In this document: piece after piece, positions 1 through 64,000 of the stretch | Layout of the letters: every line of letters begins with the position of its first letter | How positions within the stretch are numbered: position 1 is the first letter of the stretch | Assembly (NCBI RefSeq): GCF_017744695.1 | Contig: NZ_JAGIAS010000006.1 | Coordinates: 1-64,000 of the forward strand | Reading direction: 5' to 3' | Source of the DNA: Dyadobacter sp. | Lineage (GTDB): Bacteria > Bacteroidota > Bacteroidia > Cytophagales > Spirosomataceae | DNA length: 64,000 nt | Program-made: the position numbers and the translations under genes | Notes under the pieces: model-generated | Seen by the model: only the letters and a program-made list of their open reading frames with translations | Databases searched by the model: none | Told to the model about the DNA's origin: nothing

Positions 1-93
1 GTGGTCTCGTAGGGATTCGAACCGCCCGGCGGCCCGGCCCAAACCTCCTGATCCGTACCGCGGTGGCGGGCCACTCAGGTGCGATGCAAACAA
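1..93 (-). pseudogene. Degenerate tRNA-Arg copy at the window edge
   Basis: Positions 1-23 are identical to the 3' end of the intact tRNA-Arg (127-149), and 39-57 match its anticodon-arm region with one mismatch. Between them sits a GC-rich 15-nt insertion (24-38), and 58-93 only loosely resembles the 5' half. The acceptor and T stems no longer pair, so it is unlikely to be a working tRNA. It lies just downstream, in the minus direction, of the true tRNA and its terminator. It could be an att-type duplication or a decayed tandem gene. The copy may extend beyond the window. Confidence 0.5.
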
Positions 94-121
94 AAAGCGC
101 CATTCTGACGAATGGCGCTTA
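93..121 (-). terminator. Rho-independent terminator of tRNA-Arg
   Basis: A perfect 11-bp stem (AAGCGCCATTC / GAATGGCGCTT) with a 4-nt loop lies directly 3' of the tRNA-Arg on the minus strand and is followed there by a run of T. A close relative of this hairpin recurs at 22892-22917. Confidence 0.85.
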
Positions 122-127
122 ATTCTG

Positions 128-201
128 TGGTCTCGTAGGGATTCGAACCCCAAACCTTCTGATCCGTAGTCAGATGCTCTATCCAATTGAGCTACGAAAC
201 C
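128..201 (-). tRNA. tRNA-Arg (anticodon ACG)
   Basis: Read on the minus strand, this 74-nt sequence folds as a cloverleaf. The acceptor is GGTTTCG with CGAGACC (one G-U pair), the anticodon stem is TCTGA/TCAGA with loop CTACGGA, so the anticodon is ACG, and the T arm has the TTCGAAT loop. CCA is not encoded. It decodes CGN arginine codons after A34 is deaminated to inosine, the reaction of TadA, whose gene is at 19898. A terminator follows at once. Confidence 0.95.
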
Positions 202-290
202 ATTTCCGAATCGGACTGCAAATGTAGGGGATGAATTTTGTAGTCGCAAATTCTGGGAGATAAAATTAACAAATTTTTTCTCAGAAAATG

Positions 291-1070
291 TTATCTACCC
301 TGAAAATCAGGCTTTCTTTTTCCTAAAAAAGCAGCAATACCTTCCCGCACATCCTGCGTACCGAACAGCATTTCCTGACTTTCGCGCTCGTTTTCCAGCA
401 TTTGCGGCAGGTTCGAATGCATCGATTGGTTAAATGCGTGCTTCATGGCACCGATGGCGCGGGTCGGGGCGTGGCGGTAGTAGGTTACGAGCTTTTCAGT
501 TTCTTCATCGAGGGCCTCGCGGGCGACAACGTGGGTGAGCAGGCCTATTTGCCGGGCTTCCGCGGCGGAAATGCGACGGCCGGTAGAGGCCAAATCGAAG
601 CTGCGGGCCAGACCGATCTGCCTGGGCAGGAAAAAGGTCGCTCCGGCGTCGGGCATCAGACCTATTTGCACGAACAGCAGGCTCAGGTATGTATCCTCGG
701 CGGCTACGATTACGTCGCAGGCCAATGCGAGTGAGCAACCGGCCCCGACGGCCAGGCCGTTCATGCGGCATACCACCGGTTTGGGGAGGTCACGGATGGC
801 GGTGATCATCGGCTCGTAATATTCTTTCAGTATCTCACCCGCGCCTTTGCCCGACGCGGCCGCTTCTTTCAGGTCGGCGCCGGAACAGAATGCCTTTTCC
901 CCAGAGGCAGTGAGGAGTACCACACGGACGGAATCGTCATCGGCGGCGGTCTGGATGGCGCTGGTGATTTCGGTAATGAGCGCGGGGCTCAATGCATGGA
1001 ATACGTCCGGGCGATTGAGCGTAATGCGGACTACGCCGTCGCGGTTTTCGAAAATGAGGTTTTGATACAT
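291..1070 (-). CDS. Enoyl-CoA hydratase/isomerase family protein, PaaG-like
   Basis: A 259-aa crotonase-fold protein of normal family length. The first oxyanion-hole segment is CSGADLKE (about residue 62) and the second is GLAVGAGCSLALACDV (about 105-120). In place of the second catalytic glutamate it has PDAGATFFLPR, as in PaaG/PaaB-type isomerases that use a single aspartate. It would act on acyl-CoA thioesters in the cytoplasm, by hydration or double-bond/epoxide isomerisation. No other phenylacetate or beta-oxidation gene is nearby, so the substrate is open. It lies 18 nt downstream of the PAP2-like gene on the same strand and is probably co-transcribed. Family is sure, subfamily fairly likely. 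Confidence 0.88.
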   Translation of the reverse strand: MYQNLIFENRDGVVRITLNRPDVFHALSPALITEITSAIQTAADDDSVRVVLLTASGEKAFCSGADLKEAAASGKGAGEILKEYYEPMITAIRDLPKPVVCRMNGLAVGAGCSLALACDVIVAAEDTYLSLLFVQIGLMPDAGATFFLPRQIGLARSFDLASTGRRISAAEARQIGLLTHVVAREALDEETEKLVTYYRHAPTRAIGAMKHAFNQSMHSNLPQMLENERESQEMLFGTQDVREGIAAFLGKRKPDFQGR

Positions 1071-1088
1071 GCCATGAAGTGTTTTGTA

Positions 1089-1793
1089 TCAAAAGAAGAA
1101 ATAAACGGTAGCGCTACTGACCAAAAGTCCGCAAAATACGCCGGCGGCGATCTGCGAGGGGGTATGGGCATTGAGTTGCAGACGGGCGCTCATAAGCCAG
1201 CCGCCGATCAGTATAGTCAGCAGCAGTGGGATAAGCAATGCGCTTTCATCGAACCGGATCATCAGGCCGGAAAGCATCCCGATAGTGCCCCCAATGCCGG
1301 TAGCGTGCGCACTGATTTTCCAGAAATAACTGACCATCGCGATCAGCATCAGCGACAATGTCACGCTGGCCAGAATGACGGAAATCTGTGGTGCGAGTTC
1401 GCCGATCGGTTGAAGCTGCCAGCCGAAAAGATATGTGGCCAGCCCGTAAATGATCACACAGGCGATGTACGGAATGCGGCGTTCGGCGGCATCTTCCACA
1501 TACAGCGAGGTGATCATGCCCATCTTTTTAAAATAGAACATCATGATCGCCGGCGCGATAAACGTATTCAGCCAAAGCAATAGCAGCAGGCTCCCCAGCG
1601 CAGGCAGTTCGAATGCGCTCACACCCACGAGGTCGGGCGCAAGAAAAAAGAGCAATCCAAACAGGTATGTTGTGAGTATCAGCGGATGGAAAACCACCGA
1701 CAATATGATGGCAAGTCTGTTATTCAAGGTAATGGGGTCTTTAATCAGGATGATGCGGGTAAAATTACGTTGAAAACCAGACTGTACAATCAT
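1089..1793 (-). CDS. PAP2-superfamily-like integral membrane protein
   Basis: A 234-aa hydrophobic protein with about six or seven membrane segments. The motifs SAHATG (about residue 170) and LNAHTPSQIAAG (about 208-219) resemble the second and third phosphatase motifs of the PAP2 family, which remove phosphate from lipids such as phosphatidate or undecaprenyl pyrophosphate. The first motif (KxxxxxxRP) is not evident, although ERRIPY (about 104) could be its diverged remnant, so catalytic activity is uncertain. It is the first gene of a two-gene minus-strand unit with the enoyl-CoA hydratase and is divergent from asnS. Confidence 0.65.
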   Translation of the reverse strand: MIVQSGFQRNFTRIILIKDPITLNNRLAIILSVVFHPLILTTYLFGLLFFLAPDLVGVSAFELPALGSLLLLLWLNTFIAPAIMMFYFKKMGMITSLYVEDAAERRIPYIACVIIYGLATYLFGWQLQPIGELAPQISVILASVTLSLMLIAMVSYFWKISAHATGIGGTIGMLSGLMIRFDESALLIPLLLTILIGGWLMSARLQLNAHTPSQIAAGVFCGLLVSSATVYFFF

Positions 1794-1850
1794 TGGGTTC
1801 CACAGAAAAGTAAGTTACAGCGCTAGAATAGGTTTTCGAGGCTGAATTTG

Positions 1851-1858
1851 TAATTTTG
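1851..1858 (+). promoter_or_regulatory. Bacteroidota -7 promoter element for asnS
   Basis: TAATTTTG fits TAnnTTTG exactly. It lies about 60 nt before the asnS ATG, giving a predicted transcript start near 1863-1865. A clear -33 TTG is not seen at the usual distance. Confidence 0.55.
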
Positions 1859-1920
1859 CGCCTCATTCGTAAAAAACCGGGCATCTCCCGGCTGACATTT
1901 TAAAGATTGAATTGAACAAA

Positions 1921-3357
<1,437 letters not shown>

Positions 3358-3394
3358 TTCTACAAGCTGTTACCTTTTTCATGGCTTTACGTAA

Positions 3395-3425
3395 AAAGTA
3401 AAGCAGTTAGTGTAAGTTTTACTTT
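3395..3425 (+). terminator. Weak hairpin after asnS
   Basis: An AT-rich inverted repeat, AAAGTAAA (3395-3402) with TTTACTTT (3418-3425), lies between asnS and the next gene. It is a weak terminator candidate and could instead be an operator for the gene at 3439. Confidence 0.3.
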
Positions 3426-3438
3426 AAACAACACGCAT

Positions 3439-4572
3439 ATGAAAAGGAACATACCATTCTTTGAAAGCAGTATTGTGGCTACGGCCGCGATACTGCTTTT
3501 TGTTTTTAATGCAAATGCGCAGGAGCCGTTCCACGTCAAATGGACGATGGATTACACCCAGGCAGGCGTTTCGGACCACGCTAATTTCACCCCGACGGAC
3601 GCCGTCCTTTCCGGCGGCCCGAACACATTTACATTGCCTACCGTTTACAGCGGGGGCGATGCCATCGTGGTTGGGTATATTGTCAGGCCCTGGCCGGTAG
3701 CTTTTTCAACCTCGCGGTACATGGAGTTCACTTTTACGGCTAATTCATTTAAATACAACATTACCTCGATCGGCTTCCGCCTGCGCCGCTCGAACAATGG
3801 GCCCAACAGCATTAAAGTCCGGACGAGTATGGATGGTTTTGCAGCCGATCTGAATGCGTTCGTGATCAGCAACAATGGGACATTCAATACCTACAACATC
3901 CCTGTGGTTTACAATACCCTTTCGAACAACACCTTCACACTCCGCATTTATGCGTATAATTCGATCGACATTCATGGGACATTGTGGTTTGACGAAATCT
4001 CCGTAAACGGGGACGTTCTGGCCATTATCCTGCCGGTTGACATTACCTATTTCAAAGGTCATTCGGAAAGCGGACAAACTGCATTGGAATGGGAAACGTC
4101 CTGGGAAAAGAATAGTAGGGAATTTGTGGTCGAGCGTAGCGGCGATATGAAAAACTTCACGGCGATTGGAACGGTAGTCGCCTCCGGTGAAACCACCGGA
4201 AGAATCTCCTACGCATTCATGGACAATAACCCACCGGCGGGAATCAGCTACTATCGGCTAAAACTGATAGACCGGGACGGACGCTTCACCACCTGCCAAC
4301 CGATTTCAGTTTCAGACCCCAGGAAATGGGCCGACATTCGAATCGCGCCCAACCCGGCTTCTTCCAAAACTATCAGCCTCATCGCACCCAATGGCTGTGA
4401 CGCAATATTGACCCTCCACACGGCATCAGGCGCATCGGTCCCGTTCCGGCGCGAAGACGACGCACTCGGGCATATTCATCTTATCCCTATACGTGCGCTC
4501 GTTTCTGGCATTTATTTTGTTACATACCAAAAGAGTGGTCGAAAAGAACATTTGAAAGTGTTGGTTCCGTAA
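3439..4572 (+). CDS. Secreted protein with T9SS C-terminal sorting domain
   Basis: A 377-aa exported protein of unknown function. It starts with a signal peptide (cleavage near NANAQ, about residue 27). An N-terminal beta-rich region of about 170 aa with no recognised fold is followed by the LPVDITYFKG...LEWET segment and an Ig/FnIII-like module (VERSGDMKNFTAIGTV, SYYRLKLIDRDG). The last 80 residues (IRIAPNPAS... GIYFVTYQKSGRKEHLKVLVP) are a type A T9SS sorting domain, which is read by the T9SS and cleaved by PorU, encoded in this window. It is probably surface-attached or released. Confidence 0.85.
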   Translation: MKRNIPFFESSIVATAAILLFVFNANAQEPFHVKWTMDYTQAGVSDHANFTPTDAVLSGGPNTFTLPTVYSGGDAIVVGYIVRPWPVAFSTSRYMEFTFTANSFKYNITSIGFRLRRSNNGPNSIKVRTSMDGFAADLNAFVISNNGTFNTYNIPVVYNTLSNNTFTLRIYAYNSIDIHGTLWFDEISVNGDVLAIILPVDITYFKGHSESGQTALEWETSWEKNSREFVVERSGDMKNFTAIGTVVASGETTGRISYAFMDNNPPAGISYYRLKLIDRDGRFTTCQPISVSDPRKWADIRIAPNPASSKTISLIAPNGCDAILTLHTASGASVPFRREDDALGHIHLIPIRALVSGIYFVTYQKSGRKEHLKVLVP

Positions 4573-4668
4573 GGCATTCTGCGCTTAATTTGTAAGAGTA
4601 AAGTATAGAAAATGCTTCCGACCCGTCGTTAGCATAACAACGTTCCTATTATTAAAGGCCAAAAGCCT

Positions 4669-5880
4669 ATGTTGAAAAAAGTGCAGCCGAAAGTGTGGTG
4701 GATGGCCATTGCCGTCCTGGTTATTTTGTTGATATCCTGGGGATTAGTCCGAAAAAGCAAAACCGATTCCCCGGACGTGGCCGTGTCTGGCAAGTCTGTC
4801 AAAAACCTCGATCCCGTACCGGTAACGAATCCTGATGCCGAAACTGCGGAGAAAATCGAGAAGATTCAGGACATTTTCAAGCGCAAAAGGAACGCCGGCT
4901 TCAACGGCAACGTGCTGATCGTTCAAAAAGGCAAAATACTTTACCAGAATTCGTTCGGCTTCGCGCACATGAAGGCGAAAGATACCCTTACGGCCGACTC
5001 GCGTTTCCAGCTCGCGTCGCTTTCAAAGCCCTTTACAGCGGTCGCGGTTTTGAAACTGATCCAGGAAGGCCGTGTGGCGCTCGACGATTCGGTGCAGCGC
5101 TTTTTCCCCGATTTCCCTTACCACGGCGTGAAGGTGGATATGCTGCTAAGCCACCGCAGCGGGCTGCCGAATTACATTTATTCGTTCAACGACAGTGTAC
5201 GCCACGGGCGGAAATATCCGGATAACCTTGATATCATGGATTGGTATGCCAAAGTGGTGCCTACCCCCACGCCTTACAATCGCCCGGGCCGGTCGTTCAA
5301 CTATTGCAATACCAACTACTGCGTCCTCGCCGCGATTGTCGAAAAGGTGACGGGCGATTCATTCGGCAAATACCTGAACAGCCAGATTTTCACCCCATTG
5401 GGCATGCAGAATACCTACCTGGTAACCGACACGACCATTGCCGCAACGAAAAACCGGACCGACGGCCACCAATACGGGCGCCGGTTGGAAAAGGATTATT
5501 ACGATGAGGTCGTCGGTGACAAGGGCCTCTATTCAACCACATTGGATATTTACCGGTTCTACAACGGTCTCACCAAAGGCCTGATCATCGAAAAGAAACT
5601 GCTCGACGAGGCATTCAAGCCCCGCAGCTTCGAGCGTGACGGTATCCGCAATTATGGTTACGGCTTCCGTATGCACATCAAGGAGGATCATACGCCCCGG
5701 TTCATTTACCACGGCGGCTGGTGGAAGGGTTACAACACCATGCTATGGGTATGCCCCGAAGACGACGCGGTGATCATTGTCCTCGGCAATACGTATAACC
5801 GCTCCACGTACGACCTGCGCGAACTCCTGGAAGTTGTCCACGGTTCGGTGACGATCGACGATATTGAGAAAGACATCTAG
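4669..5880 (+). CDS. Serine hydrolase of the beta-lactamase (class C)/PBP family
   Basis: 403 aa. An N-terminal membrane segment (VWWMAIAVLVILLISW, about 8-24) without a clear cleavage site suggests a periplasm-facing anchored enzyme. The serine-hydrolase motifs are present in order: SLSK (S-x-x-K, about residue 116), YCN (Y-x-N, about 206, in FNYCNTNY) and HGG (about 350, in YHGGWWKG), with FxGxxLxYxxxF-like spacing. Family members act as D-alanyl-D-alanine peptidases, esterases or beta-lactamases; the sequence does not decide among these. The 3' neighbour nuoL starts 62 nt on. Confidence 0.85.
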   Translation: MLKKVQPKVWWMAIAVLVILLISWGLVRKSKTDSPDVAVSGKSVKNLDPVPVTNPDAETAEKIEKIQDIFKRKRNAGFNGNVLIVQKGKILYQNSFGFAHMKAKDTLTADSRFQLASLSKPFTAVAVLKLIQEGRVALDDSVQRFFPDFPYHGVKVDMLLSHRSGLPNYIYSFNDSVRHGRKYPDNLDIMDWYAKVVPTPTPYNRPGRSFNYCNTNYCVLAAIVEKVTGDSFGKYLNSQIFTPLGMQNTYLVTDTTIAATKNRTDGHQYGRRLEKDYYDEVVGDKGLYSTTLDIYRFYNGLTKGLIIEKKLLDEAFKPRSFERDGIRNYGYGFRMHIKEDHTPRFIYHGGWWKGYNTMLWVCPEDDAVIIVLGNTYNRSTYDLRELLEVVHGSVTIDDIEKDI

Positions 5881-5942
5881 CACTGTTTGAATTCGGCCGC
5901 GAATTCAGGATATTTGCCGAAATTAAACGCATTCCCGCACTT

Positions 5943-7895
5943 ATGCCCGACACCGCATTCCACTTACCTGCTTTTTTGCTGTTGGGCTTGCCGTTTTCGT
6001 GCTTTTTGTTGCTGTGGATTGGTGGAAAAAGTCTAAATAAATTCGCAGGCTGGATCGGGGTATTGGTTACCGCGGCCGGGTTGTTCATAAGTCTCACTTC
6101 CACAGATCCCGGGGCAGATCATTTCCTCCGTTTTCAATGGCTTACCATCGGTAGCCACTCGATAGAACTCTCTTTTCGCTTCGATACGCTTTCGACGATG
6201 ATGCTCGTCATCGTGCATTTCGTGGCTTTGCTCGTGCAGCTGTTTTCGACCGCCTACATGCACGACGACCGAAATGTGAACCGCTATTTTGCATTCATTC
6301 AGCTCTTCCTTTTTTCTATGCTCGGCATTGTCCTTTCGGGGAGCTTGCTGGTGATGTACATTTTCTGGGAGCTGGTGGGCCTGTCGTCTTACCTGCTGAT
6401 TGGTTTTTGGTATACTAAAAAAAGACCTGTATGGGCTGCGCAGAAGGCATTTGTACTCAACCGCATCGGTGACGCCGCCTTTCTGACGGGCATTCTCATG
6501 CTCTTCTACTATATCGGTTCTACGGACTTTGAAGTGCTTTCCCTTGAAATCGGCACGATACCTCCGGGCATTTTAACTGCGATAGGCATTTGTCTTTTCG
6601 GAGGATGCGTCGGGAAATCGGCCCAGTTCCCGCTTTCAGGCTGGCTACCAGATGCAATGGAAGGTCCGACTCCTGTCTCAGCATTGATCCACGCGGCTAC
6701 GATGGTGGCGGCGGGTATTTTTCTTTTGGCAAGAATATCCTTTTTACTCACTGTCGATGCCCGACTGGTAATCCTCATTATTGGAGCCATTACCATGGTT
6801 ACCGGCGCTGTGAAGGCATTAAAAGGGTGGGATATTAAAAAAGTGCTGGCCTATTCGACGATGTCGCAGTTGGGGCTCATGGTCATGGCTGTCGGTTTTG
6901 GAAGCTGGCAAACGGCCTTGTTCCATTTGGCGACGCACGCATTCTTTAAAGCCGGCTTGTTCCTTTCTGCCGGCTCGGTGATTCACGCGGTAACTCCGGG
7001 TAATGAGTTACCCGGTTATGACCCGCAGGATATGCGAACAATGGGCGGTTTGCGCAAAGCGTTGCCTATTACATTCATTTGCTACATGATTTGTGCAGCT
7101 GCTTTGGCAGGATTACCATTCTTTTCAGGCTTCCTTTCCAAAGATGCCATTATCACGGAAGGTTTCCTCTGGGCTTCGGAATTTGGCGCGTTGGGCTACT
7201 TGTTTCCTGTGCTGGTCATTGCGTCGGCCGGGTTAACCGCATTTTATATGACGCGTCAGGTTTGGGTGGTGTTCTTTGGAGCAAAACGCTTCCCCGCGAG
7301 CGTACACCCGCATGAGTCGCCCGTGGCGATGTGGCTACCCATGGCGCTGCTTTCGGCATTGTCGTTGTTCTTCTGGTTTTCGGTTAATCCGTTCAATGCG
7401 GAGGGCTGGTTCCTGCAATGGATCGGCAAAGCGCATGGCGAGCATTTGGTTTGGGTACCGTTCGTGGCGAGTGCCGTTACATTTGTTTCAATTTTCCTGG
7501 CCTATCGTGAAACGAGTACGGATAATCCGTTCAGCGTGAATGATCCGATACCGGCCGGAGAGCCCGCTCAGCGTCCATGGAACTGGTTGCGCGGCTATTC
7601 CCATGAGCAATATTTCCTCATTCCTTTTGACCTGACCGCGAAGTACCTCAAAGCCTTCGAAAAAAATATTGTCGACGCCCTCGTCGATCTGATTGCAAAA
7701 GGCAGCCTGGTGTTCGGGCACTTCATTGCCTGGTTCGACAGGATATTTGTCGACGGTGCGGTACACCTGGCCGTCTTCTCTATCCGCTCCGCGGGGCAGG
7801 CTGCGCGGAATATGCAGAGCGGCCGGATACAGTCGTATTACATCGTGACGGTAATGGGCGTCTTTTTGTTGATATTGTGGCTGGTTGCGATGTAA
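5943..7895 (+). CDS. nuoL: NADH-quinone oxidoreductase subunit L (proton-pumping subunit)
   Basis: A 650-aa polytopic inner-membrane protein of the complex I antiporter-like family. Diagnostic segments are FWELVGLSSYLLIGFWY (about 140-156), SGWLPDAMEGPTPVSALIHAAT (about 233-254) and KKVLAYSTMSQLG (about 300). The long C-terminal extension with the amphipathic lateral helix and a final membrane segment (DRIFVDGAVH ... GRIQSYY) separates NuoL from NuoM/NuoN and from MrpA. It would carry one proton channel of complex I. It is followed by nuoM after 29 nt. No nuoK precedes it and no nuoN follows, so the pair is separated from the rest of a complex I operon. Confidence 0.92.
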   Translation: MPDTAFHLPAFLLLGLPFSCFLLLWIGGKSLNKFAGWIGVLVTAAGLFISLTSTDPGADHFLRFQWLTIGSHSIELSFRFDTLSTMMLVIVHFVALLVQLFSTAYMHDDRNVNRYFAFIQLFLFSMLGIVLSGSLLVMYIFWELVGLSSYLLIGFWYTKKRPVWAAQKAFVLNRIGDAAFLTGILMLFYYIGSTDFEVLSLEIGTIPPGILTAIGICLFGGCVGKSAQFPLSGWLPDAMEGPTPVSALIHAATMVAAGIFLLARISFLLTVDARLVILIIGAITMVTGAVKALKGWDIKKVLAYSTMSQLGLMVMAVGFGSWQTALFHLATHAFFKAGLFLSAGSVIHAVTPGNELPGYDPQDMRTMGGLRKALPITFICYMICAAALAGLPFFSGFLSKDAIITEGFLWASEFGALGYLFPVLVIASAGLTAFYMTRQVWVVFFGAKRFPASVHPHESPVAMWLPMALLSALSLFFWFSVNPFNAEGWFLQWIGKAHGEHLVWVPFVASAVTFVSIFLAYRETSTDNPFSVNDPIPAGEPAQRPWNWLRGYSHEQYFLIPFDLTAKYLKAFEKNIVDALVDLIAKGSLVFGHFIAWFDRIFVDGAVHLAVFSIRSAGQAARNMQSGRIQSYYIVTVMGVFLLILWLVAM

Positions 7896-7924
7896 TGCAG
7901 CCCGGCCGGTTAAATTAATGCTTG

Positions 7925-9592
7925 ATGATTGATCATATACTCACCTTCTTAATTGCCATACCATTACTCGGCGCCGCTGCCGTCGCATTCTGGCCGGTCG
8001 ACAGCCAGCATAATTTCCGGCTCATCGCGCTGGTCGCATTGCTGTTGGAGGTCGTGGTTGTTGCGGTATCCTATTTGTCATTTAGTAGTCAGGAGGCTGC
8101 GCTGCAACTTTCGGAAGTCCGCGATTGGATCACGCTCCCGATCGGTTCATTAGGAGTTGTTTCCATTGATTATGCGCTGGCTGTGGACGGAATCAGCTTT
8201 CCGCTGGTGCTGCTGGCGGTGGTGGTATTGCTGGTGGGCGTTATCAGTTCGTGGAATGTCAATCACAAATCGAGGGCGTATTTTGGCCTGTACCTGCTCC
8301 TCAGCGGGAGCGTCATGGGTTGTTTCCTTGCGCAGGATTTCTTCCTGTTTTACCTGTTCTTCGAATTCATGCTCTTGCCGATGTACTTCCTCATCGGCCT
8401 TTGGGGTGGTCCGCGGCGGGAATATGCCGCATTGAAATTCTTTATTTACACATTCCTGGGCTCCCTGCTGATCCTGATCGTCATGATCGGCCTCTACCTG
8501 TCCGTGATCGATCCTGTGGAAACCGCCAGAATGGTAGGCCTCATCGGCCCCGAAGACGCGGTGCATCCCGACATGATCCCGCAGATCCAGCAATGGCTTT
8601 TTGATGGGAAGATCGCGCCGGAGCAACTGATTCACACATTTCGTTTCACCTACCTCGCCGACCCCGGTAACTACATCCCGGGCTCGATCCTGAATGTCGC
8701 GTCCGAGTTTTTCATCGCCGACATTCCGGTGCGCCTGCTCGCATTCTGGTTCCTATTCATAGGTTTCGCGGTGAAACTGCCCGTCGTGCCCGTGCATACG
8801 TGGCTGCCCGACGCGCACGTGGAAGCGCCTACGCCCATCTCAGTCGTACTCGCGGGGATTTTGCTGAAAATCGGTGGTTACGGCTTCATCCGCATCGTCG
8901 ACGGCTTCTTCCCGGCCGAAGCACTGTACAGCGCCATTCCGCTCGCCATTCTGGGGATGATCTCCATTGTTTACGGCGGGTTCAATGCGTTGGGGCAAAG
9001 CGATCTCAAAAAAATGATCGCTTACTCGTCTGTATCGCACATGGGGTTCGTTCTCCTCGGGATCGCCGCATTCACACCCGAAGGTTTCAATGGCGCCATT
9101 TACCAAATGGTTAGCCATGGTATATTGTCGGCAATGCTCTTCTTGCTCACCGGCGTACTCTACGACCGTACCCACGACCGCCGCATCGATCATTACCGCG
9201 GCCTGATCACCGTGATGCCGCAATACACCGTCGTGACCGGCATCGCGTTCTTCGCGTCGCTCGGCTTGCCAGGCTTCTCCGGCTTCGTCGGCGAACTATT
9301 CACACTCATGGGCGCATTCCAGTCCGACGTGCTGCCTGTCTGGATCCCGGCGATATCCACATTAGGAATCGTCCTTGCCGCCGGCTACTTCCTGTGGACC
9401 TACCAGCGCATGTTTTTCAGCTCGTTCTGGTACAAAAACGCTACCACACAAGTGCTCACCGACCTCACGCGGAGGGAAACACTCATGCTCGTACCGCTGG
9501 TGATCCTGACAATCCTTGTTGGTATTCTGCCGGGATTGTTATTCGATTTATCGGGACCTACGGTTGAGGCCTGGTTGGAAGGCTTGAAATGA
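7925..9592 (+). CDS. nuoM: NADH-quinone oxidoreductase subunit M
   Basis: A 555-aa antiporter-like complex I subunit with about 14 membrane segments. Typical motifs are FYLFFEFMLLPMYFLIG (with the conserved channel Glu), KLPVVPVHTWLPDAHVEAPTPISVVLAG and KKMIAYSSVSHMGF. A loop of about 90 residues between the two halves of the first half-bundle (around 200-290) is longer than in E. coli NuoM. ATG at 7925 is preferred to TTG at 7922. It is cotranscribed with nuoL and followed by an inverted repeat. Confidence 0.92.
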   Translation: MIDHILTFLIAIPLLGAAAVAFWPVDSQHNFRLIALVALLLEVVVVAVSYLSFSSQEAALQLSEVRDWITLPIGSLGVVSIDYALAVDGISFPLVLLAVVVLLVGVISSWNVNHKSRAYFGLYLLLSGSVMGCFLAQDFFLFYLFFEFMLLPMYFLIGLWGGPRREYAALKFFIYTFLGSLLILIVMIGLYLSVIDPVETARMVGLIGPEDAVHPDMIPQIQQWLFDGKIAPEQLIHTFRFTYLADPGNYIPGSILNVASEFFIADIPVRLLAFWFLFIGFAVKLPVVPVHTWLPDAHVEAPTPISVVLAGILLKIGGYGFIRIVDGFFPAEALYSAIPLAILGMISIVYGGFNALGQSDLKKMIAYSSVSHMGFVLLGIAAFTPEGFNGAIYQMVSHGILSAMLFLLTGVLYDRTHDRRIDHYRGLITVMPQYTVVTGIAFFASLGLPGFSGFVGELFTLMGAFQSDVLPVWIPAISTLGIVLAAGYFLWTYQRMFFSSFWYKNATTQVLTDLTRRETLMLVPLVILTILVGILPGLLFDLSGPTVEAWLEGLK

Positions 9593-9670
9593 CGGGTCAG
9601 GTGTTGTTAAAGATTATCACGGGTGGTCAGGGATTGTCATTAAGTAACCGGCATTCCTAATATTTAAGGA

Positions 9671-9708
9671 TTCAAATCCAAAAATATCATGATTATTTTG
9701 GATTTGAA
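9671..9708. terminator. Inverted repeat between convergent nuoM and the LTxxQ gene
   Basis: A perfect 13-bp stem (9671-9683 with 9696-9708) and a 12-nt loop lie between two convergent genes. It is AT-rich and lacks a strong U run, so it may be a bidirectional terminator or a transcript-stabilising hairpin. Confidence 0.5.
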
Positions 9709-9739
9709 CCAAATTATGATGCTTGATAGTGCCTAAGAG

Positions 9740-10183
9740 TTACCTCCCAAACAACTGATCAAAACTAAATCTCCCTTTCTTGGACAATGCTTCCAGCGTT
9801 TGCTGCTGATCAGGTGTTAGTATCTCAATGATTTCAATGCGCTTTTCTTCGGCAAGGCGTTTGCGGTCGCTTCGCTTGTTGTCACCGCGGCGTTTCATTT
9901 TCCTTTCCATCCTTGCATAACGGCGGTCGATTTTCCTGAGTTGTTTCTGCTGACGCTTCGTGAGTTGAAGCTGGTCGGCGTACTTGTCCATGTTTTTTTC
10001 GAGCCGGCGGTTGTTGAGCTTGCTGTTGGTAACCGCTTCGTCGTTCTGGAAGGTATCGTCGCTACGGCGAACGTCGCCGTTACGACGGTCTCCACCGCGG
10101 CGGCTTTGGGCGAATGAGCTGGAAGTTGCAAGGCTGCTCAGAAACAGGCCGAGGGCGAAGATGAGCGTCAGGATTCTTTTCAT
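9740..10183 (-). CDS. Periplasmic LTxxQ (Spy/CpxP-like) protein
   Basis: 147 aa. A signal peptide (MKRILTLIFALGLFLSS, cleavage near SFAQ) is followed by a basic, Arg/Asp/Asn-rich linker and a helical domain with LTKRQQKQLRKID (about 73-85) and LTPDQQQTLEAL (about 122-133), two copies of the LTxxQ signature. Known relatives (Spy, CpxP, CnrX/ZraP) are periplasmic chaperones or metal/stress sensors. The high Arg/Lys content is unusual for Spy. The gene is isolated, convergent to nuoM. Confidence 0.7.
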   Translation of the reverse strand: MKRILTLIFALGLFLSSLATSSSFAQSRRGGDRRNGDVRRSDDTFQNDEAVTNSKLNNRRLEKNMDKYADQLQLTKRQQKQLRKIDRRYARMERKMKRRGDNKRSDRKRLAEEKRIEIIEILTPDQQQTLEALSKKGRFSFDQLFGR

Positions 10184-10414
10184 GGGGGTGGCAATGGGTT
10201 AAAATTCGATGCTTATAACGGTGGCTCTGCCGGCCATTATATATCGTCCCGGTTTTTCATTATCCGCGAGACTTATAGACTTATTCAAATAAATATAGTT
10301 TTAGCTGGAAGCACGGATGGTATTTTTTACAATCTTTACAGTAGTTGCTATTGGTTTTATTTCAAACTCCATTCTATTTTCCAAATTTTATTTCCCTACA
10401 CCCTGTTTTGTCAG

Positions 10415-11530
10415 ATGAAAGATAGTGCTCCTTCACAAAGGTTATTGTCCCTGGATACGTTGCGTGGTTTTGATATGTTCTGGATTTCGGGTGGCGAAGA
10501 GATTTTCCATGTGCTCGCCAAGGCGACCGGCTGGTCCTGGGCGATATTCCTGGCCCACCAATTTACCCACCCCGAGTGGAACGGTTTCCGTGCTTACGAC
10601 CTCATTTTCCCGACATTCCTCTTCATGGCCGGTGTTTCGACACCCTTCTCGCTCGGGAGCCGCCTCGAAAAAGGAGTACCGCCTTCGCAGCTGATCCGCA
10701 AGGTGATCCAGCGCGGCATTATCCTCGTCATTTTAGGGATCATTTATAACAATGGCCTTTTCGAAACGGAATGGTCGCAGATGCGCTACCCGAGCGTACT
10801 AGCACGCATCGGGCTCGCGGGGATGTTTGCACAGATCATTTACCTTTATTTCGGTTACCGCGCACGCTGGATATGGTTCGGCGGGTTGCTGATCGGCTAC
10901 TACCTGTTCATGATGTTCTATCCCGTACCGGGCTGCGGCGCCGGCCTGCTGACCATCGATTGCAACCCGGCCAGCTACATCGACAAAATGCTGATCCCCG
11001 GTCGTCTGCACCTGACTATTCACGATCCGGAAGGGCTCGTTTCGACGATCCCGGCCATTGCAACCGGACTGATGGGCATCTTCGCGGGTGAGTTACTGCG
11101 TACGAGCGGCGAAGTCATTTCTCAGAAAAGCAAAGTCACCTACCTGGTATTTGCAGGAATAATCAGTCTGCTGGTATGCCTCGTTTGGGATTACTTCTTC
11201 CCTATTAACAAAAACCTTTGGACCAGCTCGTTCGTGCTCTGCGCCGGCGGGTTCAGCACATTGCTGCTGGCATTATTCTACTGGATCGTCGACGTGCTCA
11301 ATTACCGCAAATGGACGCTGTTTTTCGTAGTAATAGGCATGAATTCGATCGTGATTTACATGGTAGGTCGGCTCATCGACTTCGGTTATACTGCCCGAGC
11401 ATTGTTCGGCGGCCTGCTCAGCTATTTCCCGCATTCGGTGGAGATGGTAGGTGAAGTAATAGCATTTATCGCGGTACAATGGGCGTTTATGTATTTACTT
11501 TACAAAAATAAGTTATTCCTGAAAGTGTAA
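10415..11530 (+). CDS. DUF5009 / HGSNAT-like membrane acyltransferase family protein
   Basis: 371 aa with about ten membrane segments. The N terminus RLLSLDTLRGFDMFWI and the segment YDLIFPTFLFMAGVS are hallmarks of the DUF5009 family (COG4299), related to heparan-alpha-glucosaminide N-acetyltransferase. Relatives transfer acetyl groups from cytoplasmic acetyl-CoA to sugars across the membrane; here the substrate is unknown. A patch of two tandem short-repeat arrays (11531-11648) separates it from the next gene. Confidence 0.75.
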   Translation: MKDSAPSQRLLSLDTLRGFDMFWISGGEEIFHVLAKATGWSWAIFLAHQFTHPEWNGFRAYDLIFPTFLFMAGVSTPFSLGSRLEKGVPPSQLIRKVIQRGIILVILGIIYNNGLFETEWSQMRYPSVLARIGLAGMFAQIIYLYFGYRARWIWFGGLLIGYYLFMMFYPVPGCGAGLLTIDCNPASYIDKMLIPGRLHLTIHDPEGLVSTIPAIATGLMGIFAGELLRTSGEVISQKSKVTYLVFAGIISLLVCLVWDYFFPINKNLWTSSFVLCAGGFSTLLLALFYWIVDVLNYRKWTLFFVVIGMNSIVIYMVGRLIDFGYTARALFGGLLSYFPHSVEMVGEVIAFIAVQWAFMYLLYKNKLFLKV

Positions 11531-11600
11531 TGGATGCTCAGGAATAGTCACGAATGGTCAAGAATAGTCAGGAGTTGTCATTGAGTCAGGAATAGTCCAA
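11531..11600. repeat. Tandem 10-bp repeat, GGAATAGTCA type
   Basis: Five consecutive decamers ending in TCA fill 11531-11580 (tggatgctca, ggaatagtca, cgaatggtca, agaatagtca, ggagttgtca), and one more offset copy lies at 11589-11598. A degenerate relative lies after nuoM near 9622-9644. Confidence 0.8.
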
Positions 11601-11648
11601 CATTCAATCATTCACACATTCACTCATTCACTCATTCACACATTCAAA
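11601..11648. repeat. Tandem 8-bp repeat CATTCA(C/A)(T/A), six units
   Basis: Six consecutive octamers, each starting CATTCA, run without gaps up to seven bases before the ATG of the ABC ATPase gene at 11655. They fill its upstream region, so unit number could affect expression. Confidence 0.9.
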
Positions 11649-11654
11649 ATTAGC

Positions 11655-12365
11655 ATGATCGAAGTCACCAATCTGACGAAGGTTTACGGAACGCAGCGTG
11701 CGGTCGACGGGATTTCATTTACCCTCAAAAAAGGTGAAATCGTGGGTTTCCTGGGCCCGAACGGAGCAGGGAAATCGACTACGATGAAAATCCTGACAGG
11801 TTACCTCAAACCTACCGAAGGCGCGGCCAAAGTTTCGGATTTCGATGTAATGCAGCAACCTATGCCCGCACGCAGAGCTATTGGCTACCTGCCCGAGCAT
11901 AACCCGCTCTACCTGGATATGTATGTGACGGAATTCCTGCTTTTTTCGGGAAAACTGTACGGAATGCATGGCTCGGCATTGAATGCGCGGGTCGACGAAG
12001 TGATTGCGATGTGCGGGCTGGTACCGGAGCGCAAGAAGAAGATCGGGCAGCTTTCGAAAGGGTACCGCCAACGTGTCGGACTGGCGCAATCATTTTTGCA
12101 CAATCCGGATGTGCTCATCCTCGACGAGCCGACCACCGGCCTCGATCCTAACCAGATCCAGGAAATCCGCGAGGTGATACGCACGGCCGGGAAAGACAAA
12201 ACGGTGCTTTTCTCGACGCACATCATGCAGGAAGTAGAAGCATTGTGCGACCGGGTAATCATCATTAATAAGGGAAAAGTAGTAAGCGACTCCTCATTGC
12301 AGGCGTTGCGCGATAAGGGCGATTCACTGGAAGATATTTTCAAAAAGCTTACGCAGCAAGTTTGA
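11655..12365 (+). CDS. gldA: ABC transporter ATP-binding protein, GldA-like
   Basis: 236 aa. Walker A is GPNGAGKST (about 34-42), the signature is LSKGYRQRVGLAQ (about 135-147), Walker B is VLILDEP followed by TTGLDPNQ, and the switch histidine is in FSTHIMQE. LSKGYRQR plus the LPEHNPLY Q-loop region is the pattern of GldA, the ATPase of the GldAFG exporter needed for gliding in Bacteroidota. It ends soon after the D-loop/H-loop region and is shorter than typical GldA (about 300 aa), and gldF/gldG are not adjacent, so another export role is possible. An octamer array lies directly upstream. Confidence 0.7.
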   Translation: MIEVTNLTKVYGTQRAVDGISFTLKKGEIVGFLGPNGAGKSTTMKILTGYLKPTEGAAKVSDFDVMQQPMPARRAIGYLPEHNPLYLDMYVTEFLLFSGKLYGMHGSALNARVDEVIAMCGLVPERKKKIGQLSKGYRQRVGLAQSFLHNPDVLILDEPTTGLDPNQIQEIREVIRTAGKDKTVLFSTHIMQEVEALCDRVIIINKGKVVSDSSLQALRDKGDSLEDIFKKLTQQV

Positions 12366-12539
12366 TGTTCCGACAGTAATTACCAAGACGATATTCGGCC
12401 AGGCAAATATTAGAATTGCATTAAAACGATATTTTGCAGGACTCAAAGTGCCGGAAAATTGTTATTATTGTAACTTTTGATATTCACTTATTGAAGTTGT
12501 AAAACCTAACATTCCCTCGTTAAGTCAGTGTTTTCAGGT

Positions 12540-15500
12540 ATGAAAAATTGGTGGTTCGGCCGGTTTCGTGTTGTAATGATTGTAGTGGCGCTGGTGGTGC
12601 TTACCTCCATGGCATCTGTGGCGTGGAAAATGATGGCAGTCCAAACGGTGGCTGTCAAACCTGTACCTGTTGCTGTTACCGAACCGAAGCACAAAGCCCC
12701 TAAAAAACACCTGGATCCGGTTATTGTCCTGCCCGAAAACCAATGGGTGGACAGTACCCTCAAATCCCTGAGCATCGAGCAGAAGATCGGCCAGCTTTTC
12801 ATGGTGGCGACTTTCTCGAACCGCGACGAATCCCATTACAGATACATTGACAAGCTGATCAACGATTACCAGATCGGCGGCCTGATATTCTTTCAGGGCG
12901 GTCCGGTGGGCCAGGCGCAGCTTACCAACCGCTACCAATCGCACTCGAATATCCCGCTTTTCATCGGTATCGATGGCGAATGGGGCCTCGGTATGCGCCT
13001 CGACAGCACGATTTCCTTTCCAAAACAAATGGTCCTCGGCTCGATCCAGGACGATCAGCTGATTTACCGCATGGGCGATGATATCGCACGTCAATGCAAA
13101 CGACTCGGCATTCAGATCAACTTCGCGCCGGTTTCGGACGTAAACAGCAATGCGGCCAATCCGGTGATCGGTATACGTTCATTCGGAGAAGACAAGGAAA
13201 ATGTCGCCCGGAAGTCGATCGCATACATGAAAGGATTGCAGCACAACCGCATTATCGCCACCGCGAAGCATTTTCCCGGCCATGGTGATACCGATGCGGA
13301 TTCGCATTTCACCTTGCCCGTGCTGACGCATTCACTGGAGCAACTCAATAACACGGACCTATACCCGTACCGCGAGATGATCGCGGATAGCCTCATGGGT
13401 GTTTTGAATGCCCATTTATACATTCCCGCACTGGACAACACACCCAACCAGGCCAGCTCACTTTCCGACAAGGTCGTTTACGGCCTGCTGCGCAAGGACC
13501 TCGGCTTCCGCGGGCTGGTGTTTACCGACGCCATGAACATGCGCGGTGTGCTCAAAAACGGCAAAGCAGCAGACGTGAACCTCAAAGCGCTCGTAGCAGG
13601 CAATGACGTGCTGCTTTACCCCGAAAGCATTGCGGAAACGGTATCGCGCATTAAAGACGCCATTAACACGAAACAGATCAGCGAGAAAATCATCGACGAC
13701 AAGGTTAAACGCATTTTGCAGGCTAAATACTGGGCCGGACTGAGCAAATACCAGCCTGTCGACATCAACAACCTGTATGCCGACCTGAATAGCGAAAAAA
13801 GCAAAGAGTTGTACCGCGAACTGTGCGAGGCTTCGGTGACAGTCGTGAAAAACGATAATAATCTGCTCCCGATCGGCTCGGTGATAGACAACAATATGGC
13901 GTCGGTAAGCATTGGGGAGGGCAGCAGCGTGGCATTCCAGAAAATGCTTTCGACCTACAAACCCATGCGGAACTACTCGTTTTATGACGGACCGTCGTCG
14001 CAGGAGCAAATCACCGAAATGCTGGGGTATCTGGAACCCTACAATACCGTTATTGTTGACGTTCATGGTATCAGTTCCAAACCCGGCAGGAATTATGGCG
14101 TTACCACCGGTATGGTCGATTTTGTGAACCGGCTCAAACAGCAAAACAAGAAAGTCATTCTTTGCCTCTTCGGTTCTCCTTACAGCATTCAGTTCTTCCC
14201 TGCAACCGATGCGCTGATTTGCGCCAACCAGGACGGGAAGGATCAGCAGGAGATCGTACCGCAGATTATTTTCGGCGCATTGAGTTCGAAAGGCCGTCTT
14301 CCGGTTTCGGTGCTGGCCTATAAAACAGGCGCCGGTGTGAATACTACTTCCATCAACCGCATTGCGTTCGGCACACCGGAGAGCGTGGGTATGGATGGTA
14401 TTTCACTTAAAAAAATCGATGAAATCGCCACAGCGGCGGTGAATGACCATGTTTTCCCCGGCTGCGAAGTATTGGTGGCCAGACAGGGCAAGATTATCTA
14501 TGAAAAACAATTCGGGGGGCTCAGTTACCGCACCAACGACCGCGTCACGCCCGAGACGATTTACGATCTGGCTTCGCTCACGAAGGTTTCGGCCACATTG
14601 CAGGCTGTCATGCTGCTTTACGACCGGAAACAGATCAGTCTGGACGAAAAAGCATCCAAATACCTCCCGGAATTGGCGGGTACCTCTAAACAGAACTTCA
14701 CGGTCCGTGACCTGCTCCTGCACCGCTCCGGCCTGATCTCCTTCTATCCGTCGCTTTGGGACAGAACTAAAACCAGCGCGGGAGGCCTATTGCCTGAATA
14801 TTACAGTTCGAAACAAGATACCGCTTATTATTTGCAGGTGGCACCCAAACTGTTTGCCAAAGGTGCATTACGTGATTCTGTATGGAATTGGGTGGTGGAA
14901 TCGCCTATGAACAACCGCCGCGACCGGGCAGGAAATTACGGTTATTTGTACAGCGACCTCGGCTTTTTGACGCTGCAAAAAATTGTTGAAAGGATAACCG
15001 GGCAATCGCTGGATATTTTTGTGGCTGCCAATATTTACGAGCCGCTGGGATTGCCCTACCTCGGCTTTAACCCGCTGCGCCGCTTCCCTGAAAAACAGAT
15101 CGCCCCTACCGAACAGGATTACCGCTTCCGCGGGCAATTGCTGCAAGGAACCGTGCACGATCAGATGGCTGCTATTGTAGGCGGGGTTTCAGGCCATGCC
15201 GGCCTTTTCGGTACAGCCCGTGACCTGGCGGTTTTGCTTCAAATGAATCTCTGGAAGGGCAATTACGCCGGAAAGCGCTATTACGAGCAGGCAACCGTGC
15301 CATTCTTCTCGCGCATGTACGACGAGTCGCACCATCGCGGGCTGGGCTGGGACAAGGCACCGGCCGACGGCAACAGCTCCTATGTTTCGCCTCAAGCGTC
15401 GGTTAACTCATTCGGCCACACCGGCTTTACCGGCACAATGGTGTGGGTGGACCCGGAAGAGGATCTCGTGTTTGTGTTTCTTTCCAACCGCGTCAATCCC

Positions 15501-15599
15501 GATGCCGAGAACACGGCGATCACTACCCAGCGTACACGTCGGAAAATCCAGGACGTAGTGTACAGTTCATTGATTCAACGGAAAAGCCAGCTTCCTTAA
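12540..15599 (+). CDS. Glycoside hydrolase family 3 fused to a serine beta-lactamase-fold domain
   Basis: 1019 aa. A membrane segment or uncleaved signal (about 10-28) is followed by a GH3 domain of NagZ type (about 60-580). KHFPGHGDTDADSH places K243-H244 and the His-Asp loop that serves as acid/base in NagZ, and TDAMNM gives nucleophile D330. After a GH3 C-terminal domain comes a class C beta-lactamase-fold domain (about 620-1019) with SLTK (S679, K682), YSD at the Y-x-N position and HTG near the end. The expected activities are beta-N-acetylglucosaminidase plus a D-Ala-type peptidase or esterase, acting on peptidoglycan. GTG at 12528 is an alternative start. Confidence 0.9.
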   Translation: MKNWWFGRFRVVMIVVALVVLTSMASVAWKMMAVQTVAVKPVPVAVTEPKHKAPKKHLDPVIVLPENQWVDSTLKSLSIEQKIGQLFMVATFSNRDESHYRYIDKLINDYQIGGLIFFQGGPVGQAQLTNRYQSHSNIPLFIGIDGEWGLGMRLDSTISFPKQMVLGSIQDDQLIYRMGDDIARQCKRLGIQINFAPVSDVNSNAANPVIGIRSFGEDKENVARKSIAYMKGLQHNRIIATAKHFPGHGDTDADSHFTLPVLTHSLEQLNNTDLYPYREMIADSLMGVLNAHLYIPALDNTPNQASSLSDKVVYGLLRKDLGFRGLVFTDAMNMRGVLKNGKAADVNLKALVAGNDVLLYPESIAETVSRIKDAINTKQISEKIIDDKVKRILQAKYWAGLSKYQPVDINNLYADLNSEKSKELYRELCEASVTVVKNDNNLLPIGSVIDNNMASVSIGEGSSVAFQKMLSTYKPMRNYSFYDGPSSQEQITEMLGYLEPYNTVIVDVHGISSKPGRNYGVTTGMVDFVNRLKQQNKKVILCLFGSPYSIQFFPATDALICANQDGKDQQEIVPQIIFGALSSKGRLPVSVLAYKTGAGVNTTSINRIAFGTPESVGMDGISLKKIDEIATAAVNDHVFPGCEVLVARQGKIIYEKQFGGLSYRTNDRVTPETIYDLASLTKVSATLQAVMLLYDRKQISLDEKASKYLPELAGTSKQNFTVRDLLLHRSGLISFYPSLWDRTKTSAGGLLPEYYSSKQDTAYYLQVAPKLFAKGALRDSVWNWVVESPMNNRRDRAGNYGYLYSDLGFLTLQKIVERITGQSLDIFVAANIYEPLGLPYLGFNPLRRFPEKQIAPTEQDYRFRGQLLQGTVHDQMAAIVGGVSGHAGLFGTARDLAVLLQMNLWKGNYAGKRYYEQATVPFFSRMYDESHHRGLGWDKAPADGNSSYVSPQASVNSFGHTGFTGTMVWVDPEEDLVFVFLSNRVNPDAENTAITTQRTRRKIQDVVYSSLIQRKSQLP

Positions 15600-15676
15600 A
15601 TCACCTTCAGCGTATTTGAAAAATATCTCTAACTTTACCAGTCAAAAGGTTAGCGGAAAGATATTTAGACAGATAC

Positions 15677-18600
15677 ATGAAAAAAACATTTATTAAAGAA
15701 AGTTTCCTTACCATTTTCGCCACGCTATTCTGCCTGGCAGCTTCATTCGGACAAACGACTATTACTACCGGGACCATTACCCCTTCACCCGCTTGCGCCG
15801 GGGGAGACATTTCTGTCCCTTACACCACCACAGGTACAGTAGCTCCGTCTGTTGTGTTTGTTGCTCAACTATCCGATGCAGCGGGAGCCTTCGGCGCGAC
15901 TCCGATAGAAATAGGTACTTCCACCACATCGCCGATTACAGCAACTATCCCTCCCGCAACCGCTGCGGGTGCCGGATATAAAGTCCGCGTAGTCTCCAAA
16001 CTGGCGGCAGTCATTCAGATTACAGGTTCGGAAAGTGTTGCGCTGCCTATCAATGCTACTCCGGCTGCTCCTGCGGTCGTTTCTCCTGTAAATTATACAC
16101 AAGGCAATACTGCAACGGCTTTGTCGGCTACCCCTGCCACTAACTTGCTTTGGTACGATGGTCCAACTGGCGGAACCGGCTCGGCTACGGCACCGACCCC
16201 GTCAACTGCAGCCGCAGGAACCACTAGCTATTATGTATCCCAAAAGCCTGCCGGATGCGAAAGCGCACGAGCTAAGATAGATGTGATCGTTGCTGCTTGT
16301 ACACCACCGGCAAAACCTACTGTTACTACGCCTGTAACATACACTGTCAATGATGCGGCAGCTCCATTAACCGCGACTGCAATAACAGGTGCTACACTCA
16401 ACTGGTACGGAACCAATGCGAGTGGCGGGGCCGCTTCGCCCACAGCGCCAACACCATCCACCACAGCGGCGGGAAACACTAGCTACTACGTATCCCAAAC
16501 TGTTGCAGGCTGCGAAAGTGCCAGGGCGGAAATTGTGGTCACCGTCAATGCCTGTACGCCTCCGGCCGCTCCGACTGTTTCAAACAAATCATATACAGTA
16601 GGTGATGCTGCTACTCCGTTAACTGCAACCGGATCTAATCTGAAATGGTATGGAACCGATGCAACAGGAGGAACCGCTTCTACCACGGCTCCAACCCCTC
16701 CAACCACCACTGCCGGAAGCACATCCTACTACGTGTCTCAAACTGTGGGCGGATGCGAAAGTGCGAGAGCACAAATCGTGGTCACGGTCAATGCCTGTAC
16801 ACCACCGGCAGCACCAGCTGTTACCAATAAGTCTTACACAGTAGGCGATGCCGCCGCTCCATTAACTGCAACTGGAACAAATCTGAAATGGTACGGAACC
16901 AATGCAACTGGCGGAAGCGCTTCCACAACCGCGCCAACCCCTTCAACAGCAAGCCCCGGAAGTACATCCTATTATGTTTCTCAAACGGTTGGTGGATGTG
17001 AAAGTGCAAGAGCGCAAATCGTGGTTACGGTTAATGCATGCACACCGCCAGCAGCACCTGGCGTAAGCGACATTTCGTATTGCCTTGGTGCACCAACTGC
17101 CAGTCTTACTGCCACAGGCTCCAATCTGAAATGGTATGCTCAGGCATCAGGGGGTGCAAGCTCACCAACAGCGCCTAAGCCTTCAAGTGCAGTAGCAGGC
17201 GTAACTAGTTACTTTGTATCTCAAACGGTAGGCGCTTGCGAGAGTGCACGCGCTGAAATCAAAGTAACAATCAACGAGACTCCAGCTCCGACAGCCTCCT
17301 CGCCAGTTGAATACTGTTTAAATGAAACTGCTTCACCGCTAACCGCAACCGGTAGCAACCTTAAATGGTATATGTCGTCATCTGGCGGCACCGCATTGAC
17401 CGGCACACCAACGCCTGTCACTACCGCAGCAGGCACAACCCGCTACTACGTCTCACAAACCGTAAATGGCTGCGAGAGCCCGCAGAGAAAAGAAGTAGCA
17501 GTGATAGTTAAAAATCCGTCGACCGCGCCTACTGTAACTGCAACGGTTAACCTTTGCCAGAACTCGTCGGCAACAGCTTTGACGGCCAACGGTACCGGCC
17601 TGAAATGGTACACCAGCGCAAATGGAGGCACTGCATTGAGTGGCGCTCCTGTACCCGTTACCACCGCTGTTGGTACGACAAGCTATTACGTGAGCCAAAC
17701 CTCTACGGGCTTGTGTGAAGGTCCGAGAGCAAAAATCGATGTGGTAATTAAAGATACACCTGCGGCACCTGCCGTTACCCCCGTTGACTATTGCGTTGGT
17801 GCGAAGCCCGTTGCATTGACCCCTTCGGGCGCTGCTTATAAATGGTATACAGGACCATCCGGCGGTACCGGAACCACCACCGCTCCTACGCCTACCGCGA
17901 CGACTGTTGGCACAACTTCCTACTATGTTACCCAATCCAACATATATGGAAGCCTTACCTGCGAGAGCCCACGCGCGAAGCTGGATGTGACTGTCAACGC
18001 AACCCCGGCCGCCGTGACCCCACTATCGGAAGCCTTCTGTCAGGAGCGTGCAGATAAAAATTATACATTCCCTACGCAAGCATCGGCAGGTAATACATTG
18101 AACTGGTATACAGCAGCTACCGGCGGAACTGCCAGCACGACAACACCTTCAATTAACCTGAAAGAAGCGAAAGAAACGACGTACTATGTGACTCAGTTGA
18201 GTAACAAGGGTTGCGAAAGCACCAACCGGGTTGCGCAAAAAATCCTCGTCAAACCTCTCCCGGGCCTGCCGGGTATTTCACAGTCCCTGATCGAATATTG
18301 CCAGTTTGTCGCTGCGAAACCGCTTGAAGCGACGGCTGCTGCCAATGCAACATTGAACTGGTTCGGTACTGACGCAACAGGAGGTACTTCGAGCCCCAGC
18401 GCACCGACCCCGTCCACTGCCGAAGGCGGAACGACATCTTACTATGTAGCTCAAACGCTGGCGGGCTGTCTCGGCGACCGTGCCAAAATCGATGTCAAAG
18501 TAAACACGACGCCGAAACCTACCACACAGACATACCTCGAATACTGCCAGAACGCGAAAGCGCCGGTATTGGACGCAACCGGAAGCATACTGAAATGGTA

Positions 18601-19825
18601 CCGCGAAGCCAACAGCAACGATTGGCAGGGCGTTCCTTTCACGCCGTTTACGGAAAAGGTTCAGGACTACTCGTTCTACGTGACGCAAACCGGCTCCAAT
18701 GGCTGCGAGAGCCCGAAAGAAGAGATCAAAATCCATATCAAATCATTGCCTTCTGCGACGATTTCGGGTAACCCGACCATCGACCTCGGGCAGTCAGCGA
18801 CGATCAATATCAAGTTCACCGGCGACGGACCGTGGATTTACATCCTGTCGAACGGCTTGACCGATACTACCGATCAGGCCAACCACCAGGTGGAGGTTAA
18901 ACCGAGTACCACCACGAGTTACCTGCTCACCGAGGTTTCCAATGCTTGTGGTAAAGGTCCTATCAACGGTCTGGCGGTTGTTACGGTAAAAGTACCGACC
19001 ATCAACTCGGGAAGCCCTTCCGTTTCCGAAATTTGTGCAGGCAAGGCATTCACTGTTCCTTTCCAGCAGTCGGGTGATTTCCCTGCCGGCAATACCTTCA
19101 AATTGCAGGTGTCCAAGGAAAATACAGATGCCAAATTCTATACCATTGCCTCGACGGCCACCGCCAATTCCGTATCGGCGACATTCCCGGATTCAACCAA
19201 GGGAGGAACCTACTTCCTGCGCGTGATCAGCTCAGGTGCTAATCCGGATTTCACCGTAAAAGGAAGCGTAAGCGCGATCACGATCAATGCAAGCCCGCTG
19301 CCGGTCGCCACACTGACAGGAACGCAAACGATCCTGGTGGGTGAAACTGCCGACCTGAAAGCCGACATCACCGGAAAAGCGCCGTGGACTATCACATTGA
19401 ACAATGGAACAAAAGATACGCTGATCACCGCGAACGCAACACCTTTCACTTTCAAACTGGCCCCTAAAACAACAACTACCTACGCGATTACCAAGGTGAC
19501 CAACGGTTGCGGTATCGGTACGGGTGTGGGTACGGCGAGAGTGCAGGTTGACCCGATCCTGGGTGTAGAACCACCGGCCCCGGCCGATTGGGCAAAGGTG
19601 TACCCGACCGTGATCAACGGCAAATGTACCGTTGAAGTAACCGGTACCATTTCGCCGAAGCAAGCAAAAATCGAAGTGGTGGACCTCAACGGCCGCCCGC
19701 GTTCGACCACGGCTATCAAACAACAAAAAACGGAGGTGGACTTTGCTAACTATCCCGCCGGACTTTATTTGTTGCGCATCCAGAATGGCAATCTGAGCAC
19801 CGTTCAACGAGTGATGAAACCCTGA
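15677..19825 (+). CDS. Large Ig-like-repeat T9SS-secreted adhesin-type protein
   Basis: 1382 aa. A signal peptide (cleavage near SFGQ, about 26) is followed by an N-terminal domain. Eleven tandem Ig-like units of about 80-90 aa (about residues 130-1030) come next, each with PL-TATG-LKWY, an APTP stretch, TSYYVSQT and CESARA. Two different beta modules (GDGPWIYI and GKAPWTIT) lie at about 1030-1290, and a T9SS sorting domain (VYPTVINGKCTVEV ... GLYLLRIQNG) ends the protein. The invariant Cys of each unit plus the next unit's CxPP suggests one disulphide per repeat. Repeats 2-5 are nearly identical even in DNA. It is probably a cell-surface adhesin. A terminator follows. Confidence 0.88.
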   Translation: MKKTFIKESFLTIFATLFCLAASFGQTTITTGTITPSPACAGGDISVPYTTTGTVAPSVVFVAQLSDAAGAFGATPIEIGTSTTSPITATIPPATAAGAGYKVRVVSKLAAVIQITGSESVALPINATPAAPAVVSPVNYTQGNTATALSATPATNLLWYDGPTGGTGSATAPTPSTAAAGTTSYYVSQKPAGCESARAKIDVIVAACTPPAKPTVTTPVTYTVNDAAAPLTATAITGATLNWYGTNASGGAASPTAPTPSTTAAGNTSYYVSQTVAGCESARAEIVVTVNACTPPAAPTVSNKSYTVGDAATPLTATGSNLKWYGTDATGGTASTTAPTPPTTTAGSTSYYVSQTVGGCESARAQIVVTVNACTPPAAPAVTNKSYTVGDAAAPLTATGTNLKWYGTNATGGSASTTAPTPSTASPGSTSYYVSQTVGGCESARAQIVVTVNACTPPAAPGVSDISYCLGAPTASLTATGSNLKWYAQASGGASSPTAPKPSSAVAGVTSYFVSQTVGACESARAEIKVTINETPAPTASSPVEYCLNETASPLTATGSNLKWYMSSSGGTALTGTPTPVTTAAGTTRYYVSQTVNGCESPQRKEVAVIVKNPSTAPTVTATVNLCQNSSATALTANGTGLKWYTSANGGTALSGAPVPVTTAVGTTSYYVSQTSTGLCEGPRAKIDVVIKDTPAAPAVTPVDYCVGAKPVALTPSGAAYKWYTGPSGGTGTTTAPTPTATTVGTTSYYVTQSNIYGSLTCESPRAKLDVTVNATPAAVTPLSEAFCQERADKNYTFPTQASAGNTLNWYTAATGGTASTTTPSINLKEAKETTYYVTQLSNKGCESTNRVAQKILVKPLPGLPGISQSLIEYCQFVAAKPLEATAAANATLNWFGTDATGGTSSPSAPTPSTAEGGTTSYYVAQTLAGCLGDRAKIDVKVNTTPKPTTQTYLEYCQNAKAPVLDATGSILKWYREANSNDWQGVPFTPFTEKVQDYSFYVTQTGSNGCESPKEEIKIHIKSLPSATISGNPTIDLGQSATINIKFTGDGPWIYILSNGLTDTTDQANHQVEVKPSTTTSYLLTEVSNACGKGPINGLAVVTVKVPTINSGSPSVSEICAGKAFTVPFQQSGDFPAGNTFKLQVSKENTDAKFYTIASTATANSVSATFPDSTKGGTYFLRVISSGANPDFTVKGSVSAITINASPLPVATLTGTQTILVGETADLKADITGKAPWTITLNNGTKDTLITANATPFTFKLAPKTTTTYAITKVTNGCGIGTGVGTARVQVDPILGVEPPAPADWAKVYPTVINGKCTVEVTGTISPKQAKIEVVDLNGRPRSTTAIKQQKTEVDFANYPAGLYLLRIQNGNLSTVQRVMKP
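16290..17280 (+). repeat. Near-identical tandem DNA repeats of about 240-250 bp inside the adhesin gene
   Basis: Ig units 2-5 of the adhesin share long stretches at DNA level, for example the CTGAAATGGTA and TACGTATCCCAAAC blocks recurring every 240-250 bp. Third-position divergence is low compared with units 6-11, which suggests recent duplication. Confidence 0.75.
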
Positions 19826-19846
19826 TCATTGATTCAATAAAATACC

Positions 19847-19884
19847 ACGGGACATTTGTTGCATTGCAATGGATGTCCCGTTTT
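19847..19884 (+). terminator. Terminator of the adhesin gene
   Basis: A 9-bp stem, ACGGGACAT (19847-19855) with ATGTCCCGT (19873-19881), is followed by TTTTCTTT. It lies 22 nt after the adhesin stop codon and covers the TTG at 19856, which is therefore unlikely to start tadA. Confidence 0.75.
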
Positions 19885-19897
19885 CTTTACCGGCCAT

Positions 19898-20350
19898 ATG
19901 GACATACAGGCAGACATTACCGATCACTACTTTATGGAAGAAGCCCTCGCGCTCGCCCATAAGGCATACGAAGAAGGCGAAATCCCCGTGGGCGCAATAG
20001 TAGTCGCCAAAGACAGGATCATTGGAAGGGGGTATAACCAAACCGAGCGGCTCAACGACGTCACCGCCCATGCCGAGATGATCGCCATTACCGCCGCCGC
20101 CGACCACCTGGGCTCCAAATACCTCACCGACTGCACACTGTACGTGACCCTCGAACCTTGCGTCATGTGCGCGGGCGCGCTCTACTGGACGCAGGTGAAA
20201 CGCGTGGTCGTGGGCGCGATGGACGACAAGCGCGGATTTTCGAGGATCGGGCAACCGCTTCTGCACCCGAAAACCAGACTCGTAACGGGCATTATGGCGA
20301 CGGAATCGCAGCAGTTATTACTCAAATTTTTCAGGGAGTTAAGAACATAA
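19898..20350 (+). CDS. tadA: tRNA-specific adenosine-34 deaminase
   Basis: 150 aa from ATG 19898. The cytidine-deaminase fold carries the zinc site HAEM (His ligand and catalytic Glu, about 57-60) and PCVMCAGA (two Cys ligands, about 87-94). It converts A34 to inosine in tRNA-Arg(ACG), the tRNA encoded at 128-201. A longer reading from TTG 19856 would begin inside the upstream terminator, so the ATG is chosen. Length and motifs are normal for TadA; guanine deaminase is a less likely alternative. Confidence 0.92.
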   Translation: MDIQADITDHYFMEEALALAHKAYEEGEIPVGAIVVAKDRIIGRGYNQTERLNDVTAHAEMIAITAAADHLGSKYLTDCTLYVTLEPCVMCAGALYWTQVKRVVVGAMDDKRGFSRIGQPLLHPKTRLVTGIMATESQQLLLKFFRELRT

Positions 20351-20414
20351 AGCGGCATTCTGCTGTTAGCCTATCTGTCAAAACAATTTTTTCAATCATT
20401 AAACTACACTGAAA

Positions 20415-21023
20415 ATGGCATTTACACTTGATCCCTTACCTTACGCAAACAATGCTTTGGAGCCGCACTTCGATGCATTGACCATGGAGATACATCACGA
20501 CCGTCACCACCAGGCATATGTTACCAACCTGAATGCAGCAGTAACAGGCACCGAACTGGAAGGCAAAACCATAGAAGAGCTTCTGGCTGGCATCAGCAAA
20601 GCACCGGCACCTGTACGCAATAATGGCGGCGGTCACTGGAACCACACTTTTTTCTGGAAATCACTTTCATCGAATGGCGGCGGCGAACCAACCGGCGAGC
20701 TGGGCAAAGCCATTACCGCGAAATTCGGTTCATTCCAGGCATTCAAAGATGAATTCAAAAAGGCATCCATCGGCCGTTTCGGATCGGGCTGGGCATGGCT
20801 TATCGTAAAAGAAGGCGGAGAAATCGCCATCACTTCAACTCCCAACCAGGACAACCCATTGATGGACATCGCGGAAGTAAAAGGTACTCCGGTGATCGGC
20901 CTTGACGTGTGGGAGCACGCATATTACCTGAAATATCAAAACAAGCGCCCCGACTACATCGACGCCTACTGGAACGTTGTAGACTGGAAAGCTGCTGACG
21001 CACTGTACACTGCGGCTAAATAA
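20415..21023 (+). CDS. sodA: Superoxide dismutase (Mn/Fe type)
   Basis: A 202-aa cytoplasmic enzyme that dismutates superoxide to peroxide and oxygen. The metal ligands are visible: His27 in the [11 protein letters not shown] region, His in [11 protein letters not shown] (about 75), and Asp and His in [11 protein letters not shown] (about 163-167). The residues around GNQDNPLM-like TPNQDNPLM favour Mn or cambialistic use, but metal preference cannot be settled from sequence alone. It stands alone between tadA and tRNA-His. Confidence 0.93.
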
Positions 21024-21079
21024 TCAAGCTCCGGCTTGCGAAAGGGTTTGTGGTTCGCAAAAATTTTCCAAAATTTTCT

Positions 21080-21109
21080 TGCAAGCTGCAAACCTTTTCC
21101 TACTTTTGT
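21080..21109 (+). promoter_or_regulatory. Promoter of tRNA-His
   Basis: TTG (21080-21082) and TACTTTTG (21102-21109) are separated by 19 nt, a full match to the Bacteroidota -33/-7 consensus. The predicted start is near 21114, about 37 nt before the mature tRNA. Confidence 0.8.
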
Positions 21110-21150
21110 AATCCGAAAACGGGGCAGTCCAGCGGGATTGTCAAAAAAAT

Positions 21151-21225
21151 GGAGGTTGTAGCTCAGTTGGTTAGAGCGCCAGATTGTGGTTCTGGAGGTC
21201 GCGGGTTCGAGACCCGTCTCCCTCC
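21151..21225 (+). tRNA. tRNA-His (anticodon GTG)
   Basis: The cloverleaf has the extra G-1 pairing with C73 that marks tRNA-His, anticodon stem CCAGA/TCTGG with loop TTGTGGT (anticodon GTG), and T loop TTCGAGA. Positions 5:68 (T-C) and 6:67 (T-T) of the acceptor stem do not pair, while the other six pairs do. CCA is not encoded. It has its own promoter and terminator, and a decayed integrated element follows it. Confidence 0.9.
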
Positions 21226-21250
21226 CTTGAAAAAAGTTCAAAGTCAAACA

Positions 21251-21290
21251 AAATGCCTGTAAATCAATGATTTGCGGGCATTTTTGTTTT
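21251..21290 (+). terminator. Terminator of tRNA-His
   Basis: A 15-bp stem (21251-21265 with 21269-21283, two G-U pairs, 3-nt loop) is followed by TTTTTGTTTTT. Confidence 0.9.
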
Positions 21291-21328
21291 TCAGACTATG
21301 TCAAAAAATGCAAAAATTCTCATGTTTT

Positions 21329-21376
21329 CAGTGAGTCTTTCGTGTAGTTCACTCACTTTGAGAAAAAGACTCACTG
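21329..21376. repeat. Inverted and direct CTCACT motifs upstream of the integrase remnant
   Basis: A 12-bp inverted repeat (21329-21340 with 21365-21376, AAAGACTCACTG) encloses further TCACTCACT copies (about 21348-21356). Clusters like this near an integrase gene may be its arm-type binding sites or an att remnant. Confidence 0.5.
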
Positions 21377-21477
21377 GAAGCGGCATAACAAATTGATAGA
21401 CAACATGTTCACCGCATTGGCATCTTGACTGGCAAGCGTGGTAGCTCAATATTTAACCACTTTTAAACGCTTGTGTT

Positions 21478-22390
21478 ATGTTGGAGAAAACATTCGGCCT
21501 GCTTTTCTATTTAAAGCTCGCCAGAAATCAGAAGGGAACAGTTCGCTACGTTTACCTGAGAATCACCGTCGACGGCAAGGTTGCTGAGCTATCCACCAAG
21601 AAGTTATGGAACACCGAAAGGTGGAATTCCTCAGTCGGACGACCAGCCGGAAACAAGGAAGACGCCAAAACGCTGAATGCGTACCTGGATATGCTCACCG
21701 CCAAAGTTTACCAGGCTAAAAAATTCTTACTGAGGATGACAAAGAAATTTCCGCCGAAGGCTTGAAAAACATTCTCCTTGGCAAAAGCAATGAAACCCGC
21801 ACAATCCTTGAAGTCTTCGAGCGCCATAACGAGTAGATGGAAGCGCTGGTCGGCCAGGAGTTCGCGCCACTCACTTTGAAGCGCTACAAGACCGCTAAGG
21901 AGCATACTGCCTCCTTTATCAAGTGGAAGTACAAGAAGGACGATATGGAGATCAAAGACTTGAATTTCGAATTCATTACTGAATTCAATTTCTGGCTCCG
22001 CAGCGCACGAGGTTGCAACCACAACTCGGCGATTAAGTACATGAGCAATTTGAAGAAGGTTGTTTTGATCTGCGTTAATAACAAATGGTTAAAGAAAGAT
22101 CCTTTTCAGGGCTTCAAGCTGACCAAGAAGGACGTTGTTAAGAATCCGCTGTCTCGGGATGAACTGAAACGGCTTACTGAGAAAGTATTTGAAGTAGAGT
22201 GGATAAGTCAGGTGCGGGATATCTTTCTATTCTGCTGCTACACCGGATTAGCTTACGTCGATGTGAAGCAATTGAAGACGACAGACATTGTTGTCGGTGT
22301 GGATGGCGAGCCGTGAATTGACACCACGCGCCAGAAAACGGATGCGCCTACACGTATTCCGTTATTGCCTATTGCGTCGCCCGTCAGGAA
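21478..22390 (+). pseudogene. Broken tyrosine recombinase (Bacteroidota-type integrase)
   Basis: The encoded product has an N-terminal arm-binding domain (FYLKLARNQKGTVRYVYLRIT), a SAM-like core-binding domain (FNFWLRSARGCNHNSAIKYMSNLK) and the beginning of the catalytic domain with the first Arg region (FLFCCYTGLAYVDVKQL). It is disrupted three times: one A is missing from the A run 21718-21723, TAG at 21834-21836 replaces a sense codon, and TGA at 22314-22316 stands where family members have Trp. Reading continues in the same frame to about IPLLPIA (22377) and then the gene is cut off, so the catalytic HxxR and Tyr are missing. It lies directly after tRNA-His, a common attachment locus. Confidence 0.85.
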
Positions 22391-22855
22391 AACTCCCCAT
22401 CCGGCGTACAGCTCCAACCCAATGCTAATGCATGGTCGGTGATATCCGATTCGACAAGGAAAGAAAACTTTCGTACAACTAATGGGACCCTGTTTCTGGA
22501 AAAGATCAGCAGAATGCGGCTTGGAAGCTGGAACTACAAGGGTCAGGACGTGAAGCAATACCGCCATTACGGCCCCATGGCACAGGACTTTTTTGCAGCC
22601 TTCGGGCACGACGAACTGGGGACAATCGGGGAAGATAAGTCCATTAACCAGGCCGATTTTGATGGCGTAAACCTGATTGCAATCCAGGCTTTAATCAAAG
22701 AAGTAGAAGCTTTAAAAGCAGAGAACAAAAGCCTGAAACTGGCAGAGGCGTCCATGAAAGCCGAAACTCAGTCACTGAAAGTGAAAATGGAGCAATTTGA
22801 AAAGCAACTTTCCACATTAATGGGCTCGGGAAACATTTCGACCGTATCGAGATAA
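22391..22855 (+). pseudogene. C-terminal fragment of a peptidase S74 (tail-fibre chaperone) protein
   Basis: From NSPSGVQLQPNANAW onwards the frame matches the C-terminal intramolecular chaperone domain of S74-type tail-fibre-like proteins: SDSTRKENF (S-D near the cleavage serine), LEKISRMRLGSWNY, YGPMAQDFFAAFG and IGEDKSINQADFDGVNLIAIQALI, followed by a coiled coil (EVEALKAENKSLKLAEA). No start codon with a sensible 5' part exists; the sequence runs straight out of the integrase remnant at about 22378-22400. The first possible in-frame start is GTG 22439. It is a deletion product, not a complete gene. Confidence 0.75.
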
Positions 22856-22870
22856 GGGGATCCTATGCAG

Positions 22871-22925
22871 ATCCCTATAAGACCACAGAATAAGCGCCAT
22901 TCGCAAGACTGGCGCTTATTTGTTT
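22871..22925 (+). repeat. Copy of the tRNA-Arg 3' end and its terminator
   Basis: About 55 nt match the 3' end of tRNA-Arg(ACG) and its downstream hairpin at 93-140 (opposite orientation). ATCCCTA, AGACCACAGAA, AAGCGCCATTC and TGGCGCTT are shared in the same order and spacing, with a few substitutions and one deletion. The rest of the tRNA is absent. It looks like an attachment-site remnant and marks the right edge of the decayed element. Confidence 0.7.
22892..22920 (+). terminator. Hairpin terminator at the end of the decayed element
   Basis: The stem AAGCGCCA (22892-22899) with TGGCGCTT (22910-22917) is followed by ATTTGTTT. It is homologous to the tRNA-Arg terminator. Confidence 0.6.
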
Positions 22926-23031
22926 CTAAACCTGGGAGATCGCTTTCCCCCAGTCACTCGCAAAGTCAGTTTATAATCTGATTTTTTCGAAAATTTCATT
23001 AACATTTTGGCGCAGTTACGGTAAAATACCC

Positions 23032-23367
23032 TCAACACGTCCTACTCCCATTAGGCACATTGCCCTGAACGGTCGTCAGCACAATATCCTCCTCGGCATC
23101 GGCAAAGCCCGTCACCAAAAATTCCGACATAAACTTACCGATCTGTTTTTTCGGGAAGTTGATCACGCCGACAATCTGTCGGCCGGGTAGCTCGTCCAAT
23201 TTGTAATGTTTCGTGATCTGCGCGCTGCTCATTCGAATGCCGAATTCGCCGAAATCGACTTTCAGCTTGTAGGCGGGCTTACGCGCTTCCGGAAACTTGG
23301 AAGCTTCCAGAATTGTACCTACTCTCAATTCCACTTCCTCAAAGTCTGCCCAGGTAATTTCTTGCAT
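23032..23367 (-). CDS. csaA: CsaA-type tRNA-binding protein
   Basis: A 111-aa single-domain OB-fold protein of the tRNA-binding domain family. Typical segments are ITWADFEEVELRVGTILEASKFPEARKPAYKL (about 4-35), SSAQIT (about 47), LPGRQIVGVINFPKKQIG (about 60-77) and the terminal VPNGSR. CsaA homologues are dimers that bind tRNA and have been linked to a SecB-like export chaperone role. The gene stands alone, convergent to the decayed element, with its stop about 110 nt from the element's terminator. Confidence 0.9.
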   Translation of the reverse strand: MQEITWADFEEVELRVGTILEASKFPEARKPAYKLKVDFGEFGIRMSSAQITKHYKLDELPGRQIVGVINFPKKQIGKFMSEFLVTGFADAEEDIVLTTVQGNVPNGSRTC

Positions 23368-23427
23368 TTTAGTAGTTCAATGGTTTTATTTCAAAAAGCA
23401 ACAGCATGAAACGTCTTCCTGTTCCGG

Positions 23428-24297
23428 TCAGCCTGTTGTGAACTGCGCAATTCGTTCAGCGCAAATGCGTTCCGTCAGATCTTTCAAAAGCTTCGCCCGG
23501 TAGCCAAGATATTCCAGTTCTGCTTTTTCAATTTTATAATGCATTTCATATCGGGCGTCGATATAGGCTTTTTTCAGAAGCTGAAACAAGCGCTCTTCCT
23601 CACCGGAAGTTCTTGGAAACACAATTGCGAAATCGGAGCGGAGTTTTATGGTCTGATTTATAAGTTCTTCAATATCATGAAGTTTTGGTTTGTAATCCGT
23701 GAAAACGAGTAGCGTTGTCGTGCATAGCCGTTCAGTAGTTTGGTGCAGCAAAAAGGCAGCTTCTTTGTAATAAGCCGGATTATCTTCTCCCTTTTGAAAG
23801 TACATTTCGAAGCCTTCCAGGAAATGGCTCGCGGAGGTAAACCAATGTCCAAACTGTTCCTTTGCTTTAATCTGCCTTTCTTCCGGCTGCATATTTTTTG
23901 GCTCCGACAGTTTGAAATTCCCGGAATCAAATAGCAGTATTCCTTCCTTCAAAACATCCACAAAAAAATAGGAGTTGCCTTCAATCTTGTCATTCACAAA
24001 GCCAATGCTGTGCTGGATAATACTGGTTTTCGTAATTTCTTTATTGGCCGCCAGCTCCTTATCCAGTTCACGCCATTTCTTATCTCTTTTGGCGGAAAGC
24101 CTGTCCTTCGTTATTACCAAAATGTCAAAATCGCTCACATACTCATATTTCTCCTGATAATCCTCCACCCATTCGCCCCGCGCGTAGCTGCCGAAAAGGA
24201 TGATCATTTCGGCTGGAACTCTTGCCAGGACGATTTCGACGAGGTTTTGTAGTTCTGTTTGTTTGTGTAATGGCAGGTGGGACAGGGAGGATTTCAT
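23428..24297 (-). CDS. Single-chain MNT nucleotidyltransferase-HEPN fusion
   Basis: 289 aa. The N-terminal minimal nucleotidyltransferase has IILFGSYARGEW (about 33-44, the GS motif) and SDFDILV (about 57-63, the metal-binding DxD). The C-terminal half (about 150-280) is helical and carries AYIDARYEMHYKI, a HEPN-type signature. MNT and HEPN usually occur as a two-gene antitoxin/toxin pair in which MNT modifies HEPN; here both are on one chain. The region is more AT-rich than its surroundings and has codon usage unlike the his or nuo genes, so transfer is possible. It may be a toxin-antitoxin derivative or a domesticated nucleotidyltransferase. Confidence 0.8.
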   Translation of the reverse strand: MKSSLSHLPLHKQTELQNLVEIVLARVPAEMIILFGSYARGEWVEDYQEKYEYVSDFDILVITKDRLSAKRDKKWRELDKELAANKEITKTSIIQHSIGFVNDKIEGNSYFFVDVLKEGILLFDSGNFKLSEPKNMQPEERQIKAKEQFGHWFTSASHFLEGFEMYFQKGEDNPAYYKEAAFLLHQTTERLCTTTLLVFTDYKPKLHDIEELINQTIKLRSDFAIVFPRTSGEEERLFQLLKKAYIDARYEMHYKIEKAELEYLGYRAKLLKDLTERICAERIAQFTTG

Positions 24298-24333
24298 GGT
24301 GTGTGCAATTGGGATAAGTCTTGGTATGTCGGC

Positions 24334-24981
24334 TTATTCGAATGTTTTTTCGATTTGTTCCCTATCATATTCCAGTATCCAGGCATTATGTGACGTAAAG
24401 ATTGGTCTGATTGTCTCCAAATCATTAGCGATTATGTCAATCCCTCTATCGTCATACATATTAAAAATCAGGTTCTTTGTAATATTGATAAAATAAATCT
24501 CCTTACATGACAGGGCTCCGACATCGTCAAGCCTGGGTTGTCGCGGCCAAAAGTCGGTATGTCCAATCGCCATCAAAAGGTTCGAATAATTTATTTCGCC
24601 GGCAGTTGTTTTTACAATAGCTAGGTTTGTTAAATCTAAATAATCATTTGGATTATAAACTCTACTTTCTTTTGAATAGCCGATATCTGCCTTTTTTAGA
24701 TTTTTAAGCTGCTTGAAGGCGTAGTTGGAAAACCGTATCTTCCTCCGTCTGAATTTGTAGTCCCTTAAAATCAAAAATACGTCGTCTGAGGTGTTGAACG
24801 CAGATTCGAAGATTGTAGTGGCGCGTCGGGTCATTTCTTCGAAATAGTCATCGCTGGTGGTGCTGCCAACTTGTAAATCAAAGCGAATTCCATAAGCCCA
24901 GTTATAAAACAAAGGGACTCTGAGCTTTAAACCCTTGAAATTCTTCTTCAAAAAATTCAGATATTCTTGCGTTACGGTCAC
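24334..24981 (-). CDS. DUF3885 domain protein
   Basis: 215 aa. LFYNWAYGIRFDLQVG near the N terminus and DRGIDIIANDLETIRPIFTSHNAWILEYDRE near the C terminus match the DUF3885 family, which has no known biochemical role. The start is GTG at 24981; an ATG 14 nt upstream is out of frame and stops after five codons. The gene is AT-rich, lies 36 nt upstream of the MNT-HEPN gene on the same strand and may share its transcript. Confidence 0.75.
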   Translation of the reverse strand: MTVTQEYLNFLKKNFKGLKLRVPLFYNWAYGIRFDLQVGSTTSDDYFEEMTRRATTIFESAFNTSDDVFLILRDYKFRRRKIRFSNYAFKQLKNLKKADIGYSKESRVYNPNDYLDLTNLAIVKTTAGEINYSNLLMAIGHTDFWPRQPRLDDVGALSCKEIYFINITKNLIFNMYDDRGIDIIANDLETIRPIFTSHNAWILEYDREQIEKTFE

Positions 24982-24995
24982 AACTTTACAGCCAT

Positions 24996-25424
24996 TTACT
25001 TCACCACCTCACTCACCAAAATCACCGGCGCCACATCCGTATAATTAGCGAAATCCGCCCGGATGGCGTCCCGGTTTGGCGCGATGGCTTTTTGGTATTC
25101 GCTGAGGCTTTTTACGTAGAATGTACCGATGGCCATATAGGGTAGCGGTTGGTTGGGAATGCCGCTGGAAATACCCTTTTCAATGGTGTATTTGACCAGA
25201 TTAGAGCCCAGAAACCCGGCTACCATGGGCATGTGCTTCGTTTCGTAATACTCCATATTGAAAGTCTTGCCCTCGGAGAAAGGGTACATGACGGATATCT
25301 TAACCAAACCTTTCTCGTCCATGGTAACGGTGTGCTTTTCAAATTTTCCAGGCGGCTTTTCGCGGTTGAATGAAACAAGGCAAATAGCTAACAGCAGGAC
25401 CGGAACAATGAGTTTAAACTTCAT
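24996..25424 (-). CDS. Exported EthD-family protein
   Basis: 142 aa. A signal peptide (FKLIVPVLLLAICLVSF) is followed by an EthD-like dimeric ferredoxin-fold domain: VKISVMYPFSEGKTFNMEYYETKHMPMVAGFLG and AIGTFYVKSLSEYQKAI. The YYxxxHxP pattern is the family hallmark. Cytoplasmic EthD proteins accompany degradation pathways; an exported version has no assigned role. It is transcribed away from the GMC oxidoreductase pair. Confidence 0.75.
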   Translation of the reverse strand: MKFKLIVPVLLLAICLVSFNREKPPGKFEKHTVTMDEKGLVKISVMYPFSEGKTFNMEYYETKHMPMVAGFLGSNLVKYTIEKGISSGIPNQPLPYMAIGTFYVKSLSEYQKAIAPNRDAIRADFANYTDVAPVILVSEVVK

Positions 25425-25623
25425 GACTAATTGGTTTTAAGTTACAGAATGATTGAATTGTGTTGAAATATAGTTAATAAATCACATTTTCAGGCAGTTC
25501 CGGGGACTGTCGAAGCGTAGATTTTGAGATGTCAATTATGGGTAAACGCAAAGACTGCAAAGCTTTTAAGATCGCTCGCTTTGCCATATTATACAGTCAA
25601 TCGTCCTACCAAAAGCCCAACCC

Positions 25624-26232
25624 ATGAACAGAAGAACCGCCATTACCCACGTCGCAACCATGCTGGGAGGAGCATTTTCTGCTCCGACGTTGCTGGCCAT
25701 GAAGCGGTGGGAAGACCGCCTGCCCTCCGAAAGCTTTCCCACCGGGTTCAGTTTGACCGAAAACCAAAAACTGATCGTTGCGGAAGTCGCGGAAGCGATT
25801 ATTCCGAAGACGGCGACGCCCGGGGCTAAGGATGTGGGCGTGCCGGCGTTCATCGTGATGATGTTGCAGGATTGTTACAAAACCCCGGAGCACAAGAGTT
25901 TTGCGGAAGGGCTGATTAAGCTGGAAAAGCAGCAATTTCTAAGCATGAATGCTGATCAGAGAAATGCATTGCTGGTGCAGGTCGAAGCCGATTCCGTGGA
26001 GGAAATGAAAGCCTATCAGGTGCAGCAGACCAAAATGGGCGATAATGAAGACCGGGAACAAATGGCGGCGCAGGCAAAAGGGTTACCATTTTGGCGTCTG
26101 ATAAAAGAGCTCACGATGTTGGGATATTTTACTTCCGAACAAGGAATTAAATCTTCTTTTGAATATGTGCCCATCCCGGGAAAGTTGGAAATGATCAAGA
26201 TGAAACCCAACCAGAAGTCTTTCGCCTACTAA
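25624..26232 (+). CDS. Gluconate 2-dehydrogenase subunit 3 family protein (Tat-exported)
   Basis: 202 aa. The N terminus MNRRTAITHVATMLGGAFSA is a twin-arginine signal. The mature part (SLTENQKLIVAEVAEAIIPKTATPGAKDVGVPAFI, PFWRLIKELTMLGYFTSEQG) matches the small subunit of membrane-bound FAD-dependent dehydrogenases. It helps fold and co-export the large subunit, which lacks its own signal. The GMC gene starts 15 nt downstream. Confidence 0.88.
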   Translation: MNRRTAITHVATMLGGAFSAPTLLAMKRWEDRLPSESFPTGFSLTENQKLIVAEVAEAIIPKTATPGAKDVGVPAFIVMMLQDCYKTPEHKSFAEGLIKLEKQQFLSMNADQRNALLVQVEADSVEEMKAYQVQQTKMGDNEDREQMAAQAKGLPFWRLIKELTMLGYFTSEQGIKSSFEYVPIPGKLEMIKMKPNQKSFAY

Positions 26233-26246
26233 TCGCCCGTCTCACC

Positions 26247-27962
26247 ATGAACTTAAATTTGAAATCAGACAAAACACATACGTTCGACGCGATCGTAGTC
26301 GGTTCGGGAATGACGGGCGGTATGGCGGCAAAAGAATTGACCGAAAGGGGTTTGCAGGTGCTCATGATCGAGCGCGGACGGGAAGTAAAGCATATTGAAG
26401 ACTACGACACGGCGATGAAAGGCCCGTGGGAGTTCGAACACAGAGGAAGGGTTTCGATCCATTCGGCCGAAGAATACTGGGCAAACAATCGTTTCGGGAC
26501 GCTGGCTAATGAGGAAACCGGCCCGTTTTTTACGGATGATAAAAAGAACCCATACATAGAAAAGCGACCTTTCGACTGGATCAGGGCATATCACACAGGC
26601 GGGAAGTCCATGCACTGGGGCCGGCAGTCGTACCGGATGAATAAGAAGGATTTTGAGGCGAATGCGAAAGAAGGCATCGCGATAGATTGGCCGATCCGCT
26701 ACGAAGATCTTGAACCCTGGTACACGCATGTCGAAAAATTTGTAGGCATCAGCGGTCAGGCGGAAGGCTGGGAGGTATTGCCCGACGGTCATTATCTGCC
26801 AGCGATGCCGATGAGCGCCCCCGAACGCTATTTCAGGGAAACGATGATGAAAAAACTGAACCGCCCTGTTACGATCGGACGCGTCGCCAACCTTACCAAG
26901 CCGCAACCCTGGCATACGGACCTGGGCCGTGCGTCGTGCCAGTATCGCAGCAAATGTGCCCGTGGATGTCCATATGGAGCCTATTACAGCTCATTATCGG
27001 GCTCGATACCGGCTGCGAGGAAGACAAACAAGCTGACGGTCCTTCACGACACCATAGCCAGCGAGATCATTTATGACGAAAAAACGCAGCGGGCCAAAGG
27101 TGTTCGGGTGATTAACCAGAACACGATGGCGGTGGAAGAGTTTTTTGCCAAGATCGTATTCCTGAATGCCGGTTCGATGAATTCGGCGGCGCTTTTACTG
27201 AACTCGAAATCCAACCGCTTTCCCACCGGGCTCGGCAACGATAGCGATCAGGTGGGCAGGAATATCATGGATCATCATCTGGGTGTGGGTGCAAATGCGA
27301 CGGTCGAGGGGTTTGAAAACGACTATATTTTCGGGCAAAGACCTAATGCATTGTACATCCCGCGTTTCCGAAACTGGGGTGCCGATAAAAAGGACTTCCT
27401 GCGCGGGTACGGGTACCAGGGCGGCGCGAGTAAATCGGATTGGAAGCGGGGCATTACGATGAATGGCTTCGGCGCTAGCTTTAAAGAAGATATGTCGCAC
27501 CCCGGCACGTGGACGATGGGCTTTGGAGGCTTCGGAGAAATCCTGCCCGATCCATCGAACCGGATGTTTCTCGACAAAGACAAGAAAGACAAATGGGGCA
27601 TTCCGATGATCGTTTTCGATGCGGCTTTTGGAGAAAATGAACTGGCAATGCGAAAAGATATGATGGCGTCGGCAGTGGAAATGCTGGAAGTGGCAGGGTT
27701 CAAAAACGTTACGGGATTCAACAGGCAGGACACACATCCGGGCCTGGGCATCCACGACATGGGAACGGCGCGCATGGGTAAGGACCCGAAAAATTCTGCT
27801 CTGAATAAATTCAATCAGGTGCACGCCTGTAAAAATGTATTCGTCACCGACGGGGCGGCTATGGTATCGTCCTCCTGCGTAAACCCGTCCATTACCTATA
27901 TGGCTATGACGGCAAGAGCTGCTGATTACGCTGTGAAAGAATTAAAGCGGCAGAACCTTTGA
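26247..27962 (+). CDS. GMC-family FAD-dependent oxidoreductase (sugar/alcohol dehydrogenase large subunit)
   Basis: 571 aa. The N-terminal Rossmann motif is VVGSGMTGGMAAKELTERG (about 17-35), followed by MIERG. CPYGAY with flanking Cys and the conserved GSMNSAALLL segment are typical, and the C-terminal HDMGTARMG plus CVNPSITYMAM carries the His/Asn of GMC active sites. No signal peptide is present, so co-export with the preceding Tat-signal subunit is likely. The usual cytochrome c subunit is not encoded here, so the electron acceptor is unknown. Substrate is not predictable beyond a sugar or alcohol. Confidence 0.88.
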   Translation: MNLNLKSDKTHTFDAIVVGSGMTGGMAAKELTERGLQVLMIERGREVKHIEDYDTAMKGPWEFEHRGRVSIHSAEEYWANNRFGTLANEETGPFFTDDKKNPYIEKRPFDWIRAYHTGGKSMHWGRQSYRMNKKDFEANAKEGIAIDWPIRYEDLEPWYTHVEKFVGISGQAEGWEVLPDGHYLPAMPMSAPERYFRETMMKKLNRPVTIGRVANLTKPQPWHTDLGRASCQYRSKCARGCPYGAYYSSLSGSIPAARKTNKLTVLHDTIASEIIYDEKTQRAKGVRVINQNTMAVEEFFAKIVFLNAGSMNSAALLLNSKSNRFPTGLGNDSDQVGRNIMDHHLGVGANATVEGFENDYIFGQRPNALYIPRFRNWGADKKDFLRGYGYQGGASKSDWKRGITMNGFGASFKEDMSHPGTWTMGFGGFGEILPDPSNRMFLDKDKKDKWGIPMIVFDAAFGENELAMRKDMMASAVEMLEVAGFKNVTGFNRQDTHPGLGIHDMGTARMGKDPKNSALNKFNQVHACKNVFVTDGAAMVSSSCVNPSITYMAMTARAADYAVKELKRQNL

Positions 27963-28814
27963 TCAGTTCCGGTTCCTGCCCAGAATTACCAATGCAATCC
28001 CTCCCAGGATAGCAGCGGACGCGATCACCAGGCCGAAAGTCACGTGTTCGCCCAAAATAAAAACGGCGGCGGTCGAGGCGATGACAGGTACGGTCAATTG
28101 TACGGATGCGGCTTGCGTCGCTTTGAGCGAAGGCAGGATGCTATACCAGATCGCGTAGCCCACACCGGAGGAAATGCTGCCGGATATGATGGCCAGGATT
28201 GTCCCCTGGGAATCCATGGAGCTGGTTAATGGAAGGAAAAGCAATGAAAGTGGCGCTGCTTTGAGGAAATTGCCGGCGGTTGCAGTCAGCGGGTCGCCTT
28301 GTTTACGTCCCAGGAGTGAATATGCGCCCCAGGCTATTCCGGCAACGGCCATGAGTAATGCGCTGTACGGGTTGGGGGCGTGTATTCCGGGTGCCACGAG
28401 GATAATCAAGCCTCCGAAGGCAGTTAGCAATCCGATCCATTGTGTAATGCGTAAATGCTCGCCCTGATAGAGCCCGGTGATAATCATGGTTGCCTGCACC
28501 GAGCCGAACAGAAGCAGGGCGCCGGTTCCGGCGGGTAGATTTACATATGCAAAAGAAAACGCAATGGCATAAGTCAAGAGGCTGAGAGCTCCCTGCCAGC
28601 TACCTGCGTTACGAAGCGTGCGCTTGCGCAACACGACTATCATACTGAGCGTCAATGCTCCGGCCAGTAAGCGGATCATCGTGAAAGTGGCCGGATCCGT
28701 GGAGGTTTGGCTAAGCGCGATCCGGCATAGGAGTGAATTGGCTGCAAACGCCGCCATGGCCAACGCTACCTGGAGAATAATCCGTATGGTTATCGATCGA
28801 GTAGCTCGGGTCAT
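27963..28814 (-). CDS. EamA (DMT) family transporter
   Basis: A 283-aa inner-membrane protein with ten predicted segments in two EamA repeats (about 10-135 and 145-280). The second-half signature GVGYAIWYSILPSLKATQAASVQLTVPVIASTAAVFILGEHVTFG is typical of metabolite/drug exporters such as RhaT/YdcZ relatives. The substrate is unknown. Its stop codon abuts the GMC stop (27962/27963), so the two genes converge without spacer. It lies 5 nt downstream of the large membrane protein gene. Confidence 0.85.
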   Translation of the reverse strand: MTRATRSITIRIILQVALAMAAFAANSLLCRIALSQTSTDPATFTMIRLLAGALTLSMIVVLRKRTLRNAGSWQGALSLLTYAIAFSFAYVNLPAGTGALLLFGSVQATMIITGLYQGEHLRITQWIGLLTAFGGLIILVAPGIHAPNPYSALLMAVAGIAWGAYSLLGRKQGDPLTATAGNFLKAAPLSLLFLPLTSSMDSQGTILAIISGSISSGVGYAIWYSILPSLKATQAASVQLTVPVIASTAAVFILGEHVTFGLVIASAAILGGIALVILGRNRN

Positions 28815-28819
28815 TTCAT

Positions 28820-30985
28820 TTAAAAAGGATATTTCTCACAACTGGTCTTTTTCAGCTCCACCAAATGCAGCAACTCGCTGGAATAGATGCGCGCAATATT
28901 GCCTTTGGGAATGAACGAGTCGATCAGCGTCGGGTCGTCGGAGAGAATGTATTCGTAACAGAATTTTTTCTTCGCGTTTTTCAATGGGGCCAGCTCCTTC
29001 ATGTAACGGATATAGTCCATCTGGCCTGGGCGCTGCACGTCGTTATCGGTGGCACTCCAAAAATGGTAGTAACCGACATTTCTGCGGAACATTACACCTA
29101 CATTGCGATCGGCCGGGATATGCGGGCGGAGTTCTTTAAAGCTGAGGTAATTGTCGGGGTTGCTCAGAAAATAGGCCCTGTCACGGTTCATGGACAGGAT
29201 ATTGGAAGTACGGTCCTGATCGTAATAGCCCGCTTTTTCCAATAATGCGAACACCTTGGTCCTTTCAGCATAGTCGGGCCATCTTTTCAATGGATGGCAG
29301 TTGTCCTTGCCCGGAAATTCGTAGTATTCGCTCAGGTATTTTTCATAAACCTTTCCTACCTCGGCACTGCTTTCGCAAATCGCGATGGGAATATGGCCCA
29401 ATGCTTTTCGTGTGACAAAATTGATGGAAACGAGTTCTTTACTCGGGTTACCGTATACGAATGGCAGGGAAGAAATCAATAGCGGAATGATCAGGTAGAT
29501 CGCCTTCCACCGGAATTTCAGCGAGTACACGCACGCGATCATGATCGCGCCCATTGCGAACAGGGGCATCTGTGTACGCGTGCTCCACAGCTGGAATTTC
29601 ATTAATGTACAAAACAACAGGAAACCTAGTGCCGAGCAGGCCCAGAACCATTTAATGTCCCGGTTCAGGGGCAGAAACAGCAGAAGTCCCCCCATGACGA
29701 CGATCAACCAGAAATGGACCGTGTTCGGGATCATATCCTCATGCACGGAGTATTTGACCGAAAACGGGTCGACGCTCAGATCGGGATCGTTGATGTCCAC
29801 ACCAATGGTTTCGTGAAATGCCCTGATCTTGCTATCCAGTGCCTGGTTGAAGCTCGTAATAGGCAAACCGATGTTCAGCCCCGCGTTTTTGATCACATTG
29901 GATAGGGTATACACAACAGAATGCTTCTTGGCAGGCAGTTCCTCGGAAGCGAATGGCGTATTCTGCAACGGGCTCATCACATGCCCGAAAAGCGAATAGT
30001 TGCGGTAGAAGAAAGGGGAATACGTTATGGCCATCAAAGCGAGGGCCACAGCCAATACTTTCATCGCGTACGCGAAGCGGTATTGCAGCAGGATACGGAC
30101 ACCGAAATAGACCGCAAACGGAATAGCAAAAATCAGGATCGTGTATTTTGAAAACCCTCCGAATGCCAGCGATTGCATCATGGCTACCAGCGCCAACGGT
30201 GATTTCTTTTCCAGTAATTCAAAACCGAAATACACGAAAGCAATGAAGAAAAAGCACCCGCAAAGGTCAACCTGGGTGCTGGTGCTCTCAAAAATCCCGA
30301 TAGGCAAGGTGAGAAAGCAGATCGACGCCAATAGTTGCCCGTCTTTGCCGAGGCCGAATTTTTTCGCGATCAGGCCGATCCCGCAGATCGAGCCGATGAA
30401 CGCACCGAATTGGATCAGTCCGGAGAACTGATCGGAACCCGACAGGAGCACGGTGTCCAGCACAATATATTCTGCAAATACATTGAGATACAGCTGCTGC
30501 AAATGCATGGTCGGGAAGTGATCGAGGTTGCCATTGTAGATCCAGATCAGTATCCGGTTCAAATGGTACATGTGGGAGTCAAAGTTGTTCGGAGCGGCAT
30601 ATATTGCCAGGAACAGTAGTGGCAGCATATAAAGCAGCGCCACCGCCGTGATGACTATTTTATGGGTGGTTCCCAATCCTGCCAGTCGGAGCGCACCCTT
30701 CAATGCGCCTAACTTTTTCAGATCAATTTTTTCGGACTTATGCAGGTAGTAAACCAGCGCGGACGCTCCTAATGCCTCCGCGATCCAGAAAACCAGCGCC
30801 GATGTGGTGTTAATGGCGTTGAGGAACGAGGCTGTTTCGTTGTAAATGAATACAATGCCCGCGTTGGTGATCAGCGACAGGATAAATGACCGGCGAAGGT
30901 TGGTATAAACGCCCGTTTCGGTGGAGCGCAAAAAAAAGATTGCAAAAATACAGGCAAACGAAATCGGGAGTAAACAAATACCCAT
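28820..30985 (-). CDS. Large polytopic membrane protein, glycosyltransferase family 39-like
   Basis: 721 aa. About 11-13 membrane segments fill residues 1-500, and the soluble C-terminal domain (about 510-721) faces the periplasm. The first large loop holds NNFDSHMYHLNRILIWIYNGNL, with the Asp that resembles the catalytic position of GT-C enzymes such as PMT/ArnT. A lipid-linked sugar transfer role is inferred from that pattern only. The gene upstream of eamA on the same strand suggests one transcript. Confidence 0.55.
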   Translation of the reverse strand: MGICLLPISFACIFAIFFLRSTETGVYTNLRRSFILSLITNAGIVFIYNETASFLNAINTTSALVFWIAEALGASALVYYLHKSEKIDLKKLGALKGALRLAGLGTTHKIVITAVALLYMLPLLFLAIYAAPNNFDSHMYHLNRILIWIYNGNLDHFPTMHLQQLYLNVFAEYIVLDTVLLSGSDQFSGLIQFGAFIGSICGIGLIAKKFGLGKDGQLLASICFLTLPIGIFESTSTQVDLCGCFFFIAFVYFGFELLEKKSPLALVAMMQSLAFGGFSKYTILIFAIPFAVYFGVRILLQYRFAYAMKVLAVALALMAITYSPFFYRNYSLFGHVMSPLQNTPFASEELPAKKHSVVYTLSNVIKNAGLNIGLPITSFNQALDSKIRAFHETIGVDINDPDLSVDPFSVKYSVHEDMIPNTVHFWLIVVMGGLLLFLPLNRDIKWFWACSALGFLLFCTLMKFQLWSTRTQMPLFAMGAIMIACVYSLKFRWKAIYLIIPLLISSLPFVYGNPSKELVSINFVTRKALGHIPIAICESSAEVGKVYEKYLSEYYEFPGKDNCHPLKRWPDYAERTKVFALLEKAGYYDQDRTSNILSMNRDRAYFLSNPDNYLSFKELRPHIPADRNVGVMFRRNVGYYHFWSATDNDVQRPGQMDYIRYMKELAPLKNAKKKFCYEYILSDDPTLIDSFIPKGNIARIYSSELLHLVELKKTSCEKYPF

Positions 30986-31142
30986 ATGCGAAGTGTAAAC
31001 GAACTGGAAAATGTCAGATTCCGGACCCTGCGCGGCTTATGCGCCCCGGAGTGTGATTTAACGGTGCTAAGGTACGCGATTATTCGGGCCCGGAACAGGA
31101 TTTGTTAGTGTACGCGCATCACACACGTATTTTGTGCCTGTT

Positions 31143-32090
31143 TCAGGAAACCACATTACGCGGGTTTCCTGACTGAAAACCTTCCAGATTGTCGGCGACC
31201 ATTTGAAGCAATCGCTGGCGCGCCTCGAATGTCGCCCAGGCTACATGCGGTGTGATCACACAATTCGGCGCCGATAACAGTGGATTGTCAGCCTTTGGTG
31301 GTTCTATCGAAAGGACATCCAGCCCTGCTGCCGCGATAACGCCATTTTTGAGTGCATCCGAAAGGTCCTGTTCGTGAATGAGCGGCCCGCGACCGGTGTT
31401 GAGGATAATCGCAGCGGGCTTCATTTTAGAAAGGCTTTCCCGGTTGATAATCTCTTTCGTTTCGTCGGTAAGCGGGCAATGCAGGCTGATAACGTCGCTT
31501 TGCTGGAATATTTCGTCCAGTGAAACCATTTCCACGCCTTCCGTCGGCACGGGGTGCTTCCGGTATGCGATTACTTTCATGCCGAAGGCCGCTGCGATTT
31601 TCGCGACCTGTGAGCCGATATCCCCGAGACCGATCAACCCCATGGTTTTGCCGGCCAGCTCGTTAAGCGGTGTTTTCCAGTAACAAAAATCGACAGAAGC
31701 TGCCCAGTCACCGGCAAATACGCTCTGGCTGTGCGTCTCCACGCGGTTCACGATCGCCAGCAGCAATGCGAACGTCTGCTGCGCCACTGAGGCTGGGCCG
31801 TAGGCTTTCACATTGGTGACGGTAATGCCCTGTTTTCTGGCGGCCTCGATGTCGATATTGTTAAAGCCCGTCGCCATCACGCCGATATACCTGGCCTTGG
31901 GCAGCTGCGCAAGCGTGTCGCCGGAAAGCACTACCTTATTGACAAGCAGTATTTCGGCATCCTTGGCCCGTTCCACAATCTCGTCCTTCGCCGAACGGTC
32001 GTAAATAGTCACATTACCCAGCTTTTCAATAGGCGCCCAGTCCTGGTCACCGGGGTTCAAAGTATATCCGTCGAGAATTACAATATTCAT
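31143..32090 (-). CDS. D-2-hydroxyacid dehydrogenase
   Basis: 315 aa, NAD(P)-dependent. The Rossmann motif is GLIGLGDIGSQVA (about 152-164); the catalytic Arg is in NTGRGPLI (about 232), Glu in LDVLSIEPP (about 260) and His in ITPHVAW (about 283). Sequence style is closest to glycerate/hydroxypyruvate-type reductases. It would interconvert 2-oxoacids and D-2-hydroxyacids in the cytoplasm. It lies 10 nt downstream of the ATPase gene, on the same strand. Confidence 0.9.
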   Translation of the reverse strand: MNIVILDGYTLNPGDQDWAPIEKLGNVTIYDRSAKDEIVERAKDAEILLVNKVVLSGDTLAQLPKARYIGVMATGFNNIDIEAARKQGITVTNVKAYGPASVAQQTFALLLAIVNRVETHSQSVFAGDWAASVDFCYWKTPLNELAGKTMGLIGLGDIGSQVAKIAAAFGMKVIAYRKHPVPTEGVEMVSLDEIFQQSDVISLHCPLTDETKEIINRESLSKMKPAAIILNTGRGPLIHEQDLSDALKNGVIAAAGLDVLSIEPPKADNPLLSAPNCVITPHVAWATFEARQRLLQMVADNLEGFQSGNPRNVVS

Positions 32091-32100
32091 GAATTTGTGT

Positions 32101-33255
32101 TTAGATGTTTTTCCAACTTGTAACTGTGTACTGCGTCCGGGACTGATTGGTACTACCGCCGTATATTAAAGTCTTTCTTCCGGCATTGTTTTCGGAGATT
32201 TCGTTGAAGTAATTAAGCCCCGAGAAATGCTCGGTCATAATGGTCTGTGTTGATTTGATTTCGAAAATATCGTACAGATTGCCGTTTTGGGTAAGTAAAT
32301 CGACCTCGTGGCCGTTGGAGTCGCGCCAGAACCAGTAGTCTTTATGCAAATAGAGGTGCTCGTTTTGTTTGTAGATTTCGGCGATGACCAAATTTTCAAA
32401 GATGTTTCCACGTAACGTGCTCTCGGCAAACGTGGCTGTGTCCCGAATTCCCAGAAGATGACACAATAGACCGGTATCATAAAAATAGATTTTCGGTGTT
32501 TTGACAACCCGTTTACTGAAATTCCGGTAAAACGGCTGCAATGGAAACGTAATGTAGCTGCTTTCAAGAATAGACAACCAGGCTTTTGCCGTGGGTTGTG
32601 ATATGCCGCATTCATTGGCAATCGACGACAGGTTCATCAATTGCCCGATCCGAGCTGCACAAAGGCTCAGAAATGTACGGAACTGTCGGAGATCGCGAAT
32701 ATTTGCAAGCTCGGTCACATCGCGTTCCACATATGTCTGAATGTAGTTGGCATAAAATATCGTCGGATCAATACTCCGGTCGTAAATAGCCGGGTAAAAG
32801 CCATTAAGGCATACTTCCGGGAATGTGTCAGCCAGCAGGTCTGCGGATTTCATTTCGGCGAAGTCGAACGGAAGTAATTTAAAAAGCACCACACGGCCGG
32901 CCAGGCTTTGGGTGATGTTATTAAGCAGCTGAAAATTTTGCGAGCCCGACAATATAAATTGCCCCATTTGCCGTGACTCATCTACTATTGTTTGAATGTA
33001 TGAAAAGAGGCCGGGTACTTGTTGTACTTCGTCAAATATCACGTGTTCAGAATATTCGCGCAGAAAGCCAACCGGGTCGTCGGCCGCGAATGCCCGATTG
33101 TCCGGATTTTCCAGGGATATATACCGATAGTCCTCGAAAATGGTTTTAAGCATCGTAGTCTTACCCGACTGCCTGGGGCCTGTGATAGCAAGTACCGGAT
33201 ATTTCCCGGTATGCTGCCTGATAACCGCTTCAATATGGCGTGTTACGAATGTCAT
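32101..33255 (-). CDS. AAA ATPase with DUF4143 domain
   Basis: 384 aa. Walker A is GPRQSGKTT (about 26-34), Walker B is HVIFDEVQQ (about 70-78) and sensor 1 is LSGSQNF (about 103-109). The DUF4143 half contains YVERDV and a winged-helix region (SSIANECGISQPTAKAWLSILESSYI), and ends in a PD-(D/E)xK-like fold (HEVDLL ... FEIKST, about 305-335). The family is widespread and its function is unsettled; a DNA-related mobile or defence role has been suggested for some. Three 16-bp direct repeats with exact 22-bp spacing lie in its upstream region (33287-33346). Confidence 0.85.
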   Translation of the reverse strand: MTFVTRHIEAVIRQHTGKYPVLAITGPRQSGKTTMLKTIFEDYRYISLENPDNRAFAADDPVGFLREYSEHVIFDEVQQVPGLFSYIQTIVDESRQMGQFILSGSQNFQLLNNITQSLAGRVVLFKLLPFDFAEMKSADLLADTFPEVCLNGFYPAIYDRSIDPTIFYANYIQTYVERDVTELANIRDLRQFRTFLSLCAARIGQLMNLSSIANECGISQPTAKAWLSILESSYITFPLQPFYRNFSKRVVKTPKIYFYDTGLLCHLLGIRDTATFAESTLRGNIFENLVIAEIYKQNEHLYLHKDYWFWRDSNGHEVDLLTQNGNLYDIFEIKSTQTIMTEHFSGLNYFNEISENNAGRKTLIYGGSTNQSRTQYTVTSWKNI

Positions 33256-33286
33256 AAGTGATTTATTATCAATGCAAATATATGCC

Positions 33287-33346
33287 TATTTTGAAATTAC
33301 ATGAATTCTATTTTGAAATTGCATAGACTTTATTTTGAAATTGCAT
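33287..33346. repeat. Three 16-bp direct repeats at exact 22-bp period upstream of the DUF4143 ATPase
   Basis: TATTTTGAAATTGCAT or a variant with one substitution (A for G) begins at 33287, 33309 and 33331, so the period is exactly 22 bp (about two helical turns). They sit 31-91 bp before the ATPase ATG, between it and the terminator of the M1 gene. Position suggests an operator or iteron-like binding array. Confidence 0.85.
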
Positions 33347-33382
33347 AAAAAAGCCCTTCCAAATCACACTTGGAAGGGCTTT
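33347..33382 (-). terminator. Terminator of the M1 peptidase gene
   Basis: A perfect 13-bp stem (33350-33362 with 33370-33382) and 7-nt loop lie 20 nt past the stop, followed on the minus strand by a T run (A run at 33347-33352). Confidence 0.9.
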
Positions 33383-33401
33383 GAATATGGTCGGTATAAC
33401 G

Positions 33402-35783
33402 CTAATTCTTGGGATCGGTACTAATCTTTGCGCCGCCTGCACCTTGCATTTGCATCGGGTTAGGCGTTTTTTTCTGCTGTTGCTGCTTGAAGATCTGGAA
33501 TCGGGTCGGTTGTGCGATGCGCGGGAACGAATTGTTCTCGGTGTCGATATCGGCGATCTGCTGGTACGGGTCGAGCGTCCATTGAACCACTTTCTTTTTG
33601 GTTGAGATCACCTTATTGATCTGCACATCGTTGAAACGCCAGATTTCCGCAGGGAACACGGCCACGGAGTCGGTGCCGTCTTCGAAGCCCATTTTTACGA
33701 TCACCGGCATCGGTACACCGCCCTTGTTTTTGATAGACAATGTGTAAAAGTTGGTGTTCTCCTGGATCAGCTGGCGCTCGCCGTCGGTCAATGTCGCCAG
33801 GTATTGCTCGTACTTCTGCTTGTCGGCGTCGGTTACCTTAAACGGATCGTAACGGTTATAGAAATCGGCCATGGTCGAATCCTGGGCAACCACGGTTTCG
33901 CCTTTTGTTTTGGCGTCCTGGATTTTGCTCATCGTCATTTTCTTGCGTGCATCTTCCTTGCGGGCGATCTCCTTCTCGATAGCCGGGTTCTGTGTGTCGA
34001 TGCTGAACCAATCGACAGTTACCAGGTCCTGGTCAACAGGCTCGGTGCCATAGAACCAACCCTTCCAGAACCAGTCGAGGTCCACACCCGAGGCATCTTC
34101 CATTGTACGGAAGAAATCGGCCGGGGTGGGGCTTTTGAAACGCCAGCGGGTGGCATATTCTTTAAATGCGTGGTCGAACAGCTCGCGGCCCATAACGGTT
34201 TCGCGGAGGATGTTCAGCGCGGTAGCTGGTTTCCCGTACGCATTAGGTCCCAGGCCGATTACATTCTCAGCCGAAGCCATGATCGGGCTCAGTACCGATT
34301 TGTCGGACGACATGTATTCGGTGATCTGGTTTGGCTCACCGCGGCGTGTCGGGAAATTGTAATCCCATTCTTTTTCGGCCAGGTATTGGCAGAATGTGTT
34401 CAAGCCTTCGTCCATCCAGGCCCACTGGCGCTCGTCGGAGTTGACGATCATCGGGAAGAAGTTGTGGCCCACCTCGTGGATAATCACGCCAATCATGCCA
34501 TATTTCACAGCTTCGGTGTAAGTACCATCTTCTTCCGGACGTCCGCCGTTGAAGCTGATCATCGGATATTCCATCCCGCCGCCTGCTACCGAATGGCAGG
34601 AAATAGCCACAGGATAAGGATATTCAAATGTGCGTGCACCGTAGGATTTCAAAGTGTGGGCTACTGCGCGGGTCGAGTATTGCTCCCATAGCGGATTACC
34701 TTCTTTGGGGTACACCGACATACACCAGATCTTGCGGCCGCTTTTGTAAACATCGCTCTGCATCGCGTCCCAAATGAATTTCCGGCTGCTCGCGAAAGCG
34801 AAGTCACGTACATTATCGGCTTTGTAGATCCAGGTTTTCTTGCCGGGGTTCTTGTTTTCACGCTTTTCTGCCTTTTCCGCTTCCGCCTGCGTCACGATCA
34901 TGACCGGGGTTTTGGACGTTTCTGCTTGCTTAAGGCGTTGTTTTTGCGTCGCGGTAAGTACCTGTGCGTAGTTCTGGCATTCGCCGCTGGCTGCTACCAC
35001 GTGGTCGGCAGGGACAGTGATGGCCACTTTATAATTACCAAAAATCAATGCGAACTCACCCTGGCCGAGGAATTGCTTGTGGTTCCAGCCATTCACGTCG
35101 TCGTAAGGCGCCAGGCGCGGGAACCAGTGTGCGATAAAATAATTGGCATTCCCATCTTTTGGAAAAAACTCATAACCGCTGCGGCCGTAGTATTCGGTGA
35201 TATTGTAATTCCAATCCACGCTGAAAACAAACGGGGTGCCGGGTTTCATGACGATCGGCAGGTCGATGCGCATCATCGTTCCGTTGATCGTGAATGGTAA
35301 AGCCTTGCCGGCTTTATCCTTCACGGCGGTGATATTGTAGCCATATTCCACCTTGGGATCCAGTGAAGAGCCGCGGCCGGTGTTCAATGCTGCCAGCTGA
35401 GCGGTACTCATCCCTTTTTCATTGACGGTACCCGTACGCGAAAGTGCCGCGATGCCGTCTTTTTTGAATAGGTTCTGGTCAAGCTGCATCCAGATGTATT
35501 TCAGGTCATCCGGGGATTGGTTGTAAAAGGTAATGGTTTCCGTACCCGTAATGCGGCGGTTGTCGTCGTCGAGCTCGGCTCTGATGTCGTAGTCGGCGCG
35601 TTGTTGCCAGTATTCCCGTCCGGGTGCACCGGAAGCAGTCCGGTAGGTGTTCGGAGTGGGCAAGGTGGTCCCGAGCTGTTCAAAACGGTCGTTGGCCTGG
35701 TAATTGGGGGAGGTAGGGAGCTGCTGTGCCATGGTGCATAGCGACACGAGCAGCATTAGTAACGGGAGCAGCGTTTTTTTCAT
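33402..35783 (-). CDS. M1 family metallopeptidase, exported
   Basis: 793 aa. The signal peptide ends near TMAQ (about 19). The M1 N-terminal domain is followed by the exopeptidase-type GGMEYPM (about 393) and the zinc site HEVGHNFFPMIVNSDERQWAWMDEG (about 430-455), with HExxH and the third ligand Glu 18 residues on. A C-terminal region with a Lys/Asp-rich linker (about 600-660) is atypical. It is predicted to be a periplasmic or surface aminopeptidase. The gene has its own terminator. Confidence 0.9.
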   Translation of the reverse strand: MKKTLLPLLMLLVSLCTMAQQLPTSPNYQANDRFEQLGTTLPTPNTYRTASGAPGREYWQQRADYDIRAELDDDNRRITGTETITFYNQSPDDLKYIWMQLDQNLFKKDGIAALSRTGTVNEKGMSTAQLAALNTGRGSSLDPKVEYGYNITAVKDKAGKALPFTINGTMMRIDLPIVMKPGTPFVFSVDWNYNITEYYGRSGYEFFPKDGNANYFIAHWFPRLAPYDDVNGWNHKQFLGQGEFALIFGNYKVAITVPADHVVAASGECQNYAQVLTATQKQRLKQAETSKTPVMIVTQAEAEKAEKRENKNPGKKTWIYKADNVRDFAFASSRKFIWDAMQSDVYKSGRKIWCMSVYPKEGNPLWEQYSTRAVAHTLKSYGARTFEYPYPVAISCHSVAGGGMEYPMISFNGGRPEEDGTYTEAVKYGMIGVIIHEVGHNFFPMIVNSDERQWAWMDEGLNTFCQYLAEKEWDYNFPTRRGEPNQITEYMSSDKSVLSPIMASAENVIGLGPNAYGKPATALNILRETVMGRELFDHAFKEYATRWRFKSPTPADFFRTMEDASGVDLDWFWKGWFYGTEPVDQDLVTVDWFSIDTQNPAIEKEIARKEDARKKMTMSKIQDAKTKGETVVAQDSTMADFYNRYDPFKVTDADKQKYEQYLATLTDGERQLIQENTNFYTLSIKNKGGVPMPVIVKMGFEDGTDSVAVFPAEIWRFNDVQINKVISTKKKVVQWTLDPYQQIADIDTENNSFPRIAQPTRFQIFKQQQQKKTPNPMQMQGAGGAKISTDPKN

Positions 35784-35811
35784 AGATCGTTGGTCATAGA
35801 TAGTTTGGTTG

Positions 35812-36438
35812 TTATGAGTTTACAGGCATGCCTGCGAGTGTGCGGAAAAGTTCGTTGTTCAGGATCAGCGAAAGCGCCATTCCGAAAATAATACCGGATA
35901 ATATCTGTATCCAGCTCAATTTCTGGACCCTCAGGAGCTCGATCATCGCAAACGCGATGACTAATATAATAAACACGATAATGAGTTGCCCCAATTCGAG
36001 CCCGACATTAAAGCCGAGCAGGGGGTTAAAGATGTCCGCTTCATTGCCCAGCAATGCCTTCAGGTAGTTTGAAAAACCCAATCCATGGATCAGACCAAAG
36101 CCTAATGCAAGCGGATACCTGAATGCGGGCGCTTTCTCTTTGGGGGCATAGGAGTTTTTGGGAACCCTGTAAAAAAAATTGAGAAAGGCGGTGATCAGTA
36201 TGGTAATCGGAATCAGCAGCTCGATCACGTCAGGATTGACATGGACATACCCCAATGTGGATAACGCGAGAGTGATAGAGTGCCCTGCCGTGAACGCGGT
36301 TACCAGCACAATGACTTTTTTCCAGTCTACCAGCGTGTAAACCGAACATATGGCCATGATGAAGAGAATGTGATCATAGCCGTTGGAATCAGTGATATGG
36401 TTGAATCCTAATTGAAGGTAAGCCTGAAACTCGGACAT
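35812..36438 (-). CDS. HupE/UreJ family membrane protein
   Basis: 208 aa with six or seven membrane segments. The N-terminal NHITDSNGYDHILFIMAI and the FTAGHSITLALST segment have the His residues typical of HupE/UreJ proteins, which are nickel or cobalt transporters in hydrogenase and urease clusters. No nickel enzyme is nearby, so the metal and role are open; many Bacteroidota carry this as a stand-alone gene. The M1 gene starts 29 nt downstream. Confidence 0.75.
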   Translation of the reverse strand: MSEFQAYLQLGFNHITDSNGYDHILFIMAICSVYTLVDWKKVIVLVTAFTAGHSITLALSTLGYVHVNPDVIELLIPITILITAFLNFFYRVPKNSYAPKEKAPAFRYPLALGFGLIHGLGFSNYLKALLGNEADIFNPLLGFNVGLELGQLIIVFIILVIAFAMIELLRVQKLSWIQILSGIIFGMALSLILNNELFRTLAGMPVNS

Positions 36439-36498
36439 TAAACTAGGGTTAGGAATATGTGACGCCAGACAATTTAATTGTCAAGACAAAAATAGATA

Positions 36499-36521
36499 AA
36501 CCCGAAGATATTTCTTTCGGG
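36499..36521 (-). terminator. Terminator of the M14 peptidase gene
   Basis: The stem CCCGAA (36501-36506) with TTCGGG (36516-36521) lies 50 nt past the stop on the minus strand and leads there into TTTATCTATTTTTG. Confidence 0.6.
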
Positions 36522-36571
36522 AGTGGAAACCAACAATGTGGTGAAAATGCTACAAGGCGCAGCCACGCCGT

Positions 36572-38065
36572 TTATTCCACAATTCCTTGTCCTTTTTCGG
36601 CGTCGAAGTCGTCCAGGTCGTGTACGAACCCGTTAATGACTGCATATTTCACTTTTCCGGCCTTTTTCAAGATGAATGTGGCGGTGGCACCCAGGCCTGG
36701 GGTTCCCGTCGGTACCGCTTGTCCGCTTCTGAGAATGTGTAATGGAGCGGTGGTGAAGTAAAGGCCTAACGCACGGGTGTTCGCGTCGGGTGCGAGGCGC
36801 ACGTACGTGTAACCCTCTCTGAGCAGGTTCAATACATTCAGTTTGCTGATCTCACTCACATTTTTGAATGCGGTGGGATAAAGTTTACCCTTTTCGATGG
36901 TAAGACCTATGGCATCGAGTTCCTGGCTGCCGTATTGGGGGTGCAGGTCGCCAAAATCCTCGATCTTGCTGTAATAGAAGAACTTGGTGGCATTGGCATA
37001 GTTGACTTCGGTTCGGTTAATGCCCAGGTCGGCCGTAAACGATTTGCCCGATTGCCGGACGGTCGCATTGCGTACCACAAGATCATACACCCAACGGCCA
37101 TTTTCGGGGATATTGTAATATTCCTCGCGATTTTCTTTAGTCAGTGAATTGTCGGAAATCTTGTCGAGCGCCGACAAAATAGCCATGAAGTTGAGCTGGC
37201 GGATATATTGTTTTTCAGGGTCGCCTACATAGCCCCCTGATTCGATCAATACCAATGTGGTACCCCATTTTTGCACATTATCTCCGAATCCCCGCGGTTC
37301 GTGGTCGTCGGAGTAGCGCGCCACCTGGCCGGGAATGAACTTTTGCAGGATCTTGTTCATGCCGACAATCAACTGCATCGAGCGCTCGCGCACGTCATTG
37401 ATCGACAGTTCGTAGTCATAGGAAGTCGCCAGGAAGGAGATCGTTGCTACTTTCGGGCTGCGTCCAGCCGAATAACGCGGGCTCTGATCGTGGAGATTGA
37501 AGCCGTAGTCCGGTTTCAGGCGGTCCACAAGGCCTTTCAGGATTTGTGCTTCCGGTGTCTGGCGCGCAGCCGCGTCGCGGTTCATGTCGATACCCTGCAT
37601 GGTCCGGCGCTGGTAACGTTCGGCGCCATCCGGATTGAGCATGGGGACAAAATAGAGGGTGGTATTGTCGAGGAGTTTTTTGCGTAGGTCGTCGAAACCA
37701 TCGTTTCTGCCTTCGAGAAAGTTGAAAATGTCGAAGCTCGCCATGGTAGCGGTCGGCTCGTCGCCGTGCATTTGCGTCCAGAGCAGGACTTTCTTCTTCC
37801 CGTTCCCGATTTTGATCATCTGAATAGCCCTGCCTTCAAAGGATTCTCCGACTTTCTCGATCTCGTACATCGCATTGCCCTGCCGCTTTGAAATCAGCGG
37901 AAGAATGTCCTTTTGTTTGAAACGACGCTGGGTAAGGGAAGTTTCGCGGTAGGTTTCGTGGATTTTGAAAAGACGGTCGGCAAGTTCTTTGGATTGCGCC
38001 TGGGAATCAACGGTAATCAAGGTAATGAGCAGGAAAAATAGTGGCAGAATGATTGGTTTAGTCAT
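36572..38065 (-). CDS. M14 family zinc carboxypeptidase, exported
   Basis: 497 aa. The signal peptide ends near SQAQ (about 24). HGDEPTAT (HxxE zinc ligands, about 99), the substrate Arg region DMNRDAAAR, the third ligand His in FNLHDQSP, and the catalytic Glu in LIESGGY are all in order, so the enzyme should be active. A C-terminal beta domain (about 330-497) follows. It hydrolyses C-terminal residues of peptides, perhaps peptidoglycan-derived. It is transcribed divergently from the his leader. Confidence 0.87.
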   Translation of the reverse strand: MTKPIILPLFFLLITLITVDSQAQSKELADRLFKIHETYRETSLTQRRFKQKDILPLISKRQGNAMYEIEKVGESFEGRAIQMIKIGNGKKKVLLWTQMHGDEPTATMASFDIFNFLEGRNDGFDDLRKKLLDNTTLYFVPMLNPDGAERYQRRTMQGIDMNRDAAARQTPEAQILKGLVDRLKPDYGFNLHDQSPRYSAGRSPKVATISFLATSYDYELSINDVRERSMQLIVGMNKILQKFIPGQVARYSDDHEPRGFGDNVQKWGTTLVLIESGGYVGDPEKQYIRQLNFMAILSALDKISDNSLTKENREEYYNIPENGRWVYDLVVRNATVRQSGKSFTADLGINRTEVNYANATKFFYYSKIEDFGDLHPQYGSQELDAIGLTIEKGKLYPTAFKNVSEISKLNVLNLLREGYTYVRLAPDANTRALGLYFTTAPLHILRSGQAVPTGTPGLGATATFILKKAGKVKYAVINGFVHDLDDFDAEKGQGIVE

Positions 38066-38166
38066 GGTTCGGGGCCATTTGTTAACCGCAAGGTACGAAG
38101 TTTTCTCTAAGCAAATTTTAATGTAATATTTACGCGCTTTGTTGCCCGCTTATTGTAATTTTTGCT

Positions 38167-38174
38167 TACATTTG
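38167..38174 (+). promoter_or_regulatory. Bacteroidota -7 promoter element of the his operon
   Basis: TACATTTG fits TAnnTTTG exactly. The predicted transcript start is about 5 nt downstream, at 38179-38181, which is the ATG of the leader peptide, so the leader may be translated from a leaderless transcript. Confidence 0.65.
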
Positions 38175-38178
38175 TGCC

Positions 38179-38241
38179 ATGTTAACAGCTGAAACATATC
38201 ATTTGCATCATAGCCTCTTGGCTTTCGGACGTCTAGGGTGA
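38179..38241 (+). CDS. his operon leader peptide (20 aa, His codons)
   Basis: ATG at 38179 opens a 20-codon frame ending at TGA 38239-38241, with codons CAT TTG CAT CAT at 38200-38211: three His codons in four. Ribosome stalling there when charged tRNA-His is scarce would change folding of the RNA up to the terminator at 38293-38320, as in classic his attenuators. The peptide is MLTAETYHLHHS followed by LLAFGRLG. It is too short for ordinary gene calling. tRNA-His and the his genes are both in this window. Confidence 0.7.
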   Translation: MLTAETYHLHHSLLAFGRLG

Positions 38242-38292
38242 TGTGTTTTTGCAAGTAGTGTTGTAATAAGGTTGAATACATAGTATCCCAGA

Positions 38293-38320
38293 AGCCCGAT
38301 TGTTAAGATCGGGCTTTTTT
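38293..38320 (+). terminator. Attenuator terminator upstream of hisH
   Basis: AGCCCGAT (38293-38300) pairs with ATCGGGCT (38308-38315), loop TGTTAAG, followed by six T. It sits 27 nt before the hisH ATG. A competing antiterminator is possible: TCT-A-GGG (38232-38238) can pair with CCCAGA (38287-38292) at the foot of this stem. Confidence 0.7.
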
Positions 38321-38346
38321 GTTGTCGATTTCAAGCACTGAATGGT

Positions 38347-38934
38347 ATGAAAACCGTCATTATCAAATACAATGCAGGCAATGTGCAGTCGGTTATGTAC
38401 GCGCTCGACCGCATTGGCGCAAGCTACCTCTACACCGACGACGAAGCCGAGATCCGCTCAGCCGACAAGGTGATTTTTCCGGGTGTAGGTGAAGCCAGCA
38501 CCACCATGAGCTACCTGCGCAATGTAGGCCTGGACAAGGTGATTCCTTCCCTCAAACAACCGGTATTCGGAACTTGCGTGGGCATGCAGCTCATGTGCCG
38601 TTTTTCGGAAGAGAACAATACCGAATGCATGGGTATTTTCGATGTGGACGTGAAGCGCTTCCCCGCCGATGCGGGCCTGAAAGTGCCGCATATGGGCTGG
38701 AACAATATCTCCGGCTACCAATCGCCGCTGACCGCAGGGCTTCCCGACAATGCGTACGTCTATTTCGTACACAGCTATGCGGCACCGATCTGCGATTATA
38801 CCGTTGCCAGCTGCGATTATGCGCTGCCATTCAGCGCGATGCTACATAAGGACAACTTTTACGCGGCCCAGTTCCACTGCGAGATCAGTGGCAATGCAGG
38901 GCAGCAAATCCTCGAAAACTTTCTCAAACTCTGA
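38347..38934 (+). CDS. hisH: Imidazole glycerol phosphate synthase, glutaminase subunit
   Basis: A 195-aa class I glutamine amidotransferase. The nucleophile elbow is GTCVGMQLM (catalytic Cys, about 79) and the His-x-Glu dyad is in QFHCEISG near the C terminus (HCE instead of the more common HPE). It supplies ammonia to HisF for making imidazole-glycerol phosphate and AICAR. It is the first gene of hisH-hisA-hisF-hisIE, behind the attenuator. Confidence 0.94.
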   Translation: MKTVIIKYNAGNVQSVMYALDRIGASYLYTDDEAEIRSADKVIFPGVGEASTTMSYLRNVGLDKVIPSLKQPVFGTCVGMQLMCRFSEENNTECMGIFDVDVKRFPADAGLKVPHMGWNNISGYQSPLTAGLPDNAYVYFVHSYAAPICDYTVASCDYALPFSAMLHKDNFYAAQFHCEISGNAGQQILENFLKL

Positions 38935-38955
38935 TAAAACAGCCTGCCCTAATCC

Positions 38956-39678
38956 ATGATCCAGATTATCCCCGCTATCGACCTGATTGAAGGCAAATGC
39001 GTCCGCCTCACCCAGGGCGATTATGGTCAGAAGAAGATTTACAATGAAAACCCGCTGGAAGTAGCGCTGCAATTCGAAGATGCGGGCCTGAAAAGACTGC
39101 ATTTGGTGGACCTCGACGGTGCCAAGGCCAAAAAGGTCATCAATTGGAAAGTGTTAGAGAAAATTGCTTCCAAGACTTCGCTGCACGTGGATTTCGGCGG
39201 AGGCGTGCAATCGGAGGACGACATTAAGATCGTGTTCGAAAGTGGTGCGAAGCAGGTTACCGGCGGGAGCATTGCCGTGAAACAACCGGATTTGTTCGAG
39301 CATTGGCTTAAAATTTACGGCGGCGACAAGATTATTCTCGGTGCGGATGCCAAAAATGAGAAGATCGCCGTGAGCGGCTGGGAGGAAGGTACCGCTATAT
39401 GGGTGTACGATTTTGTGGAAGAATATGTCGAAAAGGGGGTGAAATATACGATCAGTACCGATGTGGCCAAAGACGGCCTGTTGCAGGGACCTTCTTTTGA
39501 TTTATATAAAAACCTGCAAGACAAATGTCCCGACCTGAATATCATCGCCAGCGGTGGCATTGCAGGTATCGAGGATGTGGAGAAACTGGCGGAAATGAAT
39601 ATCTACGGCGTGATCATCGGGAAGGCTATTTACGAAAACCGGATCAGCCTGGCCGATTTACAGCGTTTTTCAGTTTAA
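38956..39678 (+). CDS. hisA: Phosphoribosylformimino-5-aminoimidazole carboxamide ribotide isomerase
   Basis: A 240-aa (beta/alpha)8 barrel. The N-terminal [19 protein letters not shown] carries the catalytic Asp and first phosphate region, and [14 protein letters not shown] has the second catalytic Asp (about 170). [12 protein letters not shown] is the phosphate-binding loop near the end. It isomerises ProFAR to PRFAR, the substrate of HisF. It lies 21 nt after hisH. Confidence 0.95.
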
Positions 39679-39681
39679 AAT

Positions 39682-40455
39682 ATGCTTACGAAACGAATCA
39701 TTCCCTGTCTGGATGTAAAAGATGGCCGGACGGTCAAAGGGGTCAATTTTGTGAACCTGCGCGATGCGGGCGACGCCGTGGAACTGGGTGCGATGTATGC
39801 GGCCCAGGGAGCCGACGAGCTGGTGTACCTCGACATTACGGCCACTGTCGACGGGCGTTCGACATTTATCGACCTTGTCCGCAGAGTAGCGCAGACCATT
39901 AATATCCCTTTTACCGTCGGTGGGGGCATTTCCTCGATCGCGGACGTGTCGGCGCTCCTGCATGCGGGCGCGGACAAGGTATCGATCAACTCGGCGGCGG
40001 TGCGTAATCCGGACCTGATCAATGAGCTGTCGCTCGAATTCGGCAGCCAATGTATCGTTGTCGCAATTGATACGCGCTATGTCGAAACGGAAAATGGTTT
40101 CGAGCACATCGTGCACACGCACGGGGGCAGGAAAGCGACCGAAATCCGGTCCATACCTTGGGCGAAAGAGGTGGAAGAACGCGGAGCAGGCGAAATCCTG
40201 CTTACCTCGATGGATACCGACGGCACGAAGAACGGATTTGCATTGGAACTGACTGCAACCATTTCAGGTAATGCAAATATTCCGGTAATCGCTTCCGGCG
40301 GTGCGGGTAATATGGCGCATTTTTACGATGTATTTACAGAAGGGAAGGCCGACGCCGGGCTGGCAGCAAGCATTTTCCACTTCCGTGAAATCGATATCCC
40401 GGATTTGAAAGAATACCTTAAAAACAAAGACCTGCCGATCCGGATGACCCGGTAG
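39682..40455 (+). CDS. hisF: Imidazole glycerol phosphate synthase, cyclase subunit
   Basis: A 257-aa barrel. [19 protein letters not shown] (Asp11 and the first phosphate loop), [11 protein letters not shown], and [11 protein letters not shown] (the second catalytic Asp, about 179) are typical of HisF. It joins HisH and closes the imidazole ring. Three bases separate it from hisA, which indicates tight coupling. Confidence 0.95.
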
Positions 40456-40547
40456 TGGCGCAGAGTTTTATCAAAATATACAGAACCGGCTGACCGGCAA
40501 GCCTTGGCGCTGCCGATAATCCGGGATGTTTTAATTCACAACCAAAA

Positions 40548-41189
40548 ATGAGCGAGACGTTTTCATCCATTGATTTTAATAAATCGGCCGACGGACTGGT
40601 GCCGGCTGTTATCCAGGACGTAAATACCGGCAAGGTGCTGATGCTCGGCTATATGAACGCCGAAGCACTGGAAGTTACCAGAAAGCAGGGAACTGTTACC
40701 TTTTTCAGCCGCAGCAAGCAGCGCTTATGGACGAAAGGGGAAACGTCGGGCAATTTTCTGTTTGTAAATGACATCGCTGCAGATTGCGACGGCGACACAT
40801 TACTCATTAAGGCTACGCCTGCGGGGCCGGTTTGCCACACCGGCGCGGATACCTGCTTTGGGGAAAAAAATAGCCAGCCTGAAATCTCGGACACACGTAC
40901 AGGTGAAGCCGCATTCCTGAATTACCTGCAAAAAAACGTGATCCGCGAAAGAAAACTCAACCCGTCGGACTCGTCTTATACAACGAGCCTTTTTAAAAAA
41001 GGGATCAATAAAATCGCACAGAAAGTAGGGGAAGAGGCAGTCGAAGTTGTCATTGAATCGAAGGATAATGACGACAATCTTTTCAAGAACGAAGTGTCGG
41101 ATTTGCTGTTCCACCTGCTCGTTTTACTGGAACAAAAAAACATTGACTTAGATGAGGTAATTGACGTACTTCGTAGCCGTCACCAATAA
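40548..41189 (+). CDS. hisI: Bifunctional phosphoribosyl-AMP cyclohydrolase / phosphoribosyl-ATP pyrophosphatase
   Basis: A 213-aa HisIE. The N-terminal HisI domain (about 1-110) has TLFSRSKQRLW-like FFSRSKQRLWTKGETSGN and the metal site DCDGDTLL with VCHTGADTC. The C-terminal HisE domain (about 115-213) has the helical NTPase signature (KVGEEAVEVVIESKDND, LLFHLLVLLE). It performs steps 2 and 3 of histidine synthesis. It lies 92 nt after hisF. Confidence 0.94.
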   Translation: MSETFSSIDFNKSADGLVPAVIQDVNTGKVLMLGYMNAEALEVTRKQGTVTFFSRSKQRLWTKGETSGNFLFVNDIAADCDGDTLLIKATPAGPVCHTGADTCFGEKNSQPEISDTRTGEAAFLNYLQKNVIRERKLNPSDSSYTTSLFKKGINKIAQKVGEEAVEVVIESKDNDDNLFKNEVSDLLFHLLVLLEQKNIDLDEVIDVLRSRHQ

Positions 41190-41202
41190 AAACCAGATCT
41201 AT

Positions 41203-41538
41203 ATGAAGCTACTCCTGCGTCTTATTATCAGTACTTTGGCGGTAATGGTTGCCGCAAATTTGGTGCCCGGGGTTGTTGTGGCCAGCACAGGCACAGCCAT
41301 TATCGTGGCGATTGTACTGGGTATTCTCAATACATTCCTCAAACCGATCCTGCAAATCCTCGCATTACCCATTACGATCCTGACGCTGGGGTTGTTCTAT
41401 TTTGTCGTCAACGTTTTCATTATTTACCTGGCTGCGTCGCTGGTCGATGGCTTCCGGGTCGACGGTTTTATCTCCGCATTGCTTTTCGGTTTGGTGATGT
41501 CCATTGTCTCCGCAATTCTTGGTATGTTTTTGGATTAA
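41203..41538 (+). CDS. Small membrane protein of the phage holin 4 superfamily (mycobacterial 4TM-like)
   Basis: 111 aa, four membrane segments: LIISTLAVMVAANLVPGVVV, IIVAIVLGILNTFLKPILQIL, ITILTLGLFYFVVNVFIIYL and ISALLFGLVMSIVSAILG. The NTFLKPILQILALPITILTLGLF stretch is the hallmark of this widespread family, whose function is not known and which is not phage-specific. ATG 41203 is preferred; the longer reading from TTG 41161 would overlap hisI. It lies 13 nt after hisI and may be on the his transcript. Confidence 0.8.
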   Translation: MKLLLRLIISTLAVMVAANLVPGVVVASTGTAIIVAIVLGILNTFLKPILQILALPITILTLGLFYFVVNVFIIYLAASLVDGFRVDGFISALLFGLVMSIVSAILGMFLD

Positions 41539-41598
41539 TGTGAAAAAAGTCTGTTGTTCAGGCCTAAAAATGTTTCACATGATTTGAAATATACTGCT

Positions 41599-41937
41599 AT
41601 GCTGAGTCAACTGGAAGAAATCAAGGACACCCTTTTTAAATATTTCGAAACCAGGATCGATCTATTTAAAATCGAGACCCGCGACAAGATCGAGCGGGCC
41701 GTAGTGATAGGGGTATATGCTGCCTTATTGCTGTGCATCGGCCTGACGATCCTGATTTTACTGGTCATATTGCTCGGCACATTCCTGAACAAGTGGCTAC
41801 ACAGCGACTATCTCGGGTTTGTGATATTGCTGGGCGTTTTCATGATCAAGCTGGCGATAACGATCATCTGGAAAGAAACCTGGATGAGACTGATCCGGAA
41901 AATAATCGTTCGTTTTGTCAGCATGAAGGAGGAATAA
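41599..41937 (+). CDS. Phage holin family-like membrane protein (DUF1469 type)
   Basis: 112 aa. An N-terminal amphipathic helix (QLEEIKDTLFKYFETRIDLFKIETRDKIE) precedes two membrane segments (VVIGVYAALLLCIGLTILILLVILLG, and YLGFVILLGVFMIKLAITII). This is the arrangement of the holin family III superfamily 6 proteins common in Bacteroidota. ATG 41599 is chosen over the TTG at 41554. No lysis genes are near, so the holin name is by family only. Confidence 0.65.
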   Translation: MLSQLEEIKDTLFKYFETRIDLFKIETRDKIERAVVIGVYAALLLCIGLTILILLVILLGTFLNKWLHSDYLGFVILLGVFMIKLAITIIWKETWMRLIRKIIVRFVSMKEE

Positions 41938-41956
41938 TGCTTTTTGGCAGCTTTAT

Positions 41957-41989
41957 TTGGCAATAAGTTTCCCTGAATTGCTATTTTTG
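41957..41989 (+). promoter_or_regulatory. Promoter candidate for the 42035 gene
   Basis: TATTTTTG (41982-41989) fits TAnnTTTG, with TTG at 41957-41959 22 nt upstream. The start would lie near 41994, 40 nt before the ATG. Confidence 0.5.
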
Positions 41990-42034
41990 GATTCCTTTTG
42001 AAAAATTCTCTGGCGCTATTTAAACAGATATGAA

Positions 42035-42439
42035 ATGAGTTCTTCAATAGATTCTTCAGTAAAAATCACGAAGCCGTTTTCATCCGATACGGACAAGGAG
42101 AAAGAAGGTTTGTTGCAGGACGCCGATCTGTACCGCGACAAGCTGGAAACACAATGGAGCGGGCTTAAAAAAGAGGCTACGGAATATGGCAAGCAGGCAC
42201 TGATCATCGGAGGGGTTATGGCAACGACATTCGTGGTCATGAATGCATTGCTGCCAAAAGGGAAAAAGAAAAAGGAAATTTTGGTCGAGCCGGTTGAGCC
42301 TGTTGAAAAGAAAGTCACCAAAATCAAAACCCAGTCTGCGGTCGGACAAGCCGTTCAAAGTTTAGCCTGGACATTGGCTGTGGGTTGGGCGCGCCAGAAG
42401 CTGAAACATTTTATTGAAGACGAACGAAAAACCGAATGA
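42035..42439 (+). CDS. Hypothetical single-pass membrane protein
   Basis: 134 aa. A polar N-terminal part, one membrane segment (QALIIGGVMATTFVVMNALL, about 54-73), a lysine-rich stretch (PKGKKKKE), a Glu/Val/Pro linker and a C-terminal helix with Trp and Arg (WTLAVGWARQKLKHFIEDERK). It is not a family I can name. It overlaps the GGGP synthase start by 4 bp (ATGA), a sign of translational coupling. Confidence 0.7.
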   Translation: MSSSIDSSVKITKPFSSDTDKEKEGLLQDADLYRDKLETQWSGLKKEATEYGKQALIIGGVMATTFVVMNALLPKGKKKKEILVEPVEPVEKKVTKIKTQSAVGQAVQSLAWTLAVGWARQKLKHFIEDERKTE

Positions 42440-43209
42440 AAGCAGCGAAACATCAAATCGCAGACCTCCTTTCCGAACGTAAAACAGAAAAAAGGAAATC
42501 GTTTGCTGTTCTCCTTGATCCGGATAAAATTAACCTTTCCACATTCCCGAAATTCCTCGAATACGCGGCTGGGCACGGCGTTGACTTCTTTTTTGTAGGC
42601 GGAAGCCTCATTACCAACTACGCCATTGACAAGCTAATTGCCGCTATTCATGAATATACCAACATTCCCGCGATACTTTTCCCTGGCAGCAGCTTGCACA
42701 TCGAGCCATCGGCTGATGCAATTTTGCTGCTTTCGCTGATTTCCGGCCGCAATCCCGAATTGCTGATCGGTCAGCACGTTATCGCAGCGCCATTATTGAA
42801 ACGGAGCAACCTGGAAGTGTTGCCGACGGGCTATATGCTCATTGAAAGCGGTAAGCTGACGACCGTATCGTATATCAGCAATACCACACCGCTCCCTCGC
42901 GACAAGCCGGGCATTGCAGCCTGTACTGCGCTTGCGGGGGAATATCTCGGCCTTCGGAACATTTTCCTCGATGCCGGCAGCGGCGCTTTATTCCCTGTCC
43001 CGGCCGAGACCATCGCCGCGGTACGCGCCGCGGTGGACACACCGATCATTGTAGGCGGCGGTATCGATTCCTACGAAAAAGCCGACGCGGCACTGCACGC
43101 AGGTGCCGACGTGATCGTGGTGGGCAACGGTATTGAAGCCAACCAGGAGTTGTTGCCGGAAGTAGCTGCCTGTGTGAGGGCTTACAACGAAAAGTTGCAG
43201 AGCGTTTAG
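42436..43209 (+). CDS. Geranylgeranylglyceryl/heptaprenylglyceryl phosphate synthase (GGGPS family)
   Basis: 257 aa, a modified (beta/alpha)8 barrel. FAVLLDPDKI (about 24-33), FFFVGGSLITN, LFPGSS (about 80), the LPTGYMLIE segment (about 136), LDAGSGA and PIIVGGGIDS (phosphate site, about 198-207) are the GGGPS signatures. It joins a polyprenyl diphosphate to glycerol-1-phosphate, making an archaeal-type ether lipid precursor. Bacterial members of Bacteroidota exist; the product chain length is not decided here. No G1P dehydrogenase is nearby. Confidence 0.88.
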   Translation: MKAAKHQIADLLSERKTEKRKSFAVLLDPDKINLSTFPKFLEYAAGHGVDFFFVGGSLITNYAIDKLIAAIHEYTNIPAILFPGSSLHIEPSADAILLLSLISGRNPELLIGQHVIAAPLLKRSNLEVLPTGYMLIESGKLTTVSYISNTTPLPRDKPGIAACTALAGEYLGLRNIFLDAGSGALFPVPAETIAAVRAAVDTPIIVGGGIDSYEKADAALHAGADVIVVGNGIEANQELLPEVAACVRAYNEKLQSV

Positions 43210-43324
43210 GGGTAATGGCAGAATTAATAGGACAAATTAAAGCGAATTAAGAATTTTCTAAGGAAATTTTAAGTTCTTGGAAAAATACAAACTCAAAATT
43301 TAGGAATATTCAATTCGATCATAT

Positions 43325-43332
43325 TACCTTTG
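43325..43332 (+). promoter_or_regulatory. Bacteroidota -7 element for the small lipoprotein gene
   Basis: TACCTTTG fits TAnnTTTG and lies 26 nt before the ATG at 43359. A -33 TTG is not obvious. Confidence 0.6.
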
Positions 43333-43358
43333 CATCGAACCTTAATTACACCCAAGAA

Positions 43359-43547
43359 ATGAAAAAATTCTTTGCATTTGCGTTTGTTGCCGGGATGGTA
43401 GCTTTCGCTGCTTGTACTAGCAAACCTGCTGACGAATCAGCTGATACTACTGCTGTAACTGTTGAAACTCCTGCAGTTGATACTGCTGCTGTTGCTGACA
43501 CTGCTGCTGCTGCTGACACTGCTGCTGCTGATACTACTAAGAAGTAA
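43359..43547 (+). CDS. Small Ala/Asp/Thr-rich lipoprotein
   Basis: 62 aa. The signal (FFAFAFVAGMVAFAAC) ends in a lipobox with Cys19; the mature part is low complexity, built from VDTAAVADTAAAADTAAADTT. The DNA is a degenerate GCT/GAC/ACT microsatellite (about 43477-43540). Similar tiny lipoproteins occur across Cytophagales with no known role. A strong promoter element and a terminator frame it as a single gene. Confidence 0.75.
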   Translation: MKKFFAFAFVAGMVAFAACTSKPADESADTTAVTVETPAVDTAAVADTAAAADTAAADTTKK

Positions 43548-43572
43548 TCAGACGTACAAGTCGAAAATCTTG

Positions 43573-43606
43573 AAAAGCCCTATGAAAGTAGGGCTTTTCT
43601 TTTTTT
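43573..43606 (+). terminator. Terminator of the small lipoprotein gene
   Basis: AAAAGCCCTA pairs with TAGGGCTTTT (loop TGAAAG) and is followed by a CTTTTTTT tail. It also excludes the in-frame ATG at 43582, inside the hairpin, as start of the next gene. Confidence 0.85.
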
Positions 43607-43614
43607 ATTCGGGT

Positions 43615-44229
43615 ATGAAAAACGTGTCTTTGGGTTCGTATGTGCCGGATGGAACGGCGGAATATTGCCAGGAGTTGTACCGCACCCACCGCTTTGATTT
43701 TTTCCTCTCACGCCCGCGCCGTACCCGCCTGGGCGATTTTACTGTAAAGCCCGGCATGGTTCCCCGAATCACGGTCAATGTCAACCTTAATCCTTACAGC
43801 TTTCTCATTACCTATCTGCACGAGGTCGCACATTGCGTGGTACATGAGAAATACAAGGGCCGCGGCCGCAGGAGGGTAGCACCACATGGTGCCGAATGGA
43901 AGCACGAGTTCAGGGAATTGCTGATACCTGTCATGCATGAAAGTATTTTCCCGAAAGACATTCTCGTTCACTTGCTTCGTTATGCTCAAAACCCCGCCGC
44001 GTCTACCGGTGGCGACCAAAAACTTTTTAATGCGCTTAGAAAATACGATGAGCAGGAATTGAATACCGGCAAAGTGTGCCTGTTTCAACTGGATGAAGGA
44101 ACGAACTTCGTCTTCCAGAACAGGACTTTCACACGCGGAACGCTCCGGCGCACGCGCGTACTCTGCACGGACAAAGCCTCTCAGCGTCTCTACACGATCC
44201 CTGCTCATGCATTGGTTGAAGCATGCTGA
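43615..44229 (+). CDS. SprT-like zinc-metallopeptidase-domain protein
   Basis: 204 aa. The HExxH motif is HEVAHCVVHEKY (about 75-86, third ligand later as HGAEWKHEF), the SprT-like signature. N-terminal MKNVSLGSYVPDG begins at ATG 43615. Longer in-frame readings from 43462 or 43582 would pass through the upstream terminator and are rejected. The C-terminal part lacks the four-Cys zinc ribbon of some SprT proteins. Its 3' end overlaps or abuts porU, and this order (sprT-porU-porV) suggests a shared transcript. Confidence 0.8.
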   Translation: MKNVSLGSYVPDGTAEYCQELYRTHRFDFFLSRPRRTRLGDFTVKPGMVPRITVNVNLNPYSFLITYLHEVAHCVVHEKYKGRGRRRVAPHGAEWKHEFRELLIPVMHESIFPKDILVHLLRYAQNPAASTGGDQKLFNALRKYDEQELNTGKVCLFQLDEGTNFVFQNRTFTRGTLRRTRVLCTDKASQRLYTIPAHALVEAC

Positions 44230-47200
44230 TTTCCGGAAAATGGCCTGCCAAACAGTTTTAAGCTGTCTCGCAGTCCTGATTTCTTTTATTGCTAATGCAC
44301 AAAAATCGGTATTGTCGGAAGGGCAGTGGTTCAAACTGGCCGTGACGGAATCGGGTATTTACCGGGTGGACGCAGAGTTGCTTTCCAAAATGGGTGTGGA
44401 CATAGCATCGGTGAAGCCTGCGGGCATTCGCATTTATGGAAATGGCGGCGGCATGCTGCCGCAATCCAATAAATCGGGCTATGTGAATGCGTTGACAGAG
44501 AATGCGATCTGGGTCAGCGGTGAGGAGGACGGGCATTTTGATAAAAGTGACGCCGTTTATTTCTATGCCGAAGGTCCGCATGTAATTCAATACGATGCTG
44601 CAAAAGAGGAACTTCGGCACCAGCTCAACTACTATTCCGATTCGAGTTTCTATTTCATCACTTTTACGGAAAGCAATGGACTGAGGATAAAACCCGCGGC
44701 GGGACTTTCAGTTTCTTCTTCCAAAACAATCAGCCAGTTTGATGATTACTGGTACCACGAAACGGAATCGTCCAATACGCTCAAATCCGGCCGCGAATGG
44801 TGGGGGGAGTATTTAGGCGGTTCTTCGGGTTTCAGTACCAATATAGCGATGCCGGGTGTGATACCTTCGTCGGATTTTAAACTCAGGACATCGGCAATCG
44901 GTGCGGCACAGGTTCCGACACGCTTCATTTGGCAGGTAAACGGTGGCGAGGTGGGCCAGGAGGCGATCGGTACAGTGAGCCCCGGCACGTATGATGTGAA
45001 GGCGCTGCGAACCGCGAATACATATATTGTGAAGAATGCACCCGCTTCGGGCAATTTTACTATTGGCGTAACCTACAATAGGAACGGGCAAAGCTCCGCA
45101 GAGGCTTACCTCGATTATGTGGGTTTGCAGGTTAAGCGGGAACTGAGGAATTATGAAGGTCAGCAAATTTATCATTTCCTGCCGCAGTCGGCAGATACCG
45201 TTACCTATCAGTTTGCCGGCTCTTCGGAGGGGTTCAGTGTTTGGGATATTACCAACCCGCTTACGCCAATTTCTATATCTCAGAAAGATGCGACGGGCGC
45301 TTTTCGATGGACAGCGCTGGGAGCGAAAACCCTTCAAAAATACATTGGTTTTGAACCGGGAGCGGCATTGCAACCGGTAAGCTGGCAAAGTGTCGCCAAT
45401 CAGAATATCGCTGCATTGCCGACCCCCGACCTGCTCATCATCACGCCTGCTGCCTGGGCGGCCGAAGCCAACCGCCTTGCCGGGTTCAGAAATACGCGCG
45501 ACGGCCTGGATGTACTCGTTGTTACCACCGACCAGATTTACAATGAATATGCTTCGGGGCGCCCGGATATCACGGCTATCCGCGATTTTGCCAGACAACT
45601 TTACCAGAAAACGCCCGGGAAGCTGAAATACCTTTTGTTGTTTGGCGATGCAACGTACGACTACCGAAATCTGGTCAATAACCAATTGCAGGCGCAGCGT
45701 GCCGCGTGGGTACCCGTGTATGAGAGCAGGGAGTCGCTGAACCCGGTTTATACGTACTCTTCCGACGACTATTTTGGCTTTATGGATGCAAATGAAGGCG
45801 ATTGGAATGAGACGACAGCCGGTGACCATACGGTGGATATTGGCATTGGGCGGTTACCTGTGAAATCACTGGCAGAGGCGAAAATTGTTGTTGATAAGCT
45901 GATGCGTTACGAATCGTCGTTCGGGATATGGAAGAATAGCGTACGGTTTGTGGCCGACGACGGGGATGGAAATATCCACCAGCGCCACGCCGATCAGCTT
46001 GCGAACCTTATTCAAGGCAGGCTGTTTTCGACCAGATCGTTCATTGATGAGGTGCCGCAAACAACCACCGACGCCGGACAAAAGGCGCCAGCCATTAACC
46101 AGGCCATTCGAAATGCAATTGATAGCGGCACGCTGATATTGAATTACACCGGGCACGGCGGCACCAGCGGCTGGGCAGAAGAGCAGGTGTTGACATTAGC
46201 GGATATGCTTTCGAGTCGGGGAATGGACAATCTGCCCCTACTGATTACTGCTACCTGTGATTTTGGCCGTTACGACGACCCGGGCGTGGTTTCAGGCGCA
46301 GAGTTAATGGTTTTGAGCCCGAAAGGAGCGGCGGTAGGGGCGATCAGCACCACCCGGCCGGTTTATTCAAGTACCAATTTTGCCTTGAACAAAGCATTTT
46401 ACGAAGCATTACTCAATGCAAAACCAGGCCAGCGATTAGGGGATTTTTTCAAATACACTAAAAACAATGCACTGGCCGGCAGCCTGAACCGGAATTTCAC
46501 GTTGCTGGCCGATCCGTCGATGATACTATCGCCGGGAAGAAAGGGCGTCCGGTGGAGTTCGGCACCCGATACCCTGCGCGCTCTACAGAAAGTTACGTTG
46601 AATGCAGAAGTTTTCGATCCTGAAACGGGAAAGGTTGACGCGGAATTTAGCGGGACGGCCAGGGTGGTGATCTACGATAAGCCGATCGAGTTCCGCACAC
46701 TGGGGAATGAGGGGAGTGCGGAAACCTATACCGAGTTCCGTAGCAAGCTTTTCGATGGAAAGGTGACCGTGACAAGCGGCCGTTTGCAATGCAATCTGCA
46801 AATGCCGAAGGATATCGATTATCGTGTCGGCCTCGGGCGCGCGAGTGTGTATGTAGTGAGCGGGGATAGCGCGGAGGATGCCTCGGCGCAGCTGGCTCTG
46901 ATCGTCGGAGGAAGTGCTGTGCAACAAAAGGATACCATTTCGCCCAAGCTGGCGGGTTACCTCAATACCCCTGCTTTCCGGGATGGTGATACCGTTGAGC
47001 CCTCATCGATACTGGTATTGCACATGAGCGATGCGAGCGGGATCAGCATTTCGAGCGCCGGTATCGGGCACAACATTACGATGACTTTGAATGATACGCT
47101 GACCGTCGTTTTAAACGATTATTATGTAGCGGATCTGGATAATTATCAATCGGGTAGTATCAATTATCCGTTAAATAATCTGCCTACCGGAAAATATATT

Positions 47201-47587
47201 GTCCGTGTAAAAGTCTGGGATACGTATACTAACTTTTCTGAAATAGCGTTCGGGTTTCTAGTAGGTCCCGCCAAGGGAATAGCGCTCAACACCTTTAATA
47301 TTTACCCTAACCCATTTCAAAAAGACCTTGTGTTCGAGCTCGGGCACAACCGGGTAAATGAGGACGTCGAATTAATTTTTAATATATTGCTGGTTAATGG
47401 GCAACGTTTGGGCACTTACAAAAAGCTTTACTATAACAGCGAACCGGTTATCAGGGAAATGCTGGACGTGACGCAGTGGCTGGGAGCAGTGCCGGTGGAT
47501 CAATCCCTGGTTTATCATTTAGTGATCAGATCGTTAAAAGACAATTCTACCGATCTGAAAGCCGGTAAGTTAATCAGGTCTCCTTAA
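44207..47587 (+). CDS. porU: T9SS sortase PorU (C25 gingipain-type C-terminal signal peptidase)
   Basis: 1126 aa from ATG 44207, which gives a Lys/Arg-containing signal peptide (cleavage near ANAQ); ATG 44240 is an alternative. A long N-terminal beta region is followed by the C25 peptidase domain (about 400-760) with catalytic His650 (NYTGHGG) and Cys684 (TATCDFG). The remaining part is Ig-like, ending in a sorting-type domain (NIYPNPFQKDLVFEL) that, in PorU, is not cleaved. PorU removes the C-terminal sorting domain of T9SS cargo on the surface and attaches them to A-LPS. It is followed by porV. Confidence 0.92.
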   Translation: MHWLKHADFRKMACQTVLSCLAVLISFIANAQKSVLSEGQWFKLAVTESGIYRVDAELLSKMGVDIASVKPAGIRIYGNGGGMLPQSNKSGYVNALTENAIWVSGEEDGHFDKSDAVYFYAEGPHVIQYDAAKEELRHQLNYYSDSSFYFITFTESNGLRIKPAAGLSVSSSKTISQFDDYWYHETESSNTLKSGREWWGEYLGGSSGFSTNIAMPGVIPSSDFKLRTSAIGAAQVPTRFIWQVNGGEVGQEAIGTVSPGTYDVKALRTANTYIVKNAPASGNFTIGVTYNRNGQSSAEAYLDYVGLQVKRELRNYEGQQIYHFLPQSADTVTYQFAGSSEGFSVWDITNPLTPISISQKDATGAFRWTALGAKTLQKYIGFEPGAALQPVSWQSVANQNIAALPTPDLLIITPAAWAAEANRLAGFRNTRDGLDVLVVTTDQIYNEYASGRPDITAIRDFARQLYQKTPGKLKYLLLFGDATYDYRNLVNNQLQAQRAAWVPVYESRESLNPVYTYSSDDYFGFMDANEGDWNETTAGDHTVDIGIGRLPVKSLAEAKIVVDKLMRYESSFGIWKNSVRFVADDGDGNIHQRHADQLANLIQGRLFSTRSFIDEVPQTTTDAGQKAPAINQAIRNAIDSGTLILNYTGHGGTSGWAEEQVLTLADMLSSRGMDNLPLLITATCDFGRYDDPGVVSGAELMVLSPKGAAVGAISTTRPVYSSTNFALNKAFYEALLNAKPGQRLGDFFKYTKNNALAGSLNRNFTLLADPSMILSPGRKGVRWSSAPDTLRALQKVTLNAEVFDPETGKVDAEFSGTARVVIYDKPIEFRTLGNEGSAETYTEFRSKLFDGKVTVTSGRLQCNLQMPKDIDYRVGLGRASVYVVSGDSAEDASAQLALIVGGSAVQQKDTISPKLAGYLNTPAFRDGDTVEPSSILVLHMSDASGISISSAGIGHNITMTLNDTLTVVLNDYYVADLDNYQSGSINYPLNNLPTGKYIVRVKVWDTYTNFSEIAFGFLVGPAKGIALNTFNIYPNPFQKDLVFELGHNRVNEDVELIFNILLVNGQRLGTYKKLYYNSEPVIREMLDVTQWLGAVPVDQSLVYHLVIRSLKDNSTDLKAGKLIRSP

Positions 47588-47632
47588 GATAATAAAACTT
47601 ATCAAATTTTTAGTAATAACTATCTTTCATTG

Positions 47633-47640
47633 TATTTTTG
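47633..47640 (+). promoter_or_regulatory. Bacteroidota -7 element for porV
   Basis: TATTTTTG fits TAnnTTTG and lies 51 nt before the porV ATG, so porV may have its own promoter in addition to read-through from porU. Confidence 0.5.
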
Positions 47641-47690
47641 ACCCTTTAAAGAAGCTGATACAGGCACTTCCTATCGCAAATCCAATTTCT

Positions 47691-48845
47691 ATGAAACTTT
47701 TTTTTGTTACATTATCCTCACTATTCATTTTAACATCAGGTACGCTTTTCGCTCAGGATTCCACAAGGAGGATACCGGCATCACCACTTTCCTTTTTGAC
47801 ATTTGCCCCTGATGCTAGAAGTGCAGCAATGGGAGAAGCTGGTGTAGCACTCAGCCCGGACGCGAATTCAACTTACTGGAATGCAGCGAAGCTACCTTAC
47901 AATACCAAAGATTTTGGCGCTTCCGTTTCTTACACACCATGGCTCCGTTACCTGGTTGACGATATGTGGCTTGGCTATCTTTCTGTCTACAAGAAACTGG
48001 GCGACCGTCAGGCGGTTGCGTTTTCTGCCAACTACTTTAATAACGGTGAGCTGGATTTGCGGGATGCGGTAGGTAATAATATCGGTTATTTCAATTCACG
48101 TGAAGTGGCCATCAACGGAACCTATTCACGTCAGCTCGGCAGAAACTTCTCAATGGGTCTGACATTGAAATATATCTCTTCCAACCTTGCCGGAAATGCG
48201 GTAATCAACAATGTTTCATTGAGTCCTGCACGCGTAGCAGCCGGTGATATCAGCGCTTATTATAAGAAAGAGTTCAAGAATGAAGATACCGGAAGCGAGC
48301 TTATTTGGTCGTTGGGGGCGGTACTTTCCAACCTCGGTGGTAAAATCAACTACGGCTCGGGCACGGATACTGAAAACTTCATTCCTACCAACCTGAAAAT
48401 CGGTACCGGGTTGTCCTACACCGGCGACGGAAGAAACCGTTTCAATTTCATCATCGATTTCAGCAAACTGATGGTGCCAACGCCGAATGGTAAAACGAAC
48501 GTGAATACGAAACCGTTGCTGAACGGCGTGTTCGGTTCATTCTCGGACGCTCCGGACGGGTTTAAAGAGGAAATCCAGGAAGTGGCGATAGCGACTGGTC
48601 TGGAATACTGGTACAATAATATCTTCGCTCTGAGAGCCGGGTATTTTGGAGAAAACAAAAACAAAGGCGACCGTCGCTTCTTCACTGCCGGTGCAGGTCT
48701 TCGTTTCGCGGACAAATGGGGCGCCGACTTCGCTTACATGTTCCCGACAACACAAGGAAGCCCGCTCGCGCAAACATTGCGTATCACTTTGTCGCTCCAA
48801 TTGAACAAAGCTGAGAAGCTGGACGTAGGGGACAGCGAAAACTAA
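47691..48845 (+). CDS. porV: T9SS outer-membrane protein PorV (LptO)
   Basis: 384 aa. The signal peptide ends near TLFAQ (about 22). The mature N terminus SPLSFLTFAPDARSAAMGEAGVALSPDANSTYWNAAKL is the PorV signature, followed by a FadL-like 14-strand barrel with aromatic residues at strand ends. PorV binds the sorting domains of cargo leaving the SprA translocon and passes them to PorU. Adjacent porU-porV is common in Bacteroidota. Confidence 0.93.
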   Translation: MKLFFVTLSSLFILTSGTLFAQDSTRRIPASPLSFLTFAPDARSAAMGEAGVALSPDANSTYWNAAKLPYNTKDFGASVSYTPWLRYLVDDMWLGYLSVYKKLGDRQAVAFSANYFNNGELDLRDAVGNNIGYFNSREVAINGTYSRQLGRNFSMGLTLKYISSNLAGNAVINNVSLSPARVAAGDISAYYKKEFKNEDTGSELIWSLGAVLSNLGGKINYGSGTDTENFIPTNLKIGTGLSYTGDGRNRFNFIIDFSKLMVPTPNGKTNVNTKPLLNGVFGSFSDAPDGFKEEIQEVAIATGLEYWYNNIFALRAGYFGENKNKGDRRFFTAGAGLRFADKWGADFAYMFPTTQGSPLAQTLRITLSLQLNKAEKLDVGDSEN

Positions 48846-48923
48846 GCCTTAACAGAAATTTAATTATTCGGAACGAATGGCGTTATTGCAACGTCATTCG
48901 TTTTTTTATACTCACCACAGCCC

Positions 48924-50204
48924 ATGTCACTGGACCGTACTATTGCCCCTGATTTCAAAATCATTCAAACTGTAAGCCTGCCGGAACCTCAAACCTATAC
49001 CCTCGATAATGGGATCGCACTGCATGTGATCAATATCGGGGAACAACCGGTGGTGCGCCTGGAATGCATTTTCGAAGCAGGTAACTGGTATGAAAGCGAA
49101 ACAGCGGCGTCCTATTTTGCGGTCAAAATGCTGACCGAAGGTGTGGAGGGAATGACATCGCAGGAGATCAACGAGGCATTCGATCAACTGGGGGCATTCA
49201 CTGAACTCACCCACACATCCGACCGGGTGGGAATTGTGGTGTATTGCCTGTCTCGTTTTCTGCCCGAAGTGCTGCCGCTGGTTCAAAAGCTGATCCGCAA
49301 TGCGACCTTCCCGGAAAAAGAGTTTCAGGAGCTGAAAAATATTACGGTGCAGAACCTGAAAGTGAATAAGGAGAAAACGGCTTATCTGGCTACGACGGAG
49401 TTCAGGGCACGGCTGTTTGGTGCGAGCCATCCGTACGGGCAAAGCCAGAGCACGGAGGAAATCGACGCACTGGGCATGGATGCCGTGCGGACTCATTACG
49501 AGCGGTTCATTCGTGATGGTAAGTTCACTACGGTGTTGGCCGGGCAAGTTACTGAAGCCGATGTGCAGCACGTGAATGCGACTTTGGGCCAAAATTCCTT
49601 CGATGCCGATTCCGGTAAGATTTCCTTCACTGCTTCCGAATCCTATCAGGGCGGAGAGGCAATCGTCGAGCGCCCGGAAAGCGTACAATCGTCGATCAGG
49701 ATGGGCCGGGTGCTTTTTAACCGCCATCATCCCGATTATTTCAAAATGCTGGTCACAAACGAGATTCTTGGAGGCTATTTCGGGTCGAGGCTGATGAAGA
49801 ATATCCGGGAGGAAAAAGGCCTTACCTACGGCATTTCCTCACACCTGGTGACCTTGCGTAACGAGGGTTACCTGATGATCGGGACGGATGTGAAAAAGGA
49901 ATTTACCCAGCAAACCATCGACGAGATCAAAAAGGAAATATACCGGCTGCAAACCGAGCCCGTGGGTGCGGAGGAATTGCAGACTGTCAAAAGCTTTATG
50001 GCCGGGGAGTTTGCCGGGTCGTTGAATACCGCATTCGAGGTCGCCGACCGGCGTAAAATATTGCTGCTGGATAGCCTGCCCGCCAATTTCTTCAATCAAT
50101 ACATCGACCGCATTCACGCCACTACCGCGGAAGATGTGATGGCGATGGCAAATAGCTATCTCCGCCCGGAGGATATGGTAACGGTGATAGCAGGAGGTAA
50201 ATAG
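48924..50204 (+). CDS. M16 family protein lacking the zinc motif
   Basis: 426 aa, two M16 halves (about 20-210 and 210-425). At the HxxEH position the sequence reads SYFAVKMLTEG, so no zinc ligands remain and this chain is not an active peptidase. The C-terminal half keeps REEKGLTYGISSHL, with the Arg/Tyr that bind substrate in the inactive subunit of heterodimeric M16 enzymes. It therefore looks like the non-catalytic partner; no catalytic M16 gene is in the window. Its stop abuts the photolyase stop (50204/50205). Confidence 0.85.
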   Translation: MSLDRTIAPDFKIIQTVSLPEPQTYTLDNGIALHVINIGEQPVVRLECIFEAGNWYESETAASYFAVKMLTEGVEGMTSQEINEAFDQLGAFTELTHTSDRVGIVVYCLSRFLPEVLPLVQKLIRNATFPEKEFQELKNITVQNLKVNKEKTAYLATTEFRARLFGASHPYGQSQSTEEIDALGMDAVRTHYERFIRDGKFTTVLAGQVTEADVQHVNATLGQNSFDADSGKISFTASESYQGGEAIVERPESVQSSIRMGRVLFNRHHPDYFKMLVTNEILGGYFGSRLMKNIREEKGLTYGISSHLVTLRNEGYLMIGTDVKKEFTQQTIDEIKKEIYRLQTEPVGAEELQTVKSFMAGEFAGSLNTAFEVADRRKILLLDSLPANFFNQYIDRIHATTAEDVMAMANSYLRPEDMVTVIAGGK

Positions 50205-51533
50205 TTATTGATTAGCCTTGTCCAGGGCATCCTTGTAGGTTTTCAGGCAGCGTTCCCGTGCCTCCTTGTGGTCGACCATCGGAGCAGGGTAGGCGTCGGT
50301 ACCAAATTCCGGGACCCACTTTTTGATATACTCCATTTTAGGATCGAATTTCTCTGCTTGCGATACCGGGTTGAATATCCGGAAATACGGTGCGGCATCG
50401 GTCCCTGATCCCACTGCCCATTGCCAGCCGCCATTGTTTGCTGCTAGGTCGTAATCGAGCAGTTTTTCTGCGAAATAGGCCTCGCCCCAACGCCAGTCGA
50501 TGAGCAGATGCTTGGCCAGGAAGCTGGCTGTAACCATCCGTGCCCGGTTATGCATGAAACCTGTTGCATTGAGCTGTCGCATGCCGGCATCTACCAGCGG
50601 GTACCCGGTCTTGCCTTCACACCATTTCCTGAAATCGTCTTTGTCGTAACGCCATTTAATGAAATCGTATGCTTTGCGAAATGCCTCACCCTTGCCTACA
50701 TGCGGGAAGTTGAAGAGGATTTGCTGGTAGAAATCCCGCCAGATCAACTCGTTCAGAAAGGTCTCACTATGCCTGCGCGCCTGACTTGTGAGCTCCCGAA
50801 TGCTCACGGTACCAAAGCGCAGGTGAATGCCCATGCGGCTGGTACCTGCCAGTGCGGGGAAGTCGCGGTCTTTGTTGTAATCTTTCAGCAAAGCATGGTC
50901 GATATGATCCGAAGGGAATTTAAACTCGACCTTTTCAAATCCCATGTCTTTCAATGCAGGGAATGCGGAGCCGCTCCATTTTAGAAAGTGCCTGAAATAT
51001 TTTTGAGTAGGGTATGATTGGAGGTAAAAATCAGTCAGCTTTTCTTTCCATGCCCGGCTGTAAGGCGTAAAAACGGTGTACGGCGTTTTCTGGCCCGTCA
51101 GTATTTCCTGTTTTTCAAAAATGACCTGGTCTTTGCAGGTTTTGAAAACAATGCCTTTTTTCTTCAAAATCCTGTAAACTTCCTTGTCGCGGTCGGTGGC
51201 GTAGGGTTCGTAATCGGTGTTGGTATACACTTCGGCGATGTCGTATTCATCCGCGAGCCTTTCCCATATTTTTGCAGGGAAACCGTATTCGACCAGTATA
51301 TCCGCCCCCTTTTGTTGCAACTCCCGTTGGATATTGGAAACTGCTTCGTGTATGAACGTCAGCCTTGCATCTTTCTTTTCTTCCAGGTCATCGAGGATAT
51401 TCCGGTCGAAAATGAAGAGCGGCACAACCGGATATCCCGAGCGCAGTGCATAGTAAAGCCCTGCGTTGTCGTGCAGCCGAAGGTCGCGGCGAAACCAGAA
51501 TAGCACGATTTTGTCTTTAGTTTTTAGGGACAT
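50205..51533 (-). CDS. phrB: Deoxyribodipyrimidine photolyase (CPD class I)
   Basis: 442 aa. The N-terminal Rossmann domain (VLFWFRRDLRLHDNAGL) binds an antenna, and the helical FAD domain carries GTSRMGIHLRFGTVSIREL, WRDFYQQILFNFPHV, RQLNATGFMHNRARM and NGGWQWAVGSGTDAAPYFRIFNP, the class I photolyase signature. It repairs cyclobutane pyrimidine dimers in DNA using light. It is a single gene, convergent with the M16 homologue. Confidence 0.93.
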   Translation of the reverse strand: MSLKTKDKIVLFWFRRDLRLHDNAGLYYALRSGYPVVPLFIFDRNILDDLEEKKDARLTFIHEAVSNIQRELQQKGADILVEYGFPAKIWERLADEYDIAEVYTNTDYEPYATDRDKEVYRILKKKGIVFKTCKDQVIFEKQEILTGQKTPYTVFTPYSRAWKEKLTDFYLQSYPTQKYFRHFLKWSGSAFPALKDMGFEKVEFKFPSDHIDHALLKDYNKDRDFPALAGTSRMGIHLRFGTVSIRELTSQARRHSETFLNELIWRDFYQQILFNFPHVGKGEAFRKAYDFIKWRYDKDDFRKWCEGKTGYPLVDAGMRQLNATGFMHNRARMVTASFLAKHLLIDWRWGEAYFAEKLLDYDLAANNGGWQWAVGSGTDAAPYFRIFNPVSQAEKFDPKMEYIKKWVPEFGTDAYPAPMVDHKEARERCLKTYKDALDKANQ

Positions 51534-51713
51534 GCAGCAGTTTTTGGTCGTGGACGAAGGAGATAGTGATATAACTTAACTACGAAGTAAGTCCATTTTT
51601 GGATGATGGGGATTTTCAAATCTTTTATATTTACTGCCGGAGTGTCGGAACGCCGGACGCCTTTAAAAGATCACCCATACCGACGCAACACAATCTTAAC
51701 TTAACCTGTATTC

Positions 51714-52577
51714 ATGAAATTACAACTCACGATCCTGTTCAGCCTCTTGTGCCTTACGGTTTTCGGTCAAAAGAATAATGCCGACAAGCAGGAATGGAAA
51801 CAGCTCTTTAATGGAAAAAACCTGGATGGCTGGGATATCAAAATCCGCGGCTACGAACTGAACGACAACTTTAACAACACCTTCCGGGTGGAGGATGGCA
51901 AAATGGTAGTTCGTTACGACAAATACGACGATTTCGCACAGAAATACGGGCACATCTTCTACAAGGGCGATTATTCCTATTACCGCATTGCGGTTGAATA
52001 TCGTTTCGTAGGCGAGCAGGCACCTAAGGGCGAAGGCTGGGCATGGCGGAACTCCGGTATCATGGTGCACGGGCAACCTGCTGCGACAATGGGTAAAGAC
52101 CAGGATTTTCCGGCGTCGATCGAAGTGCAGCTGTTGGGAGGAAACGACAAAACCCGCACGACCTGTAACCTTTGTACGCCCGGTACCAATGTCGTGATCG
52201 ACGGTAAGCTGGTTACCCAGCATTGTGTCAATTCCAAATCGAAAACCTACAATGGCGACCAGTGGGTGCGCGCCGAAGTGCTCGTACTCGGTGATTCACT
52301 GATCCAGCATTTTGCAAATGGGGAAATGGTACTCGAATACAACAAGCCGCAACTCGGCGGAGGTAATGTAAGCGGCGATATCGATCCGGCGATCAAGATC
52401 GCAGGCAAGCTGCTGGATCACGGTTCGATTTCATTGCAAAGCGAAAGCCACCCTGTGGAGTTCAGAAAAGTGGAAATCCTGGATTTGAAAGGCTGCATGG
52501 ACCCGAAAGCGACCAATTACAAGTCTTACTATGTAAAAGCGGACAATAGCAAGTGCAGCTACGGGAAGAAGAAATAA
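51714..52577 (+). CDS. Exported DUF1080 (3-keto-disaccharide hydrolase-like) protein
   Basis: 287 aa. The signal peptide ends near VFGQ (about 18). WKQLFNGKNLDGWDIKI opens the concanavalin-like DUF1080 fold, and RNSGIMVHGQP, SIEVQLLGG and the C-terminal LDHGSISLQSESHPVEFRKVEI are family hallmarks. DUF1080 proteins have been linked to hydrolysis of 3-keto-glycosides. A short Cys-containing tail (GCMDPKATNYKSYYVKADNSKCSYG) is added here. It stands alone and is followed by a long inverted repeat. Confidence 0.88.
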   Translation: MKLQLTILFSLLCLTVFGQKNNADKQEWKQLFNGKNLDGWDIKIRGYELNDNFNNTFRVEDGKMVVRYDKYDDFAQKYGHIFYKGDYSYYRIAVEYRFVGEQAPKGEGWAWRNSGIMVHGQPAATMGKDQDFPASIEVQLLGGNDKTRTTCNLCTPGTNVVIDGKLVTQHCVNSKSKTYNGDQWVRAEVLVLGDSLIQHFANGEMVLEYNKPQLGGGNVSGDIDPAIKIAGKLLDHGSISLQSESHPVEFRKVEILDLKGCMDPKATNYKSYYVKADNSKCSYGKKK

Positions 52578-52591
52578 GCTAAAACGAAGAA

Positions 52592-52668
52592 TGTCACCCT
52601 GAGCGAAGTCGAAGGGCCATGCACGATGTTTGCGGTATGGACTGTCTTCGACTTCGCTCAGACTGACA
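52592..52668. repeat. REP-like inverted repeat with 23-bp arms
   Basis: Left arm 52592-52614 (TGTCACCCTGAGCGAAGTCG and 3 more) pairs with right arm 52646-52668 with two mismatches, around a 31-bp spacer. The GAGCGAAGTCGAAG core is a well-known dispersed palindrome of Bacteroidota genomes. It lies between convergent genes and may end both transcripts. Confidence 0.85.
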
Positions 52669-52701
52669 TTGGCACATTCAGTCTAAAGAAATTCACAGTA
52701 T

Positions 52702-54009
52702 TTATAACCTCACAATCTCCGCGCCAATCGCGTTTAAACGCGTGTCGATGTTCTGGTAACCGCGGTCGATTTGCTCGATATTGTCGATAATACTCACGCC
52801 TTTGGCCGACATTGCTGCGATCAGCAATGCAACCCCGGCGCGAATGTCAGGCGAAGTCATGCGAATGCCGCGGAGCTGCGTCTCGCGGTTGTGGCCGATT
52901 ACGGTGGCACGGTGCGGGTCGCAAAGGATAATTTGCGCACCCATTTCGATCAGTTTATCCACAAAGAACAAGCGGCTTTCGAACATTTTCTGGTGAATCA
53001 GAACGGTTCCCTGTGCCTGCGTGGCCGTCACGAGCACGATACTCAGCAAGTCGGGTGTGAAGCCGGGCCAGGGGGCATCTGCTACGGATAGCGTCGAACC
53101 GTCGAGGTAGTTTTCAATGCGGTAGCGTTCCTGTGCGGGGATGAAAATGTCATCACCCCGGAATTCCATTTGAATACCCAATCTTTTGAAAACATCGGGA
53201 ATAATGCCCAGCTCCGGAATGCGGCAGTCTTTGATGGTAATCTCCGATTGCGTCATGGCTGCGAGGCCGATGAAGCTACCGATTTCGATCATATCCGGGA
53301 GCATAGTATGCTCGGTACCTTTTAGTTCGCTTACGCCTTCGACTACCAGCAAATTGGAAGCGATACCCGAGATTTTAGCACCCATGCGGTTCAGCATTTT
53401 ACAAAGCTGCTGCAAATAAGGCTCGCAGGCTGCATTGTAAATGGTGGTTGTGCCTTCGGCCATCACGGCAGCCATCAGAACGTTGGCCGTACCGGTTACC
53501 GAAGCCTCGTCCAGGAGCATATAAGTGCCTTTCAGGTTGGCAGCATCCACGCGGTAGAACCCGCCGTCTTCTTCATCATAACTGAATTCCGCACCCAGTT
53601 TCTCGAAACCCAAAAAATGGGTGTCCAGTCTTCGCCGGCCGATCTTGTCGCCACCGGGGCGAGGGATGCGTCCTTTGCGGAAGCGCGCCAGCATAGGGCC
53701 GAGCAGCATCACCGAGCCGCGCAATGCAGCCGCTTTCTGACGGAACGAGTCCGATTCGAGGTAATCGAGGTTGATATCGTCGGCTTCGAAGCGGATGGAA
53801 GTTTCGCTCAGCCTTGTGCGGCGTACACCCAGATCACCCAGGAGGTTGATCAGCTGGTTTACGTCACGGATATTCGGGATGTTGTGGATCGTAACGGGCT
53901 CTTTGGTCAGGAGCACTGCACAGATGATCTGCAATGCTTCGTTTTTGGCGCCTTGCGGCACGATTTCACCCTTGAGACGACGATCCCCGGTAATTTTGAA
54001 TGATGCCAT
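52702..54009 (-). CDS. murA: UDP-N-acetylglucosamine 1-carboxyvinyltransferase
   Basis: 435 aa, EPSP-synthase-like fold. It transfers enolpyruvate from PEP to UDP-GlcNAc, the first committed step of peptidoglycan synthesis. KNEALQIICAVLL (about 22-34) is the substrate Lys/Asn region and DIRAGVALLIAA the end of domain 1. The catalytic loop reads RPGGDKIGRRRLD, so Asp121 replaces the usual Cys (Cys115 in E. coli). This exchange is known in other natural MurA enzymes and blocks fosfomycin attack. Downstream in the minus unit after DUF4290. Confidence 0.95.
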   Translation of the reverse strand: MASFKITGDRRLKGEIVPQGAKNEALQIICAVLLTKEPVTIHNIPNIRDVNQLINLLGDLGVRRTRLSETSIRFEADDINLDYLESDSFRQKAAALRGSVMLLGPMLARFRKGRIPRPGGDKIGRRRLDTHFLGFEKLGAEFSYDEEDGGFYRVDAANLKGTYMLLDEASVTGTANVLMAAVMAEGTTTIYNAACEPYLQQLCKMLNRMGAKISGIASNLLVVEGVSELKGTEHTMLPDMIEIGSFIGLAAMTQSEITIKDCRIPELGIIPDVFKRLGIQMEFRGDDIFIPAQERYRIENYLDGSTLSVADAPWPGFTPDLLSIVLVTATQAQGTVLIHQKMFESRLFFVDKLIEMGAQIILCDPHRATVIGHNRETQLRGIRMTSPDIRAGVALLIAAMSAKGVSIIDNIEQIDRGYQNIDTRLNAIGAEIVRL

Positions 54010-54040
54010 AGAAGATTTTGGGCAATTGAGACGGTATAAA

Positions 54041-54072
54041 ATGAAACCTGGATGTTACATTCCAGGTTTTTT
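54041..54072. terminator. Hairpin at the end of the DUF4290 gene
   Basis: AAACCTGG with CCAGGTTT forms an 8-bp stem overlapping the stop codon of the DUF4290 gene. The T run is on the plus side and the minus side tail is only CATTTTAT, so its strength for the minus transcript is doubtful. Confidence 0.4.
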
Positions 54073-54777
54073 GCGGTTGTTATTCCGGTTGTTGTTATTG
54101 TTGTTGTTCCGGTTCTGGAACTTGTTGTTCCGGTTGCGGTTCTGATTGCCCTGGTTGCCGCCGCCCTGCCTATCGGAATTGTGGGACTGGGCTTTGAAGT
54201 TATTCCCGCCAGTCTGGTTCACACGGTTGCGCTCCTGGTTGTTGTTGCGGTCTTTCGGTGCGGCATCGATCGGCCCCGATTTGCGGATGTAATCGATTTC
54301 CTCCTTCAAACGGCCTTTGCTAAGTTGTTCCAGCTGGGCGAGCAAGACGTTGTCTTCGGGATTATCCTTGTTCCACGCATTGAAAAACGAGCGCATCAGG
54401 CGGAAAATGTAGGAAACGAATGCAAGGCGGTCTTCCGGATTTTCAGTCTGTGACGCTTTTTCCAGAAGCAGATCGATATTGCGGCCGTAGTGGCGGAATT
54501 GCAGGTTTTGCTGGTTGTAGTCGACGCGGAGCGGCTTTTTACCCAACGCTTCTTTGGATGGCGGGGGGAAAGGGCTGTCGACATCCAGTTCGAAACCGGA
54601 AATAATGTACAGGTCGTCCCACAACTTGTTGGTATAGTCCTGGTTATCCCGCATGTTGGGATGTATCTGACGCATGAGCTCAACCAGGATGTGCGCATAA
54701 AGTGTGCGCTTCGCCTTATCCTCTATCTTGACGATGTGGTCGGCCAATTTTTGTACGTTACTGCCGTATTCTTTCAA
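54055..54777 (-). CDS. DUF4290 protein with Asn/Arg-rich tail
   Basis: 240 aa from TTG 54777 (MKEYGSNVQKLADHI). The family begins with EYGxNxQKL, which decides this start; longer frames begin in unrelated sequence and there is no nearby ATG. The DUF4290 domain (about 1-155: LMRQIHPNMRD, LWDDLYIISGFELDVDSPFPPP) is helical and of unknown function, and is found in Bacteroidota next to murA. The tail from about 175 is almost only Asn, Arg, Gln and Gly, with a run of seven Asn, like a disordered RNA-binding or phase-separating segment. It is upstream of murA in the same unit. Confidence 0.8.
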   Translation of the reverse strand: MKEYGSNVQKLADHIVKIEDKAKRTLYAHILVELMRQIHPNMRDNQDYTNKLWDDLYIISGFELDVDSPFPPPSKEALGKKPLRVDYNQQNLQFRHYGRNIDLLLEKASQTENPEDRLAFVSYIFRLMRSFFNAWNKDNPEDNVLLAQLEQLSKGRLKEEIDYIRKSGPIDAAPKDRNNNQERNRVNQTGGNNFKAQSHNSDRQGGGNQGNQNRNRNNKFQNRNNNNNNNRNNNRKKPGM

Positions 54778-54869
54778 TGGGATATCTTTTATATAATGGA
54801 CAAAAATAATAAGTTTTTGTGGAAACAAAATGAGGTACAACGGTAAAACAGGCATTCTGCGACGCTGGC

Positions 54870-57638
54870 TCAGGGAGCGTAAAGCAAATGGCCCCGCATA
54901 CTTTCGAGGGGGAATGTAGCATGCAGCCCGGCTTCGGGGCGATGGACGGTGTAGTGGTAAACTCCGGCCGGAATTCCGGGGGAATGTGTGGCCGGACGCC
55001 AGAACCATTCACAGCGGCCAACATTACAATACAACAGTTTCCGGAAAACCGTTGTTCCCAGCGGGTTATAGATATTTATTTCAAAGCCGGCGGGAAGCAG
55101 TCCCCGGTTTTGGATTGTAAACCTGAACCACTGGCCCGACGGATTAGGAGAAACGGTTGCCTCTATGGACCCGGGCTGGTCAGCCACTTCGAAATGAATC
55201 TGATACGGCGGCGGCGACTGCCCCGTTTTGTCACGGCATTGGATGGTCAGCAGATATTTGCCAGGGTGTAGCGTAGGTTGAAAAGTGATTTCATAGAAAT
55301 CCCCTGCCCAGTTCTTCCCAATGGCGGAACTTAATGGCATTCTGATGTCGGTACATCCGGCGCAAAGCCTCTTAAGCCACACGGCCAACATGGTTGTGTC
55401 ATTGTCGGCGTCCGGAAGGTTTTCGTCGAAGATTTGAACCCGGATGACCGGTTTTCCGGAAATGGTGTCTCCATTGCGGATTTGTCTTCCGTCGATGGAA
55501 ACCTGCATAAGCGGAGGCTGGTCGGTCGCGACCGATTGGCTGTCGAGGTCGGTGAGCAGCGAGGGAAAAATGCGGATGGCCGGATCGCCATGTAATGTCA
55601 TTTGTTGCACGGTAATGCTATCCAGCATGTTGGGGTCACGCGCCAGGTTCCGCCGGATTGCTTCCTGTTGGATAATGCCAAACGGCTTACTCGTGAATGC
55701 TGCGTCTGCCAGGACTTCATAAAGTATTTCAGTATAACGCTTCAAGGCGGTGGACGGACCATTGAAAGTATGAGCCAGAAAGAGTACAGCCCCGCTTTCG
55801 GGCGCAAAGATCCAGTCGGAGCTCAATGTATGGGTTGAATAAAAGATGCTCCCTGCCGCGCAGCCATTCACGATCACCGCCGGATAGCGCGGATGGTTCT
55901 GGTAATTCCGTGACGGATCGCTCGCATGGCCGATGTCGATGTCCGTGACGTCGATAGCGGAGTGGCCAAACAAGGTTATCAGCCCAACCCCTGCATTGAC
56001 TTGTTTATCAACATGGACCTGTTCGACTGCGTTGTCCGTGAGCTTTGAAATCGTGGTGACGTTATCGGCGAGAAACGTATTTTCAAGTTTCTTTTCAAAT
56101 GACCGCAGGTACGTTCGGAACACATTCAACTCATCCCTCGACCTGCCGCCGCTTAAATGCAGTATCCGTTTCCGCCATGCCGCCGATGCAGGCTCGGCTT
56201 CCATTGCCTGTACTTTGCGGAGGTAGTTGAGCAGTTGCCCGGAGTTTAGTGCATTAATGCGCCCGATCGGGACGAGCGGATTCCAGTCGCCGTCGGCATT
56301 GACGAGCGCGATGTCGGAGCCTGGCCAACCCGCATTGGGTACCATGTCTACTTGCCACGAATCCTCCATTTTTCGGGCTTTCTGAGGATCGATGGATCTC
56401 CCAGCGAGCAATACGAATTGTAAATTTCCCTTATCGTGTAGCCACCGGACTGTGTTGCGGATGCCTTGCGGGCCGGGCTGTCCGGCATTGAACTGGTCGT
56501 AAAGTTCATGGCTGTAAACGACCGAGGTTTTATAACCGCCACCGGCCTTCGAAATTCGATAACGCGCATATTCAGCTACTGCGTCGAGCCCGCGTGCCGG
56601 TACACGCATGAGTGGGTGTGTAATGATGAGGTAATCAGTTTCCGGATCAATATAAGTGAACTTTACGATGCGCGGAGGCAAGGTTTTCATGTGCCCGGGC
56701 GCGATGCGCGGGCCTGCCTGCGGGTAGTGTATGCGTACATACGAGAGCGATACGTGCCCGCCCATCGGTATGAGTGTAAGGGTCAATACACCGGCGCTAT
56801 CAAAATCGGTGGTTTGAAGTTGTATCTGAAAGCGTCGCGTTTGACGATTATTTACACTCAAATCTGCCAATTTTCTTTTTGAATGATTGCTCCACAATGC
56901 AACCGAATGCCCGCCCGGTGCCCAGCCTGCGAGCATGATTTCAAGGTCAGTATCCGCTGCTCGTTCTCTTACCAGCTTTTTAGTTTTAAAAACCATTTCA
57001 AAAGAGTTGCGAGGCGCTATTTCGGGGCCGGTCCAGCCTTCTCCTTCATCATATTCAGTCAACAATGACCCGGTTTCGTAGCTGCTTTCCGGCGGGAAGA
57101 ATCGGCCGGGCAGGTAATGGGACATAAAAAGTTGCGTTGACTCTTCCCAATGGAATGCGGCGCTGTCGATAATAGTGCCAGGTATGGGGAAGTTCGTCCT
57201 TAATCCGCGCTTGCCATTTTGCCAGGTCAGAAAATAGGCGGTGGTATCGGAATAGAGGTTATAGTAATGATGCGGCATTGCACGGGGTTTTGCGTAAAGC
57301 GCAGTATCCGCATAACCATCATTCTTTTTACCTGAAAACAGCAAATACCCCTCGTGCCCTAATCTGCCCGACGAATCACCCACTACTTGCAATGGTACTT
57401 CGCCACCGTGCTCGAATAGCTGAATGCCGGAGGTCAGGATTGAATCAAGGGGGAGGCCTTCCCGCGCGAGGTCAGCGGCAGTGATTTTGTAAATGCCGGT
57501 TTCGGTAACCGGGATGCGCAGGTAAGTCTGCCTGTAGTCGATCCACTCATTGCCGTAGTGTTGCTGGGCATTGCATGGGGCATGGCCGAAAACGAAGCAT
57601 AAGACCAGTAGTGTGTGTGCGGATGTCCTTGTCATCAT
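54870..57638 (-). CDS. C25 (gingipain-like) peptidase with T9SS sorting domain
   Basis: 922 aa from ATG 57638; the TTG at 57659 is an alternative. The signal peptide ends near PCNAQ. The C25 domain (about 340-680) carries catalytic His559 (LFGHSAID) and Cys593 (VNGCAAG). A PorU-like N-terminal region (YLRIPVTETGIYKITAADLAREG) and a C-terminal sorting domain (TVSPNPSGQWFRFTIQNRG) are present, so it is a surface peptidase of the PorU family, distinct from the porU gene at 44207. It could be a second sortase or a secreted protease. It lies 33 nt downstream of folA. Confidence 0.85.
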   Translation of the reverse strand: MMTRTSAHTLLVLCFVFGHAPCNAQQHYGNEWIDYRQTYLRIPVTETGIYKITAADLAREGLPLDSILTSGIQLFEHGGEVPLQVVGDSSGRLGHEGYLLFSGKKNDGYADTALYAKPRAMPHHYYNLYSDTTAYFLTWQNGKRGLRTNFPIPGTIIDSAAFHWEESTQLFMSHYLPGRFFPPESSYETGSLLTEYDEGEGWTGPEIAPRNSFEMVFKTKKLVRERAADTDLEIMLAGWAPGGHSVALWSNHSKRKLADLSVNNRQTRRFQIQLQTTDFDSAGVLTLTLIPMGGHVSLSYVRIHYPQAGPRIAPGHMKTLPPRIVKFTYIDPETDYLIITHPLMRVPARGLDAVAEYARYRISKAGGGYKTSVVYSHELYDQFNAGQPGPQGIRNTVRWLHDKGNLQFVLLAGRSIDPQKARKMEDSWQVDMVPNAGWPGSDIALVNADGDWNPLVPIGRINALNSGQLLNYLRKVQAMEAEPASAAWRKRILHLSGGRSRDELNVFRTYLRSFEKKLENTFLADNVTTISKLTDNAVEQVHVDKQVNAGVGLITLFGHSAIDVTDIDIGHASDPSRNYQNHPRYPAVIVNGCAAGSIFYSTHTLSSDWIFAPESGAVLFLAHTFNGPSTALKRYTEILYEVLADAAFTSKPFGIIQQEAIRRNLARDPNMLDSITVQQMTLHGDPAIRIFPSLLTDLDSQSVATDQPPLMQVSIDGRQIRNGDTISGKPVIRVQIFDENLPDADNDTTMLAVWLKRLCAGCTDIRMPLSSAIGKNWAGDFYEITFQPTLHPGKYLLTIQCRDKTGQSPPPYQIHFEVADQPGSIEATVSPNPSGQWFRFTIQNRGLLPAGFEINIYNPLGTTVFRKLLYCNVGRCEWFWRPATHSPGIPAGVYHYTVHRPEAGLHATFPLESMRGHLLYAP

Positions 57639-57671
57639 GATTGAGTTTTTGACGCACAAGGAGGAGCCGGC

Positions 57672-58175
57672 TTATTCCGGCTGCTTTCGGATGTACAGGT
57701 TCATGGAAAACGAATACGCATGATCGTCATCGGTACCATGAAATTCTGAACTCGCCAGCTGCCAGTCGTTCGGGTCGAATGCCGGGAAATACGCGTCGCC
57801 TTCGACTTGTGCGTGTACAATGGTTAAATACATTCTTTGGGCGAGCGGTAGCATTTGCCTGAAAATACTCGCGCCGCCTAATATAAATACGTCCGTTTCA
57901 TCGGAAAGTAACGCCAACGCTTCGGAAATATCTTTGGCGTACTCGGTGCGCGGTTCTGCATTACCCGGCGGGTTGGAGGTAATGATCACATTCCGGTATT
58001 CCGAATGCAGCGCGTCGGGGGCTTCGAAGCTTTTTCTGCCCATGATGAATGCCTTGCCTGCGGTAGTTTTCCGGAAATGCGCCCATTCGTCGGGCAGATG
58101 CCAGGGCAGGCTGTTGTTCAGTCCGATGACATGGTTTTCAGCCATAGCGGCGATGATGTATAATTGTAGTTTCAT
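57672..58175 (-). CDS. folA: Dihydrofolate reductase
   Basis: A 167-aa enzyme that makes tetrahydrofolate with NADPH. IIAAMAENHVIGLNNSLPWHLPDEWAHFRKTT (about 7-38) has the catalytic acidic residue after LPWHLP, and FIMGRKSFE and VFILGGASIFRQML are the NADPH-binding segments. Its 5' region is extraordinary: the first 13 nt upstream are followed by an 88-nt run that is almost pure purine on this strand. Confidence 0.95.
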   Translation of the reverse strand: MKLQLYIIAAMAENHVIGLNNSLPWHLPDEWAHFRKTTAGKAFIMGRKSFEAPDALHSEYRNVIITSNPPGNAEPRTEYAKDISEALALLSDETDVFILGGASIFRQMLPLAQRMYLTIVHAQVEGDAYFPAFDPNDWQLASSEFHGTDDDHAYSFSMNLYIRKQPE

Positions 58176-58187
58176 AGTTAATGATGA

Positions 58188-58275
58188 TTTTTTTCTTTTT
58201 CTTCTCTCTTTCTTTCTGCTCTCTCTCTTTCTTCTTTTTTCTCTTTCTCTCTCTCTCTTTCTTCTCTCTTTCTCC
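58188..58275. repeat. 88-nt polypyrimidine tract (CT-rich on plus strand)
   Basis: All bases from 58188 to 58275 are C or T except one G at 58218. CTTCTCTCTTTCT occurs at both 58201-58213 and 58261-58273. On the minus strand it forms the purine-rich leader of folA. Such homopurine/homopyrimidine mirror-like tracts can adopt triplex (H-DNA) structures and are prone to slippage. Confidence 0.9.
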
Positions 58276-58293
58276 GTCGGTTAAAACCGACGG
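58274..58293. other. 9-bp hairpin beside the polypyrimidine tract
   Basis: CCGTCGGTT and AACCGACGG are separated by AA. On the minus strand the hairpin precedes the polypurine leader of folA. A loose promoter match (TATCTTTTG on minus, about 58296-58304) would start the transcript in this hairpin. From 58305 to 58439 I see no feature. Confidence 0.55.
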
Positions 58294-58439
58294 CAAAAGA
58301 TAGCTATTACTGTTGGTTTTGACCTAGGGGGTATAGTCGGGAGTATTAAATCGGTTGCGGTTTTTAGCGCTAAATTCATTTTAAGCCGATCGCCCTCTTA
58401 ATTTAACCATTCATCCCAACCGGAGCATCTTTTTAACAT

Positions 58440-58462
58440 GGTACCTTGCATCGCAAAGTACC
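58440..58462. promoter_or_regulatory. Probable PadR operator (inverted repeat)
   Basis: GGTACCTTGC and GCAAAGTACC are arms of a 23-bp dyad with spacer ATC and one mismatch. It overlaps the -33 TTG (58446-58448) of the promoter of the PadR gene, the place expected for autorepression by a dimeric winged-helix repressor. Confidence 0.6.
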
Positions 58463-58476
58463 TGTGTATACCTTTG
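58446..58476 (+). promoter_or_regulatory. Promoter of the padR-pspC-GIN operon
   Basis: TTG (58446-58448) and TACCTTTG (58469-58476) are 20 nt apart, a good Bacteroidota -33/-7 pair. The predicted start near 58481 leaves a leader of about 66 nt before the ATG at 58547. Confidence 0.75.
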
Positions 58477-58546
58477 TATTGTTAGAAGTTTAAATTCTAT
58501 CTATTAGCCATGAACATATTCATTTAAAATTAACTCATGAAACCAC

Positions 58547-58921
58547 ATGAATATTGAAAATGCCCAAGTGCAGATGCGGAAGGGAATTTTGGAATTCTGC
58601 ATCCTGCACATCATATCCCGGGGCGAAGTTTATGCCTCGGATATGTTGGATGAACTGACGTCCGCTCACATCATGGTGGTGGAAGGAACATTATACCCTC
58701 TTCTTACCAGGTTAAAAAACTCGGGCTGGCTGGATTATAAATGGGTGGAGTCGTCTTCGGGCCCTCCAAGGAAATACTATGTTTTGACGGATGAGGGGAA
58801 GGTCTTCCTGGACGCGATGCAGGCTACGTGGTTTGAGCTCGCCGACTCGGTGCAAACCGTGATTAAACGCACGGAGGAGTTGAACAAAACGGCTTCAAGC
58901 AATCTTCCTGACCCTAACTGA
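58547..58921 (+). CDS. PadR family transcriptional regulator
   Basis: 124 aa. The winged helix (about 10-85: GILEFCILHIISRGEVYASDMLDEL, VVEGTLYPLLTRLKNSGWL) is followed by RKYYVLTDEGKVFL, the PadR signature, and a C-terminal dimerising helix. Members repress neighbouring genes and are relieved by small molecules or envelope stress. It precedes a PspC/GIN gene by 31 nt and has a dyad in its own promoter, so it probably represses its own operon. Confidence 0.88.
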   Translation: MNIENAQVQMRKGILEFCILHIISRGEVYASDMLDELTSAHIMVVEGTLYPLLTRLKNSGWLDYKWVESSSGPPRKYYVLTDEGKVFLDAMQATWFELADSVQTVIKRTEELNKTASSNLPDPN

Positions 58922-58952
58922 TCACACTCAAAGACATTCGATTATTTCAATC

Positions 58953-61487
58953 ATGAAAAAGACAATCAGCATAAATATAGGCGGCATCATCTTCCACATC
59001 GAGGAAGATGGCTACGAGAAACTGAAAGGGTATCTCGCCTCTATCCAGAAGTATTTTTCTTCGTTCGCGGATAGCAAAGAGATCCTTTCGGACATTGAGG
59101 GCAGGATTGCGGAAAGGTTTCTGAACAAACAAAAAGTGGAAAATAAGCAGGTGATCTCGTTGTCGGATGTCGATGAACTGATTGCCGCAATGGGCACCGT
59201 GGCCGATTTCGAGGCGATCGAACAAGCTGAGGATATCCTGGCCGACCCGCTGGAAACGGCTTCGGCACAATCGTCTGCACCTAAACAGGGAGCCTATACT
59301 TCGGCGCCTAATCCACCCAAAACAGAACCTGCAAAGCCCGGCGCACCGCGGAAACTTTACCGCGACCTTCGCAGGAAATTACTCGGCGGTGTGGCGGCGG
59401 GTCTGGCGCATTACTTTACGATCGACGCGATTTGGGTAAGATTAGCTTTCCTTTTCGCGGTAGTAGGCCTACCGGCAGGCTCGGGTATGCTGGATATGAA
59501 CGCAGAGGAAATCTTCGGGCCTATTTCAGGATTTAGCGTGCTGGTCTACATAGCGATGTGGGTGGCATTCCCGGGTTCTGTGACGCTCGAAGAGGATGCG
59601 CACATTAAGAAGTTTTACCGCGATCCGGACCGTAAGGTCGTAGGTGGTGTAGCGGCCGGTGTGGCTTCCTATTTCGGAGTCGACCTGGGCGTGGTGCGCT
59701 TCCTGTGGGTACTGTCGATCCTGCTGTTCGGAACGGGCTTTCTGATCTACATCGTGCTGTGGGTGATTGCGCCAAATGCGAATACGCTGACCGAAAAAAT
59801 GGAAATGCAGGGGGAGCCTATTACCCTCTCCAATATTGAGTCGAACATCAAGCAGAGCCTCAATTTGGAAGAAAGAGGGGGAGAAGAGCATATCGTTACC
59901 AAGATATTGTTATTGCCTTTCCGTGCTATCGGCCTGGTTTTCTCGGCGCTGGGGAAGTTGCTTAGAGGTCTAGGGCCTGTCGTGAGAGTGCTGATCGGCG
60001 CATTCCTGATCGGGATGTCGGCGTTAGGATTGCTGGGCATTGTGATAGCGGCGGGCGTAGCGCTGGGCCTTACCAGCGCCGGTGTATTCGACGATTTGCC
60101 GGTCCCGATCTTGATATTCCAGGAATTGCCCGAAATACTGATCCTTTCCGGGATTCTGGTAGCCGCTATTCCTTTGGTGACCTTCCTTTTGCTGGGACTT
60201 ACATTGATTTCCAATAAAAGAATTGTAGGTGGCAGCGTGTGGCTGACCATGCTGGGCCTTTGGATCGTGGGCGTCGTCGGTGCGACAATAGGCGGCGTTA
60301 ACTATCAGCGCAATTTTGCCAAAAGAGGTGAAGTGACAGAAACCACGTATTATGCGGTGCCGCGCGGAACGCTGACTTTGGATTACAATTATTTATATGA
60401 TGAAGAGAATATAGATGTAGATGTACGATTGATTGGGTCTAACTCGGGCGACAGTATCAGGCTTGAAAAAACGCTTCGTGCGAGAGGCCGGTCTCGCGAG
60501 GATGCTCAGAAAAATGCACTGGAGATCAAATACAGCCCACAGTTCCGCGATTCGGTTTTCGTCCTTACGGAAGGCCCGGCGCTTTCAAGCCGCTCGCGGT
60601 TCCGCGATCAAGAGATCGATTTGACGGTGGGTATCCCTTATAATAAGCCTTTCGCCATGAAAAGGGATTTTTATCACCAATTGAACGATTGGGAAAGCAA
60701 CCAGCAACATCTGAAAAGATACGACCTGCATGATGCCGACGAAGCTACCTGGAATCAGTTGATTTGGGTCATGAAACGCGATTCGGGATTGATTTGTACC
60801 AATATCCCGCTGAAATACATCCGTAGCGAGAACAGTGAAGGCGATCACGACGGTTATTCTTTCGAATACAACGATAACAGTGACCTCGAACTGGGAGAGC
60901 GTGGCAATTACAGCAAACAATTCCCGGTTTCAGACTTCAGGAAAGTGGATATCGGCGGCGCTTATTCGATCATTATCCGCCAGGGTACGGAGTACGGTGT
61001 GACTGCCGACTCGGATAACCAGGAGAATATCGATGATATCCGGGTAGTGGTGGAAGACGGTGTGCTGCGTGTGAAGCGTACCCGGGAGCTTAACCTCTTC
61101 GACCACGAAAAATGGGAACGCGTTGGCATCGTGATCACCATGCCGACCATCGAAAATCTGTCGCTTTCAGGTGCAAACAAGACATTGCTGACCGAGTTCA
61201 AGGATGTGCCGAAATTGAATGTGGATATTTCGGGAGCTTCCAAAACGGAACTGAACGTATTTACCGATCAGCTGTCGGTGAATGTATCGGGCGCTTCGAA
61301 GGCTACGCTGAGAGGTTCGGCCAGGGCGGCCAAGCTGGATGCCCATGGTGCCTGCAAGCTGACGGCCACTGAAATGAATATCCAGAATGCGGATGTAAAT
61401 GCGTCGGGAGCTTCGAAAGTGGAACTGAGCCATGTGCCTAACCTGAACAAACATGCCAGCGGCGCGAGCAAAATCAATGTGCAGTAA
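58953..61487 (+). CDS. Membrane protein with two PspC domains and a C-terminal GIN (DUF2807) domain
   Basis: 844 aa. A cytoplasmic N-terminal part (about 1-105) is followed by two PspC modules (KLYRDLRRKLLGGVAAGLAHYF at about 130 and KFYRDPDRKVVGGVAAGVASYF at about 218), several further membrane segments (about 320-460), a soluble region, and a GIN/DUF2807 beta-solenoid (about 655-844) with repeating SGASK motifs. PspC domains belong to envelope-stress sensing; GIN domains are found in exported Bacteroidota proteins of unknown role. It is probably co-transcribed with padR. Confidence 0.87.
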   Translation: MKKTISINIGGIIFHIEEDGYEKLKGYLASIQKYFSSFADSKEILSDIEGRIAERFLNKQKVENKQVISLSDVDELIAAMGTVADFEAIEQAEDILADPLETASAQSSAPKQGAYTSAPNPPKTEPAKPGAPRKLYRDLRRKLLGGVAAGLAHYFTIDAIWVRLAFLFAVVGLPAGSGMLDMNAEEIFGPISGFSVLVYIAMWVAFPGSVTLEEDAHIKKFYRDPDRKVVGGVAAGVASYFGVDLGVVRFLWVLSILLFGTGFLIYIVLWVIAPNANTLTEKMEMQGEPITLSNIESNIKQSLNLEERGGEEHIVTKILLLPFRAIGLVFSALGKLLRGLGPVVRVLIGAFLIGMSALGLLGIVIAAGVALGLTSAGVFDDLPVPILIFQELPEILILSGILVAAIPLVTFLLLGLTLISNKRIVGGSVWLTMLGLWIVGVVGATIGGVNYQRNFAKRGEVTETTYYAVPRGTLTLDYNYLYDEENIDVDVRLIGSNSGDSIRLEKTLRARGRSREDAQKNALEIKYSPQFRDSVFVLTEGPALSSRSRFRDQEIDLTVGIPYNKPFAMKRDFYHQLNDWESNQQHLKRYDLHDADEATWNQLIWVMKRDSGLICTNIPLKYIRSENSEGDHDGYSFEYNDNSDLELGERGNYSKQFPVSDFRKVDIGGAYSIIIRQGTEYGVTADSDNQENIDDIRVVVEDGVLRVKRTRELNLFDHEKWERVGIVITMPTIENLSLSGANKTLLTEFKDVPKLNVDISGASKTELNVFTDQLSVNVSGASKATLRGSARAAKLDAHGACKLTATEMNIQNADVNASGASKVELSHVPNLNKHASGASKINVQ

Positions 61488-61493
61488 TATTTT

Positions 61494-61525
61494 GAATGCC
61501 GGTGCAACGTCGCCGGCATTCTTTT
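61494..61525 (+). terminator. Hairpin between the PspC and GIN genes
   Basis: GAATGCCGG (61494-61502) pairs with CCGGCATTC (61513-61521), then TTTTC. As it lies inside the putative operon it may only partly stop transcription. Confidence 0.6.
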
Positions 61526-61556
61526 CATCTTTTCGGAAAATCTAACTTATTAAACC

Positions 61557-62252
61557 ATGAAAAGAACGCAACTATTCCTCATTGCAGCCCTTTTGATCAC
61601 CGCATTGTCGTGCCAGGTGTCCGCGCAGGAGACCCGCAAATTCTCTGTTTCGGGCTTCAACAAGTTATCAATCGGCAGCGCATTCAAAATAGATGTTAAG
61701 CAGGGAGGCAGTTTCAGTGTAACGGCAACCGGCCGTTCCGAGGACCTCGAGGATATGGAATCTGCGGTGAAGAGCGGTACGCTGCATTTGGGATATAAAA
61801 ACAAAGACTGGAACAAGAATCGCAAGACCGTCGAGATCAGCATCACCATGCCGGCCCTGGAAGGCGTTGACTTTTCAGGCGCTTCAAAAGCCAATGTGGC
61901 TCGCTTCACGGGGGTGAAAAATATGGAAATTGAAGTTTCCGGCGCATCGCAGGTTACGATGAGCGTCGCCGCTCCCAAAGTGGCCGTTGACCTTTCCGGC
62001 GCATCGTCGCTCACGCTCACCGGCGAAGGCGATGTCCTGACCGGCGACGTTTCGGGCGCATCGTCGCTTAAAGGCCGCGATTTTTCTGCCAAGACCGTCA
62101 ACATCGACGCCTCCGGTGCCAGTAGTGCCGCCGTGTTGGCCAGCAATACCGTCAATGCCGAAGCCAGCGGTGCCAGCAGCATCCGTTACTCGGGCGGAGC
62201 GAAGGACATCCATTCCAGCACCTCCGGAGCCAGCTCGGTTAAAAGAGATTAA
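61557..62252 (+). CDS. Exported GIN (DUF2807) domain protein
   Basis: 231 aa. The signal peptide ends near VSAQ (about 23; the Cys20 position could also be a lipobox, LSCQ). The mature protein is one GIN beta-solenoid: RKFSVSGFNKLSIGSAFKIDV at the start and repeated SGAS motifs (SGASK, SGASQ, SGASS several times) to the end. It matches the C-terminal domain of its upstream neighbour, so the two could interact through these solenoids. Confidence 0.87.
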   Translation: MKRTQLFLIAALLITALSCQVSAQETRKFSVSGFNKLSIGSAFKIDVKQGGSFSVTATGRSEDLEDMESAVKSGTLHLGYKNKDWNKNRKTVEISITMPALEGVDFSGASKANVARFTGVKNMEIEVSGASQVTMSVAAPKVAVDLSGASSLTLTGEGDVLTGDVSGASSLKGRDFSAKTVNIDASGASSAAVLASNTVNAEASGASSIRYSGGAKDIHSSTSGASSVKRD

Positions 62253-62283
62253 AGAGAACCATTTAATATTCACCACGAACTAC

Positions 62284-62316
62284 AAAAAAGGCCTGCGATT
62301 GCGGGCCTTTTTTGTC
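62284..62316. terminator. Bidirectional terminator between convergent genes
   Basis: AAAAAAGGCC and GGCCTTTTTT flank a 10-nt loop, giving U tracts in both directions for the GIN gene and the minus-strand lipoprotein gene. Confidence 0.85.
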
Positions 62317-63386
62317 TACGGGCATTTGTAGCGGAATGTGGTGATCTCGGTCTGATCCATTCCCTCACCTGTTCGCACACCGGTTGACGACTCCGGCAGG
62401 CCGTCAGCATTATAGAGATATGTGGATTTGCTCTCGTAGTTGCTACTGGCTTGGAGGCCATTGTATTTCTCTCGTGTCAGGTTGTTGACGCCAGCTGACG
62501 ACTGGACGGTTGACATAAGCTCCGGGATACCTTTGAATTTTCTTGGAATGGTACTTTCGGGGTTCAGGCGTTCGTCGAAAGTGAAATCCTGGGTATAAAC
62601 CGGCTTGTTATTTACGGTATATTCAGTGCGGATCAGGTTCCCTTTGGCATCGCGGGTGTAGTTGAACCGGTAATTGCTCCCGAAAAGAGCTGTTTTATTA
62701 CCTTTATCATCATATTCTTCTGTGAATTGCCACAGATCGCCGGTACTTGTCAGTGCGGAGACGAGCACTCCGTTTTTATAGTTAGAGACAGTCTTTCCCG
62801 AAAAATTGGTTTCTATTGCGGAAACGGCATTGCCCTGGCTGTCATAGGTATAGGTTTTGGTATAATTAATTAGGGTGTCGAGAAGGATTTCGCTATTACC
62901 CCGCACACGTCTGGCGATCTGGATGTTCACCAAAGTAACCCGTCCCGATTCGTACTTATAGTCGGATGTTTCGTTCGTTTCATCCACGAAATTTTCAAAT
63001 TTCCTGCCCTCGTAGGTAGTCGCCCGCACACCTTCCCCCCAGTGGGCAGTGGATTGCTTCCTCACTTTTTGTGTCAGGAACCCGTCGGAATCATATGCGA
63101 ACGTGAAATTGGTTTGATTGTCGTTCGTCCACAGGACAGTATTTGTAATATTGCTAAATCCTTGGCTCTTGTCAAATCTACTGGCTGTCACCATCTGCTT
63201 CTGATCGTTCCAACTTATTTCGTTTCCATGGCTGGCTTTTTGGTCAATGGACGGCATTTCTTGTAAAATGGTTTTACCTAAATAAAGGCATTGGTTAGGA
63301 TCGATGGTATCCGGATCTTTTTTAGAACAGGAAGCGGCAAGCGCAAGAAACAGGGTGAAAGCGATACGGGTAATGTAAACACGCAT
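62316..63386 (-). CDS. YD-repeat-like lipoprotein of unknown function
   Basis: 356 aa. The signal peptide ends in a lipobox (ALAASC, Cys20), so the protein is lipid-anchored. The mature part consists of repeated beta-hairpins of the type YDSDGFLTQK, YDSQGNAVSAI, YDDKGNKTAL and RDAKGNLIRTEY, like YD repeats of Rhs proteins and DUF4595-type lipoproteins. It has no catalytic motif that I recognise. It is a single gene. Confidence 0.75.
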   Translation of the reverse strand: MRVYITRIAFTLFLALAASCSKKDPDTIDPNQCLYLGKTILQEMPSIDQKASHGNEISWNDQKQMVTASRFDKSQGFSNITNTVLWTNDNQTNFTFAYDSDGFLTQKVRKQSTAHWGEGVRATTYEGRKFENFVDETNETSDYKYESGRVTLVNIQIARRVRGNSEILLDTLINYTKTYTYDSQGNAVSAIETNFSGKTVSNYKNGVLVSALTSTGDLWQFTEEYDDKGNKTALFGSNYRFNYTRDAKGNLIRTEYTVNNKPVYTQDFTFDERLNPESTIPRKFKGIPELMSTVQSSAGVNNLTREKYNGLQASSNYESKSTYLYNADGLPESSTGVRTGEGMDQTEITTFRYKCP

Positions 63387-63530
63387 AAGAGGATGAATAG
63401 GGATTAGGAACTTATTTGCGGCAGCTAACTTAGGTAAAGTTGCAAGTAACCCATATTAACTTTAACAATTTGGGATAAATCAGTTTCTTTTACAACTTGC
63501 ATCACTCAACACGCATTACTGACATCACAC

Positions 63531-64000
63531 ATGAGCCGGAAATATCTACTATTCGTTGCATTGTTCCTGACGATCCTCCACCAGTTTGCTTGGGGACAAG
63601 GCCGCTCGAAATTCGGCGGGCGCTATACCGATCCGTTCGGAGTGCTGAGCGTGCAGGCGGGGGTAGGTGTGGCCTATTACATGGGCGATCTCAACGACGG
63701 TATCCATATGAAGCACCTCGGACTCGGACCGTCGTTATCGTTGCGTGCATCGTACAGGCTTACCGAGCACGTGAGCGCGCGCGGGGAGTTGCGTTTCTAT
63801 CAGGTTTCCGGCGATCAGAAGTATTCCAAAAACTATCAGAATAACCTTTCATTCAAGACATTCAACCCGGATATTAACCTGGGTTTGCAGGCAGATTTGT
63901 TTGCCTATAACAGGCAGGCGCCGATCAATCCGTACCTATTTGGGGGCGTCGGGGCTACTTACCTGAGTCCGAAGGCAAAGCTCGACGGGACCTGGTACAG
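63531..64000 (+). CDS. Outer-membrane beta-barrel protein, partial at window end (DUF6089-like)
   Basis: 156 codons are visible and no stop is reached. The signal peptide (KYLLFVALFLTILHQFAWGQG) is followed by VLSVQAGVGVAYYMGDLNDGIH and LGPSLSLRASYRLTEHVSARGELRFYQVSG, the pattern of small eight-stranded barrels such as DUF6089 or outer-membrane assembly-linked proteins of Bacteroidota. Function is unknown. The gene continues to the right. Confidence 0.7.
   Translation, partial: MSRKYLLFVALFLTILHQFAWGQGRSKFGGRYTDPFGVLSVQAGVGVAYYMGDLNDGIHMKHLGLGPSLSLRASYRLTEHVSARGELRFYQVSGDQKYSKNYQNNLSFKTFNPDINLGLQADLFAYNRQAPINPYLFGGVGATYLSPKAKLDGTWY

Follow-up and report, generated by a model that had tools for sequence, protein, structure and literature searches.

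A predicted ribosome-mediated histidine attenuator with a putatively leaderless leader peptide upstream of hisH in Dyadobacter and related Spirosomataceae

A candidate histidine attenuator precedes hisHAF(IE)

The intergenic stretch upstream of hisH in a Dyadobacter-like genome of 7.8 Mb (Spirosomataceae, Bacteroidota) very probably encodes a ribosome-mediated histidine attenuator of hisHAF(IE), in which transcription would begin at the A of the leader ATG and the leader peptide would be made from a leaderless mRNA. We base this reading on the analysis of one 64-kb stretch of DNA (64,000 nt, hereafter the window) and on comparison of its leader with those of related genomes. The leader is followed by hisH, hisA, hisF and hisIE in that order, and the gene on the far side of the intergenic stretch is divergent. 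The first-pass annotation had already read the leader as a His attenuator, a reading that is supported by the conserved His-rich ORF, the terminator and the spacing of the promoter box described below. His attenuation in Bacteroidota can be compared cleanly through this leader, which no Rfam family matches at threshold and which includes an invariant RNA segment.

Table 1. Positions of the leader elements and of the his genes in the window
Feature	Coordinates	Strand	Description or basis
−7 promoter box TACATTTG (consensus TAnnTTTG)	38167..38174	+	final G 4 nt 5′ of the leader ATG
Predicted +1, first base of the leader ATG	38179..38179	+	placed from the box at −12 to −5 in excerpts of PMC6847099 and PMC9723704
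Leader peptide ORF MLTAETYHLHHSLLAFGRLG*, 20 codons	38179..38241	+	conserved; His codons 38200-38202, 38206-38208, 38209-38211
Predicted 1:2 hairpin, leader 5′ part with stop-codon region	38188..38252	+	folding, pair counts with mixed controls
Predicted 2:3 antiterminator hairpin, 38225-38252 with 38271-38299	38225..38299	+	overlaps the terminator 5′ arm; cognate pairing across genera
46-nt core	38244..38289	+	identical in 30/30 same-genus loci; apical part ~38253-38270
Intrinsic terminator hairpin 38290-38318 and T run to 38321	38290..38321	+	terminator search, folding, alignment
hisH	38347..38934	+	TIGR01855; first gene 3′ of the leader
hisA	38956..39678	+	TIGR00007
hisF	39682..40455	+	TIGR00735
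hisIE	40548..41189	+	NF002747

A uniquely His-rich short ORF lies close to a −7 box

The leader ORF contains the motif His-Leu-His-His. No other of the 762 ATG ORFs of 8–30 codons in the whole window (388 on the + strand and 374 on the − strand) places three His within four codons. TACATTTG is the sole + strand occurrence of TAnnTTTG between the divergent gene and hisH (38066-38346). The first-pass annotation had named this frame, this box and a terminator hairpin before hisH, and all three are present (Table 1). By eye, a −33 TTTG was not evident at the usual distance from the box. A scan for E. coli-type promoters gave 7 sites vs 1.1 expected, 2 of them on the + strand within the leader; these were set aside because Bacteroidota use another promoter type. 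On the 5′ side of the box, AAGCAAATTTTAATGTAATATTT at ~38109-38131 is well conserved in many loci of the genus and is perhaps part of the divergent gene’s promoter. The pattern TAHHTTTG-N4-ATG occurs twice in the window, at the his leader and at 53991 (TAATTTTGAATGATG), the latter being a possible second leaderless start.

The leader is conserved across the genus and 19 further genera

The first-pass annotation had proposed comparing the leader in related genomes, and this comparison found the His codons, the terminator hairpin and the box upstream of hisH in 30/30 loci of the same genus, with the same layout in 19 further genera of Spirosomataceae, giving 20 genera with the window’s own. A covariance model of the leader, built from the 25 distinct sequences among the 30 genus loci (4 of the 34 genus genomes supplied none), matched 58 genomes of the 200 from the family at E ≤0.001, including all 34 of the genus at E ≤1e-35; hisH itself was found in at least 196 of the 200. 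Outside the genus, the best matches were in G042, G015, G024, G003 and G011 (E ≤1.4e-10) and in G017 (3.8e-6). Those in G015, G024, G003, G011 and G017 lie directly 5′ of hisH, the exception being G042, whose match sits close to a contig end and whose hisH is on a different contig. A further 18 non-genus genomes matched weakly, at E values from 2e-6 to 9e-4. The window’s own genome also holds a second weak match outside the window (G000:C16:53689-53772, − strand, E 4.9e-4).

We then collected 90 stretches upstream of hisH, comprising the 30 genus loci and 60 from other genera that were hand-chosen for spread among the matches listed; 89 of them end at hisH and one (L064) is the G042 match. A promoter-blind rule picked a short His-rich ORF in 77 of the 90, and the 13 stretches in which the rule found no leader ORF include two short contig ends (L069 and L159). 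The distance from an exact TAnnTTTG to the ATG was 4 nt in 66 of these 77 ORFs, 3 nt in 7 (all within the genus) and 5 nt in 1, and the box was absent in 3. Of the three boxless cases, the rule had picked the wrong ORF in L027, where the true leader has the 4-nt spacing; L162 has a box with one mismatch 4 nt from the ATG; and the ORF picked in L166 is not leader-like. A second set, chosen by the box (last letter G or A), a spacing of 3–5 nt and His codons, and so biased towards those spacings, comprised 76 leaders from 20 genera, with spacings of 4 nt in 68, 3 nt in 7 and 5 nt in 1. These 76 leaders carry 2 to 5 His each, and the His codons are retained across the 20 genera while the surrounding sequence changes. 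Among the 20 genera that have a leader, 19 show the 4-nt spacing, which makes leaderless initiation and attenuation testable together.

Fixed box spacing distinguishes the family from other His leaders

As a contrast set we took 40 Bacteroidota genomes from outside Spirosomataceae, drawn from 138 with HisG among 158 searched, and extracted the 1500 nt upstream of each HisG domain. Of the 20 contrast genomes that share the order or class (L091-L110), 19 had a His-rich ORF at most 480 nt upstream of hisG, and a plausible leader was present in three of the 20 more distant genomes (L122, L124 and L129), with one doubtful case (L117); a reverse-strand control gave 2 matches over all 40 genomes. These other leaders share the short His-rich ORF with the Dyadobacter leader but differ in promoter placement: when an exact box was sought within 45 nt of the 19 ORFs, only one (L110) had it at 4 nt, ten had it 7 to 33 nt away and eight had none. 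His leaders therefore seem widespread in the class, and a fixed spacing of 4 nt would mark out Spirosomataceae. In the window’s own genome, the 1500 nt before the hisG match held no His-rich short ATG ORF by the same rule. This hisG (L002) is on a separate contig, 3′ of a frame that by eye resembles histidyl-tRNA synthetase, and genes for His synthesis and charging may be co-transcribed there.

Box spacing predicts a start at the leader ATG

In excerpts of the F. johnsoniae study, the −7 element spans T-12 to G-5, and promoters counted as probable leave 4 or 5 nt between it and the start (PMC6847099), and excerpts of the F. psychrophilum study give the same box at −12 to −5 (PMC9723704). Given these two flavobacteria, the 4 nt between box and ATG would put +1 on the A of the ATG, where transcription should start. 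Such a start had been proposed in the first-pass annotation; the conserved spacing, mostly 4 nt, predicts it, and the position is to that extent a deduced one. Where the spacing is 3 nt, the A lies one base nearer to the box, and the C-A step there would make a start at the A plausible. The seven 3-nt loci, all in the genus, together with the 5-nt starts in the F. johnsoniae excerpts, mean that the usual start could instead fall one base inside the ATG, and these F. johnsoniae starts weaken the start-point argument a little.

The main alternative is an ordinary leadered ORF, in which the same His attenuator is transcribed from some bases 5′ of the ATG and carries a brief 5′ UTR. In Bacteroidota with mapped transcripts only a minority of mRNAs is leaderless, according to the excerpts, at 5.5% in F. 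psychrophilum (PMC9723704), with ~3.7% of 5′ UTRs shorter than 10 nt in B. thetaiotaomicron and 5′ UTRs longer than 10 nt in 87% of predicted transcripts of F. johnsoniae (PMC6847099), and 10 of the 11 hisG leaders of other families with an exact box have it 7 to 33 nt from the ATG. Against this stand the 4-nt distance that prevails among the promoter-blind ORFs of the family and the lack of any other + strand TAnnTTTG in the intergenic stretch, and we regard a leadered start as decidedly unlikely. Bacteroidota are described in the abstract of the F. johnsoniae study as largely without Shine-Dalgarno sequences (PMC6847099), and we suggest that an AUG as the first RNA base may be a simple way to load the first ribosome at once.

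The leader is predicted to form a terminator and a competing antiterminator

Between 38050 and 38400 the window has one terminator-like site (0.4 expected). A terminator-like hairpin lies 93–132 nt from the ATG in each of the 76 leaders, and its energy is at most −14 kcal/mol in 75 of the 76 vs 1 of 228 dinucleotide shuffles; the hairpin called in L080 is probably a downstream repeat. In the clade alignment the terminator is 100% paired and nearly invariant.

For the antiterminator, the first-pass annotation had paired TCT-A-GGG (38232-38238) with CCCAGA (38287-38292). Both segments occur there, but six pairs are too short, and they turn out to be part of a 23-pair helix, the best duplex of regions 2 and 3 in the window, of which 7 pairs are made with the 5′ arm of the terminator. 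In all 76 leaders, at least 4 nt of the terminator arm or loop are shared with the 2:3 duplex. This duplex outscores no fewer than 95 of 100 shuffles in 51 leaders, whereas the 1:2 duplex beats 95 of 100 in only 28. We also compared cognate pairing with cross-genus permutations, using one leader from each of 20 genera (L080, L162 and L027 were dropped beforehand). The mean cognate energy of 2:3 was matched by 0 of 20000 permutations, that of its terminator part by 2 and that of 1:2 by 7, so that cognate pairing across genera is on average better than random. Yet cognates seldom ranked first among the possible partners, doing so in 3 of 20 genera for 2:3, in 1 of 20 for the terminator part and in 2 of 20 for 1:2.

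Within the Dyadobacter clade (41 distinct leaders), none of the 23 pairs of 2:3 had a double change, which is not above shuffles; no compensatory change is seen there because the helix hardly varies. For 1:2, double changes occur at 8 pairs in the same 41 leaders, a count reached by 0 of 500 shuffles, but slid controls of this structure gave 5 to 10 such pairs. As the slid controls are similar, support for 1:2 comes from its higher score, cell counts and pairing percentage and not from the double-change count. The slid versions and the cognate ranks weaken the argument for the predicted structures a little.

The geometry of the leader is consistent with control by a stalled ribosome. Region 2 begins 15–20 nt after the final clustered His codon in the genus (median 16) and a median of 18 nt after it in the other leaders (range −2 to 22), a distance that, judged from sequence, fits the footprint of a stalled ribosome. 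In one locus (L268) the ORF stops early at a TAG while the bases of region 2 are kept, which indicates selection on the RNA there.

Among the 75 leaders folded (all but L080), 74 retained the terminator in the lowest-energy fold, even when region 1 was masked. As the terminator wins at equilibrium, antitermination would have to be kinetic, and known attenuators also switch kinetically. In partial folds, which stop short of the final arm, 5 nt or more of the terminator arm were sequestered in 75 of 75 leaders in the stalled state, in 59 of 75 in the free state and in 38 of 75 with the ribosome at the stop codon, so that the states are not cleanly separated. Our first idea, that antiterminator and terminator coexist, was replaced by the longer duplex; equilibrium folds still favour the terminator.

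Proposed mechanism

From these elements we infer the start point, the stalling and the read-through response of an attenuator that would sense charged tRNA-His and control hisHAF(IE), with a 143-nt leader RNA serving as leaderless mRNA for the His-rich peptide. When histidine is plentiful, the ribosome would reach the stop codon and cover region 2, and the terminator would form. When histidine is short, the ribosome would stall on His-Leu-His-His with its front edge just 5′ of 38225, leaving region 2 free to pair with region 3 before the 3′ arm of the terminator is made, and RNA polymerase would enter hisH. If the leader is not translated at all, the 1:2 hairpin would leave the terminator free to form.

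An invariant core separates the ORF from the terminator

The 46-nt core is identical in all 30 genus loci, compared with a mean identity of 0.39 at the four-fold sites of hisH over 435 pairs. A 19-nt part of it, TGTAATAAGGTTSAATACA, was found in 41 stretches of a GTDB contig collection, 36 of them from Dyadobacter, 2 from Telluribacter and 1 each from Rhabdobacter, Persicitalea and Arundinibacter. Dyadobacter fermentans and Persicitalea both belong to Spirosomataceae, Bacteroidota, and we take Telluribacter, Rhabdobacter and Arundinibacter to belong there as well. The proposed pairing seems to account for much of the core identity, though not obviously for that of the apical AAGTAGTGTTGTAATAAGG. 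Of this apical stretch, TGTAATAAGG is retained, together with the GTTSAATACA that comes after it, in five sister genera (g16, g25, g4, g12 and g18), and the TGTAATAAGGTTGAATACA region is unchanged in all aligned Dyadobacter leaders and nearly so in the five sister genera.

An invariance beyond the apparent demand of the pairing alone would suit a different reading, in which the short ORF is untranslated and a ligand- or protein-binding, riboswitch-like RNA controls the terminator. We consider this highly improbable, as His codons are kept over 20 genera amid changing sequence, the operon makes histidine and the stall geometry fits. Searches against Rfam also argue against it: at the curated thresholds the window gave only two tRNAs, with no T-box or known riboswitch family reaching its gathering score, and the best family for the leader by score was Trp_leader, at 21.4 bits vs a threshold of 41. 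An ordinary terminator next to a chance His-rich frame, with no regulation, is close to negligible as an explanation, given a frame that is conserved in every genus locus and in 20 genera and that has no equal in His content among the short ORFs of the window.

By analogy with rnTrpL/peTrpL of Sinorhizobium, we speculate, with low confidence, that the terminated 143-nt leaderless RNA of the proposed attenuator might have a second job, in which the apical TGTAATAAGGTTGAATACA and its neighbours would bind a protein, RNA polymerase or another RNA, and the RNA or the peptide would act in trans. If so, the leaderless start would ensure that the RNA is translated after release. As a trans-acting seed with perfect 12-nt targets the core was rejected. 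The complement of a 12-nt piece of it had 89 matches in 41 genus genomes, and subtracting a single match for each genome to account for the leader (confirmed by position only in genomes whose leader position was known) left 48 perfect targets vs 93 for a reversed control pattern, with no enrichment; only perfect targets were counted.

Relation to known leaders

His attenuators are of a known kind. Like the hisL leaders of E. coli and Salmonella, the Dyadobacter leader combines a His-rich leader peptide, competing hairpins and an intrinsic terminator before his genes. It differs in that hisL has a 5′ untranslated segment ahead of its ORF and hisG as the first gene, whereas in Dyadobacter the ORF seemingly begins at +1 and precedes hisH; and while hisL is the Rfam family His_leader, the Dyadobacter leader has no Rfam match at threshold. 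The closest parallel for the predicted 5′ end is S. meliloti trpL (rnTrpL / peTrpL), where, in excerpts of PMC7298713, rnTrpL starts with the ATG of its ORF and termination yields a small leaderless mRNA encoding a leader peptide. That system differs in concerning Trp, in belonging to Alphaproteobacteria and in the trans functions described there for RNA and peptide (PMC7298713, excerpts). Within Bacteroidota, excerpts of the F. psychrophilum study infer leader peptide attenuation upstream of amino-acid biosynthesis operons in general terms, in the same phylum and with the same promoter box, but its main text does not contain the word ‘histidine’ and the excerpts name no leaderless leader (PMC9723704). 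In the open-licence literature searched, including excerpts of PMC4833913, PMC8632094, PMC1262725, PMC9723704, PMC7366714, PMC6847099, PMC7298713 and PMC3890552, we came across neither a his attenuator described from Bacteroidota nor any leaderless leader peptide of that phylum. His attenuation and leaderless leader peptides are each known, and a leaderless His leader in Bacteroidota would be a combination new to the literature searched.

Further leaderless leader peptides did not emerge from the window’s own genome, where two pattern scans gave 33 and 45 matches vs 27 and 27 for the controls. The 60 loci from those scans (18 matches had no locus) included 7 short ORFs with a box 3–5 nt before the ATG, and by eye only the his leader among them was attenuator-like. 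The window also carries a tRNA-His gene (anticodon GTG) at 21152-21226 on the + strand, ~17 kb from the his operon.
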